A DNA stretch of 64,000 bases from Clostridiaceae bacterium BL-3 (GTDB lineage Bacteria > Bacillota > Clostridia > Clostridiales > Clostridiaceae), in contig CADDXC010000002.1 in assembly GCA_902809985.1 (NCBI GenBank), positions 248,001 to 312,000 on the forward strand, read 5' to 3'. This document shows, piece by piece, positions 1 to 64,000 of the stretch (its first letter is position 1; every line of letters begins with the position of its first letter). The notes beneath the pieces were generated by a model. The model was not told the DNA's origin and ran no database searches. It worked only from the letters and a program-made list of their open reading frames with translations. The position numbers were made by a program, and so were the translations under genes.

Positions 1-527
1 CTGAAGGTGGAGCACTTTGGTTAGACAAGGAAAAAACATCACCTTATGATTTCTATCAGTATTGGAGAAATATAGATGATGCTGATGTTGAAAAATGCTT
101 GACGCTTTTAACTTTCCTTCCAATGGATCAAGTTAAAAGACTTGGAGCACTTCCTGGAGAGAAGATAAATGAAGCTAAAAAAACTTTGGCCTATGAAGTT
201 ACTAAGCTTGTACATGGAAAGGATGAGGCTGAAAAAGCTAAAAAGGCTTCAGAGACATTGTTTGTTGGTGGTCATGATATGGGAAATATACCTACAGTGG
301 AAACAACTAAAAATTCTTTAGGGTGTTCTATAGTGGAATTTTTAGTTGAACTGCACATATTGCCATCTAAAAGTGAGGCCAGGAGACTTATAAATCAGAA
401 TGGTCTGACTGTAAATGATAAGAAAGTCGGGGATCCTAATTTTATTGTTACAGAAGATGACTTTAAAAATGGATATATGCTTGTAAGGAAAGGTAAGAAA
501 AATTATAATAGAATTGTACTTAAATAA
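1..527 (+). CDS. tyrS: Tyrosyl-tRNA synthetase, 3' part (partial)
   Basis: This is the C-terminal part of a class I tyrosyl-tRNA synthetase, which charges tRNA-Tyr with tyrosine in the cytoplasm. The reading frame is open from base 3 and enters from outside the window. The first residues ([18 protein letters not shown]) are the well-conserved region after the KMSKS loop, and the end carries an S4 RNA-binding domain ([16 protein letters not shown]). The first internal ATG is not a real start, because homology runs unbroken to the window edge. It converges on rimI across a hairpin. Confidence 0.95.
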
Positions 528-541
528 ATAGGATATAACTT

Positions 542-600
542 ATCCAGGACAGCTGTTTTAATAGATTTGTAAATCATATTAAACAAATTTTGTCCTGGAT
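542..600. terminator. Long-loop inverted repeat between tyrS and rimI
   Basis: ATCCAGGACA (542-551) and TGTCCTGGAT (591-600) form a perfect 10-bp stem around a 39-nt AT-rich loop, in the gap between two convergent genes. A bidirectional terminator is the simplest reading, but there is no strong T-run on either side and the loop is long. Confidence 0.4.
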
Positions 601-606
601 GAGCCT

Positions 607-1056
607 TTAAATATTATGTTTCCACATTATTATGGCATCTTCTTTATTGTCCATATAATATGACTTTCTTATACCTTCTTCTACAAATCCATATTTTTTA
701 TAGAGATTTTGAGCAATTAGGTTGGACTTTCTTACTTCTAAAGTCATGCTGGTTATGAGTTCAATTTTACATATTTCTATGAGTGCATCTAGCAGAGCAC
801 TTCCAATACCAAATCCCCTGTATTCAGGATGGACTGCTATATTTGTTATGTGTCCTTCATCTAATATATGCCACATACCTGCATACCCCATTAGTATGTC
901 AAGTTTTTTAGCAACTACGTATTTAGCAAGGGTATTGCTTTTAATTTCTCTTTCAAGAGATTCCCTTGACCAGGGTGTGGGAAAACACATATTGTTTATT
1001 GCAAGTACGCTGTCAATATATTCTGGCTTTAAAGGACATATTTCCACATCAATCAT
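607..1056 (-). CDS. rimI: Ribosomal protein S18-alanine N-acetyltransferase RimI
   Basis: This is a GNAT-fold N-acetyltransferase of the RimI type, which acetylates the N-terminal alanine of ribosomal protein S18 or similar substrates. It has the family opening (CFPTPWSRESLEREI), the acetyl-CoA-binding RGFGIGSALLDALI motif and the C-terminal Y/F-rich block (NLYKKYGFVEEGIRKSYY). I chose the ATG at 1056 (MIDVEICPL) over an upstream ATG at 1083. The shorter protein of 149 aa matches the family, and the start then overlaps the tsaB stop by 8 bp, typical of translational coupling. The tsaE-tsaB-rimI order is common in Firmicutes. Confidence 0.9.
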   Translation of the reverse strand: MIDVEICPLKPEYIDSVLAINNMCFPTPWSRESLEREIKSNTLAKYVVAKKLDILMGYAGMWHILDEGHITNIAVHPEYRGFGIGSALLDALIEICKIELITSMTLEVRKSNLIAQNLYKKYGFVEEGIRKSYYMDNKEDAIIMWKHNI

Positions 1057-1762
1057 TTTTAAAAGACCCCAATTTTTTTTCATATTCTCTTTCTGCCTGG
1101 GATTTTCTCAAATAGAAAGGGGCAAATTTGTAAAGATCATCTTGTAGACCAGAAATTAAGAGCTTTAACCCTAGTTCGCCTAAGGAAGAGGCTTTTACTA
1201 AGTTTAAGTGCACAGGTGCAAAATGAGAATCTTTTACCTCTGAAGTTAATTTCTCCTTAAATTTTGGTATGGCGTCTCCTATAAAGTATATAGGTTTATT
1301 ATGGCGATTTAGCAGATCAATTAGATCATCAATGGAGATAATCATATATCTGCTCATAATATTTAAATTATCATTGACAAAGTTATAAATTGCAGTGTAT
1401 ACATTTCCTCTGAGAGCGTCCAGTATTGGGCATATAATACCTGGAGTATAGCATAAATTATAGGCTAGAGCATCTAGAGAAGATACCCCAATAAAAGGTT
1501 TTCCCGTACCCTGGCTTAGTCCCTTGATTACAGCGGCTCCAATTCTGAGACCTGTGAAGGAACCAGGCCCTTTGGAAACAACAAATCCATCTAAGGAGTT
1601 TATGTCTATGTTTAAGTCTTTCAAAAGTCTATCTATTATAGGCATTAGAACTGTAGAATGTTGTTTCTTATAATTAAAAGTAATTTCACCAAATAGTTTA
1701 TATTCATCCAGTATAGCACATGTTGCTGATTCGGTAGAAGAATCCAAACTTAAAATTTTCAT
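1049..1762 (-). CDS. tsaB: tRNA t6A37 threonylcarbamoyl transferase complex, TsaB subunit
   Basis: TsaB (YeaZ) is the ASKHA-fold partner that scaffolds TsaD and TsaE in making N6-threonylcarbamoyl-adenosine at position 37 of ANN-decoding tRNAs. The protein has the N-terminal ASKHA phosphate loop (ILSLDSSTES) and the GPGSFTGLRIGAA signature, in 237 aa, the usual length. It starts 4 bp after the tsaE stop and its 3' end overlaps rimI. Its catalytic partner tsaD is in this window but about 39 kb away, so the complex is encoded at two loci. Confidence 0.92.
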   Translation of the reverse strand: MKILSLDSSTESATCAILDEYKLFGEITFNYKKQHSTVLMPIIDRLLKDLNIDINSLDGFVVSKGPGSFTGLRIGAAVIKGLSQGTGKPFIGVSSLDALAYNLCYTPGIICPILDALRGNVYTAIYNFVNDNLNIMSRYMIISIDDLIDLLNRHNKPIYFIGDAIPKFKEKLTSEVKDSHFAPVHLNLVKASSLGELGLKLLISGLQDDLYKFAPFYLRKSQAEREYEKKLGSFKND

Positions 1763-1766
1763 ATTT

Positions 1767-2222
1767 CTATTTTAACTCCTTTATATAATTATATCTATTT
1801 CCATGGTATTTTATTATTATTTTTCTGAAGTCAAGACCTTTTTCTGGCATCTTATAAATACTTACCCATATACATTCTTCTGGTATTAGTTCTTTAATAT
1901 AATCAGCCCATTCTATAACACTTACAGCAGAACTGAAAATATATTCATCAAATCCTATAGATGATATTTCGTCTATATCGTTCACCCTGTACACGTCAAA
2001 ATGAAAGAGTTTTAGTCTTCCCTCATATTCATTTACTATAGTAAAAGTTGGGCTTGTTATAGTGGTGTTTATTTTAAGACCCGATGCTATACCTTTGGTA
2101 AAGTAGGTTTTACCAGTGCCAAGATCACCTTTAAGACAGATTATGTCACCGGCATTCAATAAATTTCCCAATCTTTTTCCCAAATCCATGGTATCTTCCA
2201 CACTTTTTGAAACGTATTCCAA
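1767..2222 (-). CDS. tsaE: tRNA t6A37 biosynthesis ATPase TsaE
   Basis: TsaE (YjeE) is the small P-loop ATPase that drives the TsaB-TsaD complex during t6A synthesis. The Walker A loop GDLGTGKT is at residues 32-39, followed by the SPTFTIVNEY segment and the FDVYRV strand typical of the family. The frame begins with TTG at 2222, directly after the stop of the upstream HD-domain gene. A GGGAG sequence about 9 nt upstream supports this non-ATG start, and the resulting 151 aa is the normal size. Confidence 0.9.
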   Translation of the reverse strand: MEYVSKSVEDTMDLGKRLGNLLNAGDIICLKGDLGTGKTYFTKGIASGLKINTTITSPTFTIVNEYEGRLKLFHFDVYRVNDIDEISSIGFDEYIFSSAVSVIEWADYIKELIPEECIWVSIYKMPEKGLDFRKIIIKYHGNRYNYIKELK

Positions 2223-3542
2223 TTATTTCATCTCCCGAGTATCTTTCTTCTTACAAGAAGCTGCTATATATTTTTTAGAAGAATGTGAGGAAATATATAT
2301 AACTTCTTTTAAATAATTTAGTGCATTAGAACATATAAAATTTTCAAGTGCCATATTATCCATTATACTAAAAGCTTTCACAGAAGATAAGCCCTTTCTG
2401 TAAGGTCTATCTTCCGTAAGTGCCTGATATATATCACATACCGCCATAATTCTGGATTCTTCAGATAGATCATCCGACTTTAAACCACGCGGATATCCCT
2501 TGCCGTTTAATTTTTCATGGTGATTTGATGCCCACTCGCTTATGTTGGGTATATCCTCTATTCTGTCTAAAATTATTTTGGTGTAATAAGCATGGGATTT
2601 TATTATATTAAATTCCTCATCTGTCAAAGAATCGTTTTTATCCAATATGTATAGGGGAATAGCTAACTTACCTATATCGTGAAGAAGACCTGCAATTTTC
2701 ATCTCACGACATTTTTCTACAGGATATCCAATGTGTTTTGAGACCCTGTAGGCTAAACTTGCTATACCCTTGGAGTGAGTTGCAGTAAATTTACTTTTAT
2801 TATCTATTATATTTGCAAATATCATGGATATATCCTCAAATTCATCTATGCCCATAAACATGTTTAGGTTTGGATGCATTTTATCTAATATGAAACTGGC
2901 AAAAGATATGTTTTGAAGATTTAACCAGAATATATCGTGCATTGCACTCTTTAAAAAAGCACTTACGATTGTTTCGGAGAAAATTTTGTTGCAATTATTT
3001 TTAACCCATTTTATAATATTATCCTTTTGTTGAAAGTTAGACAAATTTTCATTATATAATATTTCTATTAAATCGGAGATTCTTATTACTTGACTTTCTA
3101 TGGGAATTTCATTTTCAGATAATTTCATAGGTCCACTGCCATTAAAATTTTCATGATGATATAATATTATAGTGGACAGATCCTTGAATATGGGAAAGTG
3201 TTCTGTTATTTTAGCTCCAATTTTACAGTGCTCTTTTATAAAAAGATTGGCAGAGTGGCTTTTGTCATAAAGAAAGTTTGCTGCCCCTATATCATGCAAT
3301 AATGCTGATACGTAGATTCTATCTTTGCATTTTTGGTCTAGATTTATTTGATTTGCAATTTCAAGTGCTATGTATGTAGTTCTCTGGGAATGATGCATGA
3401 ACTTATGATCGGAATAATTTACATTAGTTATATTTTCAATAATAGGATCATTTCCCGGAAAATTGTTATAATTGGAGCTTATCTGGGCTAAATCAAGAGC
3501 TATTGCCATAGATCTTATTGTTTTATCGATACTAACTTTCAT
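2223..3542 (-). CDS. Two-HD-domain phosphohydrolase, C-terminal HD-GYP
   Basis: This is a 439-aa cytoplasmic protein with two HD modules. The first is at about residues 50-90 (LLHDIGAANF). The second, at about 255-400, is a full HD-GYP domain with LLHDIGKLAIP and HHEKLNGKGYP. HD-GYP domains are usually cyclic-di-GMP phosphodiesterases. The first module looks like a degenerate, possibly regulatory copy; no receiver or membrane segment is visible. I set the start at the ATG at 3542 because GGAGG lies just upstream; the frame stays open another 41 codons into AT-rich sequence with no RBS. The gene leads the tsaE-tsaB-rimI string. Substrate is inferred from family only. Confidence 0.85.
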   Translation of the reverse strand: MKVSIDKTIRSMAIALDLAQISSNYNNFPGNDPIIENITNVNYSDHKFMHHSQRTTYIALEIANQINLDQKCKDRIYVSALLHDIGAANFLYDKSHSANLFIKEHCKIGAKITEHFPIFKDLSTIILYHHENFNGSGPMKLSENEIPIESQVIRISDLIEILYNENLSNFQQKDNIIKWVKNNCNKIFSETIVSAFLKSAMHDIFWLNLQNISFASFILDKMHPNLNMFMGIDEFEDISMIFANIIDNKSKFTATHSKGIASLAYRVSKHIGYPVEKCREMKIAGLLHDIGKLAIPLYILDKNDSLTDEEFNIIKSHAYYTKIILDRIEDIPNISEWASNHHEKLNGKGYPRGLKSDDLSEESRIMAVCDIYQALTEDRPYRKGLSSVKAFSIMDNMALENFICSNALNYLKEVIYISSHSSKKYIAASCKKKDTREMK

Positions 3543-3704
3543 GGTTAAACCTCCATTTAGTGGTATATTAACTATATATAATTCTATCACAATAAAATGA
3601 TCTGATAAACATATTATAGTTAAGCACATAAAGAGTGATTTATGAATTATAAAAGTAATTTGCAATGTTAGATCACTTTATGTAAAATATATTTGTTATT
3701 ATCT

Positions 3705-3733
3705 AATTTATCCGAACTTGAGAATCACTTGAT
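3705..3733 (-). repeat. Dispersed 24-nt motif, copy C
   Basis: Read on the minus strand this is ATCAAGTGATTCTCAAGTTC followed by GGAT. It matches copies at 9075-9105 and 10314-10344 on the plus strand with one mismatch to the latter over 24 nt. It lies between the divergent HD-domain gene (start 3542) and the ZnuA-like gene (start 3773). Its function is unknown; see findings. Confidence 0.6.
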
Positions 3734-3772
3734 CAAGGTACTACTATTTTATTTTAAAATGTAGGGAGAAAG

Positions 3773-4711
3773 GTGAAAAACTTGAAAAGATTAGTAAGTT
3801 TAATTATGCTTTTTTTGATAATATTTTTTGCATCCTGTAGTGGCAAGAATTATAATGAAACAGATAAAAGTGTTAATAAATTGGCTGTGAGAAAAGATGT
3901 GGAATTAAATATAGTAACTACTGACAAACTTTTGTACAATATGGTAAAATCCATAGTTAAAGATAGACATGTAGTTGAATACATGTTTAATAATAGGTCA
4001 GGTGAAATGAATTTTAAATTTACAGAAGATAGTGTAAACAATATATCTAAAAAAGATCTCTTTTTTTACGTAGGAGCAGGTTTTGAACCTTGGATAGATA
4101 GTTTTGTAGATAAATTAAATAAGAACAAAGTTGGAGTAACTAACGTTTCTAGAGGAGTGCAGCTTTTAACTTATAATAAAACAGTAAAATATGATGGCAG
4201 GATTTTAAAGTATAATCCATATTATTTTACTAATATTGATAATTATAGAATAATGCTTATGAATATAAAAAATGCACTTCAAGATAAGGATCCACAGAAT
4301 AGGGATATTTATGAGAAGAACTTTTCTGAAGCATTGAAGAATCTTAATAGTTATAAAAATGATTTAAAATCTGTAGATGATCAACTGAGTGACTATAATT
4401 TTATTGTGGCTGAAGATCAACTGAGCTATTTTGTAAAATACAACAATTTAAATGCTCTGGAGATAAATCCCGGGGAAAATGGCAGTATAATTCCCAAAGA
4501 TCCAGATGAAAAGCAAAGTTTAGAGCAAAAATTAAAAAATAGTAATATAATATTTTTATATAATGATGAAGCTATATTAAAAGATAATGCTGAAATATTG
4601 AAAGATTATAATATAAAGGCGGTAAAAATAGAAATTTATGACGGAGATCTTACATATGAAGATACTCTCAAATACAATATTAAAAATTTGGGAAATATTT
4701 ATAAGAGATAA
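3773..4711 (+). CDS. ZnuA-like solute-binding lipoprotein without metal histidines
   Basis: This 312-aa protein starts with GTG behind AGGGAG and has a lipoprotein signal peptide: charged KNLKR, a hydrophobic run, then FFASC with the lipid-modified Cys at residue 22. The rest follows the cluster A-I zinc/manganese-binding fold (ZnuA/TroA family): IVTTDKLLYNMVKSIV, GAGFEPWIDSFVDKL and the DPQNRDIYEKN helix. The three histidine positions of zinc-binding members appear replaced: MNFKFTED where DPHEYEP is usual, NPYYFTN for DPHVWLD, and AEDQLSYF for HDAFGYF. No permease or ATPase gene is adjacent, so the protein is an orphan whose ligand cannot be read from sequence. Confidence 0.75.
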   Translation: MKNLKRLVSLIMLFLIIFFASCSGKNYNETDKSVNKLAVRKDVELNIVTTDKLLYNMVKSIVKDRHVVEYMFNNRSGEMNFKFTEDSVNNISKKDLFFYVGAGFEPWIDSFVDKLNKNKVGVTNVSRGVQLLTYNKTVKYDGRILKYNPYYFTNIDNYRIMLMNIKNALQDKDPQNRDIYEKNFSEALKNLNSYKNDLKSVDDQLSDYNFIVAEDQLSYFVKYNNLNALEINPGENGSIIPKDPDEKQSLEQKLKNSNIIFLYNDEAILKDNAEILKDYNIKAVKIEIYDGDLTYEDTLKYNIKNLGNIYKR

Positions 4712-4716
4712 AAAAC

Positions 4717-4745
4717 TTGCAATTTACTATTTTATATTATATAAT
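4717..4745 (+). promoter_or_regulatory. Sigma-A promoter of tRNA-Trp
   Basis: TTGCAA (4717-4722), a 17-bp spacer and a consensus TATAAT (4740-4745) put transcription start near 4752, about six bases before the mature 5' end of the tRNA. Confidence 0.75.
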
Positions 4746-4757
4746 AAATAACGTCTT

Positions 4758-4833
4758 AGGGGTATAGCTCAATTGGTAGAGTAGCGGTCTCCAAAACCGT
4801 TGGTTGAGGGTTCGAAGCCTTCTACCCCTGCCA
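4758..4833 (+). tRNA. tRNA-Trp (anticodon CCA)
   Basis: This is a 76-nt cloverleaf. The 7-bp acceptor stem is AGGGGTA / TACCCCT, the D-arm is TAGCTCAATTGGTAGAG, the anticodon loop CTCCAAA gives anticodon CCA, and the T-loop is GGTTCGAAGCC. The discriminator base is G and the CCA end is encoded. It has its own promoter upstream and a terminator about 50 nt downstream, so it is a single-gene unit. Confidence 0.97.
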
Positions 4834-4880
4834 TTTTTAAAATGAAAACCGTACAGAAATCGCACAAGGTGCAAAAGTTG

Positions 4881-4911
4881 AAGAGCTAATTTAATATAGG
4901 CTCTTTTTTTT
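4881..4911 (+). terminator. Rho-independent terminator of tRNA-Trp
   Basis: AAGAGC (4881-4886) pairs with GCTCTT (4900-4905), followed by an eight-base T-run. Confidence 0.7.
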
Positions 4912-4973
4912 AATGGTGCACTATTAGTAATAGACAGGGTGAATTAGTCTGCTTTATAAAATTTATTTGTTTA

Positions 4974-5014
4974 AATAATAGATAGCTTGTGAGAAGGGCT
5001 GTCTATTATTTTTT
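4974..5014. terminator. Second terminator hairpin before the amidohydrolase
   Basis: A 13-bp stem, AATAATAGATAGC (4974-4986) with GCTGTCTATTATT (4998-5010, one G-U pair), is followed by TTTT. It lies just beyond the end of the minus-strand amidohydrolase gene and faces the tRNA unit, so it may serve both directions. With the tRNA and its terminator this accounts for the gene-free stretch 4712-5077. Confidence 0.65.
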
Positions 5015-5077
5015 CAGAATTATTTATTTTTACTTTGATACCGAGCCATGTTTCATATATGTACCTTGTGCTTTAAA

Positions 5078-5866
5078 TTAAATTTTCAGTATATGTGCTA
5101 TATTTTCTCCCAATACTGCTTTTGCAATGGACTGTGACTTGGCAACCTTCAATATGGTTTCCTTGGATAGATCAAGGTCACCAAAAGGCCTGTCCACTCC
5201 AAAAATACATTTATCAGGTAATTCGTTGATAACAGCTCCTAAAACAAGTGTGGAGTAATATGCAGAGGTATCGAGAAATAAGTTGGAGGTTTCTTTTACA
5301 ATATCCATTGTTTCAAGCCAGTTGATTCCACCCAGGTGTCCGAGAATAACAGGAGTAGAGAGATATTTCCGTGCAAAATTGGATACTTCTTTAATATCCT
5401 GTAATGTAAGTGGGAAAAAAGCATGTATCCAAATTGGAAGATTTCCGAATTCACCTGATAGTTTGAAGATATTTTTCAAAAGAGGAATTTGTCCACTTCC
5501 AAGGGTGAATTCACCCATTCCTGCCAGATGATTTTTCTCAATATTATCTGAGATATATTGCCTTGTAGTGCTCAAATCCAATCCTAGAGGTACAGCACCA
5601 AATCCAATGTAGCGATGAGGATACAAATTAATAGCTTTTACCAGTTCTTCAATTGATTTTTTACGTATTTCTGTCATATTTCCCTTTTTACCGGCCAACA
5701 GCTCATTGAGATAATTCATTGAGGCTTTTACCTCCTGTGTATTTTTATCCAATTCAGGATGAAATGACGTGGAAAATAACACTGTCTTGTCCACCCCCGC
5801 ACAATCCATGATTTTTATATGTTCTTCCACAGGTAAAGTAAGATGAGAATGTCCATCGATAATCAT
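5078..5866 (-). CDS. Amidohydrolase-family TIM-barrel hydrolase
   Basis: This is a 262-aa predicted metal-dependent hydrolase of the amidohydrolase-2 superfamily. It begins with the metal-binding HxH pair (DGHSHL, residues 4-9), has a GHLGG strand end in the middle and FGVDRPFGDLD near the C-terminus, where the metal aspartate of the family lies. I took the ATG at 5866 because AGGAGTG precedes it; the frame extends 24 codons further without support. It is divergent from an HxlR regulator and shares its operator region, so it is probably regulated by it. The substrate is not predictable. Confidence 0.75.
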   Translation of the reverse strand: MIIDGHSHLTLPVEEHIKIMDCAGVDKTVLFSTSFHPELDKNTQEVKASMNYLNELLAGKKGNMTEIRKKSIEELVKAINLYPHRYIGFGAVPLGLDLSTTRQYISDNIEKNHLAGMGEFTLGSGQIPLLKNIFKLSGEFGNLPIWIHAFFPLTLQDIKEVSNFARKYLSTPVILGHLGGINWLETMDIVKETSNLFLDTSAYYSTLVLGAVINELPDKCIFGVDRPFGDLDLSKETILKVAKSQSIAKAVLGENIAHILKI

Positions 5867-5927
5867 AGTATCACTCCTAGTTTTAAAAATTTGATTATCT
5901 CTATTATATCCGGTATAAATACAAATA

Positions 5928-5956
5928 ATAGTATGCACTTTTTTGTGTTATACTAT
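5928..5956. promoter_or_regulatory. Imperfect palindrome between amidohydrolase and HxlR genes
   Basis: ATAGTATGCAC (5928-5938) and GTGTTATACTAT (5945-5956) are inverted repeats with one bulge, separated by six T. The position, 20 bp before the HxlR-type start in a divergent intergenic region, and the symmetry fit an operator for that dimeric regulator. Confidence 0.5.
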
Positions 5957-5975
5957 CATAAAGGAGAGTAATGAT

Positions 5976-6302
5976 ATGTCAGAAAAGCTTTGTTATGTAG
6001 GAAATAAGGAGCCCTTTGAGTACACTTTGTCAATTATAAATGGGAAATGGAAATTGAAGATAATTTATTTGCTGGCTTGCATGGGAACTGTAAGATATGG
6101 TGTATTGAAAAAAAATATTGATGGAATTACCCATAAAATGCTGAGTTCACAGTTAAAAGAACTGCAGAATAAAGGTATTGTACTGAGAAGGCAGTATATG
6201 CAGATTCCTCCTAAAGTAGAATATTTTCTTAGCAAAAAGGGAAAAAGTCTCATACCCCTTGTAAAAGTCATGTGTCAATGGGGAAGGAATCATGGTATCT
6301 AA
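5976..6302 (+). CDS. HxlR-family winged-helix transcriptional regulator
   Basis: This is a 108-aa regulator with the HxlR core: a cysteine near the N-terminus (EKLCYV), INGKWKLKIIYLL, the recognition region GVLKKNIDGITHKMLSSQLKELQ, and the wing YFLSKKGKSLIPLV. HxlR proteins are dimers that commonly sense electrophiles or redox change and control a divergent gene. The ATG at 5976 follows AAGGAGAG; an in-frame upstream start has no RBS. It precedes the SDR gene by 53 bp and faces the amidohydrolase, which makes both neighbours candidate targets. Confidence 0.88.
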   Translation: MSEKLCYVGNKEPFEYTLSIINGKWKLKIIYLLACMGTVRYGVLKKNIDGITHKMLSSQLKELQNKGIVLRRQYMQIPPKVEYFLSKKGKSLIPLVKVMCQWGRNHGI

Positions 6303-6355
6303 CAGGAATTTTTTAAGAATAATAAAGAATATATTAATCATGAGGAGGGGATAAA

Positions 6356-7129
6356 ATGGGAATTGCCATAGTAACCGGTGCTTCAAGTGGGCTTGGCAGA
6401 GAGTTTGTTTATCAGATTGCCTCTAAAGAGAAAAATATCAGTGAAATTTGGGTCATTGCCAGACGGGAAGAACGCCTTAAGGAATTGACTGCCAGAGTTG
6501 ACGTTCCAATTGAGCTTTTGCCCCTTGACCTTATTAAAAGAGAAAGTATTGATTATTTTATAGAATATTTGAAAGCTCAAAAACCACAGGTGGATATACT
6601 AGTAAATGCAGCTGGATTTGGTAAAATTGGAAGTTATAGTGATATAAGTCTTCTGGACAGTGACAATATGATAGATTTGAATTGTCGTGCTGCCGTCGAT
6701 ATGACTGTAGCGGTGCTGCCATACATGAAAAGGAGAAGTCGTATTATTGAAATATGCTCAACAGCTGCATTTCAGCCATTTCAATACCTGAATGTATATG
6801 CTGCTACCAAGGCATTTCTTTATAGGTACAGCAGGGCTCTGAGAATAGAATTACTGCCGAGAGGCATTCATGTGACAGCAGTCTGCCCTTACTGGATTAA
6901 AGATACTGAATTTATTCCCAAAGCCAAACATAGCAGGGATGGTAGAAAAATAAGAAATTTTATATTTGCAGGTAGGGCAAAAAATGTGGCAGCTATAGCA
7001 CTTAATGACAGCAGGATTGGGCTGCCGGTATCTACTCCGGGACCAGTATGTTTTATTCACAGAATAGTGGCCAAATTTATTCCCCATGAGATCATGATAT
7101 GGTTGTGGGAGTTGATAAGAAGACTATAG
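6356..7129 (+). CDS. Short-chain dehydrogenase/reductase (SDR)
   Basis: This 257-aa protein is a classical SDR with the nucleotide-binding TGASSGLG (7-14), the NAAG motif (84-87) and the catalytic triad Ser135, Tyr148, Lys152 (YAATK). The C-terminal third has the hydrophobic stretch seen in SDRs that act on lipid-like or ketone substrates. GAGGGG precedes the ATG. It probably shares a transcript with the HxlR gene and ends at a strong terminator. The substrate is unknown. Confidence 0.85.
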   Translation: MGIAIVTGASSGLGREFVYQIASKEKNISEIWVIARREERLKELTARVDVPIELLPLDLIKRESIDYFIEYLKAQKPQVDILVNAAGFGKIGSYSDISLLDSDNMIDLNCRAAVDMTVAVLPYMKRRSRIIEICSTAAFQPFQYLNVYAATKAFLYRYSRALRIELLPRGIHVTAVCPYWIKDTEFIPKAKHSRDGRKIRNFIFAGRAKNVAAIALNDSRIGLPVSTPGPVCFIHRIVAKFIPHEIMIWLWELIRRL

Positions 7130-7153
7130 ATAATTGGATAAAAATAGTGATTG

Positions 7154-7192
7154 ATCAAAACAGCAGATTCTATTAGAATCTGCTGTTTTGAT
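7154..7192. terminator. Bidirectional terminator, 17-bp perfect stem
   Basis: ATCAAAACAGCAGATTC (7154-7170), loop TATTA, then the perfect complement (7176-7192). The stem ends in TTTTG on both strands and separates the convergent SDR and nitroreductase genes. Confidence 0.85.
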
Positions 7193-7203
7193 ACCAAATG
7201 ATG

Positions 7204-7878
7204 TTACTTGATCCATTGAACTAAATCTGTCAAGGACGGCCTGGTTTTGGGCCTTGGTTCCTTTTTCCTGTATCCAAAAGCTACCATACAGGAAACTCCA
7301 AATTTTTCTCTGTTCAGTAACCCCTCTTTTGCCAGAATTTCTTCTACCTGATCTCTGTTAAATCCTTCTATAGGACAAGAGTCAATTCCTATAAGGGCAG
7401 CTGCTGTCATCATATTTCCAAGAGCTATATAAGTTTGCTTGCATCCCCAGTCAAACATGGCCCTGTCACTTTCCAGTAATTTAAAATCGTTTTTCTGGAA
7501 GTTTTCATATCCCCTTTTTCTTTGATCAATTACATTTTGAGGAAGTTTTTGGACATCTTCCATGATATGTGATATATATTTGGAGTTGTATATCAGATCT
7601 GGTGTTTTTCTCGATAGTATTACTATAAAGTGACTTGCATCAGGGAGTTTGAGTTTTGCACCCCAGCTTACAGGAGATATTTTTTGCCTGATTTCTCTAT
7701 TTTGAAGTATTAAAAATTTCCATGGTATGAACCCAAAAGAACTGGGGGATAATTTGCCTACTTCAAGTATATAATTGAAATCGTCATCTGAAACCTTTTT
7801 TGTACCATCAAATTCTTTGCAAGCGTGTCTGAATTTATATGCTTTTAATACCTGTTCTTTAATATTTTCTTTATCCAT
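7204..7878 (-). CDS. Nitroreductase-family NAD(P)H-dependent oxidoreductase
   Basis: This is a 224-aa FMN-dependent nitroreductase-like protein of the NfsB type. It shows the N-terminal RHACKEFDGTKKVSDDDF, the FMN-binding LSPSSFGFIPWKFLIL segment, and the C-terminal GIDSCPIEGFNRDQVEEIL plus a VAFGYRKKEPRPK tail. Such enzymes reduce quinones, nitro compounds or related electrophiles. The ATG at 7878 is preferred because AAGGTGA precedes it; a GTG three codons upstream is inside the RBS. It is divergent from a MarR-family gene whose operator lies in the shared promoter region. Confidence 0.85.
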   Translation of the reverse strand: MDKENIKEQVLKAYKFRHACKEFDGTKKVSDDDFNYILEVGKLSPSSFGFIPWKFLILQNREIRQKISPVSWGAKLKLPDASHFIVILSRKTPDLIYNSKYISHIMEDVQKLPQNVIDQRKRGYENFQKNDFKLLESDRAMFDWGCKQTYIALGNMMTAAALIGIDSCPIEGFNRDQVEEILAKEGLLNREKFGVSCMVAFGYRKKEPRPKTRPSLTDLVQWIK

Positions 7879-8014
7879 AATGATCACCTTTTTTATATAA
7901 ATTTAATGCATTCTATATATTTATTATACTTTATTTTATTAGCAAGAAAATAAGATTTTGAATATTAAGAAAATATAATTGTAATATTAAACAATTTATA
8001 ACTGTAGAACAATA

Positions 8015-8046
8015 TAGTTGAACATTCAACTAAAAAATGATAAACT
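8015..8046 (+). promoter_or_regulatory. MarR promoter with overlapping 18-bp palindromic operator
   Basis: TAGTTGAACATTCAACTA (8015-8032) is a perfect 8-bp inverted repeat around CA. It covers the -35 box TTGAAC (8018-8023), which is followed after 17 bp by TAAACT (8041-8046). An operator sitting on the -35 box just upstream of a MarR gene indicates autorepression. Confidence 0.65.
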
Positions 8047-8081
8047 GATTATAGTGAAAACTTCAATTGTATTTATGAGAG

Positions 8082-8540
8082 GTGAAAGATATAACAAATT
8101 TATATAGCTGTATATTGAGAGAGATAGGAGCTTTGTCACGTTGTATTCATTTTATGAGTGATGTTAAATTCAAGGAGATAAAATTGCAAAAAGGCCAATT
8201 TATGTTTCTTACCAGGATATGTGAGAATCCTGGAATTAATCAGGTGGATTTATCAAATCTTTTGAAAGTAGATAAAACAACTACTACAAAAGCCATACAA
8301 AAACTCGTTGAAGCTGATTATATAGATAGAAAAAGAGACGATGTGGATAAAAGAATGTGGAGACTTTATCCAAGTAAAAGGGCATTGGATATATATTCTT
8401 TCATTATTGATGAAGAAAATAAATATATCCAAATTTGTTTCTGCAATCTTGATGAAAGAGAAAAAAAGTTAGCCTATAAATTAGTAAAAAAAATGAGGGA
8501 AAATGTTGAGAGTGTCTGGGAAAAATCAAAAAATTTTTAA
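8082..8540 (+). CDS. MarR-family transcriptional regulator
   Basis: This is a MarR-type winged-helix regulator of about 150 aa with the HTH NPGINQVDLSNLLKVDKTTTTKAIQKLVEADYI and the wing IDRKRDDVDKRMWRLYPS. MarR proteins are dimeric repressors relieved by small ligands or oxidation. The start is uncertain: GTG at 8082 lies inside its own likely RBS (GAGAGGTGA), and no ATG is in frame before the conserved region. ATA at 8091 has better spacing and may be the true start. The GNAT gene follows after 11 bp and is probably co-transcribed; the nitroreductase is divergent. Confidence 0.85.
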   Translation: MKDITNLYSCILREIGALSRCIHFMSDVKFKEIKLQKGQFMFLTRICENPGINQVDLSNLLKVDKTTTTKAIQKLVEADYIDRKRDDVDKRMWRLYPSKRALDIYSFIIDEENKYIQICFCNLDEREKKLAYKLVKKMRENVESVWEKSKNF

Positions 8541-8551
8541 GGAGTGGTATT

Positions 8552-9067
8552 ATGATAAGAAAGGCAAATGTGAGGGATATAGAGGATATAATGAAAATTA
8601 TAAAACGGACCGTTGAGGAAATGCATACCTACAATAATACTCAATGGGATGAAAATTATCCAAGGAAAGAGGATTTTATAAATGACATTCAAAAAGAGAG
8701 TTTATTTGTGTTGGAAAGAGAAAGGCATTTAGCTGGTTTTGTATGTATTAATAAAGTGGAACCAGCTGAATATGGTGATTTAAATTGGACATTAAATGAA
8801 GAGGCTGCGATTGTTCACAGAATGGCTGTTAACTCAAATTATAGAAGAATTGGCATTGGCACTGAATTACTGAAATTAGCTGAGAGACTTGCACTCAAAA
8901 GCAATGTCAGATATTTAAAAACTGATACATATTCAGTAAATACAAAGATGAATTCATTATTTAAAAAGTGTGATTACAAATTTATTGGGGAGATTAATTT
9001 TTTAGGAAAGGAAAAGCCATTTAACTGTTATGAAAAGATATTAGATCCGGATAAGTATGTTATTTAA
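8552..9067 (+). CDS. GNAT-family N-acetyltransferase
   Basis: This is a 171-aa acetyltransferase with the GNAT core: N-terminal IRKANVRDIEDIMKII, the acyl-CoA-binding MAVNSNYRRIGIGTELLK (motif A, RxxGxG) and the C-terminal NSLFKKCDYKFIGEI. AAGGAGTGG precedes the ATG. It follows the MarR gene closely and precedes aroD, so the three may form one transcript. The acceptor substrate is unknown. Confidence 0.82.
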   Translation: MIRKANVRDIEDIMKIIKRTVEEMHTYNNTQWDENYPRKEDFINDIQKESLFVLERERHLAGFVCINKVEPAEYGDLNWTLNEEAAIVHRMAVNSNYRRIGIGTELLKLAERLALKSNVRYLKTDTYSVNTKMNSLFKKCDYKFIGEINFLGKEKPFNCYEKILDPDKYVI

Positions 9068-9074
9068 AATAATT

Positions 9075-9105
9075 ATCAAATGATTCTCAGGTTCAGATGG
9101 AGTTT
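9075..9105 (+). repeat. Dispersed motif, copy B
   Basis: This 31-nt sequence starts ATCAAATGATTCTCAGGTTC and matches the copy at 10314-10344 at 27 of 31 positions, all four differences being A/G. It starts 8 nt after the GNAT stop and ends 29 nt before the aroD start. See findings. Confidence 0.65.
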
Positions 9106-9133
9106 GCTAATAATGACAGAGAGGGAAAGAAAA

Positions 9134-9898
9134 ATGAAAGATGTAATGAGAGTAAGAAATGTGAAGTTGGGAGACGGAATTCCTAAGATTGCAGTACCTT
9201 TTATGGGTTCTAATGATGAAGATATTGTTGAGGAAATAACATATTTAAAAACAATCAATTTGGACTTGGCGGAGTGGAGAATTGATTATTATGAGGATGT
9301 GTATAATATTCGAAAAGTGAAAAAAATCCTTGCAAAGATTAGGAAAGTTTTAGGTGATATTCCTCTGATCTTTACTCTTAGAACTGCCAAAGAAGGTGGA
9401 AAAAAGAAAATTACAGTGGAATACTATAAAAAACTTATAGAGTCAATTGCAGCTACTGGCGATGTTGACATTGTTGATATTGAATTGTCCATTGGAAGTG
9501 ATGAATTGGTGAGGGAAATGGTGGGTACAGTGCACCGACATGGTATAAAAGTTATTATTTCCAGCCATGATTTTGAAAATACACCTGAGAAGAATACGTT
9601 GGTGGAAAAGATGTGCAGAATGCAGTATCTAGGTGCGGACTTACCTAAAATTGCGGTAATGCCTTCCAGTGCCCAAGATGTGCTTGATTTATTAGCTGCT
9701 ACTAATGAGATGGTATGCTGTCATGGCCAAACTCCGGTTATCACTATATCTATGGGCTCATTAGGTATCATCAGCCGAATAGCAGGTGAAATTTTTGGTT
9801 CAGCAGTTACTTTTGGATCAGCTAAATCCGCCTCTGCTCCGGGACAATTAGAAGCAGGTGAGTTATATAAAGTGCTTCGACTTATTGCCTGCAAATAG
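9134..9898 (+). CDS. aroD: Type I 3-dehydroquinate dehydratase
   Basis: AroD dehydrates 3-dehydroquinate to 3-dehydroshikimate in the shikimate pathway by a Schiff-base mechanism. The 254-aa TIM barrel shows the substrate-binding EWRIDYYED (47-55), the general-base His in ISSHDF (about 145) and the Schiff-base Lys in GADLPKIAV (about 172). I set the start at the ATG at 9134 after GAGGG; the frame opens 18 codons earlier, inside the dispersed motif region. No other shikimate gene is adjacent, so it may be a detached aroD or serve quinate use. Confidence 0.9.
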   Translation: MKDVMRVRNVKLGDGIPKIAVPFMGSNDEDIVEEITYLKTINLDLAEWRIDYYEDVYNIRKVKKILAKIRKVLGDIPLIFTLRTAKEGGKKKITVEYYKKLIESIAATGDVDIVDIELSIGSDELVREMVGTVHRHGIKVIISSHDFENTPEKNTLVEKMCRMQYLGADLPKIAVMPSSAQDVLDLLAATNEMVCCHGQTPVITISMGSLGIISRIAGEIFGSAVTFGSAKSASAPGQLEAGELYKVLRLIACK

Positions 9899-10059
9899 GT
9901 AACTATAGGATTGGCATAATTGTGTATGTTATCACTTTAATGAAGATTGATAGGATACAGATATCTACAATAAAATATATAGACGCCAGATAGGGTATAT
10001 TATTCTTAAATCATTTTTTTATGTTGATTTAAAAATAATTGACAGAGGAGAAATTTGAA

Positions 10060-10272
10060 ATGGATAGATCTAAAATAATTATGAACAGCGGTACTGAGTA
10101 TTTTGTAGATAAAGATCCCCAACGAGTTATTTCGGATTATGGGTGTATAGAAGATAAGTTTTTGGAAATTCAAGATTGTAGGAATAATAATAGAGTAATC
10201 ATTAATATAAATAATATATCTTCAATTGAACCTTGTAAATACAAAAAATACGTAGTTACACTGGAAGAATAA
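10060..10272 (+). CDS. Small hypothetical protein, 70 aa
   Basis: This short ORF starts at an ATG 9 nt after GAGGAG, which is good support for translation. The product is soluble and mixed-charge, with no signal peptide or membrane segment; it contains SDYGCIEDKFLEI and NNRVIININNISSIEP, which look like two beta-hairpins of a small barrel. I do not recognise the family. It is followed by the 201-bp hairpin-bounded element. Confidence 0.55.
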   Translation: MDRSKIIMNSGTEYFVDKDPQRVISDYGCIEDKFLEIQDCRNNNRVIININNISSIEPCKYKKYVVTLEE

Positions 10273-10300
10273 ATATAAAACTAAAGATAATATGTACTTA

Positions 10301-10501
10301 AATAGAGAAGCATATCAAGTGATTCTCAGGTTCGGATGAAATTTTTGTACGTATAGAATATTTTTTATCATCTGAAGCCTATAGAAATTTATCTATAAAT
10401 GTAACATTATTTATCATCTTCCACTCTCGGGAATCTGGGGGAATTGGCAATAACAGCCATAAGATAAATATTTAATAATTTGACTAATATGCTTCTCTAT
10501 T
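10301..10501 (+). ncRNA. 201-nt element closed by a perfect 15-bp inverted repeat
   Basis: AATAGAGAAGCATAT (10301-10315) is exactly complementary to 10487-10501. Inside are the dispersed-motif copy A (10314-10344) and further stems: TTCGGATGA (10331-10339) with TCATCTGAA (10368-10376); ATCTT (10416-10420) with AAGAT (10461-10465), extended by flanking A-T pairs around a 3-nt bulge; and TGGC (10445-10448) with GCCA (10456-10459). The layout is that of a structured RNA with a long closing helix, but a small non-autonomous mobile element with terminal inverted repeats is equally possible. The strand is assigned from the motif orientation only. Confidence 0.45.
10314..10344 (+). repeat. Dispersed motif, copy A
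   Basis: The sequence begins ATCAAGTGATTCTCAGGTTC and continues with GGATGAAATTT. It lies at the 5' side of the 201-nt element, and its second half forms the left arm of an internal stem. Copies B (9075-9105) and C (3705-3733, minus strand) lack that surrounding structure. Confidence 0.65.
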
Positions 10502-10621
10502 AAGGTAGAAAATTTACTGAGACCTGAGGCCATTTTTATTCAAAATTTTATAACGAGAATTATGAAATCTGTTTTAAATGATAAAGTACAGCACTTAATT
10601 TAAATATATCTGTGATTATAA

Positions 10622-11425
10622 TCAATTATTGCACCCATTATCTTCTTTGGAATTTGTCTGGTGCTCTGGTTCATAATCTGTTTCAGAATCAGGGAATAAT
10701 GGACTCAAGTTTTGATCTGGATAAAACTTTGGCACTGGTGATCTATTGAATTTGTCGCATACATTTTCTTCAGGCTCAGGTTCGCATGGTTCCTTAGGAA
10801 CTGGACAGTAGCTGTAAGCTGGTATTAGCAGCTGTACTATAAGTTCACATTTTACAATTATATAGTATCCCAAAGTGATATCTAAAACTTTGCAATTATT
10901 TTCATCTTCATGCAATACGGCTTGAAGTACATCAGCCACCATTTCGAGTTTTATAATGTTGTCTATTTCATCTTTTGAACTGTTTGATTGGTTGCAGGAT
11001 ACTTTAGACAATGAATCTGGGCAATAGAATTTGCCAATTACATCTTGTCTGTTTATTTCGAATAGCTCGCTTTTATTTACTGCATTACAGTCGATATAAT
11101 CTGCATAAAATGAAATAGTATAACAAATGATTAATTTTTTGAAGCCATTCTCACATGAAAGTGGTATTTTTTCTATTGATGTCAATGTAATTTTAAAATC
11201 TCTACAGCCAATGTATATTTTTGGATTATCTAATGGATTGCTTCTCAATTCATAATCTGTTGTAGCTGTATCGGGCCCTTCACAATAGGAAATGCATCTT
11301 TTAATCAAGCATTGATCAAAAACTTTAGGAACTTCTACACAAACTAATTCTGAAGGATCTGGTAAATGCCCTTGTTTGTTTACGAGGCCTGGACGGGGCA
11401 CAAATTTATTAAAATTTATGGACAT
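10622..11425 (-). CDS. Cys-rich hypothetical protein, possible spore-coat component
   Basis: This 267-aa protein with a strong RBS (AAAGGAGG) has many dispersed cysteines, a beta-rich core (VCVEVPKVFDQCLIKRCIS, then alternating hydrophobic strands) and a proline/acid-rich low-complexity tail (CPVPKEPCEPEPEENVCDK). The VPKVFDQC opening recalls clostridial proteins related to SipL/DUF3794 coat-anchoring domains. I cannot confirm the family. No signal peptide or membrane segment is present. The neighbours are a coiled-coil protein and a collagen-like exosporium-type protein, so a spore-surface role is a reasonable inference. Confidence 0.6.
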   Translation of the reverse strand: MSINFNKFVPRPGLVNKQGHLPDPSELVCVEVPKVFDQCLIKRCISYCEGPDTATTDYELRSNPLDNPKIYIGCRDFKITLTSIEKIPLSCENGFKKLIICYTISFYADYIDCNAVNKSELFEINRQDVIGKFYCPDSLSKVSCNQSNSSKDEIDNIIKLEMVADVLQAVLHEDENNCKVLDITLGYYIIVKCELIVQLLIPAYSYCPVPKEPCEPEPEENVCDKFNRSPVPKFYPDQNLSPLFPDSETDYEPEHQTNSKEDNGCNN

Positions 11426-11844
11426 AGATTTTCCTCCTTTAAATATTATAATTTAACTGTCCGCGGTATACCGTAGGCATTTGTTTATCTGTTTTTTACC
11501 ATTAGTTTTTTATATTTTTCTCCACTATGAGAAGATAAATTGATACGATACAATGTAATAACTCATTGGGAGGAAAGATATAGTTTGTTTTAACAACATG
11601 AAGTAATCAATATTTTCACAGATGATTTATGAAGTCTCTGTTTTTATTTGAGAATTTTTAATATTCTTCATTAATGTAAAAAGTTGAACGATTTGTACAG
11701 AAAAAGTTATATCGTCTTACATTATATATTATGTTTGAGTATCATAGTTGTGATATCCAAACATAATATATTTAATAAAATTTTATAAAATGTGGGTTAT
11801 AAATTATATTAACAAAAATATAATTTAAAGGGGTGAAAGATATT
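11426..11844. other. Divergent intergenic region of two putative spore-surface genes
   Basis: This 419-bp AT-rich region lies between the minus-strand Cys-rich gene and the plus-strand propeller/coiled-coil gene. It contains the 10-bp palindrome CGGTATACCG at 11464-11473, 39 bp upstream of the minus-strand start, and the long inverted repeat at 11724-11771. I found no convincing sigma-A promoter pair and no ORF with an RBS. Confidence 0.5.
11724..11771. repeat. Long inverted repeat upstream of propeller/coiled-coil gene
   Basis: Two arms of 21 nt (11724-11744 and 11751-11771) pair with two mismatches around a 6-nt loop; the core is ATATTATGTTTG / CAAACATAATAT. It ends 73 bp before the ATG. 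It could be a terminator, an operator or the remnant of a palindromic element. There is no T-run, which argues against a plain terminator. Confidence 0.6.
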
Positions 11845-13323
11845 ATGGCAAATATATATCCGTGGATATTTAATATCAATAATGATATGTGGAAAATCTA
11901 TTTAAACGATACTGATGTATTGATGTATAAATTGATACATGATCAGGGGAAATGGACAAAAGAGAAATTTATTGATGTGGAAGTAATTGAATTCGCTGTC
12001 TGTGTTGAAGATGAAATGATTCATATTATATATGTTAACAAGAAATATGAGATGAGATATTGTACTATGAAGGATGGTAAATGGTTCGGAAGGTTACTTT
12101 ATCATATAGATAAAAATCAGTTTAAAATTGAAAGCTTAAAAGCTGTAATTTTAAAGGGTAAATTAAATTTTTTTTATTTGCTTAAAGCATTTGATGGTAG
12201 TAAACATGGAATTTTAAAGCATTACATATGGGATGGAAAAGAAATAAAATTTTACACTATTCAGAATATAGTTTTATCGAGTAAAGTTGACAAATACTAT
12301 GATATAGAAATAGGCAATAATGATTGCATTAATGTCTTTTTCCTTTCAGATAGTGGAGATGAAATATCATTATCTTATTGTAAATATGAAAGCAATTTAT
12401 GGACTTCGGATAAGAGGCTTTATGGATTACAAGGCGATAATATATTGTTCAAAGTGGCGAGTGATTCTGGTATGTTTAATATAATTAATAGGACTAAAGA
12501 AGGATCAACATATTTACTTGAACATGTTTGTATTGAAAGTGACATTTATATGAAAAAGTGTGAAGTTTATAAAAGCAAAATAAAACCTATTGAACCAATC
12601 ATATTTTATGAAAATAATAAACTTTTTATTTGTTGGCAAGAAAATAATAATGTGCTTTGCTCAAGTTACAGATTTGGAAAATGGAGTCGACATATTCCCT
12701 TCAATAAAGATTCAAAAACTGAAATTAAGATATATAATTTTATTAATATTAGAGAAAGTAAACAGTCATATATAGTTTATGGAACAGAAAAAGATGGATT
12801 ATTTGTTTTTTCGCCTGCAGATTTGGCAGAAAATATTATAAAGTTGTTGAAAGAAGAGGTAAGCGGCGAAAGCTTGAATATTGGCCAAGAGGATGAAAGC
12901 ATTGAAGAAATAAAGGAAAAATTTAAAAGTATTTGTCATGAGAATATTATCCTTAAGGAGAAGATTGATTCTTTTAGTGTTTATTTACAAAATAAAAAAC
13001 ATGTTGCAGATGAATATGAAAATAAACTTTCTAGAATTATTGAACAGAAAAAGAGATTAGAAGAAAATTTAAATTTTTTTATGGAGGTCAAAAAAAATAT
13101 CGAAAAACAAATGGATGAAGTAAAACGTCAGTTTTCAAGTCAGCAAATAATTACAAAGAGTGTACAGGATAAATTAGAGGAGAAAGAAAAAAATAATCAG
13201 TTACTAAAGAAAAAGGTGGATTATCTGATTGAAGAGAATAAAAAACTTAAGGATCAATTGGAAACTGAAAAGAATCAGTCATTCGTGGCAAAATTATTTG
13301 GGAAAAAAGATCATGGCTTATAA
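11845..13323 (+). CDS. Beta-propeller-like protein with C-terminal coiled coil
   Basis: This 492-aa protein is unrecognised by name. Residues 1-330 consist of repeating beta-strand units of the type W-x-IYxND, LxFFYL, LFICWQENNNVL, each with conserved aromatic and G/K-W patterns (GKWTKEKF, GKWFGRLL, GKWSRHI), which suggests a propeller or similar repeat fold. Residues about 350-480 form a long, highly charged coiled coil (EKIDSF, EQKKRLEENLNFF, KKKVDYLIEENKKLKD), ending FVAKLFGKKD. There is no signal peptide. AAAGGGGTG precedes the ATG; an in-frame GTG four codons upstream is part of the RBS. The context suggests a role in spore surface assembly, but this is inference. Confidence 0.65.
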   Translation: MANIYPWIFNINNDMWKIYLNDTDVLMYKLIHDQGKWTKEKFIDVEVIEFAVCVEDEMIHIIYVNKKYEMRYCTMKDGKWFGRLLYHIDKNQFKIESLKAVILKGKLNFFYLLKAFDGSKHGILKHYIWDGKEIKFYTIQNIVLSSKVDKYYDIEIGNNDCINVFFLSDSGDEISLSYCKYESNLWTSDKRLYGLQGDNILFKVASDSGMFNIINRTKEGSTYLLEHVCIESDIYMKKCEVYKSKIKPIEPIIFYENNKLFICWQENNNVLCSSYRFGKWSRHIPFNKDSKTEIKIYNFINIRESKQSYIVYGTEKDGLFVFSPADLAENIIKLLKEEVSGESLNIGQEDESIEEIKEKFKSICHENIILKEKIDSFSVYLQNKKHVADEYENKLSRIIEQKKRLEENLNFFMEVKKNIEKQMDEVKRQFSSQQIITKSVQDKLEEKEKNNQLLKKKVDYLIEENKKLKDQLETEKNQSFVAKLFGKKDHGL

Positions 13324-13330
13324 ATGTTGA

Positions 13331-13366
13331 AGGGAAGTTTGAATAGAACAAACTTCCCTAAATTTT
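13331..13366. terminator. Terminator between propeller and collagen genes
   Basis: AGGGAAGTTTG (13331-13341) pairs perfectly with CAAACTTCCCT (13349-13359) around a 7-nt loop, followed by AAATTTTT. It ends the plus-strand gene and separates convergent transcripts. Confidence 0.8.
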
Positions 13367-13404
13367 TGAAGAATAAATTTATTGATGGTTTTAAAAATGT
13401 TACC

Positions 13405-15207
13405 TTACTCTATAGTAATACCTGCGCTTGCATAACCTTCTATTATACTACTGCAGAAAATACCTGATGTTGTTATTGAAAATACCATTAATAAACGAGC
13501 TTGTGAATCAATTGGTATATTTAAATTAGTATTAATATTATTTGTAATAGTATCAATATCAACAACTTGCCCAGTTATAGGTGGCAGTATAACGCTGGCA
13601 CCTGGAATTGGTGCAAAACTATTATTTGGAGTATTTGAACTGTATAATTGTGCCTTAATAGTTGCTGAGCCATCTCCTAATGAAAATGAATTGCTAGTGC
13701 TGAAATATGCCGATATTGAAGTTATAACTCCATTTCGAGGTATAGAGAAAGCTATATTTCCAATTCCACCGAGATAAATTTTACCTTTATAAATATTAAT
13801 ATTGTTGATTGAATTTCCAAATCCTATCAGACTTACCGTGTTAACTGTTCCATTTGAAAAAGTAGTTAACATAACTGGATCATTTGATGCAAATGGAATG
13901 ATAGAACCATGTCCGGGATCGCCTTTGGGGCCTTGAGGACCTTGAGCACCAGGATCTCCTTTGTCACCTTGAGGACCCTGAGGGCCAGGGCAGCCAGGTT
14001 TACCTTGAGGGCCTTGAGGGCCAGGGCATCCAGGTCTACCTTGAGGACCTTGAGGACCAGGGCATCCAGGATCACCTTTGGGGCCTTTAGGGCCAGGACA
14101 TCCAGGCCTGCCTTGAGGACCCTGAGGACCAGGACACCCTGGGTCACCTTGAGGACCTTGAACTCCGGGATCACCCTTGTCACCTTTAGGACCTTGAATA
14201 CCAGGATCACCTTTGCAGCCCTTAGGGCCTTGTGGACCTGGAGGGCCAGGACATCCAGGATCGCCTTTGCAGCCTTTAGGACCCTGAGCACCGGGATCAC
14301 CTTTGTCACCTTTAGGGCCTTGAGCGCCAGGATCACCCTTGCAGCCTTTAGGACCTTGAGGACCTTGAGGGCCAGGACATCCAGGTTTACCTTTGCAACC
14401 AGGATCACCTTTATCACCTTTAGGACCCTGCGGACCCTGTGGGCCGGGACATCCAGGTCTACCTTGAGGACCTTGAGGGCCAGGGCAACCGGGATCACCT
14501 TGCGGACCTTGCGGGCCCTGAGGGCCAGGACATCCGGGCTTACCTTGAGGACCCTGTGGACCAGGGCAACCAGGATCACCTTGTGGACCTTTAGGGCCTT
14601 GAGGACCAGGACATCCAGGCTTACATTCAGGATCAGGAGGGCAAGGTTTATAGTCTGGAGATGGTGAATTACAGGTATATTTTATTAATATATAAGGTGA
14701 ATTAGGAGTTCTACTACTATCGTATCCAATTAAGCTATCTACGATATTTTCTATTCCAACTAAAGTTATACCATTATTTGCAAGAGTGTTGTTGTGCCAA
14801 TTAATTACTAAATTTGTTATATCTATTTTTATGAATGTTCCCACATCTGTATCAGATATTGTTTTTTTATATGGAGTTATAGAAATATCGGGTGCAGTAT
14901 TCCATGTAACCGTATTTCCTCTAAAATTATTTAAGTTATTGTAGACAGTTATGGATTGGCAGGGATACTTGCAATCAAGCTTATTTTTTCTATTTACGTA
15001 AATATTTAGATAGGCATTTGATATTACAGATCCGTTTGGTATTGAATCTTCAATGTTAAATTTTAGTAAACTTGCATATGCATCTGGACATCCATTATAT
15101 TGGGTGTACTCTCCGCTATATAAAGCTGGTGATGAGATAAAATTTGTATTTGGAAAAAATTCTGATATATATACATCATCAGTAGGATAAACTGTAAAAA
15201 TAGCCAT
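13405..15207 (-). CDS. DNRLRE-collagen-like-BclA-type spore surface protein
   Basis: This 600-aa protein has three parts. Residues 1-178 form a beta-sandwich of the DNRLRE type ([64 protein letters not shown]). Residues 198-431 are 78 uninterrupted Gly-X-Y triplets rich in GPQ, GPK, GDP and GCP. Residues 435-600 are a beta-rich head opening with IIPFASND, like the C-terminal domain of BclA exosporium glycoproteins. Cysteine occurs about 16 times inside the triplets. No signal peptide is present, as expected for proteins made in the mother cell and placed on the spore. A sigma-K-like promoter lies 75 bp upstream, and GAGGAGG precedes the ATG. The collagen DNA has higher GC than its surroundings. 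Confidence 0.88.
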
Positions 15208-15281
15208 AAGATTGCCTCCTCATTTTCGAGTATTATTCTGTTGTAATGAAAAAGTTGTATAGTTTAATATTTGGTTAATTA

Positions 15282-15309
15282 TAATATATGGAATTATATA
15301 GGCTTTGGT
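15282..15309 (-). promoter_or_regulatory. Sigma-K-like promoter of the collagen-like gene
   Basis: On the minus strand an AC (15308-15309), a 17-nt spacer and CATATATTA (15282-15290) match the sporulation sigma-K pattern AC-N16/17-CATANNNTA. The location, 75 bp before the start codon of a presumed exosporium gene, makes late mother-cell expression likely. The motif is short and the region AT-rich, so chance occurrence is possible. Confidence 0.45.
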
Positions 15310-15559
15310 TACATTTTGTAGTTTTGTAGTAAGTAGAATTTTAATGGTAATGTAGGTATTTTATAGTACTATAATGACAAATTGATATAAATTTAGTTAT
15401 TCAGAATAAAATAAGAGTTTTAAGATCCTTTTAGTATATCTATGTTTGTTAAATATATACCAAACTAATGTACATATATTTTACAAAAAAGGAATTAAGA
15501 CTAAAAATATATTCAATAAATATATGAGAGGGGAACTTCCTATAAATTATCTGAAATCG

Positions 15560-15588
15560 TTGACAAAATAAGAGTACAGGTATATAAT
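15560..15588 (+). promoter_or_regulatory. Distal consensus promoter P1 of the acs operon
   Basis: TTGACA (15560-15565), exactly 17 bp, TATAAT (15583-15588): a perfect sigma-A consensus. Transcription would start near 15595, leaving a leader of about 380 nt before cooS. Confidence 0.75.
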
Positions 15589-15732
15589 TTTAATAATATA
15601 TAACAAGTATATACAAGCCGATATTTATAAAAATTGACTAACATATCTCTTAAAATGCCACTTAGAAAATTTGTAAATCAGAGAATCTTTACTATTGATA
15701 CTTTTTTAAGATTAAATTTAGATAAGAAATTT

Positions 15733-15750
15733 TTGTTAATAAGTTATAAA
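15733..15750. promoter_or_regulatory. Rex-like operator upstream of cooS
   Basis: TTGTTAATAAGTTATAAA matches 12 of the 14 defined positions of the Rex consensus TTGTTAA-N4-TTAACAA. It lies between P1 and P2. The AT-rich background lowers its weight, but rex itself is encoded in this window. Confidence 0.35.
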
Positions 15751-15833
15751 ATAAAAATTATTTAAATTTGCATGTTTATTTTTTAACATTTTTTCTGTAT
15801 ACTATAGTTAGTAGATAAATAAAAAAAGTTGTT

Positions 15834-15881
15834 TTGTGAAAATAGTAAGTTATATCTATAATTGTAGTCAAATACAATTAT
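15834..15881 (+). promoter_or_regulatory. Proximal promoter P2 with overlapping inverted repeat
   Basis: TTGTGA (15834-15839), 17 bp, TATAAT (15857-15862). Overlapping the -10 box and start point is a 9-bp inverted repeat, ATAATTGTA (15858-15866) and TACAATTAT (15873-15881), with a 6-bp centre. A repressor bound there would block initiation. The leader from P2 would be about 108 nt. Confidence 0.55.
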
Positions 15882-15976
15882 TTTATAAGTATAATATGGG
15901 TTTTAGGTAATTAAGTTGACTTGAGAAATAATTGCTGTTGTAAAGCTTTTATTTTGAGAAGGAGGGAATTATTAAA

Positions 15977-17869
15977 ATGGAAGAGAAGACGATCTCAATT
16001 GACAAGGCTACATTGGAACTGCTGGAAAAAGCGAAGAAGGATGAAGTGGAAACGGCCTGGGATAGAAAGTCTGCACTAAAGACACCCTGCGGATTTGGTT
16101 CAGCTGGAGTCTGTTGCAGGAATTGTGCTATGGGACCCTGTAGAGTAAGTCCCGTACCTGGAAAGGGAGTTTCAAGGGGCATATGTGGAGCTACGGCAGA
16201 TGTAATAGTTTCTAGAAATTTTGCAAGAATGGTTGCAGCAGGTACGGCGGCACATTCGGATCATGGCAGGAGTATAGCTCTTACTTTGTATCATACTAGT
16301 GAAGATGGAAATATAAAAGTTAAAGATGAGGAAAAATTAAAGAAAGTTGCAGGGAGATTTAATGTTGAAACTAAAGGAAGAGATAAATATGATATAGCAC
16401 ATGATGTAGCAAAGGAAGGATTGAATGATTATGGGAGACAGCTTGGAGAAGTAAATTTACCACCTTCTGTTCCGGAAAAAAGAAAAGAAATTTGGAAAAA
16501 ACTTGGTATATTTCCAAGGGCAGTTGATAGAGAGATAACGGCAGTTATGCACTCAACCCACATGGGATGCAATGCGGATGCAGAGAGCATGATCAAAATG
16601 TCTATGAGATGTTCATTGACGGATGGATGGCTTGGATCATACATGGGTACGGAATTCAGCGACATAATGTATGGAACTCCTCACTCGGTAGATACTGAAG
16701 CAAATCTTGGAGTACTTGAGAAGAACTCTGTAAATGTGGTTTTACACGGACATGAACCAATTCTTTCAGAAATGATAGTACAAGCAGCCTCCGATCCGGA
16801 GCTGATAGAACTAACTAAATCGGTGGGTGCTGATGGAATAAACCTGTGTGGAATGTGTTGTACTGGAAATGAAATTAGTATGAGGCATGGAATAAAGCTG
16901 GCAGGAAACTTTATGCAGCAGGAACTGGCAGTTGTTACGGGAGCAGTGGATGCATTGATAGTAGATGTGCAGTGTATAATGCCAGCACTGGCGAAGTTGT
17001 CACAATCTTATCATACTAAGTTTATAACTACTTCACCAAAAGCGCATATTAAAGATTCAACTTATATTGAGCTGGATGAAGAACACCCGTTGGATTCGGC
17101 CAAGAAGATTTTAAGAGAGGCAATATTGAACTTCAAAAATAGAGACCAGAGCAAAGTAATGATTCCTCAATTAAAGTCAAATGCAATTGTAGGATATAGT
17201 GTAGAGGAAATTTTAAATAAATTAGATAAAGTTGTAAATACCGAGATAGGACCAATGCAAACTGTAAAACCTTTGGCAGATGTTATAGTATCTGGAGTAT
17301 TGAGAGGGGCTGCAGCTGTAGTTGGATGCAACAACCCTAAGACTACTCAGGACTACAGCCATATTGAAACTATAAAGGGATTAATAGCAAATGATGTTAT
17401 CGTCGTTGTTACTGGGTGTGCAGCTCAGGCAGCGGCAAAATATGGATTATTACAGAAGGAAGCAGTAAAATATGCTGGACCTGGACTAGCTACTGTATGT
17501 AAACTTGTAGATATACCACCTGTCCTTCATATGGGATCTTGTGTGGATATAAGCCGTATACTGGATCTGGTTGGAAGAGTGGCAAACCACCTGGGAGTTG
17601 ACATGAGTGATCTTCCAGTAGCAGGTATAGCGCCGGAATGGATGTCTGAAAAGGCTGTGGCAATAGGTACCTATGTAGTAACTTCAGGTATTGATGTTTG
17701 GCTTGGGATAGTTCCTCCTGTAACAGGTGGGCCGGAAGTAGTGGACATTCTTACCAATAAAATTGAGGATTGGGTAGGGGCTAAATTCTTTATAGAAACA
17801 GATCCTAAAAAGGCAGTTGAACAGATTGTAAATAGAATGAATGTAAAACGCAAGAAAATAGGGATTTAA
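15977..17869 (+). CDS. cooS: Carbon monoxide dehydrogenase catalytic subunit
   Basis: This is the Ni-Fe CO dehydrogenase (acsA/cooS, 630 aa) that interconverts CO and CO2 and supplies CO to acetyl-CoA synthase. The N-terminus carries the D- and B-cluster cysteines (CGFGSAGVCCRNCAMGPC, Cys38-55, and Cys70). C-cluster ligands are visible as HGHEP (257-261), Cys295 in CGMCC, Cys333 in DVQC, Cys451 in VVGCNN, Cys481 in TGCAAQ and Cys522 in MGSC. The frame is continuous, without the internal opal stop reported for C. autoethanogenum acsA. GAAGGAGGG precedes the ATG. It is the first gene of the Wood-Ljungdahl operon, separated from cooC by 172 bp containing a strong hairpin. Confidence 0.97.
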   Translation: MEEKTISIDKATLELLEKAKKDEVETAWDRKSALKTPCGFGSAGVCCRNCAMGPCRVSPVPGKGVSRGICGATADVIVSRNFARMVAAGTAAHSDHGRSIALTLYHTSEDGNIKVKDEEKLKKVAGRFNVETKGRDKYDIAHDVAKEGLNDYGRQLGEVNLPPSVPEKRKEIWKKLGIFPRAVDREITAVMHSTHMGCNADAESMIKMSMRCSLTDGWLGSYMGTEFSDIMYGTPHSVDTEANLGVLEKNSVNVVLHGHEPILSEMIVQAASDPELIELTKSVGADGINLCGMCCTGNEISMRHGIKLAGNFMQQELAVVTGAVDALIVDVQCIMPALAKLSQSYHTKFITTSPKAHIKDSTYIELDEEHPLDSAKKILREAILNFKNRDQSKVMIPQLKSNAIVGYSVEEILNKLDKVVNTEIGPMQTVKPLADVIVSGVLRGAAAVVGCNNPKTTQDYSHIETIKGLIANDVIVVVTGCAAQAAAKYGLLQKEAVKYAGPGLATVCKLVDIPPVLHMGSCVDISRILDLVGRVANHLGVDMSDLPVAGIAPEWMSEKAVAIGTYVVTSGIDVWLGIVPPVTGGPEVVDILTNKIEDWVGAKFFIETDPKKAVEQIVNRMNVKRKKIGI

Positions 17870-17940
17870 ATACAGTTGTTGAAAATAAGTTAATAACGGG
17901 TTTTAATTCGTAATGGCTTAAAATGATACAAAATATTTTA

Positions 17941-17989
17941 TCAAAGTGATACACTGAAATATCTGTGTATCACTTTGAGGAAATTTTTT
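17941..17989 (+). terminator. 14-bp hairpin between cooS and cooC
   Basis: TCAAAGTGATACAC (17941-17954) pairs perfectly with 17965-17978 around a 10-nt loop. A six-base T-run begins only 6 nt after the stem, so this is either a leaky terminator lowering downstream expression or an mRNA stability/processing hairpin. Confidence 0.65.
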
Positions 17990-18041
17990 ATAACAATTGA
18001 TGCAGCTTATGTCAAATATTAATGAAAGAGGGGGATTGCAT

Positions 18042-18821
18042 ATGAAGATGAAGATGGCTATAACAGGTAAAGGTGGTGTGGGAAAAACTACACTTGCAGC
18101 AGTAATGAGCAGAATATATGCATCAGAAGGATATAAGGTTTTAGCTGTGGATGCGGATCCTGATCCCAATTTAGCACTGGCTCTAGGATTTCCCCCTGAG
18201 ATAACTGAAAAAATTGTGCCAATTTCAGAAATGAAAAAATTAGTAGCTGAAAGAACTAAATCTACACCGGGAGCTTTTGGAAAGATGTTCAAAATAAATC
18301 CTAAAGTAGATGATATACCAGAGAGATATTGCAGAGAATATAATGGTGTTAGACTTTTAACTATGGGTACAGTTGACACCGGTGGAACAGGGTGTTTCTG
18401 TCCTGAAAATGTACTGCTGAAAAAACTGACTTCTCACTTACTTCTTCAGAATAAAGATATTGTAATAATGGATATGGAAGCTGGAATTGAACATTTGGGA
18501 AGGGGAACGGCCCAGGGTGTAGATGTATTTATTGTTGTTGTAGAACCTGGCATAAGGAGTATACAGACTTTTAAGCATGTAAAAAAATTGGCCATGGATA
18601 TAGGTATTGAGAAGATATTTGTAGTAGCTAATAAAATTAAAAATAAAGAGGATGAAAATTTTGTACTTAAAAATATAGACGAAAAAGAATGTCTTGGTTT
18701 TATGCATTACAGTGGCGCGGTAGGAAGTTCTGACAGAGTTAATAAATCTCCCTATGATTCCGATAAGGAAACCGTGGAGGAGGTAAAAAAAATAAAACAA
18801 AAATTAGAGATGGGGGTATAA
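18042..18821 (+). CDS. cooC: CODH nickel-insertion ATPase CooC
   Basis: CooC is a dimeric MinD/NifH-like P-loop ATPase that delivers nickel to the C-cluster of CODH. The 259-aa product has the deviant Walker A GKGGVGKTT (9-17), the AVDADPDPNLALALG switch region, and the metal-binding CxC pair Cys118-Cys120 (GCFC). I took the ATG at 18042 after GAGGGGG; upstream in-frame codons lack an RBS. fhs follows after 3 bp. Confidence 0.92.
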   Translation: MKMKMAITGKGGVGKTTLAAVMSRIYASEGYKVLAVDADPDPNLALALGFPPEITEKIVPISEMKKLVAERTKSTPGAFGKMFKINPKVDDIPERYCREYNGVRLLTMGTVDTGGTGCFCPENVLLKKLTSHLLLQNKDIVIMDMEAGIEHLGRGTAQGVDVFIVVVEPGIRSIQTFKHVKKLAMDIGIEKIFVVANKIKNKEDENFVLKNIDEKECLGFMHYSGAVGSSDRVNKSPYDSDKETVEEVKKIKQKLEMGV

Positions 18822-18824
18822 TAA

Positions 18825-20501
18825 ATGACTTATAAATCAGACATAGAAATAGCTCAGGAGTGTAAAATGGAGGACATAAAAGACATTGCTAAAAAACTTG
18901 ATATTTCCGAAGATGACATTGAATTATACGGTAAGTATAAAGCAAAAGTGAATTATAACCTGTTAAAGACTACTCCTAGTAAAAATGGAAAACTTATACT
19001 CTGTACAGCTATAAACCCGACTCCAGCAGGAGAAGGAAAAACTACCACAGCAATAGGCGTTGCAGATGCACTGGCAAAACTCAACAAATCAGTAGTTGTT
19101 GCACTTAGAGAACCGTCCATGGGACCTGTATTTGGAATAAAAGGCGGAGCTGCCGGTGGTGGATATGCCCAGGTAGTACCTATGGAGGATATAAACCTGC
19201 ATTTTACAGGAGACATACATGCATTGACTGCTGCTAACAACTTACTGGCAGCAATGATAGATAATCATATATATCAAGGTAATAAACTTAACATAGATCC
19301 GAGAAGAATTTCTTGGAGAAGATGCGTGGATATGAATGACAGACAACTTAGATTTGTTGTAGATGGATTGGGTGGAAAGGCAAATGGTACACCTAGAGAA
19401 GATGGATTTGATATAACAGTTGCTTCAGAAATTATGGCTATATTCTGTCTGTCAAGTGACATAATTGATTTGAAAAACAGAATTGCTAAAATAGTTGTAG
19501 GCTACACTAGAGATGGCAAACCTGTAACGGCTCACGACTTAAAAGCTGAGGGAGCTATGGCGGCACTTCTTAAAGATGCATTAAAGCCAAATTTAGTTCA
19601 AACTCTTGAAGGAACACCTGCATTTGTACACGGTGGACCATTTGCAAATATAGCTCATGGATGCAATTCGATAATGGCTACTAGAATGGCACTGCATTTT
19701 GGCGATTATGTAGTTACAGAGGCAGGATTCGGTGCTGACCTCGGTGCTGAAAAATTCCTTGATATCAAATGCAGAATGGCAGGGTTAAAACCGGATGCAG
19801 TAATAATAGTTGCTACAGTAAGGGCGCTGAAATACAATGGTGGAGTTCCAAAAGCTGAATTAAATAGTGAAAATTTGGAAGCTCTTGAAAAGGGACTTCC
19901 TAATCTGCTAAAACATGTAGAGAATATAACTAAGGTATATAAACTGCCTGCAGTTGTTGCGTTGAATGCTTTCCCTACTGATACAAAAGCTGAACTTAAA
20001 TTGGTGGAAGATAAGTGTAAGGAATTGGGCGTAAATGTTAAGTTGTCGGAAGTATGGGCAAAAGGCGGCGAAGGTGGAATAGAAGTTGCCAAAGAAGTAC
20101 TGAATCTTATAGAAAACGGCAGGAATGATTTTCAGTTTGCCTATGATGAAAAACTTTCAATTAGAGAAAAGATAAGAACTATAGCTCAAAGAATATATGG
20201 TGCCGATGATGTTAATTTTACAAGTCAGGCAGAAAAGGAAATTGATGAATTGGAGAAACTAGGTTTTGGACAGACTCCGGTTTGTATAGCTAAAACTCAA
20301 TACTCCCTTACTGATGATCAGACTAAACTTGGAAGACCTACGGGGTTCAAGATTACAGTAAGACAGGTTACAGTTTCGGCAGGGGCAGGTTTTGTGGTTG
20401 CAGTAACTGGTTCGATAATGAAGATGCCAGGGCTTGGAAAAGTTCCATCTGCCGAAAAAATAGATGTGGATGAAAATGGAGTGATAAGTGGATTATTCTA
20501 G
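18825..20501 (+). CDS. fhs: Formate-tetrahydrofolate ligase
   Basis: Fhs activates formate with ATP to 10-formyl-THF, the first folate step of the methyl branch. The 558-aa protein has the family P-loop [15 protein letters not shown], the [19 protein letters not shown] block, NAFPTD and the C-terminal [19 protein letters not shown]. Length and motifs are complete. It starts 3 bp after cooC, with GATGGGGG as RBS inside the cooC end, so translation is probably coupled. Confidence 0.97.
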
Positions 20502-20522
20502 GATGTTTTAGGAGGTGGCAAT

Positions 20523-21155
20523 ATGAAATTGGCAGATAAAACCTGCAGGGATTTTGTGGAGGTTTTAGCTTCTAAATCAGCCACACCAGGTGGAGGCGGA
20601 GCTTCTGCAATTGTAGGAGCCATAGGTATGGCACTTGGAAGTATGGTGTGCAATCTTACTATAGGCAAGAAAAAGTATGCCCAATATGATGAAAAGGTAA
20701 AGGGAATATTGAAAAAGGCTGCTGATTTACAGGATGAACTTTTAAAATTGACAGATGAGGATGCAGAGTGTTTTCTCCCGCTTTCCAGGGCTTATGGAAT
20801 GCCTAAAAATACTGAACAGGAAAGGAAATTGAAATCGGAGACTTTGGAAAGGTGTTTAAAGGAAGCCTGCAGTGTTCCGGTAAATATTGTTAAGAAAGCC
20901 TATGAAGCCATTGAACTTCACGAGGCACTTGTAGACAACTGTTCAAAGCTTGCCATAAGTGATGTGGGAGTAGGAGTTCAGTGTCTTAAAGCTGCTATTA
21001 TTGGAGCACAGCTCAATGTAATAATAAACATAAATTCTATTAAAGATGAGGAATACGTAAAAAAAGTAAAATTAGAAACAGAGCCCTTAGTTGATAAGGG
21101 TGCTGAAATTGCCGATAAAGTGTACAAGAAAGTTCTAGATAAGCTTTGTAAGTGA
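20523..21155 (+). CDS. fchA: Methenyltetrahydrofolate cyclohydrolase FchA
   Basis: This 210-aa protein of the formiminotransferase-cyclodeaminase superfamily has the SATPGGGGASAIVGAIGMALGSM signature helix pair and the DEDAECF and CSVPVNIV segments. In acetogens it is the cyclohydrolase converting 10-formyl-THF to methenyl-THF. A bifunctional FolD lies next in the operon, so the cyclohydrolase step is covered twice. AGGAGG precedes the ATG. Confidence 0.92.
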   Translation: MKLADKTCRDFVEVLASKSATPGGGGASAIVGAIGMALGSMVCNLTIGKKKYAQYDEKVKGILKKAADLQDELLKLTDEDAECFLPLSRAYGMPKNTEQERKLKSETLERCLKEACSVPVNIVKKAYEAIELHEALVDNCSKLAISDVGVGVQCLKAAIIGAQLNVIININSIKDEEYVKKVKLETEPLVDKGAEIADKVYKKVLDKLCK

Positions 21156-21167
21156 GAAATATGATAA

Positions 21168-21199
21168 CTTCGCAGGAAATATTTGTGTTTCTTGCGAAG
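21168..21199 (+). other. Intercistronic hairpin fchA-folD
   Basis: CTTCGCAGGAAA (21168-21179) pairs with 21188-21199 (12 bp, one G-U) around an 8-nt loop. No T-run follows, so RNA processing or 3'-end protection is likelier than termination. Confidence 0.55.
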
Positions 21200-21262
21200 A
21201 CATTTATCAATCAATTCTAGTTTGACATGCAGTTAATTTTAAATGTGAAGGAGATTATAAGT

Positions 21263-22117
21263 ATGGGTCAGATAATTAAAGGTAAACCTGTGGCAGATGC
21301 CATAAGTGAAACTTTAACTAAAGAAGTTGAAAATTTAAAGGTAAAGGGTATTACTCCGAAACTTGTAATAGTGAGAGTTGGAGCAAACGGAAGTGACCTT
21401 GCTTATGAAAGAGGAGCTTTAAAAAGATGCAGTAAAATTGGAATAGACGCAGCTGTCAGGGAGTTACCTGAAGACATAGCACAGGATAAATTTATTGAAG
21501 AACTGAAAAAAGTAAATGAAGACAAGAGTGTAAACGGGATAATGGTGTTTAGACCTTTCCCAAAGCAGCTGGATGAAAATGTCATAAAATATGTAATTGC
21601 CCCCGAAAAAGATATGGACTGTTTTAGCCCTGTAAATGTTGCAAAAGTGATGGAAAAAGATAAAACGGGTTTTGCCCCTTGTACTCCATCTGCGGTTATA
21701 GAGATATTAAGGCACTATAAGGTACCTATGCAGGGGAAGCGTGCAGTTATAATAGGAAGATCCATGATAGTTGGAAAGCCAATGGCCATGCTTCTTTTAA
21801 ATGAAAACTCTACAGTTACAATATGTCATTCCAAAACTGTGGATATGCCAGAGGTTTGTTCGGAAGCGGATATACTTGTAGTGGGTATAGGAAGAGCCAA
21901 AATGATAGATTCAAAGTATGTAAAAGATGGTGCCGTAGTCATAGATGTGGGAATAAACGTAGATAAAAATGGAAAGATCTGTGGAGATGTGAATACAACG
22001 GATTGTGAGCCAAAAGCTTCAATGATTACGCCTGTGCCGGCAGGAGTGGGCTCGGTAACGTCTTCCATATTAGCACAACATGTTATAAAAGCCTGCAAAT
22101 TGCAAAATAATTTATAG
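21263..22117 (+). CDS. folD: Methylene-THF dehydrogenase / methenyl-THF cyclohydrolase FolD
   Basis: FolD reduces methenyl-THF to methylene-THF with NAD(P)H and can also act as cyclohydrolase. The 284-aa protein shows the substrate region DMDCFSP, the GFAPCTPSAVIEILRHY loop, the nucleotide-binding GRSMIVGKPMAMLL and the C-terminal ITPVPAGVGSVTSSIL. I chose the ATG at 21263 after AAGGAGA; the frame is open 12 codons further upstream without an RBS. Confidence 0.95.
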   Translation: MGQIIKGKPVADAISETLTKEVENLKVKGITPKLVIVRVGANGSDLAYERGALKRCSKIGIDAAVRELPEDIAQDKFIEELKKVNEDKSVNGIMVFRPFPKQLDENVIKYVIAPEKDMDCFSPVNVAKVMEKDKTGFAPCTPSAVIEILRHYKVPMQGKRAVIIGRSMIVGKPMAMLLLNENSTVTICHSKTVDMPEVCSEADILVVGIGRAKMIDSKYVKDGAVVIDVGINVDKNGKICGDVNTTDCEPKASMITPVPAGVGSVTSSILAQHVIKACKLQNNL

Positions 22118-22144
22118 GCCTTTGAATAAATGGAGGGGTAAGAT

Positions 22145-22795
22145 ATGATTATTTCAGAAAAGAAACCTTTTGAGGAGTTACTGGATTATCTCAAGGACAG
22201 CAAAAAAGTAATAATCACTGGATGTTCACTTTGTGCTTCTACCTGTAAAGTAGGTGGAGAAGAAGAAGTGATGGAAATGAAAACTAAACTAGAGGAAAAT
22301 GGTAAAGAAGTTCTAGGCTATAAAATACTTGATCCTTCCTGTAGTTTTTTGAAAACGAGAAAAGATTTAAAATCCATGAAATCCGAATTAAAAGAAGCAG
22401 ATGCAATTTTGTCTCTGTCCTGTGGGGATGGGACGCAGACTGTAGCCAAGTTGGTTGATATTCCTGTTTATCCGGGGAATAATACCATGTTTATAGGTGA
22501 AGTAGAAAGGGTAGGCCAGTATTCTGAGGCTTGCAGAGCCTGTGGGAACTGTCAGCTTGGGTGGACTGGTGGAATATGTCCTGTTACTCTGTGTGCAAAG
22601 GGGCTTTTAAATGGTCCCTGCGGCGGGGCGAGAGACGGCAAATGTGAGGTCAATCCCGAGAATGATTGTGCCTGGATACTAATATATAATAGGTTGAAGG
22701 AATTGGGGCAGCTTGATAATCTGGAAGAGTTAAGAGAACCAAGAGATTATCAGATAAGCTCACACCCTAGGAAGATAAACTTGAGAGCTAAGTAA
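22145..22795 (+). CDS. metV: Methylene-THF reductase-associated zinc/Fe-S protein MetV
   Basis: MetV is the small partner of MetF in acetogenic methylene-THF reductase. The 216-aa protein is cysteine-rich: CSLCASTCKVGG near the N-terminus and CRACGNCQLGWTGGICPVTLC with CGGARDGKCEVNPENDC near the C-terminus, the latter matching the MTHFR C-terminal extension domain. GGAGGGG precedes the ATG. metF follows after 22 bp. No rnfC2-type third subunit is present, so this is the two-subunit MetFV form. Confidence 0.92.
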   Translation: MIISEKKPFEELLDYLKDSKKVIITGCSLCASTCKVGGEEEVMEMKTKLEENGKEVLGYKILDPSCSFLKTRKDLKSMKSELKEADAILSLSCGDGTQTVAKLVDIPVYPGNNTMFIGEVERVGQYSEACRACGNCQLGWTGGICPVTLCAKGLLNGPCGGARDGKCEVNPENDCAWILIYNRLKELGQLDNLEELREPRDYQISSHPRKINLRAK

Positions 22796-22817
22796 TGATC
22801 AAAAGGAGGATTTAAAA

Positions 22818-23693
22818 ATGAGCTTGCTAAAAGAAGCTTTTAAAAAGGGTGATTTTGCAGTTACAGCTGAAATGGCACCTCCCAAGGGAACGGATCTTTC
22901 TCATTTAATTGAGTGTGCCAATAATGTGAAGGGAAGGGTTCATGGGGTAAATGTTACAGATTTTCAATCTGCTACGTTAAAAGCCACATCTCTTGCTACT
23001 TGTAAAGTACTAAAGGATGCAGGATTAGAACCAGTACTTCAAATAACGGGAAGAGACAGGAATAGGATAGCAATTCAGGGCGAACTTTTATCTGCAGGTG
23101 TATTTGGAATAGAAAATGTTTTGGCACTTACAGGAGATTATACTGGTGTAGGAGATCATCCGGGAGCTAAGCCGGTTTATGATCTTGACAGTGTCGGCAT
23201 ATTACAAGTAGCCAGTGCTTTAGCTGCTGGAAAAGATATGAGTGGAAATGATTTAAATGGAGTTCCTAAATTCTATTTAGGAGCCTGTGTTACCCCTAAG
23301 TATGAGCCGTTGGAGCTTCAGATTATTAAAATGAGGAAAAAAATTAAAGCTGGAGCTAAATTTTTTCAAACTCAAGCTGTTTATGATATAGATATTTTAA
23401 GGGAATTTAAAGAAAAAACTAAAGATTTAAACGCCAAGATTATGATTGGCATAATACCCTTGAAATCGGCTGGTATGGCCAAATATATGAATAAAAATGT
23501 ACCGGGGATATTTGTACCTGAGGAACTTATTGACAGAATGAAAAATGCTGAAGACAAGGTTAAAGAAGGTATAAAGATATCAGCAGAATTTATAAGACGT
23601 ATAAAAGAAGAAAAATTATTTGATGGAGTTCATATAATGGCCATTGGGGCTGAAGAGAATGTGCCTTTGATATTGGATGAAGCAGGATTATAA
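22818..23693 (+). CDS. metF: 5,10-methylenetetrahydrofolate reductase MetF
   Basis: MetF is the FAD-containing TIM-barrel subunit that reduces methylene-THF to methyl-THF. The 291-aa protein contains AEMAPPKGTD, the LALTGDY motif at the substrate/FAD site, and AGAKFFQTQAVYD. The natural electron donor of MetFV enzymes in Clostridium is not evident from sequence. AAAGGAGG precedes the ATG, and lpdA starts 19 bp after the stop. Confidence 0.94.
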   Translation: MSLLKEAFKKGDFAVTAEMAPPKGTDLSHLIECANNVKGRVHGVNVTDFQSATLKATSLATCKVLKDAGLEPVLQITGRDRNRIAIQGELLSAGVFGIENVLALTGDYTGVGDHPGAKPVYDLDSVGILQVASALAAGKDMSGNDLNGVPKFYLGACVTPKYEPLELQIIKMRKKIKAGAKFFQTQAVYDIDILREFKEKTKDLNAKIMIGIIPLKSAGMAKYMNKNVPGIFVPEELIDRMKNAEDKVKEGIKISAEFIRRIKEEKLFDGVHIMAIGAEENVPLILDEAGL

Positions 23694-23712
23694 AATAGGG
23701 GGAGCGATTATA

Positions 23713-25095
23713 ATGAAATTAGTTGTGATTGGAGGAGGACCAGGCGGATATGTAGCTGCTGTCCAGGCTGCTATTTTAGGGGCAGATGTAACTGTGATTG
23801 AAAAGGGATATCTGGGTGGTACCTGTTTAAATGTAGGATGTATACCTACTAAAGCACTGCTTGCTTGTTCAGATGTCTTAAATGTAACAAGAGATGCATC
23901 GAAATTTGGAATTGATTTTGAGGGAGAAGCAAAAGTTGATTTTGACTTTATTATGAAGAGAAAAAATAAAGTTGTAGCTCAGCTGGTTAAAGGAATAGAA
24001 GCGATATTAAAATACAGGGGAATAAAAATTGTAAAAGGTACGGGAAAACTTTTAAATAGCAGTGAAATAGAAGTAGATAGAGAAGATGGAACCAAGGAGA
24101 CTGTAAAGGCAGATAAGATTGTGCTTGCCACTGGCTCCGTACCTGTGGCACCTAAATTTTTTAAATATGACGGTAAAAGGGTTATAACCTCTGATGAGGT
24201 ACTTAATTTAAATAAGCTTCCAAAATCCATGATTATAGTAGGAGGAGGCCCTATAGGCTGTGAAATAGGATATTTCCTTCACTGCGTGGGAACTGAAGTC
24301 AAAGTAGTGGAAATGCTGCCTCACCTGGCACCTCTTGAAGATGAAGATGTGGCAAAACAACTTCAAAGAGCTTTTAAACGGGAAAAAATAAAGTATTTTG
24401 TAGGAGATGGCATATCCGGTGTAGAAGTTAAGGAAAATGGAGTAACTGCTGTACTGAAAAGTGGAAAAGTTCTGGAAGCGGAAACCATGCTGGTAGCTGT
24501 TGGAAGAAGGGCTTATACTGATGGTTTAGGATTGGACAATGTTGGAATTAAAACTGATAAAAGAGGTAGAATAATTGTAGATGAGTATTTGGAAACTAAT
24601 GTAAAGGGCATTTATGCCATAGGTGATTTACTGCCCAGTGCGGCTCTTGCACATGTTGCTTCTAGGGAGGGTATTGTAGCTGTTTACAATGCTGTACTGA
24701 ATAAAAAGAAGAAAATGAGCTATAGAGCTGTTCCGGGTTGTATATTTGTAGAACCTGAAGTGGCATCTGTAGGAATGAAGGAAAGCGAAGCAAAGGATAG
24801 GGGAATAGACTATAAGATTGGGAAATTCGATTTTAGAGGTCTTGGGAAAGCCCAGGCTATGGGCAAATTCCAGGGATTTGTAAAGATAATTACAGATGAA
24901 AAAGATGTTATTATTGGAGCTGCAATAGTAGGAGAACGGGCTACAGATATGATTGGTGAACTCACTGTTGCCTGTGAATTGGGGTTGACTGCAGAGCAGA
25001 TAGGGGAAGTTATTCACCCCCATCCCACACTTTCTGAGGGAATAATGGAAGCACTCCATGATGTCCATAATCAATGCATTCACTCTATTAAATAG
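23713..25095 (+). CDS. lpdA: Dihydrolipoamide dehydrogenase-like flavoprotein
   Basis: This 460-aa flavoprotein disulfide reductase has the FAD-binding GGGPGGYVAA (7-16), the redox disulfide GGTCLNVGCIPTK (Cys38 and Cys43), a second NAD-binding GGGPIGCEIG and the C-terminal HPHPTLSEGIMEA with the active-site His-Glu. It is the E3/L-protein that reoxidises lipoyl groups; the GcvH of this operon is the obvious candidate partner. I used the ATG at 23713 after AGGGGGAG; an in-frame ATG 12 codons earlier overlaps metF. Confidence 0.92.
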   Translation: MKLVVIGGGPGGYVAAVQAAILGADVTVIEKGYLGGTCLNVGCIPTKALLACSDVLNVTRDASKFGIDFEGEAKVDFDFIMKRKNKVVAQLVKGIEAILKYRGIKIVKGTGKLLNSSEIEVDREDGTKETVKADKIVLATGSVPVAPKFFKYDGKRVITSDEVLNLNKLPKSMIIVGGGPIGCEIGYFLHCVGTEVKVVEMLPHLAPLEDEDVAKQLQRAFKREKIKYFVGDGISGVEVKENGVTAVLKSGKVLEAETMLVAVGRRAYTDGLGLDNVGIKTDKRGRIIVDEYLETNVKGIYAIGDLLPSAALAHVASREGIVAVYNAVLNKKKKMSYRAVPGCIFVEPEVASVGMKESEAKDRGIDYKIGKFDFRGLGKAQAMGKFQGFVKIITDEKDVIIGAAIVGERATDMIGELTVACELGLTAEQIGEVIHPHPTLSEGIMEALHDVHNQCIHSIK

Positions 25096-25189
25096 GGATC
25101 ATGTCTCTGGGGATATATGTACTGGTAGAATTTTTAAATTAAAATGTTTATAGATAATTTTTATCATGGCAATATAAGGAGGTTGAACT

Positions 25190-25963
25190 ATGGGATACAA
25201 AATAGCTGTAGCAGGTAAGGGAGGCACGGGCAAAACTACACTGACAGGTCTTTTAATTGACTATCTTATAAAAAAAGACGCTGGGCCTATTCTGGCAGTC
25301 GATGCCGATGCCAACTCTAATTTAAATGAAGTGCTTGGAACAGAAATTGAAGAAACTATAGGGGAAATAAAAGAGGATGTAAATCAAAGATCACTTTCAG
25401 GAGATAGTTTTCCGGGGGGCATGAGAAAGGCAGATTATCTGAAGTATAAATTAAATGCTTCAATGACTGAAGGTGATGGATACGATCTTATTGTCATGGG
25501 AAGATCTCAGGGACCAGGATGCTATTGTTATGTTAATGGGATACTTAAAGCGGAGGTAGATTCACTTTCAGGAAATTATGACTACATAGTAGTTGACAAT
25601 GAGGCCGGTATGGAACACCTTAGCAGAAAGCTTATAGATCCCATTGATACCCTACTTCTCATAAGTGACTGTTCCAGAAGAGGTATACAGGCTGTAGGAA
25701 GAATAAGGCAGCTGGTTTCAGAATTAAATTTAAAAGTTGGTCAGATTTTTCTCATAGTCAACAGAGCTCCAGGAGGCAAATTAAATGCCGGGATAAAGAA
25801 AGAAATAGAAAAGCAAGAATTGGATTTAATCGGAGTTGTGCCTATGGATCAGATGGTGTATGACTATGACTCGGATGGCAAGGCGCTGGTAGACCTGCCA
25901 GATAATTCCCCATGTAGGAAAGCATTGAATGAAATATTATCGAAAATTGAATTTAAAAAGTAA
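25190..25963 (+). CDS. Second CooC/AcsF-type nickel-insertion ATPase
   Basis: This is a 257-aa MinD-like ATPase with the deviant P-loop GKGGTGKTT (9-17), AVDADANSNLNEVLG and a CxC pair at Cys111-Cys113 (GCYCYVNG). It is a paralogue of the cooC after cooS but sits directly before the acs genes. In Moorella-type clusters this position belongs to AcsF/CooC, which is linked to maturation of acetyl-CoA synthase or CODH. TAAGGAGG precedes the ATG. Which enzyme it serves is inferred from position. Confidence 0.88.
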   Translation: MGYKIAVAGKGGTGKTTLTGLLIDYLIKKDAGPILAVDADANSNLNEVLGTEIEETIGEIKEDVNQRSLSGDSFPGGMRKADYLKYKLNASMTEGDGYDLIVMGRSQGPGCYCYVNGILKAEVDSLSGNYDYIVVDNEAGMEHLSRKLIDPIDTLLLISDCSRRGIQAVGRIRQLVSELNLKVGQIFLIVNRAPGGKLNAGIKKEIEKQELDLIGVVPMDQMVYDYDSDGKALVDLPDNSPCRKALNEILSKIEFKK

Positions 25964-25989
25964 CTAAGTAACTATAAGGAGGCAACATT

Positions 25990-26934
25990 ATGTTAAAAAA
26001 ACCAGCACAAAAATATTCAGGTAAAATTGGTGAAGTTGAAATTGGAACTGGAGAAAAAGCTATAAAATTGGGCGGTGAAGCAGTATTGCCATTTTACAGC
26101 TTTGATGGGAATACTGGAAATGCACCAAAAATTGGTATGGAGATTTCAGATATTTATCCAGAGGATTGGACAGACGCGTTGAAAGAACTGTATAAGGATG
26201 TTTCAAGTGATGTTGTAAAATGGGCGCAATTTGTTGAAGAAAAATACAGCCCAGATTTCATATGCTTAAGACTTATAAGTGCAGATCCCAATGGAGAGGA
26301 TGCATCACCAGAGGATTGTGCACAAAAAGTTAAAGCGGTAGTTGAAGCCATAAAGACTCCTTTGGTGATTGCAGGTACTGGCAACCATGAAAAGGATGCA
26401 AAATTATTTGAAAAAATTGCACAGGAAACGGAAGGACGCAATGTGCTTTTAATGTCTGCTGTAGAGGATAATTATAAAACCATAGGAGCAGCTGGTGTAT
26501 TAGCTTATAACAACAAAATTGTAGCTGAATCTTCAGTGGATATAAATCTGGCAAAGCAGATAAACATTTTAGTAAATCAACTTGGAATTGATAATGAAAA
26601 GCTTGTAGATAATGTAGGATGTTCGGCAGGCGGGTATGGATATGAATATGTTATATCAACTTTGGACAGAGTAAAGCTTGCAGCTTTAACTCAAAATGAT
26701 AAAACACTTCAAGTTCCAATCATCACTCCGGTTTCTTTCGAGACCTGGAAGGTAAAGGAATCGATAGAGCCGGAAGCAGACACTCCAGAATGGGGAAACC
26801 AGGACGACAGGGGAGTTTCTATGGAAGTTGCAGCAGCTTCAGGAGTATTGGCTTCAGGAAGTAATGCTATAATACTCCGCCATCCTAAGTCTGTGGAGAT
26901 AATGAGAAGTTTTATTAATGAACTATTGGGATAA
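25990..26934 (+). CDS. acsD: Corrinoid iron-sulfur protein small subunit AcsD
   Basis: AcsD is the small subunit of the corrinoid Fe-S protein, which carries the methyl group from methyl-THF to acetyl-CoA synthase. The 314-aa TIM-barrel protein shows the family segments GGEAVLPFYSFDG, MEISDIYPEDWTDALK, FICLRLISADPNGED and VDNVGCSAGGYGYEYVISTLDR. TAAGGAGG precedes the ATG. It lies 26 bp after the ATPase gene and 41 bp before acsC, the usual pair. Confidence 0.95.
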   Translation: MLKKPAQKYSGKIGEVEIGTGEKAIKLGGEAVLPFYSFDGNTGNAPKIGMEISDIYPEDWTDALKELYKDVSSDVVKWAQFVEEKYSPDFICLRLISADPNGEDASPEDCAQKVKAVVEAIKTPLVIAGTGNHEKDAKLFEKIAQETEGRNVLLMSAVEDNYKTIGAAGVLAYNNKIVAESSVDINLAKQINILVNQLGIDNEKLVDNVGCSAGGYGYEYVISTLDRVKLAALTQNDKTLQVPIITPVSFETWKVKESIEPEADTPEWGNQDDRGVSMEVAAASGVLASGSNAIILRHPKSVEIMRSFINELLG

Positions 26935-26975
26935 TAAGAAAACTATACTTGTATTTAAATTAAGGAGGATTCAAA

Positions 26976-28328
26976 ATGGCTTTAACAGGATTAGGTATAT
27001 TTAAGTTAACACCCAAAAAAAATTGTAAGGATTGTGGATTCCCAACTTGCCTGGCTTTTTCAATGAAGGTGGCATCTGGAGCGGTGGAAATAAGTAAATG
27101 CCCCCATATGAGCAAAGAGTCTATAGAAAAATTAGCAGAAGCTACAGCACCCCTTATGAAGACAATAACTGTAGGAAAAGGGGATACGGAATATAAATTA
27201 GGTGGAGAAACTGTTCTATTCAGGCATGAAAAAACACTTGTAAATAGAAATAGATTTGCAGTACTTTTATCAGAGAATATGGAAGATTCGGAAATAGATA
27301 CTAAGATTCAGCATATGAAAGATGTGAAGTATGTTAGAATCGGTGAAGAGATGAAAACTGAATTTGTTGCCTTGAGATATGTTTCAAATAAAGATAAATA
27401 TCTTGCACTGATAAACAGAGTAAAATCCAGCGGATTAAAGGTGGCTTATATATTAGTTTGCGAGGACGCAGCAGTTATGAAGGAAGCACTGCCCATAGTA
27501 AAAGACGAAAACCCTCTGGCCTATGGTGCAAACAAAGACAATTTTAAGGATATGGTAGAACTTGTAAAACAGGACAATATACCTTTGGGAGTAAAAGCAG
27601 ATAATCTGGAGGAACTCTATACATTGGTAGAAGGAATTCAAAAATTAGGATATAAGAATCTGGTTTTGGATCCTGGTTCAAAATCCATAAAGGAAACTTT
27701 TGAAAATACAGTTCAGATAAGGAGAATAAATCTTCAAGGACAGGATAGAACTTTTGGATATCCTTCCATACTGTTTTTAAATGAGCTTGCAAAGGGAGAT
27801 AAATTCCAAGAGGTGACCTTATCCACGTTATTTACCATGAAATATGGTTCAATACTTGTTTTAAGTGACATGGATTATTGTAGGGCGCTGCCGCTGTATG
27901 GAATAAGACAAAATATATTTACGGATCCTCAAAAACCAATGAGGGTAGAAGTTGGAGTGTACGGGCTCAATAATGCAGATGATAATTCACCTGTAATGTG
28001 TACCGTTGACTTTGCACTGACTTACTTTATAGTTTCAGGAGAAGTTGAGAGATCAAAGATGCCTGTGTGGATGGTTATCCCTGATGCAGGAGGATATTCT
28101 GTTTTAACTTCCTGGGCTGCGGGTAAATTTACCGGCAGTGTAATAGCTGATATGGTGAAAAATAGTGGAATAGAACAAAAAACTAAGAACAGAACTCTTA
28201 TAATTCCTGGAAAAGTTGCAGTTTTAAAAGGTGAATTGGAAGAAAATCTTCCAGACTGGAACATAGTGGTGGGCACTACGGAAGCTATGTATATTCCTAA
28301 ATTGTTAAAGGAAATGGCGGTAAAATAG
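26976..28328 (+). CDS. acsC: Corrinoid iron-sulfur protein large subunit AcsC
   Basis: AcsC holds the [4Fe-4S] cluster and the cobamide-binding domain of the corrinoid Fe-S protein. In the 450-aa sequence the N-terminal cluster ligands are Cys17, Cys20, Cys25 and Cys42 (KNCKDCGFPTC, KCPHM), the cluster needed for reductive activation of Co(II). A TIM barrel follows, and the C-terminal third (MVIPDAGGYSVLTSWAAGKF onward) is the corrinoid domain. A RACo-type activator is encoded in the same cluster. Confidence 0.95.
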   Translation: MALTGLGIFKLTPKKNCKDCGFPTCLAFSMKVASGAVEISKCPHMSKESIEKLAEATAPLMKTITVGKGDTEYKLGGETVLFRHEKTLVNRNRFAVLLSENMEDSEIDTKIQHMKDVKYVRIGEEMKTEFVALRYVSNKDKYLALINRVKSSGLKVAYILVCEDAAVMKEALPIVKDENPLAYGANKDNFKDMVELVKQDNIPLGVKADNLEELYTLVEGIQKLGYKNLVLDPGSKSIKETFENTVQIRRINLQGQDRTFGYPSILFLNELAKGDKFQEVTLSTLFTMKYGSILVLSDMDYCRALPLYGIRQNIFTDPQKPMRVEVGVYGLNNADDNSPVMCTVDFALTYFIVSGEVERSKMPVWMVIPDAGGYSVLTSWAAGKFTGSVIADMVKNSGIEQKTKNRTLIIPGKVAVLKGELEENLPDWNIVVGTTEAMYIPKLLKEMAVK

Positions 28329-28344
28329 TAAATTTTTAATAAAA

Positions 28345-28378
28345 CAGTTGCTGGCTGAGAAATTTTAACCAGCAGCTG
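28345..28378 (+). other. Intercistronic hairpin acsC-acsE
   Basis: CAGTTGCTGG (28345-28354) pairs with CCAGCAGCTG (28369-28378), 10 bp with one G-U, loop 14 nt. No T-run follows. It is one of four hairpins that punctuate this operon. Confidence 0.5.
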
Positions 28379-28408
28379 AAAATATAAAAATTAGGAGGTC
28401 GTCTAATA

Positions 28409-29194
28409 ATGGATAAATTTATGATCATAGGTGAAAGAATTCACTGTATATCTCCAACAATCAGAAAGGCTATTGAGGAAAGAAATACTGCACCTATATT
28501 TAAAAGAGCTAAAGAACAATTGGATGCAGGAGCTGATTATTTAGATTTGAATATAGGACCTGCAGGAAAAGATGGAGAAGAAATAATGCAGTGGGCTGTT
28601 AAGGCACTTCAAAGCGAATTCGACAATGTTCCACTGGCGCTTGATACTACAAATAAAAAAGCAATTGAAGCAGGTCTTAAAATATACAATAGGGAAAAAG
28701 GTAAACCTATAATAAATTCTGCAGATGCAGGGGAGAGAATTGGGAACATAGATCTAGCTGCAGAATATGATGCCATGTGTATAGCATTGTGTGCAAAAGA
28801 GGGAATTACAAAAGATAATGATGAGAGAATAGCATATTGTACGGAAATGCTTGAAAAAGCCATGGAACTTGGAATGGAGCCTACTGATTTACTATTTGAT
28901 CCACTGTTTTTAGTGATAAAGGGTATGCAGGATAAACAGAAAGAAGTATTGGAAGCTATTAAGTTGATAAGTGAAATGGAACTCAGGACCTGCTGCGGAC
29001 TCAGCAATGTATCCAATGGAGCACCAAAGGAAATAAGACCTATAATGGATTCCACTTATGCAGCTATGGCAATACAAAGCGGACTGACTTCTGCAATAAT
29101 GAATCCTTGTGATAAAAGATTGATGGAAACAATAAAGACCTGTGATGTTATAAATGGAGCTGTGTTGTATGCAGATTCCTACTTAGAGTTATAG
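28409..29194 (+). CDS. acsE: Methyl-THF:corrinoid Fe-S protein methyltransferase AcsE
   Basis: AcsE moves the methyl group from methyl-THF to the cobalt of the corrinoid Fe-S protein. The 261-aa DHPS-like TIM barrel shows FMIIGERIHC, AGADYLDLNIGPAG, the pterin-binding LALDTTN and SADAGE segments, and CCGLSNVSNGAP. Length matches the Moorella enzyme. AGGAGG precedes the ATG. Confidence 0.96.
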   Translation: MDKFMIIGERIHCISPTIRKAIEERNTAPIFKRAKEQLDAGADYLDLNIGPAGKDGEEIMQWAVKALQSEFDNVPLALDTTNKKAIEAGLKIYNREKGKPIINSADAGERIGNIDLAAEYDAMCIALCAKEGITKDNDERIAYCTEMLEKAMELGMEPTDLLFDPLFLVIKGMQDKQKEVLEAIKLISEMELRTCCGLSNVSNGAPKEIRPIMDSTYAAMAIQSGLTSAIMNPCDKRLMETIKTCDVINGAVLYADSYLEL

Positions 29195-29227
29195 TCTTTT
29201 AATATTTAAAAATAGGAGGAGCTAAAA

Positions 29228-31354
29228 ATGAATTTATTTCAAACTATATTCACTGGTTCAAAACAGGCTTTGGCAGCAGCTGAGGGCATAGTTAAACAAG
29301 CTGTGGATGAAAAGGGTAAAGATTATAAAGTGGCCTTCCCGGATACTGCATATTCACTTCCGGTAATTTTTGCAGCTACAGGAAAAAAGATAACCAATGT
29401 GGGGGAATTAGAGGGGGCTCTGGACATAGTCAGAAGTCTTATAGTAGAAGAGGAAACTCTTGATAAAGCTCTGAATTCGGGTCTTGCAACGGCCGTAGCA
29501 GCTGAGATAATAGAAGCAGCTAAATATGTATTGTCTGATGCTCCTTATACTGAGCCCTGTGTTGGATTTATATCCGATCCAATAATACGATCTCTTGGAG
29601 TACCGCTTGTTACAGGAGATATACCAGGTGTAGCAGTTGTGTTGGGAGAATGTCCGGACGTTGATACTGCATCTAAGATCATAAAAGATTATCAGTCAAA
29701 AGGACTGCTTACGTTTTTGGTGGGAAAGGTAATAGATCAGGCTGTAGAGGGAAAAGTTAAGATGGGACTTGACCTTAGAGTTATTCCTCTTGGATACGAT
29801 GTTACTTCCGTAATACATGTTGTAACTGTAGCTATAAGAGCTGGACTCATATTTGGAGGAATCAAAGGCGGTGCGCTTCAGGAAATGCTGCAGTATACTG
29901 CGGAGAGGGTGCCTGCTTTTGTAAATGCTTTTGGACCATTGAGTGAACTTGTGGTTTCTGCCGGAGCAGGGGCTATAGCTCTTGGATTCCCTGTAATAAC
30001 TGATCAGGATGTAACGGAAGTACCTACACTTTTATTGACTCAAAAGGATTATGATAAATTCGTCAAGACCTCTTTAGAAGCTAGAAAAATAAAGATAAAG
30101 ATAACTGAGATTCCAATTCCAGTTGCTTTTGCTGCAGCTTTTGAAGGTGAAAGAATAAGGAAGAATGACATGCTTGCAGAATTTGGAGGGGGCAAAACTG
30201 AAGCCTGGGAATTGGTAATGAATGTGGATCCTGGAGAAATTGAGGATCATAAAATAGAGCTTATAGGTCCGGATATTGACACTATAGACAAAGCACCTGG
30301 AAGAATGCCTCTTGGAATGCTTGTGAAGGTAGCAGGAGCTAATATGCAGAAAGACTTTGAACCGGTACTTGAAAGGAGACTTCATTATTTTCTAAATTAT
30401 ATAGAGGGAGTAATGCATGTAGGACAGAGAAATCTGACCTGGGTTAGAATAGGCAAGGAAGCTTATGATAAAGGGTTTAGACTGAAGCATTTTGGAGAAG
30501 TGATATATGCTAAGATGTTGGATGAATTTGGTTCTGTTGTAGACAAATGTGAAATTATTATAACTACAGATCCAGCTAAAACTTCAGAATTAAAGGAAAA
30601 ATATGCTATGCCAAGATATACAGAAAGGGATGCTAGACTTGTATCTCTGGTAGATGAAAAAGTTGATACTTTTTATTCCTGTAATCTATGTCAGTCCTTT
30701 GCACCTGCACATGTATGTATAATAACACCTGAAAGACTTGGACTCTGCGGAGCAGTTTCCTGGCTGGATGCTAAAGCTACACTTGAATTAAATCCTACAG
30801 GACCATGTCAGGCGGTACCTAAGGAAGGTGTAATTGATGAAAATGCAGGCATCTGGGAGAAAGTCAATGAAACTGTTTCAAAAATATCTCAAGGTGCTGT
30901 AAACAATGTTACCTTGTATAGTATTTTACAGGATCCTATGACTTCCTGTGGATGTTTTGAATGTATCACGGGTATAATGCCGGAGGCCAATGGTGTTGTA
31001 ATAGTAAACAGAGAATATGCTTCCATGACTCCCCTTGGAATGACCTTTGGTGAACTGGCATCCATGACCGGCGGCGGAGTTCAGACTCCTGGATTCATGG
31101 GACACGGCAGACCTTTTATATCTTCAAAGAAGTTCATGAAAGCCGAGGGTGGAATCGCCAGAATAGTCTGGATGCCTAAGGAGTTAAAGGATTTTGTAGC
31201 AGAAAAATTGAATAAGACAGCTAAAGAGCTCTATGATATAGATAATTTTTCAGATATGATATGTGATGAAACCATTGCTACTGAATCTGAAGATGTGATG
31301 AAATTCCTGGAGGAAAAGGGGCATCCTGCACTTACTATGGATCCTATAATGTAG
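29228..31354 (+). CDS. acsB: Acetyl-CoA synthase AcsB
   Basis: AcsB joins CO, the corrinoid-bound methyl group and CoA to acetyl-CoA at the Ni-Ni-[4Fe-4S] A-cluster. In this 708-aa protein the cluster cysteines are Cys485, Cys488, Cys497 and Cys507, and the distal-nickel CGC motif is Cys574-Gly-Cys576. All six are offset by exactly 21 residues from the Moorella numbering (506, 509, 518, 528, 595, 597), so the protein is collinear with a shorter N-terminus. The CO-tunnel N-terminal domain is present. AGGAGG precedes the ATG. Confidence 0.97.
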   Translation: MNLFQTIFTGSKQALAAAEGIVKQAVDEKGKDYKVAFPDTAYSLPVIFAATGKKITNVGELEGALDIVRSLIVEEETLDKALNSGLATAVAAEIIEAAKYVLSDAPYTEPCVGFISDPIIRSLGVPLVTGDIPGVAVVLGECPDVDTASKIIKDYQSKGLLTFLVGKVIDQAVEGKVKMGLDLRVIPLGYDVTSVIHVVTVAIRAGLIFGGIKGGALQEMLQYTAERVPAFVNAFGPLSELVVSAGAGAIALGFPVITDQDVTEVPTLLLTQKDYDKFVKTSLEARKIKIKITEIPIPVAFAAAFEGERIRKNDMLAEFGGGKTEAWELVMNVDPGEIEDHKIELIGPDIDTIDKAPGRMPLGMLVKVAGANMQKDFEPVLERRLHYFLNYIEGVMHVGQRNLTWVRIGKEAYDKGFRLKHFGEVIYAKMLDEFGSVVDKCEIIITTDPAKTSELKEKYAMPRYTERDARLVSLVDEKVDTFYSCNLCQSFAPAHVCIITPERLGLCGAVSWLDAKATLELNPTGPCQAVPKEGVIDENAGIWEKVNETVSKISQGAVNNVTLYSILQDPMTSCGCFECITGIMPEANGVVIVNREYASMTPLGMTFGELASMTGGGVQTPGFMGHGRPFISSKKFMKAEGGIARIVWMPKELKDFVAEKLNKTAKELYDIDNFSDMICDETIATESEDVMKFLEEKGHPALTMDPIM

Positions 31355-31368
31355 TAAATTTGATAGAA

Positions 31369-31405
31369 GGATAACGGAAACAGGAGATCATTGTTTCTGT
31401 TATCC
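31369..31405 (+). other. Intercistronic hairpin acsB-gcvH
   Basis: GGATAACGGAAACA (31369-31382) pairs with TGTTTCTGTTATCC (31392-31405), 14 bp with one G-U, loop 9 nt, followed by CCAATATTT rather than a T-run. It lies right after the acsB stop and could stabilise the upstream mRNA or partly terminate it. Confidence 0.6.
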
Positions 31406-31438
31406 CCAATATTTAAAATTATAAAAGAGGTGGTATCT

Positions 31439-31813
31439 ATGAATTTTCCGGAGAAATTGTACTATAGTAAGGAGCATACCTGGGCAAAAGTGGAAGGTGA
31501 TACAGCACTTATAGGTATAAGCGATTTTGCCCAGGAGCAGCTGGGTGAAATACTATTTGTGGAAATGCCAGAAGTGGGAGATGAAGTCGTAAAGGACAGT
31601 TCTTTTGGAGTAGTTGAATCATCTAAAAAGGCATCGGATACGATATCTCCATTATCCGGTGAAGTAGTCGAAATCAATGAGAAGCTGGATGATGAGCCTG
31701 AATATATAAATGAAGATCCTTATGATGCGTGGATAATAAAAATAAAGATAAAGGATGACAGCGAGATTAAAGACCTATTGAGTTCCTCTGAATATGAATC
31801 AGGATTGGAATAG
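31439..31813 (+). CDS. gcvH: Glycine cleavage system H protein (lipoyl carrier)
   Basis: GcvH is a small lipoylated carrier. The 124-aa sequence has the standard YYSKEHTWAKVEG opening, and the lipoyl lysine region GVVESSKKASDTISPLSGEVVE. No gcvT or gcvP is nearby; together with lpdA in the same operon this recurs in Clostridium acetogen clusters and may link C1 metabolism to glycine or to a lipoyl redox carrier. I used the ATG at 31439 after AAGAGGTGG; the upstream in-frame start lies in the hairpin. Confidence 0.92.
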   Translation: MNFPEKLYYSKEHTWAKVEGDTALIGISDFAQEQLGEILFVEMPEVGDEVVKDSSFGVVESSKKASDTISPLSGEVVEINEKLDDEPEYINEDPYDAWIIKIKIKDDSEIKDLLSSSEYESGLE

Positions 31814-31852
31814 ATAATTTGCTGCTTTTTGTAAAGGAGGTATTTGCAAGAT

Positions 31853-33787
31853 ATGGTGAGAATAAAATTTAATCCTTATGGAAGGGAAATAGAAGTCCCA
31901 GATGGGGAAAATCTCTTGGAAGCTGTAAGAAAAGCTGGTATATTTATGGACACTCCATGTAATGGAAGTGGAGCTTGTGGAAAATGTAAAGTTAGGGTAA
32001 TAAGCGGCAATATTATTTCGATGAGCAGCAAAAATATCACCGAAACGGAGAAAAAAAATGGGTATGTACTTGCTTGCCAAAGTATTATCAAGGGCAATGC
32101 AGTTGTTGAAATACCTGAAACTGAGTCATCTTCAATGCATGGTATGAAGATAGAGGACTTTTCCAGCAGCAGGGAAAAAGATATATTTAATGATTCCAGA
32201 GAGCGTATGCTGAAAAGTGGCATGAAATTTGGAACCTATGTAAAAAAGGAATATCTGGAACTTGATCCACCTACATTGGATGACAATATATCTGATTTTG
32301 AGAGACTGAAAAGGCATGTGAAAAAACAGCTGAATTATAATAGTGTATTTTGCAGGCTTCCCATATTGAAGAAAATACCTAAACTCTTAAGGAAAGCAGA
32401 TTTTAAGATTACCATAACTCATATACCCAGGGGGAAAGAAAAGACTACAATCATCAATATAGAAGAGGGAGACAAAACTAAAGAGCTCTATGGAGCAGCG
32501 GTGGATATAGGGACTACTTCCGTAGCAGCTTGCTTGGTGGATTTATACAACGGTGAATTGATTGCAAAAGCTTCTTCGGGAAACGCCCAAATGAAGTATG
32601 GTGCAGATGTTATAAATAGAATAATATATTCTACTAAAGGCAGCGGGCTTGAAGAATTGAATCATGCTGTAATACAGGAAACTATAAATCCGCTGCTTAG
32701 TAAAATGTATATGGATTCTGGGATATCAAGGGATCAGGTAGTATCTTTTGTCGCAGCTGGAAATACTACCATGTCCCATCTTTTTCTGGGAGTATACCCG
32801 AACTTTCTGAGAATGGAACCCTATATACCTGCTTTTGTGAAGACACCTTTTATAAAGGCTTCAGAGCTCGATATAGAAGTTAATCCTGAGACGTTTATAT
32901 ACCTGGTACCTTCTGTAGCAAGCTATGTAGGTGGAGACATATCTTCAGGGGTGCTGTCTTCAGGGATCTGGAACAGCGAGGAAAATATACTTTTTATAGA
33001 CCTGGGAACCAATGGGGAAATAGTATTTGGAAATAGTGAATATCTCATGACTTGTGCCTGCTCTGCAGGACCGGCCTTTGAGGGCGGAGAGATAAGCTGC
33101 GGTATGAGGGCGTCCGGTGGTGCTGTAGAAAAAGTCAGCATTGACAGCAGTTATGAGCCTACTTTAAAGGTCATTGGTCAGGAAAAACCCCTTGGAATAT
33201 GCGGTTCTGGTATTATAGATCTTATATGTGAGATGATGTTTGCCGGAATCATAGACAGGAAGGGGAAAATTGTAAGAGATCTGGATACCAATAGGATTAG
33301 ATTTGACGAACATGGAATTGGGGAATATATTTTGGCATTTAAGGAACAGTGTGATTTGGAAAGGGATATCAGTATAACAGAAGTTGATATAGATAATTTT
33401 ATAAGGGCAAAAGCAGCTATATATTCTGGAATTACTACGCTTTTGAAGGATCTATCCATGGATTTTACTGACATTGATAAAATATATATAGCAGGTGGTA
33501 TAGGAAATAGCCTTGACATAGGTAATGCGGTTAAGATAGGAATGCTGCCCGATATAGATCAGAATAAAATCCACTATATAGGCAATAGTTCACTCATGGG
33601 ATGTTATTTGACCCTTATGAGTGAAGATGCGAGGCGTAAATTGGAAGAGATAGCCAACAGTATGACTTATGTGGAACTAAGTGTTGAACCGGAGTATATG
33701 GATGAATTTGTATCAGCCTGCTTTTTACCTCATACGGATATAGACAAATTTCCTACTGTTAAGAGGTGCTTCAATAAGTCTGTGTAA
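31853..33787 (+). CDS. RACo-type reductive activator of the corrinoid Fe-S protein
   Basis: This 644-aa protein has a plant-type [2Fe-2S] ferredoxin domain (Cys36, Cys42, Cys45, Cys75; CNGSGACGKC) followed by an ASKHA-like ATPase domain of the DUF4445 type (GAAVDIGTTSVAACLVDL, AAGNTTMSHLFLG, LFIDLGTNGEIVFG, GSGIIDLICEM). This architecture is that of RACo, which uses ATP to reduce inactive Co(II) corrinoid Fe-S protein. I used the ATG at 31853; a TTG three codons earlier is too close to AAAGGAGG. Confidence 0.9.
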   Translation: MVRIKFNPYGREIEVPDGENLLEAVRKAGIFMDTPCNGSGACGKCKVRVISGNIISMSSKNITETEKKNGYVLACQSIIKGNAVVEIPETESSSMHGMKIEDFSSSREKDIFNDSRERMLKSGMKFGTYVKKEYLELDPPTLDDNISDFERLKRHVKKQLNYNSVFCRLPILKKIPKLLRKADFKITITHIPRGKEKTTIINIEEGDKTKELYGAAVDIGTTSVAACLVDLYNGELIAKASSGNAQMKYGADVINRIIYSTKGSGLEELNHAVIQETINPLLSKMYMDSGISRDQVVSFVAAGNTTMSHLFLGVYPNFLRMEPYIPAFVKTPFIKASELDIEVNPETFIYLVPSVASYVGGDISSGVLSSGIWNSEENILFIDLGTNGEIVFGNSEYLMTCACSAGPAFEGGEISCGMRASGGAVEKVSIDSSYEPTLKVIGQEKPLGICGSGIIDLICEMMFAGIIDRKGKIVRDLDTNRIRFDEHGIGEYILAFKEQCDLERDISITEVDIDNFIRAKAAIYSGITTLLKDLSMDFTDIDKIYIAGGIGNSLDIGNAVKIGMLPDIDQNKIHYIGNSSLMGCYLTLMSEDARRKLEEIANSMTYVELSVEPEYMDEFVSACFLPHTDIDKFPTVKRCFNKSV

Positions 33788-33910
33788 AAACTTTTTAGTG
33801 GTTGTTTTAATAGCATATTAGAAAGAGTATACTTAAATTTAAGGAAGTGTTTTATAATCCTGTAGATTGATATGAAATTTTTTGTGTGAGTTAAAAAGGA
33901 GGTAATTGAT

Positions 33911-34105
33911 ATGTGTGAATCGACGGCATATTTGGTAACACCCGAAGGTGAAAGCAAAGTTATGGATTATGTGGTGAATATAATTCCGAAGGAAAATGGC
34001 AAATTGTTTTTAACGGATATTTTGGGGGAAGAAAAAATAATAGAGGGAATGTTAAAAGAGGTAGATCTTTTGAAAAATAAGATAGTCATAGAAAAGGTTG
34101 TATAA
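33911..34105 (+). CDS. cooT: CooT-family nickel-binding protein
   Basis: This 64-aa protein begins Met-Cys and has the small-barrel pattern of CooT (CESTAYLVTPEGESKVMDYV, a middle strand-turn, LLKNKIVIEKV). In Rhodospirillum rubrum the CooT dimer binds nickel through Cys2 and assists CODH maturation. Position downstream of the CODH/ACS genes fits the same job here. The RBS is AAAAGGAGG. It lies 123 bp after the RACo gene; a weak TATAAT at 33853-33858 might give extra transcription. Confidence 0.8.
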   Translation: MCESTAYLVTPEGESKVMDYVVNIIPKENGKLFLTDILGEEKIIEGMLKEVDLLKNKIVIEKVV

Positions 34106-34142
34106 TTTTGCAGTGAAATATAATATTGAGGAGGGGTTTACT

Positions 34143-34427
34143 ATGAAAGATGAACATACCCATGCACATTGCCACAGCGGGGAGCATCACCATATCCACA
34201 CCCAGGACAGTACATTGGAAGTTGAAAAGGGCAAAGAGGAAAAAACATTGAAAATACTGTTGGATCATTGGATAGAACATAATAAATCCCATGAAGAAGG
34301 ATTTTCAGAATGGGTAAATAAGGCCAGAAGTATGGGAAAAATTGAAACTTCACAATATATTGAAAAAGCAGTGAAATTTATGAAACAAGCTGATGATATG
34401 CTGCAAAAAGCAAAGGAATATATGTAA
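34143..34427 (+). CDS. Small His-rich protein, probable nickel handling
   Basis: This 94-aa protein has a metal-binding N-terminus (EHTHAHCHSGEHHHIHTQD: eight His and one Cys within the first 20 residues) and a helical C-terminal domain (LLDHWIEHNKSHEEGFSEWVNKA, then KAVKFMKQADDMLQKAKEYM). Such His-rich tails store or buffer nickel in HypB- and CooJ-type proteins. I infer a nickel reservoir for CODH/ACS from this tail and from the cooT gene 37 bp upstream. GAGGAGGGG precedes the ATG; the in-frame start overlapping cooT is unlikely. Confidence 0.7.
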   Translation: MKDEHTHAHCHSGEHHHIHTQDSTLEVEKGKEEKTLKILLDHWIEHNKSHEEGFSEWVNKARSMGKIETSQYIEKAVKFMKQADDMLQKAKEYM

Positions 34428-34446
34428 GGTTGATGTATTGTATAAT

Positions 34447-34496
34447 TTTAGATAAACTTGATTTTGAAACCAGTTTTAAAATCAAGTTTATCTAAA
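34447..34496. terminator. 19-bp perfect hairpin after the His-rich gene
   Basis: TTTAGATAAACTTGATTTT (34447-34465) is exactly complementary to 34478-34496, and the stem may extend by three or four further pairs inward. A T-containing tail (TTGTTAATTGG) follows. It probably ends the main Wood-Ljungdahl transcript or separates it from the DUF3786 gene. Confidence 0.7.
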
Positions 34497-34557
34497 TTGT
34501 TAATTGGAGTACATTATGCCGAAATCAAATAAGGTTTAGTTTAAGGAGTGCAAATAG

Positions 34558-35190
34558 ATGGGAGATAAGATTAATACAGATAAAAATAGGAAGGATAAAA
34601 TACCCTATGATCACTATAAGACCGTATTTAAGAATTTTAACCCTGAAATAATGGCTAAAAATACAGGATGCACTTTTAATAAAGCTGCGGAAGAGATAAC
34701 TGTGAAATTAATGGGACAAGATTTGATAGTGAGGTATCCTTCTGGAGATATATATAGTAAAAATGGTTCTAAATTTGAAGCCTATCCTCCAAAAACTTTA
34801 ATTTTGCGGTATCTAATTCATGGCAAGGGAGTAGAGCCTTCCCGTAAATACATTACCTATAGGGAAATAGAAGGTGGGAATGTATACTATAATAATTTCT
34901 ATGGAAGGTGTATTTTACGATTATCCAGAACTTTTGGAAAGAATGTAGAAAGGTTTAAAGAAATATTTGAAAAATTAGGAGCAGAAAAAGTGGAGATGGG
35001 TGATGCTGCCTATAAATTTCAATTTTTAAATAATATATATGTGATCTTTGCGATCTGGAAGGATGATGAAGAGTTTCCAGCCTCTTCCCAGATACTGTTT
35101 AATAGCAATGTACTTTTTTACTTTACAGCAGAGGATTTGGCAGTAGTAGGAGATGTAGCTATAGGAACTATGATGAAGTTGGATATTTAG
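34558..35190 (+). CDS. DUF3786-like protein
   Basis: This 210-aa soluble protein resembles the DUF3786 family, which often occurs beside corrinoid and CODH/ACS genes in anaerobes. Visible features are the central SGDIYSKNGSKFEAYPPKTLILRYLIHG, TYREIEGGNVYYNNFYGRCI, and the C-terminal FPASSQILFNSNVLFYFTAEDLAVVGDV. It has no cysteine clusters, so it is unlikely to hold an Fe-S centre. TAAGGAG precedes the ATG. The biochemical role is unknown; the location after the nickel and corrinoid accessory genes suggests maturation or regulation of that system. Confidence 0.65.
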   Translation: MGDKINTDKNRKDKIPYDHYKTVFKNFNPEIMAKNTGCTFNKAAEEITVKLMGQDLIVRYPSGDIYSKNGSKFEAYPPKTLILRYLIHGKGVEPSRKYITYREIEGGNVYYNNFYGRCILRLSRTFGKNVERFKEIFEKLGAEKVEMGDAAYKFQFLNNIYVIFAIWKDDEEFPASSQILFNSNVLFYFTAEDLAVVGDVAIGTMMKLDI

Positions 35191-35225
35191 TTTGAATACA
35201 GGGGTTTAAAAAAGGGGGAATTTGT

Positions 35226-36071
35226 ATGGAAAGTAATATGTTAAAGCCTAATGAAATATGTGATGCTGCAGTAGGAGCTGGATGTACCAAGGCAGGTCTC
35301 AATATTTCCCAGCAAGCTATACTGGGGACGCTGGCAGGAGCGTTTATTGCAGTAGGAGGAGTTGTTTCTGCAGTAGTATCTCACAGCATAACCAATGTCG
35401 GGCTTGCAAAATTTGCTGGGGGTGCTGTTTTCCCTGTGGGACTTATGTTGGTAGTTATATGCGGAGCAGAACTTTTTACGGGAAATTGTCTTATGGTGGT
35501 ACCTTTAGCAGGAGGAGAAATAGATTTTGAATCTATGATTAAAAACTGGATAGTTGTTTATATATTTAATTTTGTAGGATCAGTACTGGTGGCTTTTCTG
35601 GTATTTGAAGGCGGGGTTTTTGGGTTGAGCAGTGGAAAATTAGGAGGAACGGTTATAAAGGTAGCATCTACAAAAGCTGCACTGCCTTTTGGAACTGCCT
35701 TCTGCAGTGGAATAATGTGTAATTTTTTAGTGTGCCTTGCTGTGTGGGGGGCTTTTGCAGCCAAGGATGTAGTGGGTAAAGTAATGATAATATGGTTTCC
35801 CATAATGACTTTTGTAACCTGCGGTTTTGAACATTGTGTTGCAAATATGTATTTCTTAATGGCGGGAATTTTTGCAAAATCCAATCCTTCTTTTGTCGCA
35901 GCTTCAGGATTGTCACAGGATAAAATAATAAGCGGAATGGGAGTTGTACATAACCTCATACCTGTAACCCTTGGGAATATAGTTGGAGGAGCTGTATTGG
36001 TAGCAATGTCTTATTTTATAGTATATAAGCACCACAGAGCTTATGAGAAGAAAAGCATTGCTTATAAGTAA
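35226..36071 (+). CDS. Formate/nitrite (FNT) family channel
   Basis: This 281-aa membrane protein has six predicted transmembrane segments of the FNT family, with the signature CGAELFTGNC and the conserved FEHCVANMYFLMAG containing the central channel histidine. Next to a formate-using Wood-Ljungdahl operon it is most likely a formate channel (FocA-like) for import or export. GGGGGAATTTGT precedes the ATG. It sits 35 bp after the DUF3786 gene and may be co-transcribed with it. Confidence 0.9.
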   Translation: MESNMLKPNEICDAAVGAGCTKAGLNISQQAILGTLAGAFIAVGGVVSAVVSHSITNVGLAKFAGGAVFPVGLMLVVICGAELFTGNCLMVVPLAGGEIDFESMIKNWIVVYIFNFVGSVLVAFLVFEGGVFGLSSGKLGGTVIKVASTKAALPFGTAFCSGIMCNFLVCLAVWGAFAAKDVVGKVMIIWFPIMTFVTCGFEHCVANMYFLMAGIFAKSNPSFVAASGLSQDKIISGMGVVHNLIPVTLGNIVGGAVLVAMSYFIVYKHHRAYEKKSIAYK

Positions 36072-36105
36072 TACTTGATTACAATGAATTTGTTATTTTT
36101 TGCTA

Positions 36106-36134
36106 TTGAATATTGGATATTTGTATGATATACT
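36106..36134 (+). promoter_or_regulatory. Sigma-A promoter of the glpA-like operon
   Basis: TTGAAT (36106-36111), 17-bp spacer, TATACT (36129-36134). Transcription would begin near 36141, giving a leader of about 155 nt that contains a terminator hairpin before the gene at 36296. Confidence 0.6.
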
Positions 36135-36175
36135 AAAGGCGTATAAGAAAATATAATAAATGGCAGAGTAAAAAG

Positions 36176-36230
36176 AGAGCCAAATTTTAAGATATATTAT
36201 AATATATCTTAAGGTTAGCTCTTTTTCTTT
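36176..36230 (+). terminator. Leader terminator/attenuator before the glpA-like gene
   Basis: Nested stems AGAGC / GCTCT (36176-36180 and 36218-36222) and TTAAGATATAT / ATATATCTTAA (36187-36197 and 36202-36212) are followed by TTTTTCTTTTT. It lies downstream of a good promoter, so it probably attenuates the glp-like operon, although it could also simply end the formate-channel transcript. Confidence 0.75.
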
Positions 36231-36295
36231 TTAACTATTTCTATGGTGAAATTCACCTGAATCTGAAAGTTACTTTATTAAGGAGGTATTGTCTT

Positions 36296-37735
36296 ATGTT
36301 TGATGTGACCATTATAGGGGCCGGAGTTATCGGAAGTTCCATAGCAAGAGAGTTATGCAAATATAAACTTAATGTATGTGTTGTAGAAAAAGATTTTGAT
36401 GTTGGAAACGGAACCAGCAAAGCCAATAGTGCCATAGTTCATGCAGGGTTTGATGCTAAGCCTGGTACTTTGAAGGGAAAATTGAATTCCAGGGGAAATA
36501 AAATGTTCGATAAACTTTCTAAAGAGTTGGATTTTCCGTTTAAAAGAATAGGTTCATTAGTAGTTTGCTTCGATAAAGAGGGCATTCCAGATCTTGAAAA
36601 ATTAAAACAGCAGGGAATTGAGAATGGAGTACCTGATCTTGAAATATTAGATGGAGATAAAGTGAGGGAGATGGAACCTAATTTATCAAAGAATGTGATT
36701 GCTGCACTGTATGCTCCAACAGGTGGAATAGTCTGCCCTTATGAAATGACCATCGCACTGGCTGAAAATGCATTTACAAATGGAACGGAGTTTAAATTGG
36801 ATACTAAAGTGACTTCTATAGTTAAAAGTGGGGGAAACTATTTAATAAAAACTGATAAAGGCGATATAGAGAGTAAAATTGTAGTGAATGCAGCAGGAGT
36901 ATTTTCCGATGAAATAAATAACATGGTAAGTAAAAATAAATTGAGTATAATTCCTAGAAGAGGACAGTACTGTCTGTTTGACAAGGCGGTGGGAGATACC
37001 GTTTCCAGGACAATATTCCAGTTACCTACTAAAATGGGGAAGGGAGTTTTGGTTACCCCTACAGTAGATGGAAATCTTTTGATAGGTCCCGATGCAGAAG
37101 ATATAGATGACAAGGAGGATTTAAATACTACCAGCGAAGGGCTTGGCTTCATAATTTCAAAGGCATCCCTCAGTGTAAATCAATTACCTATGAGGCAGGT
37201 TATAACATCGTTTTCAGGATTGAGAGCCCATGGTACAGGTGATTTTGTGATTGGAGAAGTAGAAGATGCTCCTAATTTTATAAATGCAGCTGGTATTGAA
37301 TCACCAGGATTGTCCAGTTCACCTGCCATAGCAGTTGTCATTAGAGACATTATAGTAAATAGGTTGAAACCTGAAAAAAATGACAAGTTTAATCCAATAA
37401 GGAAGGGAATACCTAAATTTAGAGAGATGACTAATCAGGAAAGGAAGAAAATGATTGCCAAGAATTCTAAATATGGCAGGATAATATGCAGATGTGAAAC
37501 TGTTACAGAAGGTGAAATAGTAGATGCTATAAGAAGACCGCTGGGAGCAAGAAGTGTGGATGGTGTAAAGAAGAGGACCAGGGCAGGTATGGGAAGATGT
37601 CAGGGAGGCTTCTGTGGACCTAGAGTGGTTGAAATTCTGGCACGTGAGCTTAGAATTTCGCCTCAGGAAGTGACTAAATCGGGAGAGCACTCGAACTTAC
37701 TGGTGGGAAAAGATAAAGAGAATGTATCAGTCTAA
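36296..37735 (+). CDS. FAD-dependent glycerol-3-phosphate dehydrogenase-like oxidoreductase with [2Fe-2S] domain
   Basis: This 479-aa protein has an N-terminal DAO-type FAD domain (IIGAGVIGSSIARELCKY, GNGTSKANSAIVHAGFD) and a C-terminal BFD-like [2Fe-2S] domain (IICRCETVTEGEIVDAI and RAGMGRCQGGFCGP). This is the GlpA-like architecture of anaerobic glycerol-3-phosphate dehydrogenases; assignment to glycerol-3-phosphate rather than another 2-hydroxyacid is by family. AAGGAGG precedes the ATG. It is followed by a second flavoprotein and a DUF1667 protein, the usual clostridial trio. Confidence 0.85.
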   Translation: MFDVTIIGAGVIGSSIARELCKYKLNVCVVEKDFDVGNGTSKANSAIVHAGFDAKPGTLKGKLNSRGNKMFDKLSKELDFPFKRIGSLVVCFDKEGIPDLEKLKQQGIENGVPDLEILDGDKVREMEPNLSKNVIAALYAPTGGIVCPYEMTIALAENAFTNGTEFKLDTKVTSIVKSGGNYLIKTDKGDIESKIVVNAAGVFSDEINNMVSKNKLSIIPRRGQYCLFDKAVGDTVSRTIFQLPTKMGKGVLVTPTVDGNLLIGPDAEDIDDKEDLNTTSEGLGFIISKASLSVNQLPMRQVITSFSGLRAHGTGDFVIGEVEDAPNFINAAGIESPGLSSSPAIAVVIRDIIVNRLKPEKNDKFNPIRKGIPKFREMTNQERKKMIAKNSKYGRIICRCETVTEGEIVDAIRRPLGARSVDGVKKRTRAGMGRCQGGFCGPRVVEILARELRISPQEVTKSGEHSNLLVGKDKENVSV

Positions 37736-37843
37736 ATATCAAATTTGCTTGACTTTCGGTGCAGTCAAAAATCTTCTTAAATTGTAAACTGTGCATTGCA
37801 AATTGTGGATTGGATAAATTAGGATGATTTGGAGGTTTTAAAT

Positions 37844-39103
37844 ATGCGAGAATATGACGTAGTAATAATAGGCGGCGGTCCTGCAGGACTTGCAGCAGCT
37901 ATATCGGTTAAAGAAGAAGGCATAGATAATATATTGATACTTGAAAGGGAAAATCAGCTTGGGGGTATACTGAACCAATGTATTCACAATGGATTTGGAC
38001 TTCATGTTTTTAAGGAGGAACTTACAGGCCCCGAATATGCTCAGAGATTTATAGACAAAGTGAAAGACATGAACATTCCATATAAATTAAATACCATGGT
38101 ACTTGATTTAAATAAGGATAAAATTATAACAGCAGTAAATGAAGAAGAGGGCATAATTGAGATAAAAGCTAAATCCATAATTCTATCCATGGGATGTAGA
38201 GAGAGGCCAAGAGGAGCGATAAATATACCTGGAAGCAGATGTGCTGGTATATATACAGCTGGTTCAGCTCAAAAATTTGTCAATGTGGAAGGGTATATGC
38301 CGGGAAAGGAAGTAGTAATATTAGGATCTGGTGATATAGGACTTATAATGGCCAGAAGAATGACTTTAGAAGGTGCAAAGGTTAAGGCTGTAGTAGAACT
38401 TTTGCCTTATTCCAGTGGCCTTAAGAGAAATATAGTTCAGTGTCTGGATGATTTTGAAATCCCGCTGAAGCTGAGTCATACAGTGACGGATATAAAAGGC
38501 AAGGAAAGAGTTGAAGGCGTAACTATTGCCGAAGTGGGAAAAGACAGAAAGGTCATAAAGGGCACGGAAGAATATATACCCTGTGACACCCTGCTTTTAT
38601 CTGTAGGACTTCTGCCTGAAAATGAACTTTCCAGAAAAGCTGAAGTAAAATTGTCAAATATAACAGGAGGTCCTGTAGTAGATGAGAGCTTGGAAACCAA
38701 TGTAAACGGAATATTTGCCTGTGGAAATGTACTTCATGTCCATGACCTAGTTGACAATGTTACTGCAGAAAGTTTGAATGCAGGTAAAAACGCTGCTAAA
38801 TATGTAAGGGGAGAAAGTTTTAAAGGTAATAAAATAGAAGTTTTGGCTGTAGATGGGATTAGATACACAGTTCCTCAGTTTATAAACCCTGAGAATGTGG
38901 AAAAATCAATAGATGTTAGATTTAGAGTGGGAGATGTGTTTAAGGATAGCTTTATATCGGTGTATTTTGATGATGTTAGAGAGATGCATATAAAAAAGAG
39001 AATACTCACCCCGGGAGAAATGGAGAAAGTCAAACTTACCAGAGGGCTTTTAGATAAATATCCTAATTGTAAAAGAATAACCATAAAGGTAGAAGGGAAG
39101 TAA
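37844..39103 (+). CDS. FAD-dependent pyridine nucleotide-disulfide type oxidoreductase (GlpB-like partner)
   Basis: This 419-aa flavoprotein has the FAD loop IIGGGPAGLAAAIS, CINPG-like ILNQCIHNGFG, a second nucleotide-binding GSGDIGLIMARRM and the NGIFACGNVLHVHDLVD FAD end motif. It occurs beside GlpA-like and DUF1667 proteins and probably passes electrons between the glycerol-3-phosphate site and NAD or another carrier. I took the ATG at 37844 after GGAGG; a TTG five codons upstream lies inside the RBS. DUF1667 follows after 4 bp. Confidence 0.82.
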   Translation: MREYDVVIIGGGPAGLAAAISVKEEGIDNILILERENQLGGILNQCIHNGFGLHVFKEELTGPEYAQRFIDKVKDMNIPYKLNTMVLDLNKDKIITAVNEEEGIIEIKAKSIILSMGCRERPRGAINIPGSRCAGIYTAGSAQKFVNVEGYMPGKEVVILGSGDIGLIMARRMTLEGAKVKAVVELLPYSSGLKRNIVQCLDDFEIPLKLSHTVTDIKGKERVEGVTIAEVGKDRKVIKGTEEYIPCDTLLLSVGLLPENELSRKAEVKLSNITGGPVVDESLETNVNGIFACGNVLHVHDLVDNVTAESLNAGKNAAKYVRGESFKGNKIEVLAVDGIRYTVPQFINPENVEKSIDVRFRVGDVFKDSFISVYFDDVREMHIKKRILTPGEMEKVKLTRGLLDKYPNCKRITIKVEGK

Positions 39104-39107
39104 GAAT

Positions 39108-39488
39108 ATGAATAAAAGAGAATTGACCTGTATAGGTTGTCCTATGGGATGTCAGCTTTTAGTTAAATTAGAGGGAGATAAAGTGATAGAAGTTACGGGG
39201 AATACCTGTAAAAGAGGAGAAGAATACGGAAAAAAGGAGTGCACTAGTCCTACTAGGATAGTTACTTCTTCCGTATATGTAGAAGACGGAGAAATAGATG
39301 TTGTCCCTGTAAAGACGGAAAGAGATATACCAAAGGAAAAGATATTCGACTCTATAAGAGCATTGAAGGGAGTAGTGGTTAAGGCCCCTATAAATATAGG
39401 AGATGTTATACTTAAAAATGTAGCAGATTCAGGGGTGAATATTATAGCAACTAAAAAAGTTGACAGTGCAAATGATAAGACAGCATAA
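39108..39488 (+). CDS. DUF1667 Cys-containing protein
   Basis: This 126-aa protein begins with CIGCPMGCQL and has two more cysteines (NTCKRGEEYGKKEC), a four-cysteine set able to bind an Fe-S cluster or zinc. DUF1667 proteins accompany the two flavoproteins upstream in clostridia and are probably the small Fe-S subunit of the complex. The start overlaps the operon's tight spacing (4 bp). The operon ends in a terminator 10 bp downstream. Confidence 0.85.
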   Translation: MNKRELTCIGCPMGCQLLVKLEGDKVIEVTGNTCKRGEEYGKKECTSPTRIVTSSVYVEDGEIDVVPVKTERDIPKEKIFDSIRALKGVVVKAPINIGDVILKNVADSGVNIIATKKVDSANDKTA

Positions 39489-39497
39489 GCTAGAAGG

Positions 39498-39522
39498 CGT
39501 AGAAATTTTCTACGCTTTTTTA
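39498..39522 (+). terminator. Terminator of the glp-like operon
   Basis: GCGTAGAA (39498-39505) pairs with TTCTACGC (39509-39516), followed by six T. Confidence 0.85.
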
Positions 39523-39651
39523 GATTAAGGCCGATAATATAATTTTTTAAATTAAGGATGTAGTTCTTCTATGTTATAATAATGTTATTAGCTATCGAGA
39601 GGCTTTTACATGTATATTGCATTTAGTACTTATAAAGTAGGAGGATTTAAT

Positions 39652-40248
39652 GTGGGTAGAGAAACATTGGAAAAATTGATAGAAGAACTTGGAAATTTTA
39701 AACAGTTAAAACTTGAAAACATACCGGATATAGATCTATATATGGATCAGGTTACTACTTTTATTGAAGATAAATTAGGCTATTTGAAAAGAGATAAAAA
39801 AGACAGAACTATTACTAAAACTATGATAAACAACTATACTAAAGCAGGTATACTTATGCCTCCTGAGAAGAAAAAATATTCCAGGCAGCATATGATCTTA
39901 ATCATATTGATTTATTATTTAAAACAAATTCTATCCATAGGTGATATCCAGAGCTTATTTTCCCCTATAGTAGATTCTATAATGTCGGGACAATATGATG
40001 AAGAGAATCTAAATAATATATATAAGACGTTTTTAAAGATAGAAGACAGTCAAGTAAAGACCTTTGTAGAGGACTTTGAGAGTAAAATTGAAAAACAGAA
40101 TATTTTAGATGGAGGTTGTGATAATTCTGGTGAGAATTCAGGGGAAAAGTTAGATGAACTCATAGTGATTGTAATTATGTTGGTTGTAAAAGCCAATATA
40201 GAAAAGAGAATGGCGGAAAAAATAATCGACAATTTTTTCAAAAAATAG
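39652..40248 (+). CDS. DUF1836 predicted regulator
   Basis: This 198-aa protein matches the DUF1836 layout: an N-terminal MerR-like helix-turn-helix (TITKTMINNYTKAGILMPPEKKKYSRQHM) followed by a helical domain (LIILIYYLKQILSIGDIQSLFSPI). A transcriptional role is predicted but unproven. The best start is GTG at 39652, 7 nt after AGGAGG; an in-frame ATG at 39610 has no RBS. A TATAAT at 39575-39580 gives a plausible -10 with a poor -35. The C-terminus is a hydrophobic helix. Confidence 0.75.
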   Translation: MGRETLEKLIEELGNFKQLKLENIPDIDLYMDQVTTFIEDKLGYLKRDKKDRTITKTMINNYTKAGILMPPEKKKYSRQHMILIILIYYLKQILSIGDIQSLFSPIVDSIMSGQYDEENLNNIYKTFLKIEDSQVKTFVEDFESKIEKQNILDGGCDNSGENSGEKLDELIVIVIMLVVKANIEKRMAEKIIDNFFKK

Positions 40249-40252
40249 TATA

Positions 40253-40288
40253 AATAGAGTTTTTCATTGTTCAGTGAAAAGCTCTATT
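40253..40288. terminator. Terminator between DUF1836 and RusA-like genes
   Basis: AATAGAG / CTCTATT (40253-40259 and 40282-40288) encloses TTTCA / TGAAA around an 8-nt loop. It lies between convergent genes and could act in both directions. Confidence 0.65.
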
Positions 40289-40310
40289 GGTTTCTTGATT
40301 ATTATTAATG

Positions 40311-40943
40311 CTATTTGAACAATTTGTTGAAGCAGTTCTTACATATTAAGGTTTTACCTTTGTTGGCAGATATAATTTCATCATGCTGAAGTGATTTGCC
40401 GCAGATCTGACATTTCGGCACTGAGGTGTTCTCCTTGGGATTTTGTATTTTAATGCTGTTCTTATAAATTTTTTTTCTATTGGGAGGAGGTGAATAATTT
40501 ATCTTTTCCTCTATAAAGTCATTTTCACAAATAGAATATTTTAGATTATAATGGCTTTCACCAAATAATTCTAGTTCAAATCTGGGATTATTTTTATCAT
40601 AGAACTCCTCTGTAATTATTTTACGAATCTGGGCATCGTTTATTATAAGGCCGCTCTTTTCAATTCCATCAAATATACTTTTAGTTATATTGCTGGTATC
40701 AGGGTGCCTTTTTTTACTTTTGTAATACACCTTTAATACAGCTATTAGAGATTCTGATATAATCACTCCGGGATTTTGACTCCTGCATTCATAAGCTATC
40801 TGTTCTTCATACAGTGCATATCTGTCGTGGTATTTACCTGAATTATAAGGTAAAATAGCTCTTCCTTTTATATTGAATAATTTGAAATTGGACTTAGTTA
40901 TGGGAGAGCCTTTTACTATAATTTTAGCATAGGATTTATTCAT
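40311..40943 (-). CDS. RusA-type Holliday junction resolvase-like protein with C-terminal zinc ribbon
   Basis: Residues 1-135 follow the RusA endonuclease fold, with the active-site stretch KRHPDTSNITKSIFDGIE (Asp82, Lys88) and INDAQI (Asp103). The E. coli Asp72 position is Ser84, a variant that I believe also occurs in phage-type RusA. A basic linker leads to a C-terminal zinc ribbon with Cys178, Cys181, Cys201 and Cys204 (CQICGK, CKNCF). RusA proteins cut four-way junctions and are usually phage genes, but nothing else here looks like phage. The total of 210 aa is longer than the usual 120-140. The function of the fusion is unknown. Confidence 0.75.
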   Translation of the reverse strand: MNKSYAKIIVKGSPITKSNFKLFNIKGRAILPYNSGKYHDRYALYEEQIAYECRSQNPGVIISESLIAVLKVYYKSKKRHPDTSNITKSIFDGIEKSGLIINDAQIRKIITEEFYDKNNPRFELELFGESHYNLKYSICENDFIEEKINYSPPPNRKKIYKNSIKIQNPKENTSVPKCQICGKSLQHDEIISANKGKTLICKNCFNKLFK

Positions 40944-41138
40944 ACTTTATTCCTCGGTATATTAGTAAGATTTAAAGATTGTATGAATCTTTATTATATA
41001 TTATATCATATGTGTTCTAATCTGAAGTGGAAATGCTAGAAGAATTAAATTTAAAACCTACTATACTGTAAAAAAAATAAGTAGTATAATTCAATGATAT
41101 AGATATAAATATGAGATAATTTAAATGGAAAGGTAAAA

Positions 41139-42170
41139 ATGTTTATGGATAAGGGTATAAAAATATTGGCTATTGAAAGCAGCTGCGATGAAACCTCTGC
41201 AGCTGTAGTGATTGACGGAAGACAGGTGCTTTCAAATATAATATCTTCGCAAATAAATATTCATAAAAAATTTGGAGGTGTGGTGCCGGAGGTGGCATCT
41301 AGAAAGCATATAGAGGTTATAAGTATAGTAGTAAAACAGGCATTGGAAGAAGCTAAAATTGAGCTCAAGGATATAGATGCTGTAGGGGTTACTTATGGTC
41401 CAGGGCTTGTAGGTGCACTCCTTGTGGGTCTTCAATATGCGAAGGGACTGGCTTATGCATTGCATAGGCCTATGATCGGAGTGAATCATATAGAGGGCCA
41501 TATAAGTGCTAATTTTATACAGTATAAGGATTTAGAACCGCCTTTTGTGTGTCTGGTGGTATCTGGAGGGCATACTTACTTAGTTTATATGAAAGATTAT
41601 GGAAAATTTGAGGTATTAGGCCAAACTAGGGATGATGCTGCCGGGGAAGCCTATGACAAGGTGGCAAGAGCTATTGGACTGGGATATCCGGGAGGACCTA
41701 AAATTGATAGATTGGCCAGAGAAGGTAATCCGGAAATTATTAAATTTCCAAGGGCAAATTTTCATGATGACAGTTCCCTCGATTTTTCGTTCAGTGGATT
41801 AAAATCCTCTGTGTTAAATTATTTGAATCGAAAGGAAATGAAAAAAGAGATCATAAATAGGGCTGATGTAGCAGCTTCCTTTCAGAAAGCTGTGGTGAGT
41901 TTTTTAGTGGATAATGCATTGAAAGCATGTAGTTTAAAGCATGTAGATAGAATAGCTGTAGCAGGGGGTGTGGCAGCCAATACTTGCCTTAGGGAAACCT
42001 TGATAAAAAGAGGAAATGATAATAATATAAGGGTCATGTTTCCTGATTTTGTATTATGTACTGATAATGCAGCTATGATAGGAAGTGCGGCTTATTTTGA
42101 ATATATCAAAGGAAATACAAGTCCCTTGAGTTTAAATGCAGTTCCCAATCTAAAATTGGGAGAAAGATAA
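41139..42170 (+). CDS. tsaD: tRNA t6A37 threonylcarbamoyl transferase TsaD
   Basis: TsaD (formerly Gcp) transfers threonylcarbamoyl to A37 of tRNA with TsaB and TsaE. The 343-aa ASKHA protein has [27 protein letters not shown], the metal-binding His117 and His121 in [10 protein letters not shown], and [14 protein letters not shown] lies 5 nt before the ATG; a second ATG two codons later is also possible. It is a single gene here, far from tsaB/tsaE at the window start. Confidence 0.95.
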
Positions 42171-42174
42171 GCAG

Positions 42175-42268
42175 GGAGCCCAAATCTTCGATTTGGTGCG
42201 AGTCGCTTACTCCGCCGGACCGAAGGGAGGTGGAGTTTCCTAAGTTTGGAGCCCAAATCTTCGATTTG
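42175..42268. repeat. REP-like palindromic repeat unit after tsaD
   Basis: GGAGCCCAAATCTTCGATTTG occurs twice in direct orientation (42175-42195 and 42248-42268); each contains the small hairpin CAAATC/GATTTG. Between them ACTCCGCC and GGTGGAGT can pair. The unit is much richer in GC than its surroundings and has no ORF, the profile of an interspersed palindromic repeat. Confidence 0.7.
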
Positions 42269-42661
42269 CGGTGGATGTAGTAAATTTTAATTGTGACACA
42301 CTATTGGATATTTTATCATGATATAAAGTAACATAAATAATATATATAATATACTATTTACAAAACTGCTAGTAGGATATATAATAGTTTGTATTGACAC
42401 TGATTTTTTGAATCTAAAAGAATTGCAGATGAGCACTTGGTTTTATAAAAGAAAACATGCTGTAATCTACGGCAGTTATAGAATGAAATACACATTAGCT
42501 AGAATTTTGTCGGAATTAATATATGAATGAATAAAATAGGAATAATTCAATTGAAATAATTTTATTACTTATATATAATAATATTGTATCGCTCAAATTT
42601 AATGGTATAAGCTAATAAATATACAAAAATATATAATTTTTATAAAGGGGATGAGTAATCT
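42269..42661 (+). other. Gene-free stretch upstream of pyc
   Basis: This AT-rich region holds a weak promoter candidate, TTGTAT (42584-42589), 16 bp, TATAAG (42606-42611), 51 bp before the pyc start. A 33-codon ORF at 42429-42530 has no good RBS and no recognisable product. No clear terminator or riboswitch fold was seen. Confidence 0.4.
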
Positions 42662-45600
42662 ATGAGAAAAATTAAGAGAGTACTTGTGGCAAATAGAGGG
42701 GAAATTGCTATAAGAATATTCAGAGCTTGTCAGGAATTAGGGATAACTACCATAGCGATATATTCTAATGAGGACAAGAGATCTCTTTTTAGAACTAAAG
42801 CTGATGAGTCCTATTTGATAGGGAAAGATAAAAATCCAGTAGAGGCATATCTGGATATTGATGAGATAATAGATATAGCTCTGAAGAAAAAGGTAGATGC
42901 AATACATCCGGGATATGGGTTCCTTGCAGAAAATTCTGAATTTGCAAGGAAATGTGAGGAAGCTGGTATAGAATTTATTGGACCAACTTCAAATATGATG
43001 GAGATGCTTGGTGATAAGATAAAATCCAAGATTGTAGCAAAAAAAGCCGGAGTGCCAACCATACCCGGAGTTCAAGAACCCATAAGAACAGAACGGCAAG
43101 CTTTGGAATCTGCAAAATTTTGTGGGTATCCTGTCATGATTAAAGCAGCAGCTGGTGGCGGCGGAAGAGGCATGAGAATAGTCAGAAAAGAAGAAGATCT
43201 TATAGAGGCATACAACAGTGCAAAGAGTGAATCAAAAAAGGCTTTTGGCTCAGAAAACATATTTATTGAAAAATATATTGAAGGCCCTAAACATATTGAA
43301 GTTCAGGTACTTGGTGATAAATATGGCAATATAGTGCACTTGTATGAAAGGGATTGTTCCATACAGAGAAGACATCAAAAGGTAATAGAATTTACACCGG
43401 CTGTAGCTCTGTCAAAGGAAAAGAGAAATGAGATATGTGAAGATGCACTGAAAATTGCAAGAACTGTAGGATATAGAAGTGCAGGAACACTGGAATTCTT
43501 AGTAGATAAAGGCGGTAATCACTATTTCATAGAGATGAATACCAGAATTCAGGTAGAGCATACAGTGAGTGAAATGGTTACAGGAATAGATATTGTCCAG
43601 GGCCAAATACTTATAGCTGAAGGCTATCCGCTTAATTCAAAAGAAATAGGTATAAATTCTCAGAATGATATTAAATTAAATGGCTATGCCATACAGTGCA
43701 GGGTCACTACAGAGGATCCACTGAATAATTTTGCACCGGATACTGGAAGAATAGACATGTATAGGACAGGGTCCGGCTTTGGAATAAGATTGGATGGTGG
43801 AAGTGGATTTACAGGAGCAGTTATAAGCCCATATTATGACAGCCTTCTTGTAAAAAATATATCCTGGTCAAGAACCTTTGAAGATGCGATAAGAAAATCA
43901 ATACGTTCCATAAAGGAAACTGTCATATCTGGTGTCAAGACAAATGCTGGATTTTTGATAAATGTACTGAACAATGAAAAATTCCACAGAGGTGAATGTG
44001 ATACTAATTTCATTGAAAATACTCCTGAACTGTTTAACATAGATCCAAGGCCTGATGAAGATCTTAGAATAATGAAGTTTATAGGGGAAAAAGTGATAAA
44101 TGGGACACATGGTAAAAAGCCAAGCTTTAATGTTCCAACTGTACCAGTTGTAGAAAAAGGACTGAAGCTTACCGGAACCAAGCAGATATTGGATGAAAAG
44201 GGTCAGAAGGGGCTTGTTGACTGGATAAAGTCTCAAAAAAAGCTTTTGCTCACTGATACCACTATGAGAGATGCTCATCAGTCATTGATGGCTACGAGAA
44301 TGAGAACCAGGGATATGTTAAAGATAGCAGATGCCCAATCAGTATTGACAAAGGATCTATTTTCCATGGAAATGTGGGGTGGAGCTACTTTTGATGTAGC
44401 CTACAGATTTTTGAAGGAATCACCCTGGGAAAGGCTTGAAAAATTAAGAGAAAAAATACCTAATATATTATTCCAGATGCTCTTAAGGGGAGCAAATGCA
44501 GTTGGATATAAAAATTATCCTGACAATGTAATAAGAGAATTTATAAAGCAGTCTGCTAATTCAGGTATTGATGTGTTTAGAATATTTGATTCTCTAAACT
44601 GGCTAAAAGGTATGGAGGTTGCTGTAGATGAAGTTTTAAATCAAGGTAAAATAGCTGAAGCCTGCATGTGCTATACGGGAGATGTGTTAGATAGTAATAA
44701 AGACAAGTATACATTGGAATACTATGTAAATTTAGCTAAAGATATAGAGAAGACGGGAGCTAATATCCTGGGAATAAAGGATATGTCTTCGCTTTTGAAA
44801 CCTTATGCAGCTTATAAACTCATAAAAGCCCTTAAAAATGAGATATCCATACCGATACATCTTCATACTCACGATACTACGGGAAATGGAGTTGCAACGC
44901 TTATAATGGCTTCTCAGGCAGGAGTTGACATTGTGGATACTGCTTTCAGCAGCATGTCGGGACTTACAAGCCAGCCGTCACTTAATTCCGTAGTGGCAGC
45001 ACTTCAAAATACGGAAAGGGATACGGGGCTTGATCTTGATAAACTTCAAAAAATATCAGATTATTGGCAGGATGTAAGGCCTGTATACAGCCAGTTTGAA
45101 TCAGGTCTTAAATCCAGTACTGCAGAGATATATAAATATGAAATCCCTGGAGGTCAATATTCTAATTTAAAGCCTCAAGTGGAGAGTTTTGGACTAGGCG
45201 ATCGTTTTGAAGACGTAAAGAATATGTATACCAGAGTAAACAAGATGCTTGGAAATATAGTCAAAGTGACCCCATCATCTAAAATGGTAGGTGATCTAGC
45301 TATATTCATGGTGCAAAATAATTTGAACGAGGAAAATATATATGAAAAGGGAAAGAGTTTAAATTTTCCTGATTCTACGGTTTCTTATTTCAAAGGTATG
45401 ATGGGTCAGCCTATGGGAGGATTTCCCAAGAAACTTCAAAAACTGGTATTAAAAGGAGAAGAACCTTTAGCTGGCAGACCAGGAGAATTTCTACCGCCTG
45501 AAGATTTTAAGAAGATAGAAGAACACTTGAGTAAAAAATACAAGAGAAAATTTGATGGAAATGAAATTATCAGCTACGCTCTTTATCCTGATGTATTTGA

Positions 45601-46096
45601 AGATTACTTAAACTATGTAGACAAGTTTGGGGATCTCAGTCATATGGAAAGCAGCACATTTTTCTATGGACTTTCTGAAGGTGAATTTTGTGAAGTTGAG
45701 ATGGGTCAAGGACGCAGTTTATATGTACAATTACTGGATATTACAAAAGCTGATTCTGAGGGATATAGATTTTTGGTATTTGAAATAAATGGAAATAAGA
45801 GAGACATAAGAATAAAAGATAAATCATTCTCTGCGGGATCTGTAATTCAGGAAAATTCATCTGTGATGGCAGATCCGGATAATGATAAGGAAATAGGAGC
45901 AAGTATACCGGGAAATATTGTTAAGACACTTGTAAAGACCGGAAGTGAAGTTAAGGAAGGACAGAGTTTGATTGTAATAGAAGCTATGAAAATGGAAACA
46001 AATGTTACAGCAACTACTTCAGGAGTAGTTGAAGGTGTGTTTGTAAAAGAAGGCCAGAGGGTTAGAACCGGTGAGCTTTTAGTCAAATTGAAATAA
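42662..46096 (+). CDS. pyc: Pyruvate carboxylase
   Basis: Pyc carboxylates pyruvate to oxaloacetate with ATP and biotin. The 1144-aa protein carries all domains: biotin carboxylase (1-450; KRVLVANRGEIAIRIFRA, AAAGGGGRGMRIV, FIEMNTRIQVEHT), the carboxyltransferase barrel (about 530-820; LTDTTMRDAHQSLMATRMRT, HTHDTTG) and the C-terminal biotinyl domain with VIEAMKMET (biotin Lys about 1110). In acetogens it feeds anabolic C4 acids from acetyl-CoA-derived pyruvate. AAAGGGG precedes the ATG. It is a single-gene unit with its own terminator. Confidence 0.97.
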   Translation: MRKIKRVLVANRGEIAIRIFRACQELGITTIAIYSNEDKRSLFRTKADESYLIGKDKNPVEAYLDIDEIIDIALKKKVDAIHPGYGFLAENSEFARKCEEAGIEFIGPTSNMMEMLGDKIKSKIVAKKAGVPTIPGVQEPIRTERQALESAKFCGYPVMIKAAAGGGGRGMRIVRKEEDLIEAYNSAKSESKKAFGSENIFIEKYIEGPKHIEVQVLGDKYGNIVHLYERDCSIQRRHQKVIEFTPAVALSKEKRNEICEDALKIARTVGYRSAGTLEFLVDKGGNHYFIEMNTRIQVEHTVSEMVTGIDIVQGQILIAEGYPLNSKEIGINSQNDIKLNGYAIQCRVTTEDPLNNFAPDTGRIDMYRTGSGFGIRLDGGSGFTGAVISPYYDSLLVKNISWSRTFEDAIRKSIRSIKETVISGVKTNAGFLINVLNNEKFHRGECDTNFIENTPELFNIDPRPDEDLRIMKFIGEKVINGTHGKKPSFNVPTVPVVEKGLKLTGTKQILDEKGQKGLVDWIKSQKKLLLTDTTMRDAHQSLMATRMRTRDMLKIADAQSVLTKDLFSMEMWGGATFDVAYRFLKESPWERLEKLREKIPNILFQMLLRGANAVGYKNYPDNVIREFIKQSANSGIDVFRIFDSLNWLKGMEVAVDEVLNQGKIAEACMCYTGDVLDSNKDKYTLEYYVNLAKDIEKTGANILGIKDMSSLLKPYAAYKLIKALKNEISIPIHLHTHDTTGNGVATLIMASQAGVDIVDTAFSSMSGLTSQPSLNSVVAALQNTERDTGLDLDKLQKISDYWQDVRPVYSQFESGLKSSTAEIYKYEIPGGQYSNLKPQVESFGLGDRFEDVKNMYTRVNKMLGNIVKVTPSSKMVGDLAIFMVQNNLNEENIYEKGKSLNFPDSTVSYFKGMMGQPMGGFPKKLQKLVLKGEEPLAGRPGEFLPPEDFKKIEEHLSKKYKRKFDGNEIISYALYPDVFEDYLNYVDKFGDLSHMESSTFFYGLSEGEFCEVEMGQGRSLYVQLLDITKADSEGYRFLVFEINGNKRDIRIKDKSFSAGSVIQENSSVMADPDNDKEIGASIPGNIVKTLVKTGSEVKEGQSLIVIEAMKMETNVTATTSGVVEGVFVKEGQRVRTGELLVKLK

Positions 46097-46125
46097 CACA
46101 ATTCTAAAAGATGTTTCTATAATGT

Positions 46126-46170
46126 AATGGGCACCACTGAAATTTCTCAGGAGTGCCCATTTCCTATTTA
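46126..46170 (+). terminator. Terminator of pyc
   Basis: AATGGGCAC (46126-46134) pairs with GTGCCCATT (46153-46161), with an inner CTGA/TCAG stem; a T-rich tail follows. Confidence 0.75.
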
Positions 46171-46305
46171 GTTCACAATTTACAGTCTACTTTGTTTTTT
46201 TACGCCTTCACTAACTCACCTATATGTGCTAAAATAATATATTAATAATAAAATTTTACCTGGGAAATATATATAATAACGGGCGAAAGAGGGGCAAAAT
46301 AGTAT

Positions 46306-47160
46306 ATGGAGAATATAGGATTGGTTTTGGAAGGTGGAGGAATGAGAGGGCTGTATACTGCTGGAGTACTGGATTTATTTATGGAAAAAAATTTATATTT
46401 ACCTTATATTATAGGGGTCTCCATGGGAGCCTGTAATGCGTGCTCATATCTTTCAAGACAAAAGGGAAGAAATAAAAGAATAAATATAAATTATGTAGAT
46501 GATCCCAGATATTTAAGCTGCAGAAATCTTATATTTGAAAAGGGAATTTTTGGAGCGGATTTTATTTTCAATGAAATACCAAATAAGCTGGAGATATTTG
46601 ATGTAGACACATTTAATAAATCAAAAGAAAAATTTATAGTTGGCACTACAGACTGTGACACTGGAAAACCCGTATATTTTGAGAAGAATAAATGTCAGGA
46701 CGGTGATATATTTGATGCCGTAAGGGCTTCCAGCAGCTTGCCCTTTATGGCTTCCATCGTAAAATTCAAAGGGTTGAATTTGCTTGATGGGGGAATTTCT
46801 GATCCCATACCCATAGAAAAATCTATAAAAGATGGCAATAAAAAGAATATAATTATTTTAACCAGAAATAGAGATTATGTGAAAAAGCCTTTCAAGATGA
46901 AATTCTTGGCCAGAAGATTATATTCTAACTATAGTGGATTGGTAGAAGCCATGATAAACAGACATAGAAAATACAATCATACTTTAAGGTATATAGAAAA
47001 ACTTAGAAGAGAGGGAAGTGTTTTTGTGATCAGACCCAAGCAGCCCTTGAAAGTGAAAAGAATAGAAAAAAATAAACATAAGCTTACGGAATTGTATAAT
47101 CAGGGATATAGAGAGGCACTGGAGTGCTATGATAAATTAGAGGATTGGATTAAGAAATAG
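46306..47160 (+). CDS. Patatin-like phospholipase (RssA/YjjU type)
   Basis: This 284-aa patatin-family serine hydrolase has the oxyanion loop LVLEGGGMRG (7-16), the nucleophile GVSMG (Ser39) and the dyad Asp in LLDGGISDPIP. The C-terminal part is basic and contains NRHRKYN. The physiological lipid substrate is not known for bacterial members of this type. The ATG at 46306 follows AGAGGGG. The M16C protease gene begins 60 bp downstream; whether they share a transcript is unclear. Confidence 0.85.
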   Translation: MENIGLVLEGGGMRGLYTAGVLDLFMEKNLYLPYIIGVSMGACNACSYLSRQKGRNKRININYVDDPRYLSCRNLIFEKGIFGADFIFNEIPNKLEIFDVDTFNKSKEKFIVGTTDCDTGKPVYFEKNKCQDGDIFDAVRASSSLPFMASIVKFKGLNLLDGGISDPIPIEKSIKDGNKKNIIILTRNRDYVKKPFKMKFLARRLYSNYSGLVEAMINRHRKYNHTLRYIEKLRREGSVFVIRPKQPLKVKRIEKNKHKLTELYNQGYREALECYDKLEDWIKK

Positions 47161-47220
47161 GAAAAATCAAGTCCGTGGGGCAGAGAGCTTCACGAGTATA
47201 TGTAAAGGAGAATCGGTGAT

Positions 47221-50142
47221 ATGCATGTAGGGGAAATTTACAGTGGTTTTAAACTGCTGGAACAGAAAAAATTAGAGGACATAAATTCTATAGGAATGTT
47301 TTTTTATCATGAAAAAAGTGGTGCAAAACTGTTCTTTTTAGAAAATAAGGATGACAATAAGGTGTTTTCCATAAGTTTTAGAACTCCACCGGATGACAGC
47401 AGAGGAGTACCTCATATACTTGAACATTCTGTACTCTGTGGTTCAAAAAAATTTCCAGTGAAAGAACCTTTTGTGGAATTGGTAAAGGGATCTCTCAATA
47501 CTTTTTTAAATGCAATGACTTTTCCTGATAAAACCATGTATCCAGTTGCAAGTGTAAATGACAGGGATTTTGAAAATCTCATGGATGTTTATCTTGATGC
47601 AGTTTTTCATCCTAATATATATAAGTATCCTGAAATCATGATGCAGGAAGGATGGCATTATGAATTGAATAGTAAGGAAGAGGATATAGCTTATAAAGGT
47701 GTGGTTTACAATGAAATGAAGGGAGCTTTTTCATCTCCAGAATCTATATTATTCAGGAAAATGCTTGAATCACTTTATCCGGATACTCAATATGGAGTGG
47801 AGTCTGGAGGTGATCCTGAGGTTATAACACAGCTTACACAGCAGCAGTTCCTGGATTTTCACAGTAAATACTATCATCCTTCCAATAGTTATATATATCT
47901 ATATGGTGATATGGATATAGAGGAGAAACTTAAATTTTTGGACAGTGAGTATTTAAACTATTTTAATAGAAGAGAAGTGAATTCTGATGTATTGGTGCAG
48001 GAACCTTTTCATAAGCGTAGAGAGATGGTGACAGAATATCCTGTTTCGAGTGCGGAAAAAGAAGAAGATAAAACTTTTTTGAGTTTGAATTATTCTGTTG
48101 GGACGGCTGTGGATAATGAATTGTATTTAGCTTTTGATATACTTGAACATATGCTTTTGGAAACTCCATCTTCACCTCTTAAAAAGGCATTGATTGATGC
48201 TGAAATAGGCAAAGATGTATTTGGTGTATTTGAATCTGGTATACTTCAGCCCATGTTTGGAATAGTAGTTAAGGGCTCCAATGAAAAAGAAAAATATAGA
48301 TTTCAAGAAATAGTTGAGAAAACGTTAAAAAATATCGTAGATAAGGGTATGGATAAAAAGCTGATGGAGGCTTCTATAAATATAAAGGAATTTCAGCTCA
48401 GGGAAGCAGACTATAAGGGGTATCCAAAAGGGCTTATATATGGAATGAAATGTATGGATGGCTGGCTGTATGATAGTGAGCCATGGATCCACCTTACCTA
48501 TGAGTCAGTATTAAATAAGATAAAATCGCAGCTGGATAATGGTTATTTTGAAAAGCTTATTGATAGGCACATCCTAAAAAACAATCACAGTTCTATACTG
48601 GTAATTAAGCCTAAAAGAGGTCTTGAAGAAAGAAAGGATGAACTGTTAAAAGAAAAATTAAAAAATTTTAAGGATAGTCTTTCAGAAGATGAAATTGAAA
48701 AAATAATTCAAGATACAATGAAGTTGAAAAAGAGACAGATGGAGAGGGACGGCAGGGAGAATCTTATGAAAATACCTCTTTTATCCCTGAAAGATATAAA
48801 ACCTGATGCCAAAAAACTTGAGCTTGTAAATAAAAAAATACAGGATGTAGAAGTACTGTTTTATCCTATATTTACCAATGGAATCTATTATATAAATCTG
48901 TATTTCAATACAGAGGGCGTCGAAGAAAAATTTATTCCATATATATCGCTTTTAAGTACTGTACTTGGAAAGGTAAGTACAGAAAATTATTATTATGAAG
49001 ATCTAGCTAAAGAAATAAATATATATACAGGTGGAATAAATTATTTTTCACAGCCTTTTGCAAAGAATGGGAGCAGCAGGAAATTTTATCCTAAATTTAT
49101 AGTACGCTCAAAGGTTCTTATAAATAATTTGCCGAAATTGCTTTCTATATTAAAGGAAGTAATAAATCATACTGGATTTGATGAGAAAAAAAGGTTGAGG
49201 GAGATAATTCAGGAGACTAAGTCCAGAATTGAAATGACTATTTTTGAAAGGGGTCATATAGTAGTTGCAAATCATGTATCTTCATATTTTTCACCTGCAA
49301 GTAAGTATGAAGATATGCTGAATGGACTGGAATTTTATAAATTTATATCTGATTTGGAAAATAATTTTGAAAGTAAAGCAGACGAAATAAGGCATAATTT
49401 AGAAAGAGTTTCTAAGGAGATATTTACTAAAGATAATTTGCTTTTGAATATAACCTGTGATGAAAGAGATTATAATAATTTTGAAGACAACGTAGGAGAG
49501 CTTATATCTGAATTTAAAAATAATAGATTTGATAAAATTCCATATAAACTTGATTTAGAAGCCAAAAATGAGGGACTTATGACATCTTCCAAAATACAAT
49601 ATGTGGCTAAGGCCTATAATTATATAGATCTTGGATATTCTTATAGTGGAAGTCTGCAGGTCCTGAAATCCATAGCAAATTATGAATACCTGTGGAATCA
49701 GGTGAGAGTTCAAGGAGGTGCCTACGGCAGCTTTGCCTCTTTTCAGAGAAATGGAAATATGTTTTTTACATCTTACAGGGATCCAAATTTAAGAAATACT
49801 GTTGAAATATATGATAGAGCTGGAGAGTTTTTCAAAAATTTTAATGCGGATGATAGGCAGATGGTTAAATATATAATAGGAACCATATCTAATTTGGATT
49901 TTCCGCTTTCACCTTCAATGGAAGGGGAACGTGCCGCAGAGAATTATATAAGGCATGTAACTTACGAAGATTTACAAAAAGAGAGAAAGGAAATATTGGA
50001 TACTAAAGTGGAAGACATAAGAAAATTTTCGGACCTTATTTCCAGTGCAATGATCAAAAACAACATATGTGTTCTTGGAAATGAACAGAAGATAAAAGAA
50101 AATAAAAGCATGTTCAAAAATTTGATAAATTTATTTGAATAG
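47221..50142 (+). CDS. M16C insulinase-family metalloprotease
   Basis: This 973-aa zinc protease of the presequence-protease (PreP/HypA-like, M16C) group has the inverted zinc motif HILEH (65-69) followed by SVLCGS, and the downstream metal-ligand Glu region (YNEMKGAFSSPE). The M16C-associated domain occupies the middle, and the C-terminal half has the conserved RVQGGAYGSFASF and YRDPNLRNT segments. It has no signal peptide, so it is probably cytoplasmic and degrades peptides. AAGGAG lies 10 nt upstream. It ends at a perfect 38-bp palindrome. Confidence 0.93.
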   Translation: MHVGEIYSGFKLLEQKKLEDINSIGMFFYHEKSGAKLFFLENKDDNKVFSISFRTPPDDSRGVPHILEHSVLCGSKKFPVKEPFVELVKGSLNTFLNAMTFPDKTMYPVASVNDRDFENLMDVYLDAVFHPNIYKYPEIMMQEGWHYELNSKEEDIAYKGVVYNEMKGAFSSPESILFRKMLESLYPDTQYGVESGGDPEVITQLTQQQFLDFHSKYYHPSNSYIYLYGDMDIEEKLKFLDSEYLNYFNRREVNSDVLVQEPFHKRREMVTEYPVSSAEKEEDKTFLSLNYSVGTAVDNELYLAFDILEHMLLETPSSPLKKALIDAEIGKDVFGVFESGILQPMFGIVVKGSNEKEKYRFQEIVEKTLKNIVDKGMDKKLMEASINIKEFQLREADYKGYPKGLIYGMKCMDGWLYDSEPWIHLTYESVLNKIKSQLDNGYFEKLIDRHILKNNHSSILVIKPKRGLEERKDELLKEKLKNFKDSLSEDEIEKIIQDTMKLKKRQMERDGRENLMKIPLLSLKDIKPDAKKLELVNKKIQDVEVLFYPIFTNGIYYINLYFNTEGVEEKFIPYISLLSTVLGKVSTENYYYEDLAKEINIYTGGINYFSQPFAKNGSSRKFYPKFIVRSKVLINNLPKLLSILKEVINHTGFDEKKRLREIIQETKSRIEMTIFERGHIVVANHVSSYFSPASKYEDMLNGLEFYKFISDLENNFESKADEIRHNLERVSKEIFTKDNLLLNITCDERDYNNFEDNVGELISEFKNNRFDKIPYKLDLEAKNEGLMTSSKIQYVAKAYNYIDLGYSYSGSLQVLKSIANYEYLWNQVRVQGGAYGSFASFQRNGNMFFTSYRDPNLRNTVEIYDRAGEFFKNFNADDRQMVKYIIGTISNLDFPLSPSMEGERAAENYIRHVTYEDLQKERKEILDTKVEDIRKFSDLISSAMIKNNICVLGNEQKIKENKSMFKNLINLFE

Positions 50143-50152
50143 ATATGTAAAT

Positions 50153-50190
50153 ATCCACAATGTGAATAAAATTTTATTCACATTGTGGAT
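50153..50190. terminator. 38-bp perfect palindrome between convergent genes
   Basis: The 19-nt half ATCCACAATGTGAATAAAA (50153-50171) is exactly complementary to 50172-50190. T-rich sequence follows on the plus strand. It serves as a bidirectional terminator for the M16C and cstA1 genes. Confidence 0.85.
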
Positions 50191-50196
50191 TGATTT

Positions 50197-51981
50197 TTAT
50201 ACTACGGTATCCTTATCGGCAGTTTTAACATTTTTTAAATCCCTTAGCCATACTTTAGTACTCTCGTAGATTATAACTACAAGCAGCAGCAGAAGTATTA
50301 TGGAAAGTACAACTAGAAGTGTTTCGCCCTTAGGTATATAGTTACCAAATATATTTGAGAAGGAAGCTGTAATGGTTATTATGGATATAGCTATCATCGG
50401 GATTACGGTTATCATGGCATATTTCTGTTTTTTCATCTTTATAATTATAGTAGTACCAATGGCAAAAGCTATAGCGGCCAGCATTTGATTTGCAGTACCG
50501 AACAGCGGCCAGATTGTTGATATATTGCCGGTGTAGAGAAGATATCCCCAGGTAAATGACATAAGAACGCTAAATAATACTATATTTGCCCAGGAGTTTT
50601 TCTTTGCAAAAGGCTTGTATATCTTTCCAAAAAGATCCTGGAGTAAGTATCTGCCTACTCTGGTACCTGCATCTATAGTTGTTAGAATAAACAACGCTTC
50701 AAACATTATACAGAAATGATACCAGTAGGACATTAATCCTTCCATACCCGGTATTTTGTAAAATACGTAAGACATACCTACTGCCAGTGATACAGCGCCT
50801 CCGGGTCTTCCAGCTAGTTGCTCTCCTACCATTTGTGACAGCATAGGCAGTTCCTTTGGAATCATTCCAAGTTTATCAAATACGGCCGGTGCGGAGTTTA
50901 TAGCAAAGTAGTCGGCGGTTGGAAGACATGTTGCAGCTATCAGTGCCATCAGTGCTATAAAGGATTCTATGAGCATTGAACCAAAGCCTATAGGAAGTAT
51001 GTCCCTTTCATTTGAAATAAGTTTAGGTGTAGTACCGGAGCCTATAAGTGAGTGGAATCCCGACAATGCACCACAGGCTATGGTTATGAATAGGAATGGA
51101 AATACCTTGCCTGGTACAATAGGTCCCCCTCCGCTTATGAATTTAGTGAGTGCCGGCATCTGAAGAGTAGGTCTTACAAATATAATTCCTATTACCAGTA
51201 ATGCTATAACGCCGAGTTTCATATAAGTACTCAGATAATCTCTCGGCAGCAGTAGGAGCCATACAGGTAAAACAGCAGCACAGAAACCGTATACAGCTAA
51301 AATAAGTGACATTTGTTTAGTATTGAAAGTTAAAAAAGGAGCTAAGGCTGTGTGCTGGATATAAGGTCCTAATGCAACTCCCAGTATGATGAGTGCCATA
51401 CCAATAATAGTGGCTTCAGCTATTTTACCAGGTCTTAAGAATCTAAGATAAATACCTATGAAAATTGCTACTGGAATGGTAAAGCCAACTGTAAAAGTAC
51501 CCCAGGGACTGTTGTAAAGTGAATTGACAACAGGAAGCCCAAGGCCTGCCATACTTATTATCAATATGAAAATGACTGCTATAGAAGTTACAAATCCCAT
51601 TCTCTCCCCTAAATTTTTTCTGGCAATTTCAGCAATGGATTCACCATCTTGCCTAACTGAGGCAAATAGGATTACCATGTCGTGGACAGCACCTGCAAAT
51701 ACACCACCGATTAAAATCCACAGTGTACCTGGCAGATAACCGAATTGAGCTGCTAAAACTGGTCCAATTAATGGTCCTGCACCTGCTATTGCGGCAAAAT
51801 GATGTCCAAGCAATATCCACTTGTTAGTGGGAACGTAATCATGACCATCCTCAAATTTTTTAGATGGCACTTCTCTTGTCTCATCCAAGACCAGAACTTT
51901 AGCGGCTATAAATGAACCGTAAAATCTATAGCCTAAGACGAGTACAAGAGCTCCTATGATTACCAGTACCAGTGAGTTCAT
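50197..51981 (-). CDS. CstA-family carbon starvation/pyruvate transporter, copy 1
   Basis: This 594-aa polytopic membrane protein of the CstA/BtsT family has about 15-16 hydrophobic segments and the family signatures YVPTNKWILLGHHFAAIAGAGP, HDMVILFASVRQDG, GFHSLIGSGTTPKLI and MFEALFILTTIDAGTR. E. coli homologues (CstA, BtsT) take up pyruvate or peptides; pyruvate is the likeliest substrate here given the LytS/LytR pair nearby. AGGGGG precedes the ATG. It is a tandem duplicate of the next gene upstream and has its own promoter region. Confidence 0.92.
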   Translation of the reverse strand: MNSLVLVIIGALVLVLGYRFYGSFIAAKVLVLDETREVPSKKFEDGHDYVPTNKWILLGHHFAAIAGAGPLIGPVLAAQFGYLPGTLWILIGGVFAGAVHDMVILFASVRQDGESIAEIARKNLGERMGFVTSIAVIFILIISMAGLGLPVVNSLYNSPWGTFTVGFTIPVAIFIGIYLRFLRPGKIAEATIIGMALIILGVALGPYIQHTALAPFLTFNTKQMSLILAVYGFCAAVLPVWLLLLPRDYLSTYMKLGVIALLVIGIIFVRPTLQMPALTKFISGGGPIVPGKVFPFLFITIACGALSGFHSLIGSGTTPKLISNERDILPIGFGSMLIESFIALMALIAATCLPTADYFAINSAPAVFDKLGMIPKELPMLSQMVGEQLAGRPGGAVSLAVGMSYVFYKIPGMEGLMSYWYHFCIMFEALFILTTIDAGTRVGRYLLQDLFGKIYKPFAKKNSWANIVLFSVLMSFTWGYLLYTGNISTIWPLFGTANQMLAAIAFAIGTTIIIKMKKQKYAMITVIPMIAISIITITASFSNIFGNYIPKGETLLVVLSIILLLLLVVIIYESTKVWLRDLKNVKTADKDTVV

Positions 51982-52025
51982 ATAAATTCCCCCTTATAAA
52001 TTATTTAACATATAATGTTAATGTC

Positions 52026-52054
52026 ATTATAACATGAATTTTCAATCAATTCAG
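52026..52054 (-). promoter_or_regulatory. Possible promoter of cstA copy 1
   Basis: On the minus strand CTGAAT (52049-52054), 17 bp, TATAAT (52026-52031). There is no LytTR double site here, unlike upstream of copy 2. Confidence 0.4.
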
Positions 52055-52161
52055 CTAATATGGGGTGAAATGACAAAAAAGATATATGAACGGTATTAAT
52101 TCCAATGTAAATGATATATGAAAACATCAGCTGCATAGAATTGAGAATTAAGATTATTTAT

Positions 52162-52197
52162 AAAAAAGGTTGTCCCACAACAATTTTTGGGGCAACC
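52162..52197 (-). terminator. Terminator of cstA copy 2
   Basis: On the minus strand GGTTGCCCC (52189-52197) pairs with GGGACAACC (52168-52176, one G-U), followed by six T. It separates the two tandem transporter genes, so they are independent units. Confidence 0.85.
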
Positions 52198-52231
52198 CGC
52201 ATGTAAAATTATATTATGATCTATATCATTA

Positions 52232-54022
52232 TTAAACGGCGTTATTTTCTCTAACTTTATCAAATTTTCCGGATTTTAAATCTGAAATCCAGTGTCTGAT
52301 GCTTTCATAGAGTATAACTACTAGTATAACTATAAGCACGAAGGATAATACTGTAAGTAAAGTTTTACCATTTGGAATATAGTTTCCTGTTATATTTTCA
52401 ATAGATGCTGTTAAAGTAGCTATACTTATAAAGGTCATAGGCAATACTGTAAGAGGCATGTATTTTCTCTTGCCCATTCTTATGAGTACTGAAGTACCTA
52501 TGGCAAAGGCTATAGCTGCCAGACTCTGGTTGGCTACACCAAATAGAGGCCAGATAGTTGATATATTACCGGTGTAGAGAAGGTATCCCCAGGCAAATGA
52601 CATAATAAAACTAAAGAATATTATGTTAAACCACGAATCTTTCTTTGCAAGTGGTTTGTAAATCTTACCTACAAGATCCTGAATTAGATATCTGCCTATT
52701 CTGGTACCTGAATCTATAGTTGTTAAAATAAATAGTGCTTCAAACATTATGCAGAAATGATACCAGTAAGACATTAATCCTTTCATGCCCGGTATTTTAT
52801 AAAATACATAAGACATACCTACTGCCAGGGATACACTTCCGCCTGGTCTTCCAGCTAGTTGCTCTCCTACCATTTGTGAAAGCATAGGCAGTTCTTTTGG
52901 AATCATTCCAAGTTTTGCAAATACTGCTGGTGCAGAGTTTATAGCAAAGTAATCAGCAGTTGGAAGACATGTTGCAGCTATTAGAGCCATCAATGCTATA
53001 AAAGATTCTATAAGCATAGAGCCGTATCCAATAGGGAGTATGTCCCTCTCATTTGAAATAAGTTTAGGAGTAGTACCAGAACCTATAAGTGAGTGGAATC
53101 CTGACAGTGCACCGCAGGCTATAGTTATGAATACGAACGGGAATACCTTACCCGGTACTATAGGTCCGCCTCCAGATACAAATTGAGTGACTGCTGGCAT
53201 ATTCAAAACCGGTCTAACTAGTATGATACCTACTACTAGAAGTGCTATAACACCAAGTTTCATATAAGTGCTTAGGTAATCTCTTGGAAGAAGCAGAAGC
53301 CATACAGGCAAAACAGCAGCACAAAAACCATAAATAGCTAGGATAAGAGACATCTGTTTAACGTTAAATGTCAAATATGGAGCTAAAGCTGTGTGCTGGA
53401 TATAAGGTCCTAACGCAACTCCCAATATTATAAGTGCCATACCGATAACGGTAGCTTCAGCTATCTTACCAGGTCTTATAAATTTAAGATAGATACCTAC
53501 AAAAATTGCTACTGGAATGGTAAAGCCAACTGTAAAAGTACCCCAGGGACTGTTGTAAAGTGAGTTCACTATTGGAAGACCAAGGCCTGCCATAGTAATT
53601 ATCAATATAAATATAACTGAAATTGATGTGATGAAACCCATTCTTTCGCCTAAATTTTTTCTCGCAATTTCGGCAATGGATTGTCCATCTTGTCTAACTG
53701 AAGCAAATAGAATTACCATGTCATGAACTCCACCAGCTAATACACCGCCGATTAAAATCCACAGCGTACCTGGCAGATAACCAAATTGGGCTGCTAAAAC
53801 TGGTCCAATTAATGGTCCTGCACCTGCTATTGCAGCAAAATGATGGCCTAATAATATCCACTTGTTAGTGGGAACGTAATCATGACCATCTTCAAATTTT
53901 TTAGATGGAACTTCCCTGGTCTCATCTAAAACTAATACTTTAGCTGCGATCCAGGAGCCGTAAAATCTGTAACCTAGAACTAATACAAGAGCACCTATAA
54001 TTACAAGTACTATTGAGTTCAT
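52232..54022 (-). CDS. CstA-family carbon starvation/pyruvate transporter, copy 2
   Basis: This 596-aa protein is nearly identical in most segments to copy 1, with the same family signatures (HDMVILFASVRQDG, GFHSLIGSGTTPK, TTIDSGTR); differences concentrate in the C-terminal quarter. I placed the start at the ATG at 54022 after AAAGGAGG; the frame is open 33 codons further, but that part spans the LytTR operator. It is divergent from the lytS-like gene, and the LytTR-type double site upstream implies control by that two-component pair, as BtsSR controls btsT in E. coli. Confidence 0.93.
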   Translation of the reverse strand: MNSIVLVIIGALVLVLGYRFYGSWIAAKVLVLDETREVPSKKFEDGHDYVPTNKWILLGHHFAAIAGAGPLIGPVLAAQFGYLPGTLWILIGGVLAGGVHDMVILFASVRQDGQSIAEIARKNLGERMGFITSISVIFILIITMAGLGLPIVNSLYNSPWGTFTVGFTIPVAIFVGIYLKFIRPGKIAEATVIGMALIILGVALGPYIQHTALAPYLTFNVKQMSLILAIYGFCAAVLPVWLLLLPRDYLSTYMKLGVIALLVVGIILVRPVLNMPAVTQFVSGGGPIVPGKVFPFVFITIACGALSGFHSLIGSGTTPKLISNERDILPIGYGSMLIESFIALMALIAATCLPTADYFAINSAPAVFAKLGMIPKELPMLSQMVGEQLAGRPGGSVSLAVGMSYVFYKIPGMKGLMSYWYHFCIMFEALFILTTIDSGTRIGRYLIQDLVGKIYKPLAKKDSWFNIIFFSFIMSFAWGYLLYTGNISTIWPLFGVANQSLAAIAFAIGTSVLIRMGKRKYMPLTVLPMTFISIATLTASIENITGNYIPNGKTLLTVLSFVLIVILVVILYESIRHWISDLKSGKFDKVRENNAV

Positions 54023-54392
54023 AAAACAACCTCCTTTAAGATTCAATAAATAAATACAATTAATGCTTAATGGTTTACATATAATACTTAATGGTTTACA
54101 TGTAGTGACTAATTGTTCCATGCATAATGATAGTATGAATCTATTAATTTTTCTATCTAAATTCTCCGAATTGATAAAAAAATATATTAAAGAGTCGAAA
54201 TAAAAGGTTAAGTGACATTTTTTAAAATGATATTTTTATTAGCTATAAGTTTAATTTTGTTATATAATTATATATAAATAATTTGTGTTTTGAACAAATA
54301 ATGCAGGAGATTGGACTTTGGCGCACTATAGGAACAAAAGTATTAGAGTTATGCTAGAAGTCGGCTAATGCAGTTTTTAGAGGTGGTAAATT
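54023..54392. other. Divergent control region cstA2 / LytS-type kinase
   Basis: This AT-rich region contains the LytTR double site near the cstA2 side and no convincing sigma-A promoter on the kinase side. An 18-codon ORF (ATG at 54301) without an RBS is probably meaningless. Confidence 0.5.
54066..54095 (-). promoter_or_regulatory. LytTR-type direct-repeat operator upstream of cstA copy 2
   Basis: On the minus strand ACCATTAAG (54087-54095), 12 bp, ACCATTAAG (54066-54074): two identical 9-mers with a 21-bp period. This is the arrangement and near-sequence of AgrA-class LytTR sites (ACAGTTAAG-N12-ACAGTTAAG). It lies 44 bp upstream of the cstA2 start codon and faces the LytTR regulator's operon. 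Confidence 0.75.
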
Positions 54393-56102
54393 TTGATATA
54401 TATTCAATTGCTTGAAAGTATGGCACTTATAGCTATATCTGCATATATATACAATCAATCTCATGTTTTAAAAAATATGATTAAAGGTGAGCTGAAATTC
54501 ATAGATAAAATTGCACTTATAGTGTTTTTCAGTTTATTGGGTATTATAGGTAATTATACTGGAGTAAATGTAGAGCCCTATGCTATGGATAATATCAGGC
54601 CAATGGGCTCTATACAAGCAGGATATATTGGACTGCACGATGCCATAGCAAATACAAGACCTATAGCAGCTATAGTAGCAGGGTATATAGGGGGGCCTGT
54701 ATTTGGAGTGATAGTTGGAATTATAGCAGGAACTCACAGATATTTTTTAGGAGGATTTACTGCCCTTTCCTGCGGAGTTGCCACTTTGGCAGAAGGATTG
54801 GTTGGAGGACTTATAAAAAAACTCTCGAAAGATGAAGGTTTTAATCTTAAGAAGGTATTTATTGGAGCAGTGGCGGCAGAATGCTGTCAGATGATTATAA
54901 TTTTAATACTTTCCAGACCGTTTAGTTCAGCCCTTAAATTAGTAGAGATTATAGCGGTACCTATGATTCTCATAAATTCTCTAGGTTCAGTAATTTTTAT
55001 AAATATAATAAAAAGTGCAAAGGAGGAATACGATAGAATTGGTGCTATAGAAGCACAGAGAGCTCTTAATATTACAAAAAAAACTGTAAATTATATGAGA
55101 AAGGGACTTAACGAAAAAACGGCAAAAAATGTTTCTGAAATAATATATGAGATGACCAATGCAGATGGCATATTTATAGGAGATAAAAATGGATTTTTAG
55201 CTTATTCTGGAATTAGTATACATGAAGAAAAATTAAGACAGGAGATACAAAAATACAATAAATCACCTGATTATAAAATTATTGAACTGCAATATGATGG
55301 TAAATCCATGTTTTTTGTTTGTGCTCCATTTAAAATACCCAACTCAGGTTTTGAAGGAGTGCTTGGATTGGGGGTGAGGTTGAAGAAAAATATTAATCCC
55401 TATTTCATACAATTTGGGAAAGAATTAAGTGATCTCCTATCCAACCAGATAGAACTATATAAATTGAATAAATTGGCTAAAGAGGCATCTACGGCAGAAT
55501 TTAGAGCTTTAAGAGCTCAGATAGAACCACACTTTTTGTTCAATGCACTAAATACCATAGCTTCTTTTTGCAGAACAAATCCTTCAAAGGCCAGAGAGCT
55601 TATAATAGATCTGTCCAATTATTTTAGGCAAACATTAAAAAGACAGGAGGATTTTGTTTATCTGAAAGATGAGATTGAATTTATTCAATCCTACCTTTCC
55701 ATTGAGACAGCTAGGTTTGGTAATAGATTACAGTTAATTATTGATATACCGGATGAAATGATGGATGAGAAAGTGCCTGTATTTGTGCTTCAGCCGATTG
55801 TGGAAAATGCTATAAAACACGGTATATTGCCTAAGCCGGAAGGCGGGAAAGTATACCTTGAGGCATTTTTTGAAAATGATGAAATACGTTTTTGTATAAC
55901 AGATACAGGAGTGGGGATGAATGAAGAAAGACTAAATGAAGTTTTAACTAAATGGCCGGGTATAGGGCTGAAAAATGTAAATGAGAGATTGAAATTGTTA
56001 TATGGAGAGGATCATGGGCTTGATATAAAAACATCTGTAAATAATGGAACCAAGATTAGTTTTTTAATATCGATGAGGGAGGTTTCATCAATAAATGGAT
56101 AA
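54393..56102 (+). CDS. LytS-type sensor histidine kinase
   Basis: This 569-aa membrane kinase has an N-terminal 5TMR-LYT sensor (about 1-210, with NYTGVNVEPYAMDNIRPMGSIQAGYIG and GPVFGVIVGIIAGTHRYFLGG), a GAF-like region (about 225-350), and a histidine kinase domain with phospho-acceptor His380 (IEPHFLFNALNTIASFC) and ATP-binding NAIKHGI and DTGVGMNEE. The start is TTG at 54393 behind AGAGGTGG. It belongs to the LytS/BtsS class, members of which sense pyruvate or related signals. Its 3' end overlaps the regulator gene by 8 bp. Confidence 0.92.
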   Translation: MIYIQLLESMALIAISAYIYNQSHVLKNMIKGELKFIDKIALIVFFSLLGIIGNYTGVNVEPYAMDNIRPMGSIQAGYIGLHDAIANTRPIAAIVAGYIGGPVFGVIVGIIAGTHRYFLGGFTALSCGVATLAEGLVGGLIKKLSKDEGFNLKKVFIGAVAAECCQMIIILILSRPFSSALKLVEIIAVPMILINSLGSVIFINIIKSAKEEYDRIGAIEAQRALNITKKTVNYMRKGLNEKTAKNVSEIIYEMTNADGIFIGDKNGFLAYSGISIHEEKLRQEIQKYNKSPDYKIIELQYDGKSMFFVCAPFKIPNSGFEGVLGLGVRLKKNINPYFIQFGKELSDLLSNQIELYKLNKLAKEASTAEFRALRAQIEPHFLFNALNTIASFCRTNPSKARELIIDLSNYFRQTLKRQEDFVYLKDEIEFIQSYLSIETARFGNRLQLIIDIPDEMMDEKVPVFVLQPIVENAIKHGILPKPEGGKVYLEAFFENDEIRFCITDTGVGMNEERLNEVLTKWPGIGLKNVNERLKLLYGEDHGLDIKTSVNNGTKISFLISMREVSSING

Positions 56103-56868
56103 ATTGAGATGTGTTATTGTAGAAGATGAGATACCTGCTGCAGAGGAGTTGAATTATATAATATCACAGCACAAGGGTATATCTGTAGAGGGAATTGCAT
56201 ATGATGGTAAAACTGGCATGGAACTTGTAAAATCAAAAAAACCTGATGCGGTATTTCTAGATATAAATATGCCGGTGGAAAATGGTATGGAAGTTGCTAA
56301 GAATATTAAAAGATTTGATGAACATGTTGATATAATCTTTGTCACTGCTTATGAGGAACATGCAGTAAAAGCTTTTGAGTTAAATGCGTTGGATTATGTC
56401 TTGAAACCCTTTGATGAAAAAAGGATAGCTATTACCATAGATAGGCTTATGCAGAAAAGTGATGACAAAAATACAGAGGACGGGAGAATATCAAAGGATA
56501 TTTTGAATGAATTGATAGATAAAATGGATAAGGAAAAAAAACTGGTTAAGAAAATACCTTGTGAGAGGCAGGGTAAGATAATACTGGTAAATGTAAAGGA
56601 TATCTACTACTGTTATATAAAAGATGATAAAACCTATGTGAAGGTTAAAAATGATAGTTACTTAGTGGGATATACTTTAGGTCAAATAGAAGAAAGAACT
56701 AATTTTTTTAGATCTCACAGGAGTTTTTTAGTGAATATAGATAATATTAGAGAATTGTATTCCTGGTTTAATGGCACATATAAATTAGTAATGGATGATG
56801 AGAAAAAATCTGAGATACCGATAAGCAGAAACAATGTAAAAAAATTAAAAAGTCTTTTGAAAATGTAG
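56095..56868 (+). CDS. LytTR-family response regulator
   Basis: This 257-aa regulator has a receiver domain with phospho-acceptor Asp56 (AVFLDINMP) and Lys in DYVLKPF, and a C-terminal LytTR DNA-binding domain (IPCERQGKIILVNVKDIYYC, FFRSHRSFLVNIDNIREL). It is translationally coupled to the kinase. LytTR domains bind paired direct repeats, which are present upstream of the divergent cstA copy 2. Confidence 0.93.
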   Translation: MDKLRCVIVEDEIPAAEELNYIISQHKGISVEGIAYDGKTGMELVKSKKPDAVFLDINMPVENGMEVAKNIKRFDEHVDIIFVTAYEEHAVKAFELNALDYVLKPFDEKRIAITIDRLMQKSDDKNTEDGRISKDILNELIDKMDKEKKLVKKIPCERQGKIILVNVKDIYYCYIKDDKTYVKVKNDSYLVGYTLGQIEERTNFFRSHRSFLVNIDNIRELYSWFNGTYKLVMDDEKKSEIPISRNNVKKLKSLLKM

Positions 56869-56906
56869 TAAGAGCTATGATAATTTGACAATAGGAGGTT
56901 GATGTT

Positions 56907-57197
56907 ATGGCATTGGCAAATGTGAGTATACAGGTTTTACCTGTAGTTGAAGAGAAGGATCTTTATGGTGTAGTTGATAAAGTAATAGAATATATAGATT
57001 CCTGTGGTGTAAAATATGAGGTAGGACCTATGGAAACTACTATGGAGGGAGAATTGAGTCAGCTTTTAAAAATAGTGGAAACTGCCCAAACCATATGTGT
57101 GGAGCAAGGGGCTTCAAGGGTGGCATCTGTAGTGAAAATAGATTATAGACCCTCCGGAGTTACTATGGAAGAGAAGATAGGAAAATATAGAAAGTAA
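56907..57197 (+). CDS. MTH1187/YkoF-like thiamine-binding protein
   Basis: This 96-aa protein of the thiamine-binding MTH1187 (DUF77) family has the ferredoxin-like fold segments ANVSIQVLPV, GVKYEVGPMETTMEGE and GASRVASVVKIDYRP. Family members bind thiamine or a related ligand, and their cellular role is unclear. TAGGAGG precedes the ATG. It may be co-transcribed with the response regulator 38 bp upstream. Confidence 0.8.
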   Translation: MALANVSIQVLPVVEEKDLYGVVDKVIEYIDSCGVKYEVGPMETTMEGELSQLLKIVETAQTICVEQGASRVASVVKIDYRPSGVTMEEKIGKYRK

Positions 57198-57228
57198 GTT
57201 AATTGAAAAAGTTTTAGTCGATCTTATG

Positions 57229-57273
57229 GGTACGGTAGAGCTCTCTCATGAAAAATGGTTTTTATACCGTACC
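57229..57273. terminator. Terminator between thiamine-binding and ABC-F genes
   Basis: GGTACGGTA (57229-57237) and TACCGTACC (57265-57273) form a 9-bp stem with a 27-nt loop that holds further pairing (GAGCTCTC). It lies between convergent genes. Confidence 0.55.
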
Positions 57274-57300
57274 TAAAAATGATCTAAAAATTGGCATAAC

Positions 57301-59214
57301 TTATAGCATTTTTTCCCATCTGCTGTATAGGTCATCTATTTTACTCTGTGTGTCCAGAACTTTTTTGTTTATCTCGCTGCTTTTTTTGGAGTCAGAATAA
57401 ACTTCCTCTAGGCACAATTTTTTTTGTAATTTTGACAAAAAATTCTCTAAACTTGATATTTCTTCTTCAATGTAATCTATTTCAGCTTTTTTTTCATGTT
57501 GTTTTTTTTCAAGAGCTCTTTTCTTTTTTTTATCATGCTGTATCTGAGTTTTAGTTTTACCTCTATTTTTTTCCTGTTTCTCAAATCTCAATGGATTGTT
57601 CTTTTTTTCAATATAATAGGAATAATTTCCGAGATATTCCTTCATGCCATTTTTCTTTAACTCATATATTTTATTTACAGATTTATTTAAAAAATATCTG
57701 TCATGGGAGATTACGAGTAAAGTGCCATTATAATTTAACAATGCTTCTTCCAGAGCCTCTCGAGAGGTTATATCCAGGTGATTTGTAGGCTCATCTAGAA
57801 GCAAAAAATTGGCTTTGGATAATATCAGCTTTAATAAATTTATTCTACATTTTTCACCACCGCTTAAAGATGAAATTTTCTTGAATACTTCATCTCCGGT
57901 AAAAAGGAAACTAGCCAGCGAATTTCGTATTTCTGTGGCAGTTAGTTTAGGAAATTTATCCCATATCTCACCTAAGACTGTTTTTTCAGGATCTAGATCA
58001 GACTGCTCCTGATCATAATATCCTATTTCTACATTCCTGCCTAGTAGACATATGCCAGTGTCTTTTTTAATTTCTCCCATAATTATTTTGAAAAGAGTGG
58101 TTTTGCCACAGCCGTTTTCGCCAATAATTGCTGTTTTTTCACCTTTTTTTAGCTTAAAGTTTAAATTCTGGAATAAAATATTATTGTTGAAACTTTTACT
58201 CATATCTTTTACCTGCAGCACATCATCTCCACTGTTTAGCTGGGTTTTAAATATTACATTTTTAATTTTTTTATCTTTGTCTGGTGGAGCTATTCTCTCT
58301 AATTTATTCAGCATTTTTTCCCGGCTTTCTGCTGCTTTTATACTTTTTTCCCTATTAAATGATCTGTATTTTTTGATAATTTCTTCCTGCTTTTTTATTT
58401 CCATCTGCTGTATGTTATATGCTTTTAATTGAATTTCATAGTTTCTTTTTTTAAGTTCAAGATATTTGGTATAATTGCCGTTATAATAATTTATATGACC
58501 ATTTATGAGCTCAATGGTTGAATGTGTTATGGCATCTAAAAAATATCTATCGTGGGATATCAGTATTACAGTGCCCTTATAAGCTTTTAAATAATCTTCC
58601 AGCCATTCTATGGCATCTAAATCCAAATGGTTGGTAGGTTCATCAAGTAGAAGTATATCGGGTTTTGTAAGGAGAAGCTTGCAAAGGGCCACACGCGTTT
58701 TTTTACCACCGCTTAACACGTTTATAGGTGTGCTGTATTCATCCTCTGTAAAACCGAGTCCCTTTAGGGTTTTCCCTATTTCCGCCCTATAAGTGTATCC
58801 CCCTCTATTTGAATAAAGCTCTGAGCAGGTAGTGTAATCATTTATCAGCTTATTGTGATATTCTTTTCTGGCTGTATCATAGGGTTTGCTCATTAATGAT
58901 TCCAATTTATCAAGTTTTTTTTCAAGATTAACAAGATCCTCAAATACAGTATACATTTCATCATATATTGTATTTGAAGAATCTAAAGACAGATGCTGGG
59001 TTAAATACCCTAGAGTTTTAGATCTATCTATATACAGATCTCCGCTATCATAGTTTGATTTATTTGTTAAAATGTCGAACAAGGTAGACTTGCCGGTTCC
59101 ATTTGGACCTATGAGGCCGACTTTATCTCCTTCATTTATATTGAAAGTTACATCTCCGAGTATAACTTTTATCCCATAGCTTTTATGGATATTTTTACAG
59201 CTTAAAACTATCAT
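57301..59214 (-). CDS. ABC-F family ATPase
   Basis: This 637-aa soluble protein has two ABC ATPase cassettes in tandem: Walker A GPNGTGKST and GENGCGKTT, signatures LSGGKKTR and LSGGEKCR, and LLLDEPTNHLD in each. The linker between them is helical and charged, and the C-terminus is a basic coiled coil (KKKRALEKKQHEKKAEIDYIEEEISSLE), as in YdiF/Uup-type ABC-F proteins. These act on ribosomes rather than in transport. Whether it gives antibiotic protection or is housekeeping cannot be told from sequence. I took the ATG at 59214; a GTG four codons upstream lies within GGAAGGTG. Confidence 0.9.
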   Translation of the reverse strand: MIVLSCKNIHKSYGIKVILGDVTFNINEGDKVGLIGPNGTGKSTLFDILTNKSNYDSGDLYIDRSKTLGYLTQHLSLDSSNTIYDEMYTVFEDLVNLEKKLDKLESLMSKPYDTARKEYHNKLINDYTTCSELYSNRGGYTYRAEIGKTLKGLGFTEDEYSTPINVLSGGKKTRVALCKLLLTKPDILLLDEPTNHLDLDAIEWLEDYLKAYKGTVILISHDRYFLDAITHSTIELINGHINYYNGNYTKYLELKKRNYEIQLKAYNIQQMEIKKQEEIIKKYRSFNREKSIKAAESREKMLNKLERIAPPDKDKKIKNVIFKTQLNSGDDVLQVKDMSKSFNNNILFQNLNFKLKKGEKTAIIGENGCGKTTLFKIIMGEIKKDTGICLLGRNVEIGYYDQEQSDLDPEKTVLGEIWDKFPKLTATEIRNSLASFLFTGDEVFKKISSLSGGEKCRINLLKLILSKANFLLLDEPTNHLDITSREALEEALLNYNGTLLVISHDRYFLNKSVNKIYELKKNGMKEYLGNYSYYIEKKNNPLRFEKQEKNRGKTKTQIQHDKKKKRALEKKQHEKKAEIDYIEEEISSLENFLSKLQKKLCLEEVYSDSKKSSEINKKVLDTQSKIDDLYSRWEKML

Positions 59215-59341
59215 GAATAATAACACCTTCCTTGATCATTAACATTTTACTATGTATAATGATTTTTTTGTAGCCCTAATTTATTAAAATATATAGATAT
59301 ATTAAATGGTAGTAAATATAAAAATAATAAAAAAGAAACTA

Positions 59342-59371
59342 TTGACATATGTTATAATTAAATAATAGTAT
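59342..59371 (+). promoter_or_regulatory. Probable promoter of rex
   Basis: TTGACA (59342-59347), 18-bp spacer, TAGTAT (59366-59371). It lies 89 bp before the rex start in the divergent region with the ABC-F gene. Confidence 0.45.
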
Positions 59372-59459
59372 AAATTATAGAAATAAATCATTTAGGACTA
59401 TTTTATTAATAGATACAATAATAGATGATACACTAAATTTTATAAATACGAGGTGCTTT

Positions 59460-60092
59460 ATGGATAAAAAGAAAAATATATCGATGGCTGTTATAAAAAG
59501 ATTACCAAAATACCATAGATATTTAGGCGATTTAATGAGAAATGATGTGGATAGAATATCTTCAAAGGAATTGAGTGAAAAAATAGGGTTTACAGCCTCC
59601 CAGATAAGACAGGATTTAAATTGCTTTGGAGATTTTGGTCAGCAGGGTTATGGATATAATGTAAGTGAATTGTATAGTCAGATATGCAACATACTTGGAC
59701 TTACAAAATTATACAGAACAGCAATAATAGGAGCAGGGAATATAGGTCAGGCTATAGCTAATTATACCAGATTTGAAAAGTTGGGTTTTGAATTAAAAGC
59801 TATATTTGATATAAATCCTAAACTCATTGGCCTTAGAATTAGAGATATTGAGATAAATGATATTGATTATTTGCCTGAGTATTTGAAAGAAAATGTTATA
59901 GATATAGGCATAATATGTGTTCCAAGTAATAACGCACAAAAGGTTTGCGACATTTTGGTTAAAAATGGGGTGAAAGGTATCTGGAATTTTGCTCCTGTCG
60001 ATCTCATTGTGCCAGAGGATGTGAAGATGGAGGATGTTCATTTAAGTGACAGCTTGTTGACTCTGAGCTGTTTGTTAAATGATGTGGATTGA
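59460..60092 (+). CDS. rex: Redox-sensing transcriptional repressor Rex
   Basis: Rex is a dimeric repressor that leaves DNA when NADH rises. The 210-aa protein has an N-terminal winged helix (ISSKELSEKIGFTASQIRQDLNCFGDFG) and a Rossmann domain (IIGAGNIGQAIANY) with the C-terminal domain-swap helix. GAGGTG precedes the ATG. It directly precedes crt-bcd-etf, where a strong Rex operator is present. Confidence 0.96.
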   Translation: MDKKKNISMAVIKRLPKYHRYLGDLMRNDVDRISSKELSEKIGFTASQIRQDLNCFGDFGQQGYGYNVSELYSQICNILGLTKLYRTAIIGAGNIGQAIANYTRFEKLGFELKAIFDINPKLIGLRIRDIEINDIDYLPEYLKENVIDIGIICVPSNNAQKVCDILVKNGVKGIWNFAPVDLIVPEDVKMEDVHLSDSLLTLSCLLNDVD

Positions 60093-60182
60093 AATTAGTT
60101 TGTATAAATATAATTCTGAATTTTAGATAAAAGTAATAATAATTATACTATTTATTATTGAAATATGTAATTTTAAAGTATA

Positions 60183-60224
60183 TAATAATAGTTAAAGTAA
60201 AGGATTTTACTTTAACTATTATTA
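60183..60224 (+). terminator. 19-bp hairpin after rex
   Basis: TAATAATAGTTAAAGTAAA (60183-60201) is exactly complementary to 60206-60224 with a GGAT loop. Its very AT-rich stem has no separate T-run. It probably insulates rex from the crt operon. Confidence 0.65.
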
Positions 60225-60231
60225 ATAATAT

Positions 60232-60284
60232 TTGTGATATTATTAACAATAGTATGTTAATAAACTGTTTAATTTTAGTATAAA
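60232..60284 (+). promoter_or_regulatory. Rex operator and promoter of the crt operon
   Basis: TTGTGATATTATTAACAA (60232-60249) matches 12 of 14 defined positions of the Rex consensus, including a perfect TTAACAA half. A promoter candidate follows: GTTAAT (60256-60261), 17 bp, TATAAA (60279-60284), 29 bp before the crt start codon. The operator lies just upstream of the -35 box. Confidence 0.7.
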
Positions 60285-60312
60285 ATACTAAAAACTTTTG
60301 GGGAGGGTTAAT

Positions 60313-61092
60313 ATGGAGTATAAAAATGTTATTCTTGAAAAAGAGGGGAAGTTGGCACTGCTCACAATAAACAGACCTAAGGCACTTAATGCTTTAAATT
60401 CGGAAACAGTGATGGAAATAGATAGTGCTATAGATGAGATTGCGGCAGATGATGCTGTGCTGGCTGTAATAATTACAGGAGCAGGAAAATCTTTTGTAGC
60501 TGGAGCAGATATAACTCAGATGAAAGATTTTAATACCTTAGAAGGCAGAAAATTCAGTAGACTTGGCAATAAAGTTTTTAGGAAACTGGAAAACTTAGAA
60601 AAACCTGTTATAGCAGCAGTAAATGGTTTTGCATTAGGTGGTGGATGTGAATTATCTCTGGCCTGTGATATAAGAATAGCTTCATCAAAGGCTAAGTTTG
60701 GACAACCAGAAGTGGGATTGGGAATTACACCGGGTTTTGGAGGAACTCAAAGACTTGCACGAGTAGTTGGACTGGGTATGGCTAAAGAGTTGATATATAC
60801 TGCAAAGATGATAAAAGCTGATGAAGCTTTGAGAATAGGATTGGTAAATAGTGTATTTGAACCCGAAAAATTATTGGAAGAGGCAAAAAAATTAGCAAAT
60901 ACTATAGCTTCTAATGCGCCTGTAGCTGTTAGAATGAGTAAAGCTGCTATAAACAGAGGTATTCAGTGTGATATAGATACAGCTGTAGCTTATGAATCAG
61001 AAGCCTTTGGCGAATGCTTTTCTACAGAAGATCAAAAAGAAGGAATGACAGCTTTTGTAGAAAAAAGGGAAAAGAATTTTAAAAATAAATAA
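60313..61092 (+). CDS. crt: 3-hydroxybutyryl-CoA dehydratase (crotonase)
   Basis: Crt dehydrates 3-hydroxybutyryl-CoA to crotonyl-CoA. The 259-aa protein has the crotonase oxyanion-hole segments GKSFVAGADI and NGFALGGGCELSLACD, and catalytic Glu residues in FGQPEVGLGITPGFGGTQ. The ATG at 60313 follows GGGGAGGG; an in-frame start five codons upstream overlaps the RBS. It is the first gene of the butyryl-CoA operon. Confidence 0.96.
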   Translation: MEYKNVILEKEGKLALLTINRPKALNALNSETVMEIDSAIDEIAADDAVLAVIITGAGKSFVAGADITQMKDFNTLEGRKFSRLGNKVFRKLENLEKPVIAAVNGFALGGGCELSLACDIRIASSKAKFGQPEVGLGITPGFGGTQRLARVVGLGMAKELIYTAKMIKADEALRIGLVNSVFEPEKLLEEAKKLANTIASNAPVAVRMSKAAINRGIQCDIDTAVAYESEAFGECFSTEDQKEGMTAFVEKREKNFKNK

Positions 61093-61177
61093 TTTAGTTA
61101 TACTATAGCGATCTTGTTATTAATATTTACAGAAGCTATATTTTATAGTATGAAAACTATATTAGGGGGTAAAATAA

Positions 61178-62317
61178 ATGGATTTTACGTTAACAAGGGA
61201 ACAAGAATTTGTAAAACAGATGGTAAAAGAATTTACCGAAAATGAAGTTAAACCAATAGCCGCTGAAATAGACGAAACCGAGAGATTTCCTCAGGAAACA
61301 GTGGATAAAATGGCTAAATACGGTATGTTGGGAATCCCTTTTCCAGTTGAATATGGCGGAGCAGGGGGAGATACGCTGGCTTACATACTAGCTGTTGAAG
61401 AGGTTTCTAAGGCTTGTGCTACTACTGGAGTTATACTATCGGGACATACTTCACTTTGTGCTTCATTACTTCAACAATTTGGTACAGAAGAACAAAAACA
61501 AAAGTATTTGGTTCCACTGGCAAAAGGTGAAAAACTTGGAGCTTTTGGTCTAACAGAGCCTAATGCAGGTACTGATGCTTCAGGTCAGCAGAGCCAGGCA
61601 ATACTTGAAGGAGATCACTACATTTTAAATGGACAGAAAATATTTATTACAAATGGAGGAGTTGCAGATGTTTTTATAGTATTTGCTATGACGGACAGAA
61701 GCAAGGGTACTAGAGGAATATCTGCATTTATACTGGAAAAGGGAACACCGGGTTTCTCCATAGGCAAAACTGAAAATAAGATGGGAATAAGAGCTTCTTC
61801 TACAACTGAATTGGTATTTGAAGACTGCATAATTCCAAAAGAGAATTTGGTAGGGAAAGAGGGAAAAGGTTTCCCAATAGCAATGAAGACTCTTGATGGA
61901 GGAAGAATTGGTATAGCTGCTCAGGCTCTTGGAATTGCAGAAGGTGCTTTGGATGAGGCTATTGAATATATGAAAGAGAGAAAACAGTTTGGAAGACCAC
62001 TTTTTAAGTTCCAGGGTTTAGGCTGGACAGTGGCGGATCTGGATACTGAGATAGAAGCTGCAAGATTTTTGGTGTATAAGGCAGCTGTGAATAAGGATAA
62101 AGGAGTTCCTTATACAGTAGATGCTGCAAGAGCTAAACTGATAGCAGCTACTGTGGCTATGGAAGTTACAACTAAGGTAGTTCAGCTGTTTGGTGGATAT
62201 GGATACACTAAAGACTATCCTGTAGAGAGAATGATGAGAGATGCTAAAATAACTGAAATATATGAAGGAACTTCAGAAGTTCAAAAGATGGTTATTTCAG
62301 GAAACTTATTTAAATAG
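61178..62317 (+). CDS. bcd: Butyryl-CoA dehydrogenase
   Basis: This 379-aa acyl-CoA dehydrogenase has GAFGLTEPNAGTDASGQQ, the FAD-binding FITNGGVADVFIVFAM, and the C-terminal catalytic region DAKITEIYEGTSEVQKMVI with the base Glu. Followed by etfB and etfA, it is the Bcd of the flavin-based electron-bifurcating Bcd-Etf complex that reduces crotonyl-CoA while also reducing ferredoxin. TAGGGGG precedes the ATG. Confidence 0.95.
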   Translation: MDFTLTREQEFVKQMVKEFTENEVKPIAAEIDETERFPQETVDKMAKYGMLGIPFPVEYGGAGGDTLAYILAVEEVSKACATTGVILSGHTSLCASLLQQFGTEEQKQKYLVPLAKGEKLGAFGLTEPNAGTDASGQQSQAILEGDHYILNGQKIFITNGGVADVFIVFAMTDRSKGTRGISAFILEKGTPGFSIGKTENKMGIRASSTTELVFEDCIIPKENLVGKEGKGFPIAMKTLDGGRIGIAAQALGIAEGALDEAIEYMKERKQFGRPLFKFQGLGWTVADLDTEIEAARFLVYKAAVNKDKGVPYTVDAARAKLIAATVAMEVTTKVVQLFGGYGYTKDYPVERMMRDAKITEIYEGTSEVQKMVISGNLFK

Positions 62318-62331
62318 GGGGGACACTTATA

Positions 62332-63111
62332 ATGAATATAGTTGTTTGTTTAAAACAGGTACCGGATACCAATGAAGTTAAAATAGATCCTAAAACTGGA
62401 ACATTGATAAGAGAAGGTGTTCCATCAATAATAAATCCAGATGATAAAAATGCTCTTGAAGAAGCATTGGTTATTAGAGAAAAAGAGGGGGGAAAAGTTA
62501 CAGTAATAAGCATGGGACCTCCTCAGGCAGAAGTTGCATTAAGAGAGGCTCTGGCGATGGGTGCTGATGAGGCCATACTTATATCAGACAGAGCTTTCGC
62601 AGGTGCAGATACATGTGCCACTGCCTATGCACTGTCAGGCGCACTTAAAGAATTAGATTACGATGTAATCTTTGCTGGAAGACAGGCTATAGATGGAGAT
62701 ACAGCTCAAGTTGGACCTGAAATAGCTGAATTTCTTCAAATACCCCAGGTAACTTATGTAGAAGAAGTTAATGTTGAAGGCGGCAAGTTGAAAGTCAAAA
62801 AGGCTTGGGAAGATGGTTATGAAACAGTGACAGTTGGAACCCCAGTGCTTCTTACAGCTATAAAAGAGTTAAATAAGCCAAGATATATGCATATGAAAAA
62901 TATATTTAAAATCTTTAAGCAGGATGTAAAAGTATGGCATGCAGATGATATAGATGTAGATAAATCCCTTCTTGGACTTTCGGGTTCTCCGACAAGAGTT
63001 AGAAGATCGGCTACCAAGGAAGCAAAAGGACAAGGAGAAATAGTTAATAAGCCATATAAGGAAGCTGTAACGTATGCACTTTCAAAATTAAAGGAAAAAC
63101 ACTTAATTTAA
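62332..63111 (+). CDS. etfB: Electron transfer flavoprotein beta subunit
   Basis: EtfB (259 aa) forms with EtfA the flavoprotein partner of Bcd. It shows VVCLKQVPDTNEVKIDP, the ADEAILISDRAFAGADT segment and the GRQAIDGDTAQVGPEIAE motif of Etf-beta. It starts 14 bp after bcd and 16 bp before etfA. Confidence 0.96.
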   Translation: MNIVVCLKQVPDTNEVKIDPKTGTLIREGVPSIINPDDKNALEEALVIREKEGGKVTVISMGPPQAEVALREALAMGADEAILISDRAFAGADTCATAYALSGALKELDYDVIFAGRQAIDGDTAQVGPEIAEFLQIPQVTYVEEVNVEGGKLKVKKAWEDGYETVTVGTPVLLTAIKELNKPRYMHMKNIFKIFKQDVKVWHADDIDVDKSLLGLSGSPTRVRRSATKEAKGQGEIVNKPYKEAVTYALSKLKEKHLI

Positions 63112-63127
63112 TTAGGAGGGATTTATA

Positions 63128-64000
63128 ATGAACATAGCAGACTATAAAGGTGTATGGGTATTTGCAGAGCAAAGAGACGGAAACCTGCAGAAAGTTGCCC
63201 TAGAATTACTTGGAAAAGGCAGAGAGCTGGCAGATAAATTAGGCGTAGAATTGACAGCTGTATTACTTGGCAGCGAAATAGATGATGCAGCTAAGGAGTT
63301 AATTGCTTATGGTGCTGACAAAGTGCTGTATGCGGACAGTCCACTTTTGAAACACTATACTACAGATGCCTATGCTAAAGTTATTTATGATTTAATAAAT
63401 GAGAAAAAACCGGAAGTATTTCTCATAGGTGCAACATTTATGGGAAGAGATTTAGGACCGAGAGTAGCAGCTAGGCTTAGAACAGGACTTACAGCTGATT
63501 GTACAGGACTTGATGTTGATGCAGAGTCGAAAAATCTACTTATGACAAGGCCTGCATTTGGTGGAAATCTTATGGCAACTATAGAGTGTGCTGATCACAG
63601 GCCTCAAATGTCTACTGTGAGACCAGGGGTTTTTGAAAAGCTTGAAAAAGACGAAAGCAGAGCTGTCAAGATAGATAAATTTAAGGCAGATTTAAAAGCT
63701 TCCGATATTAGATTAAAAGTAGATGAAGTAATAAAAATTGCGAAAAACGTAATGGATATAGGAGAAGCAGATGTTATAGTATCCGGAGGAAGAGGACTTG
63801 GAAGTGAAGAGGGATTTAAGGTTCTAAAAGAACTGGCAGATCTTCTAGGTGGAACTATAGCAGGCTCCCGTGCCACTGTTGACAGCGGATGGATAGACAA
63901 GGCATATCAGGTAGGACAGACAGGTAAAACCGTAAGGCCTAAATTGTATATAGCTTGTGGTATATCTGGAGCTATACAGCATTTGGCAGGAATGCAGGAT
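63128..64000 (+). CDS. etfA: Electron transfer flavoprotein alpha subunit, 5' part (partial)
   Basis: This gene starts with ATG after TTAGGAGG and stays open to the window end (291 codons seen). The product begins with GVWVFAEQRDGNLQKVALEL and contains FLIGATFMGRDLGPRVAARL and VIVSGGRGLGSEEGF. The FAD-binding C-terminal domain is entered (GSRATVDSGW, GQTGKTVRP, CGISGAIQH) and cut. Further butyrate-pathway genes such as hbd or thl may follow outside the window. Confidence 0.95.
   Translation, partial: MNIADYKGVWVFAEQRDGNLQKVALELLGKGRELADKLGVELTAVLLGSEIDDAAKELIAYGADKVLYADSPLLKHYTTDAYAKVIYDLINEKKPEVFLIGATFMGRDLGPRVAARLRTGLTADCTGLDVDAESKNLLMTRPAFGGNLMATIECADHRPQMSTVRPGVFEKLEKDESRAVKIDKFKADLKASDIRLKVDEVIKIAKNVMDIGEADVIVSGGRGLGSEEGFKVLKELADLLGGTIAGSRATVDSGWIDKAYQVGQTGKTVRPKLYIACGISGAIQHLAGMQD

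Follow-up and report, generated by a model that had tools for sequence, protein, structure and literature searches.

The locus raises the question of which DNA element connects the two-component system LytS/LytR with the CstA-type transporter genes beside it. The window, i.e. the whole 64,000-nucleotide stretch of Clostridiaceae bacterium BL-3 DNA that was analysed, carries lytS and lytR and two cstA genes. lytS runs divergently from 54393, and the start of the divergent copy, cstA2, at 54022 is preceded by AGGAGG (Table 1). In the preliminary description, two identical boxes upstream of cstA2 were taken as the LytTR site that ties LytS/LytR to one CstA transporter, with pyruvate as the type of signal and an acetogen as the setting.

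Table 1. Coordinates of genes and predicted regulatory elements in the window.
Feature	Position	Strand	Basis
cstA1 (second copy)	50197-51981	-	PF02554, 711.9 bits
cstA1 predicted -10, TATAAT	52026-52031	-	exactly 33 bp after box 3, read directly
cstA1 predicted LytR array (boxes 52115-52107, 52094-52086, 52073-52065)	52065-52115	-	profile, box matrix
Intrinsic-terminator-like hairpin and T run 3' of cstA2	52161-52197	-	read by eye
cstA2 (copy divergent from lytS)	52232-54022	-	PF02554, 697 bits
Double box, 21-bp tandem units in predicted cstA2 leader	54066-54116	-	motif scan, conservation with G007
cstA2 predicted -10, TATCAT	54127-54132	-	exactly 33 bp after box 3
cstA2 predicted LytR array (boxes 54216-54208, 54195-54187, 54174-54166)	54166-54216	-	21-bp period, profile
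lytS, 5TM-LYT sensor kinase	54393-56102	+	Pfam 5TM-5TMR_LYT/His_kinase/HATPase_c
lytR, receiver-LytTR regulator	56095-56868	+	PF00072 86 bits, PF04397 102.6 bits

Both transporters pass the CstA family model and are 87.2% identical over 586 amino acids. Their scores for the E. coli CstA equivalog (600.4 and 581.7) miss its cut-off of 1188. LytR contains both the receiver and the LytTR domain of a LytTR-type response regulator, and scores 173.9 bits with the BtsR equivalog NF008677 (NCBIfam), below the cut-off of 246 bits. Matching structures were found for the LytS kinase domain (6swj) and the LytR receiver (2qv0); a sequence search returned no solved structure for CstA2. Since a terminator-like hairpin follows cstA2, cstA1 is probably on its own transcript. 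The frame is open from an ATG at 54121, but a CstA2 lengthened at its N-terminus to run through the repeats was rejected, since AGGAGG precedes 54022 and relatives have shorter stop-to-stop frames. The only Rfam match at gathering scores in the 64-kb window is a tRNA located elsewhere than the cstA2 leader, and RNA structure in this leader is not unusual (z -1.16). A search of the genome found two LytTR proteins, one of them LytR. The other adjoins a kinase of AgrC-type appearance, judged by its sequence, and was rejected as a binder on account of this neighbour. A CdhC domain of CODH/ACS at 30116-30580, which within the genus occurs in 6 of 13 genomes, supports the acetogen label.

The association of the three genes extends well beyond this strain. 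A LytR search of 118 genomes gave 44 matches at E<=1e-40, and in the DNA flanking 40 of those listed a divergent cstA beside lytS-lytR is usual in the closer relatives, several of which carry a second or third tandem cstA. Scanning genome contigs with the LytS alignment yielded 80 loci, among them those of C. luticellarii, C. ljungdahlii, C. ragsdalei, C. drakei, C. carboxidivorans, C. magnum and Caloramator, and reaching out to Desulfovibrio and Cohaesibacter. A CstA-like gene is present in the examined flank of 70 of the 80 loci, close and full-length in 29. Within the genus, 10 of 13 genomes have CstA and these same 10 have LytR, and G004, G010 and G011 have neither. At the stricter threshold of 1e-100, LytS is found in 9 of the 13; the tenth genome is the C. 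tyrobutyricum-like G012 with a two-piece match. In the C. tyrobutyricum locus L153, LytS (7001-8239) matches over residues 1-224 and 347-562 with an unmatched middle, and cstA and its array remain.

The sensor itself suggests a pyruvate-type signal, as had been proposed. LytS keeps three of the four BtsS pocket residues, R72, R99 and C110 corresponding to R89, R116 and C127, and has A130 in place of S113. Among 71 LytS sequences (the window and 70 of the 80 loci, the other 10 having been dropped for matches starting after residue 84), R, R and C are present in 71/71, and position 113 carries alanine in 53, serine in 17 and glycine in one. According to a remark in PMC10653868, changes of the Cys or Ser in the BtsS pocket might shift specificity, e.g. 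to lactate. In the light of this remark and of the alanine at position 113, pyruvate is the likely ligand of LytS and lactate a possible alternative. Pyruvate is carried by CstA in E. coli (PMC7730263), and by analogy it may also be the cargo of CstA1 and CstA2.

The two boxes in front of cstA2 are exactly as proposed, ACCATTAAG-N12-ACCATTAAG with a 21-bp period on the minus strand at 54066-54095 and zero mismatches. In the window only about 0.14 matches are expected even when up to 3 mismatches are allowed, and the exact pair occurs a single time in the 3,855,091-base (3.86-Mb) genome; the loose TGTAAACNATTNA gives 44 matches versus 51 expected. The identical core spans 15 bp, ATGTAAACCATTAAG, at 54066-54080 and 54087-54101. 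No further exact copy of this core exists in the genome, so the pair reflects tandem duplication of a 21-bp unit and not two 9-mers of independent origin. In register with these two, a third box of degenerate sequence lies at about 54108-54116. Two direct 9-bp repeats with a 12-bp gap have the layout of a LytTR site. As a LytTR activator site just upstream of a -35, however, the double box fails, as it lies beyond the predicted cstA2 -10 (54132-54127), at roughly +5 to +55. Read on the minus strand, each repeat core within 54066-54101 opens with ATGTAA, in which a stop codon comes directly after a start codon; inspection by eye showed no ribosome-binding site.

We learned a box motif from the 300 bp upstream of 36 cstA genes, two from the window and 34 from relatives. 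The two window regions and two from G007, the MAG L097 and the window's nearest relative, were held out, and near-identical species were down-weighted among the 32 training regions. In EM with 90 random-word starts, the 12 best runs share a CATTCA-type box near RCCATTCAC with period 21, its best weight being 0.98 among the allowed periods 20-22. When any period between 13 and 30 was allowed, 21 again came out of the top five of 40 runs (weight up to 0.9), and the log-likelihood is 151.9 versus 34.3, 48.4 and 51.1 on three resampled sets (best of 20 runs each). On extension to three boxes, the mean TATAAT match is highest when the hexamer follows box 3 by exactly 33 bp (3.82 of 6; next 3.37), the -10 having played no part in training the motif. 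At this gap a TATAAT match of at least 5/6 is present in 14/32 training regions, as against 6/32 at the runner-up among gaps of 10 to 49, and in 4/4 held-out regions. A good -10 at exactly 33 bp is missing in 18/32 training regions, some of which have one at 34 bp or after a fourth box. The 33-bp gap corresponds to 10 bp, a -35 and a 17-bp spacer, where the 10 bp between array and -35 presuppose this spacer length and a -35 positioned by distance. The passages of PMC6193735 on LRS operons describe a bias of LytTR repeats to 10 bp from the -35.

In the window, this motif predicts three-box arrays upstream of both cstA genes. Under the held-out box matrix the cstA1 triple scores 17.9 (P=0.00025 in 300 resampled bases), and the cstA2 array 8.6 as a pair and 9.9 as a triple (P=0.0125, likewise in 300 resampled bases). 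When the -10 at gap 33 is required in addition, 4000 resampled sequences contain no cstA1-like and two cstA2-like cases. Even with 3 mismatches allowed, the window has no strict pair RCCATTCAC-N12-RCCATTCAC; its arrays have thus diverged, and their recognition relies on profile and spacing. Compared with G007, the cstA2 array keeps 40/51 bases, no better than non-element sequence (102/132), and the stretch from array to -10 (54127-54165) keeps 36/39. Both predicted arrays have the features of LytTR activator sites, namely direct repeats, 12-bp gaps and a position about 10 bp before the presumed -35. Transcription of cstA2 is expected to start near 54120.

A profile built from 19 relatives' arrays, none from the window or G007, gave the same picture. 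These 19 were picked from the 32 by thinning near-identical species and keeping ungapped triples; one is shifted by one box. In the window the profile finds 54168-54218 (24.3 bits) and 52064-52117 (23.0 bits), the next match reaching 10.3. In a search of the whole genome, which scored 150 of 3829 first-look candidates (E-values from the profile are rough), the best two listed matches are those of cstA2 (24.3 bits, E=1.2e-4) and cstA1 (22.9 bits, E=3.5e-4), followed by one at 18.1. Nine other genus members have cstA, and in 9/9 the top listed place precedes such a gene, several of their arrays being themselves in the profile. The genus members that lack LytR and CstA still give weak best matches, with E-values of 0.0264, 0.0135 and, in G010, 0.00123. 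The 80 LytS loci contain 33 profile matches at E<=0.1, of which 31 are intergenic beside lytS, lytR or cstA, and 15 of these 31 are not in the profile. The remaining two, in L157 and in L090 at 11725, lie elsewhere or are ambiguous in position. Where the gene order is lytS-lytR-cstA, as in L111, L112 (Caloramator) and L113 (Thermobrachium), the match falls between lytR and cstA, which indicates that the array goes with cstA, though the L113 match has only E=0.055. C. luticellarii (L087) has three tandem cstA genes, and the copy farthest from lytS is without a recognisable array (triple score -0.7).

The predicted array in front of cstA1, at 22.9 bits in the genome search, speaks against the notion of a single controlled transporter; cstA1 and cstA2 are both predicted LytR targets. 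What stands of the proposed LytS/LytR-CstA link is the linkage of the genes, seen at 70/80 loci and in the same 10/13 genomes. The ACCATTAAG pair as the connecting DNA is not supported, as it lies beyond the predicted start and is not listed by the array profile. We therefore consider it very unlikely that LytR binds the double box and controls cstA2 alone through it, even though the 12-bp gap and the overall look resemble known LytTR sites, such as HdrR ACCTCTTAG-12-ACCACTTAA (PMC6193735), and the site is conserved in G007. In the held-out box matrix the double box scores 11.3 as a pair and 14.3 as a triple (P ~0.002), more than the upstream cstA2 array, although its copies are not independent. 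A -10 at the 33-bp gap after its last box would fall on the ribosome-binding site, with 0/6 matches, and none of the 100 listed window matches of the array profile, down to 3.3 bits, overlaps 54066-54116. Furthermore, the pair (up to 2 mismatches) is confined to the loci of the window's genome and G007 among the 215 loci examined, and the upstream array at cstA1 is the stronger one.

If the double box is not the activating site, it could simply be a neutral tandem duplication without function. Its occurrence in only two of the genomes examined is consistent with this idea, which we nevertheless find doubtful, because the window and G007 share 35/36 double-box bases compared with 102/132 in non-element sequence (P ~0.001). 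An alignment of the window, G007 and C. luticellarii shows the 21-bp unit three times (one degenerate), twice and once, respectively. From this conservation and its position, the double box is probably an operator, recently amplified and separate from the activating LytR site, for which CcpA, GssR and LytR feedback are candidate binders. In the feedback version, LytR would act at both places, activating from the upstream array and repressing or capping cstA2 from the double box. Box matrix and 21-bp period suit both elements, and the 35/36 conserved bases would be in keeping with such a role. On the other hand, part of the conserved core, ATGTAA, falls outside the LytTR box, the spacer lacks the T-richness of the arrays, and several relatives carry CG-centred or other elements at this position that by eye are not LytR boxes, so that we regard LytR feedback as unlikely. 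An extended variant, in which the leader operator is growing by one 21-bp unit at a time (the three related genomes have 1, 2 and 3 of them) and turning from a TGTAA-type element into LytTR-like boxes, with LytR acting twice through upstream activation and a leader cap, appears decidedly unlikely to us.

The double box may instead be a degenerate CcpA or GssR operator that was duplicated in this lineage, a reading that we regard as quite possible, if short of probable. Of 25 divergent cstA regions, 10 have TGWAAWCG no more than 130 bp from the start, whereas 300 resampled sets average 0.05, and this enrichment in the cstA leaders suggests a second regulator. Three of the ten matches precede the -10 and come from near-identical species, which weakens the argument; the other seven lie at or after the start region. 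For CcpA we take the cre consensus to be TGWAANCGNTNWCA. The window unit has three mismatches to it and no CG centre, and thus does not pass as a cre. Nor are strict cre sites enriched in the window's genome (4 versus 12 for the reversed control), and a strict cre regulon was rejected on these grounds. The best CcpA match scores 352.8 bits, below the curated cut-off of 442.35. The alternative crevar is an inverted TGTAAA/TTTACA (PMC5263246), while by eye the double box has TGTAAA twice in the same direction. In favour of GssR, this RpiR-type regulator binds upstream of the C. ljungdahlii cstA CLJU_c37350, and the transcript of this gene changes by log2 -3.33 after gssR deletion (PMC10458427). 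By gene counting, CLJU_c37350 would be the distal cstA copy. By eye, no element common to the cstA2 leader and the promoter of pyc, a GssR target, was seen.

The arrays, their spacing and genome ranking, the gene linkage, the pocket residues and the double-box conservation were computed, and from them we infer a module of the BtsSR-BtsT kind, which we consider rather probable. LytR would activate cstA2 and cstA1 through upstream three-box arrays, and the double box would be a separate operator. The phosphate on LytR would come from LytS, a membrane kinase whose pocket is of the pyruvate type. LytR is then the presumed binder of three direct boxes which, with their 21-bp period, would occupy one helix face some 10 bp ahead of a poor -35, and it would activate two separate promoters for the nearly identical CstA2 and CstA1, pyruvate serving as putative ligand and cargo. 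The double box may have arisen in the cstA2 leader as a second, lineage-specific operator by tandem amplification of the 21-bp unit, near where several relatives carry TGTAA-type elements. Another regulator bound there (CcpA or RpiR-type GssR) would probably damp or gate cstA2.

Such a module is ordinary in kind, and its predicted regulon comprises two promoters. For gas fermenters of the C. ljungdahlii group it nevertheless provides a concrete prediction, LytR acting on two cstA promoters, and it moves the candidate LytR site away from the double box, the obvious first target for mutagenesis. The series of one, two and three copies of the leader operator would represent a small natural experiment in promoter evolution. 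Our search of titles and abstracts of open-licence papers found none on LytS/LytR control of cstA in Clostridium. In C. ljungdahlii, cstA shares the chromosomal neighbourhood with pyruvate carboxylase seen here, and repression of a cstA by CRISPRi slows growth in gas fermentation (PMC10458427). In the window, pyc and a patatin-like gene are only about 200 bp apart; in the C. ljungdahlii locus L213, a gene of proC-like appearance (8091-8903) lies between the two. GssR belongs to the RpiR family, unlike the LytTR-type LytR.

In S. aureus, LytS/LytR controls a pyruvate transporter (PMC12632267), which is LrgAB; the predicted target here is a CstA-family protein. The sites of S. mutans HdrR/BrsR have the same 9-bp boxes, mostly 12-bp gaps and a position upstream of the -35; as far as PMC6193735 describes them, the LRS repeats serve autoregulation and bacteriocin genes, whereas three boxes and a transporter promoter are predicted here. 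A close parallel in layout of components is E. coli BtsS/BtsR-BtsT, which also combines a 5TM-LYT kinase, a LytTR regulator and a CstA-family target, with R72, R99 and C110 conserved (PMC10653868). LytS and LytR are 33% and 32% identical to BtsS and BtsR, respectively, with Ser113 replaced by Ala. In contrast to the E. coli system, the target genes here are adjacent to the regulatory genes, are present in two copies and are preceded by predicted three-box arrays.
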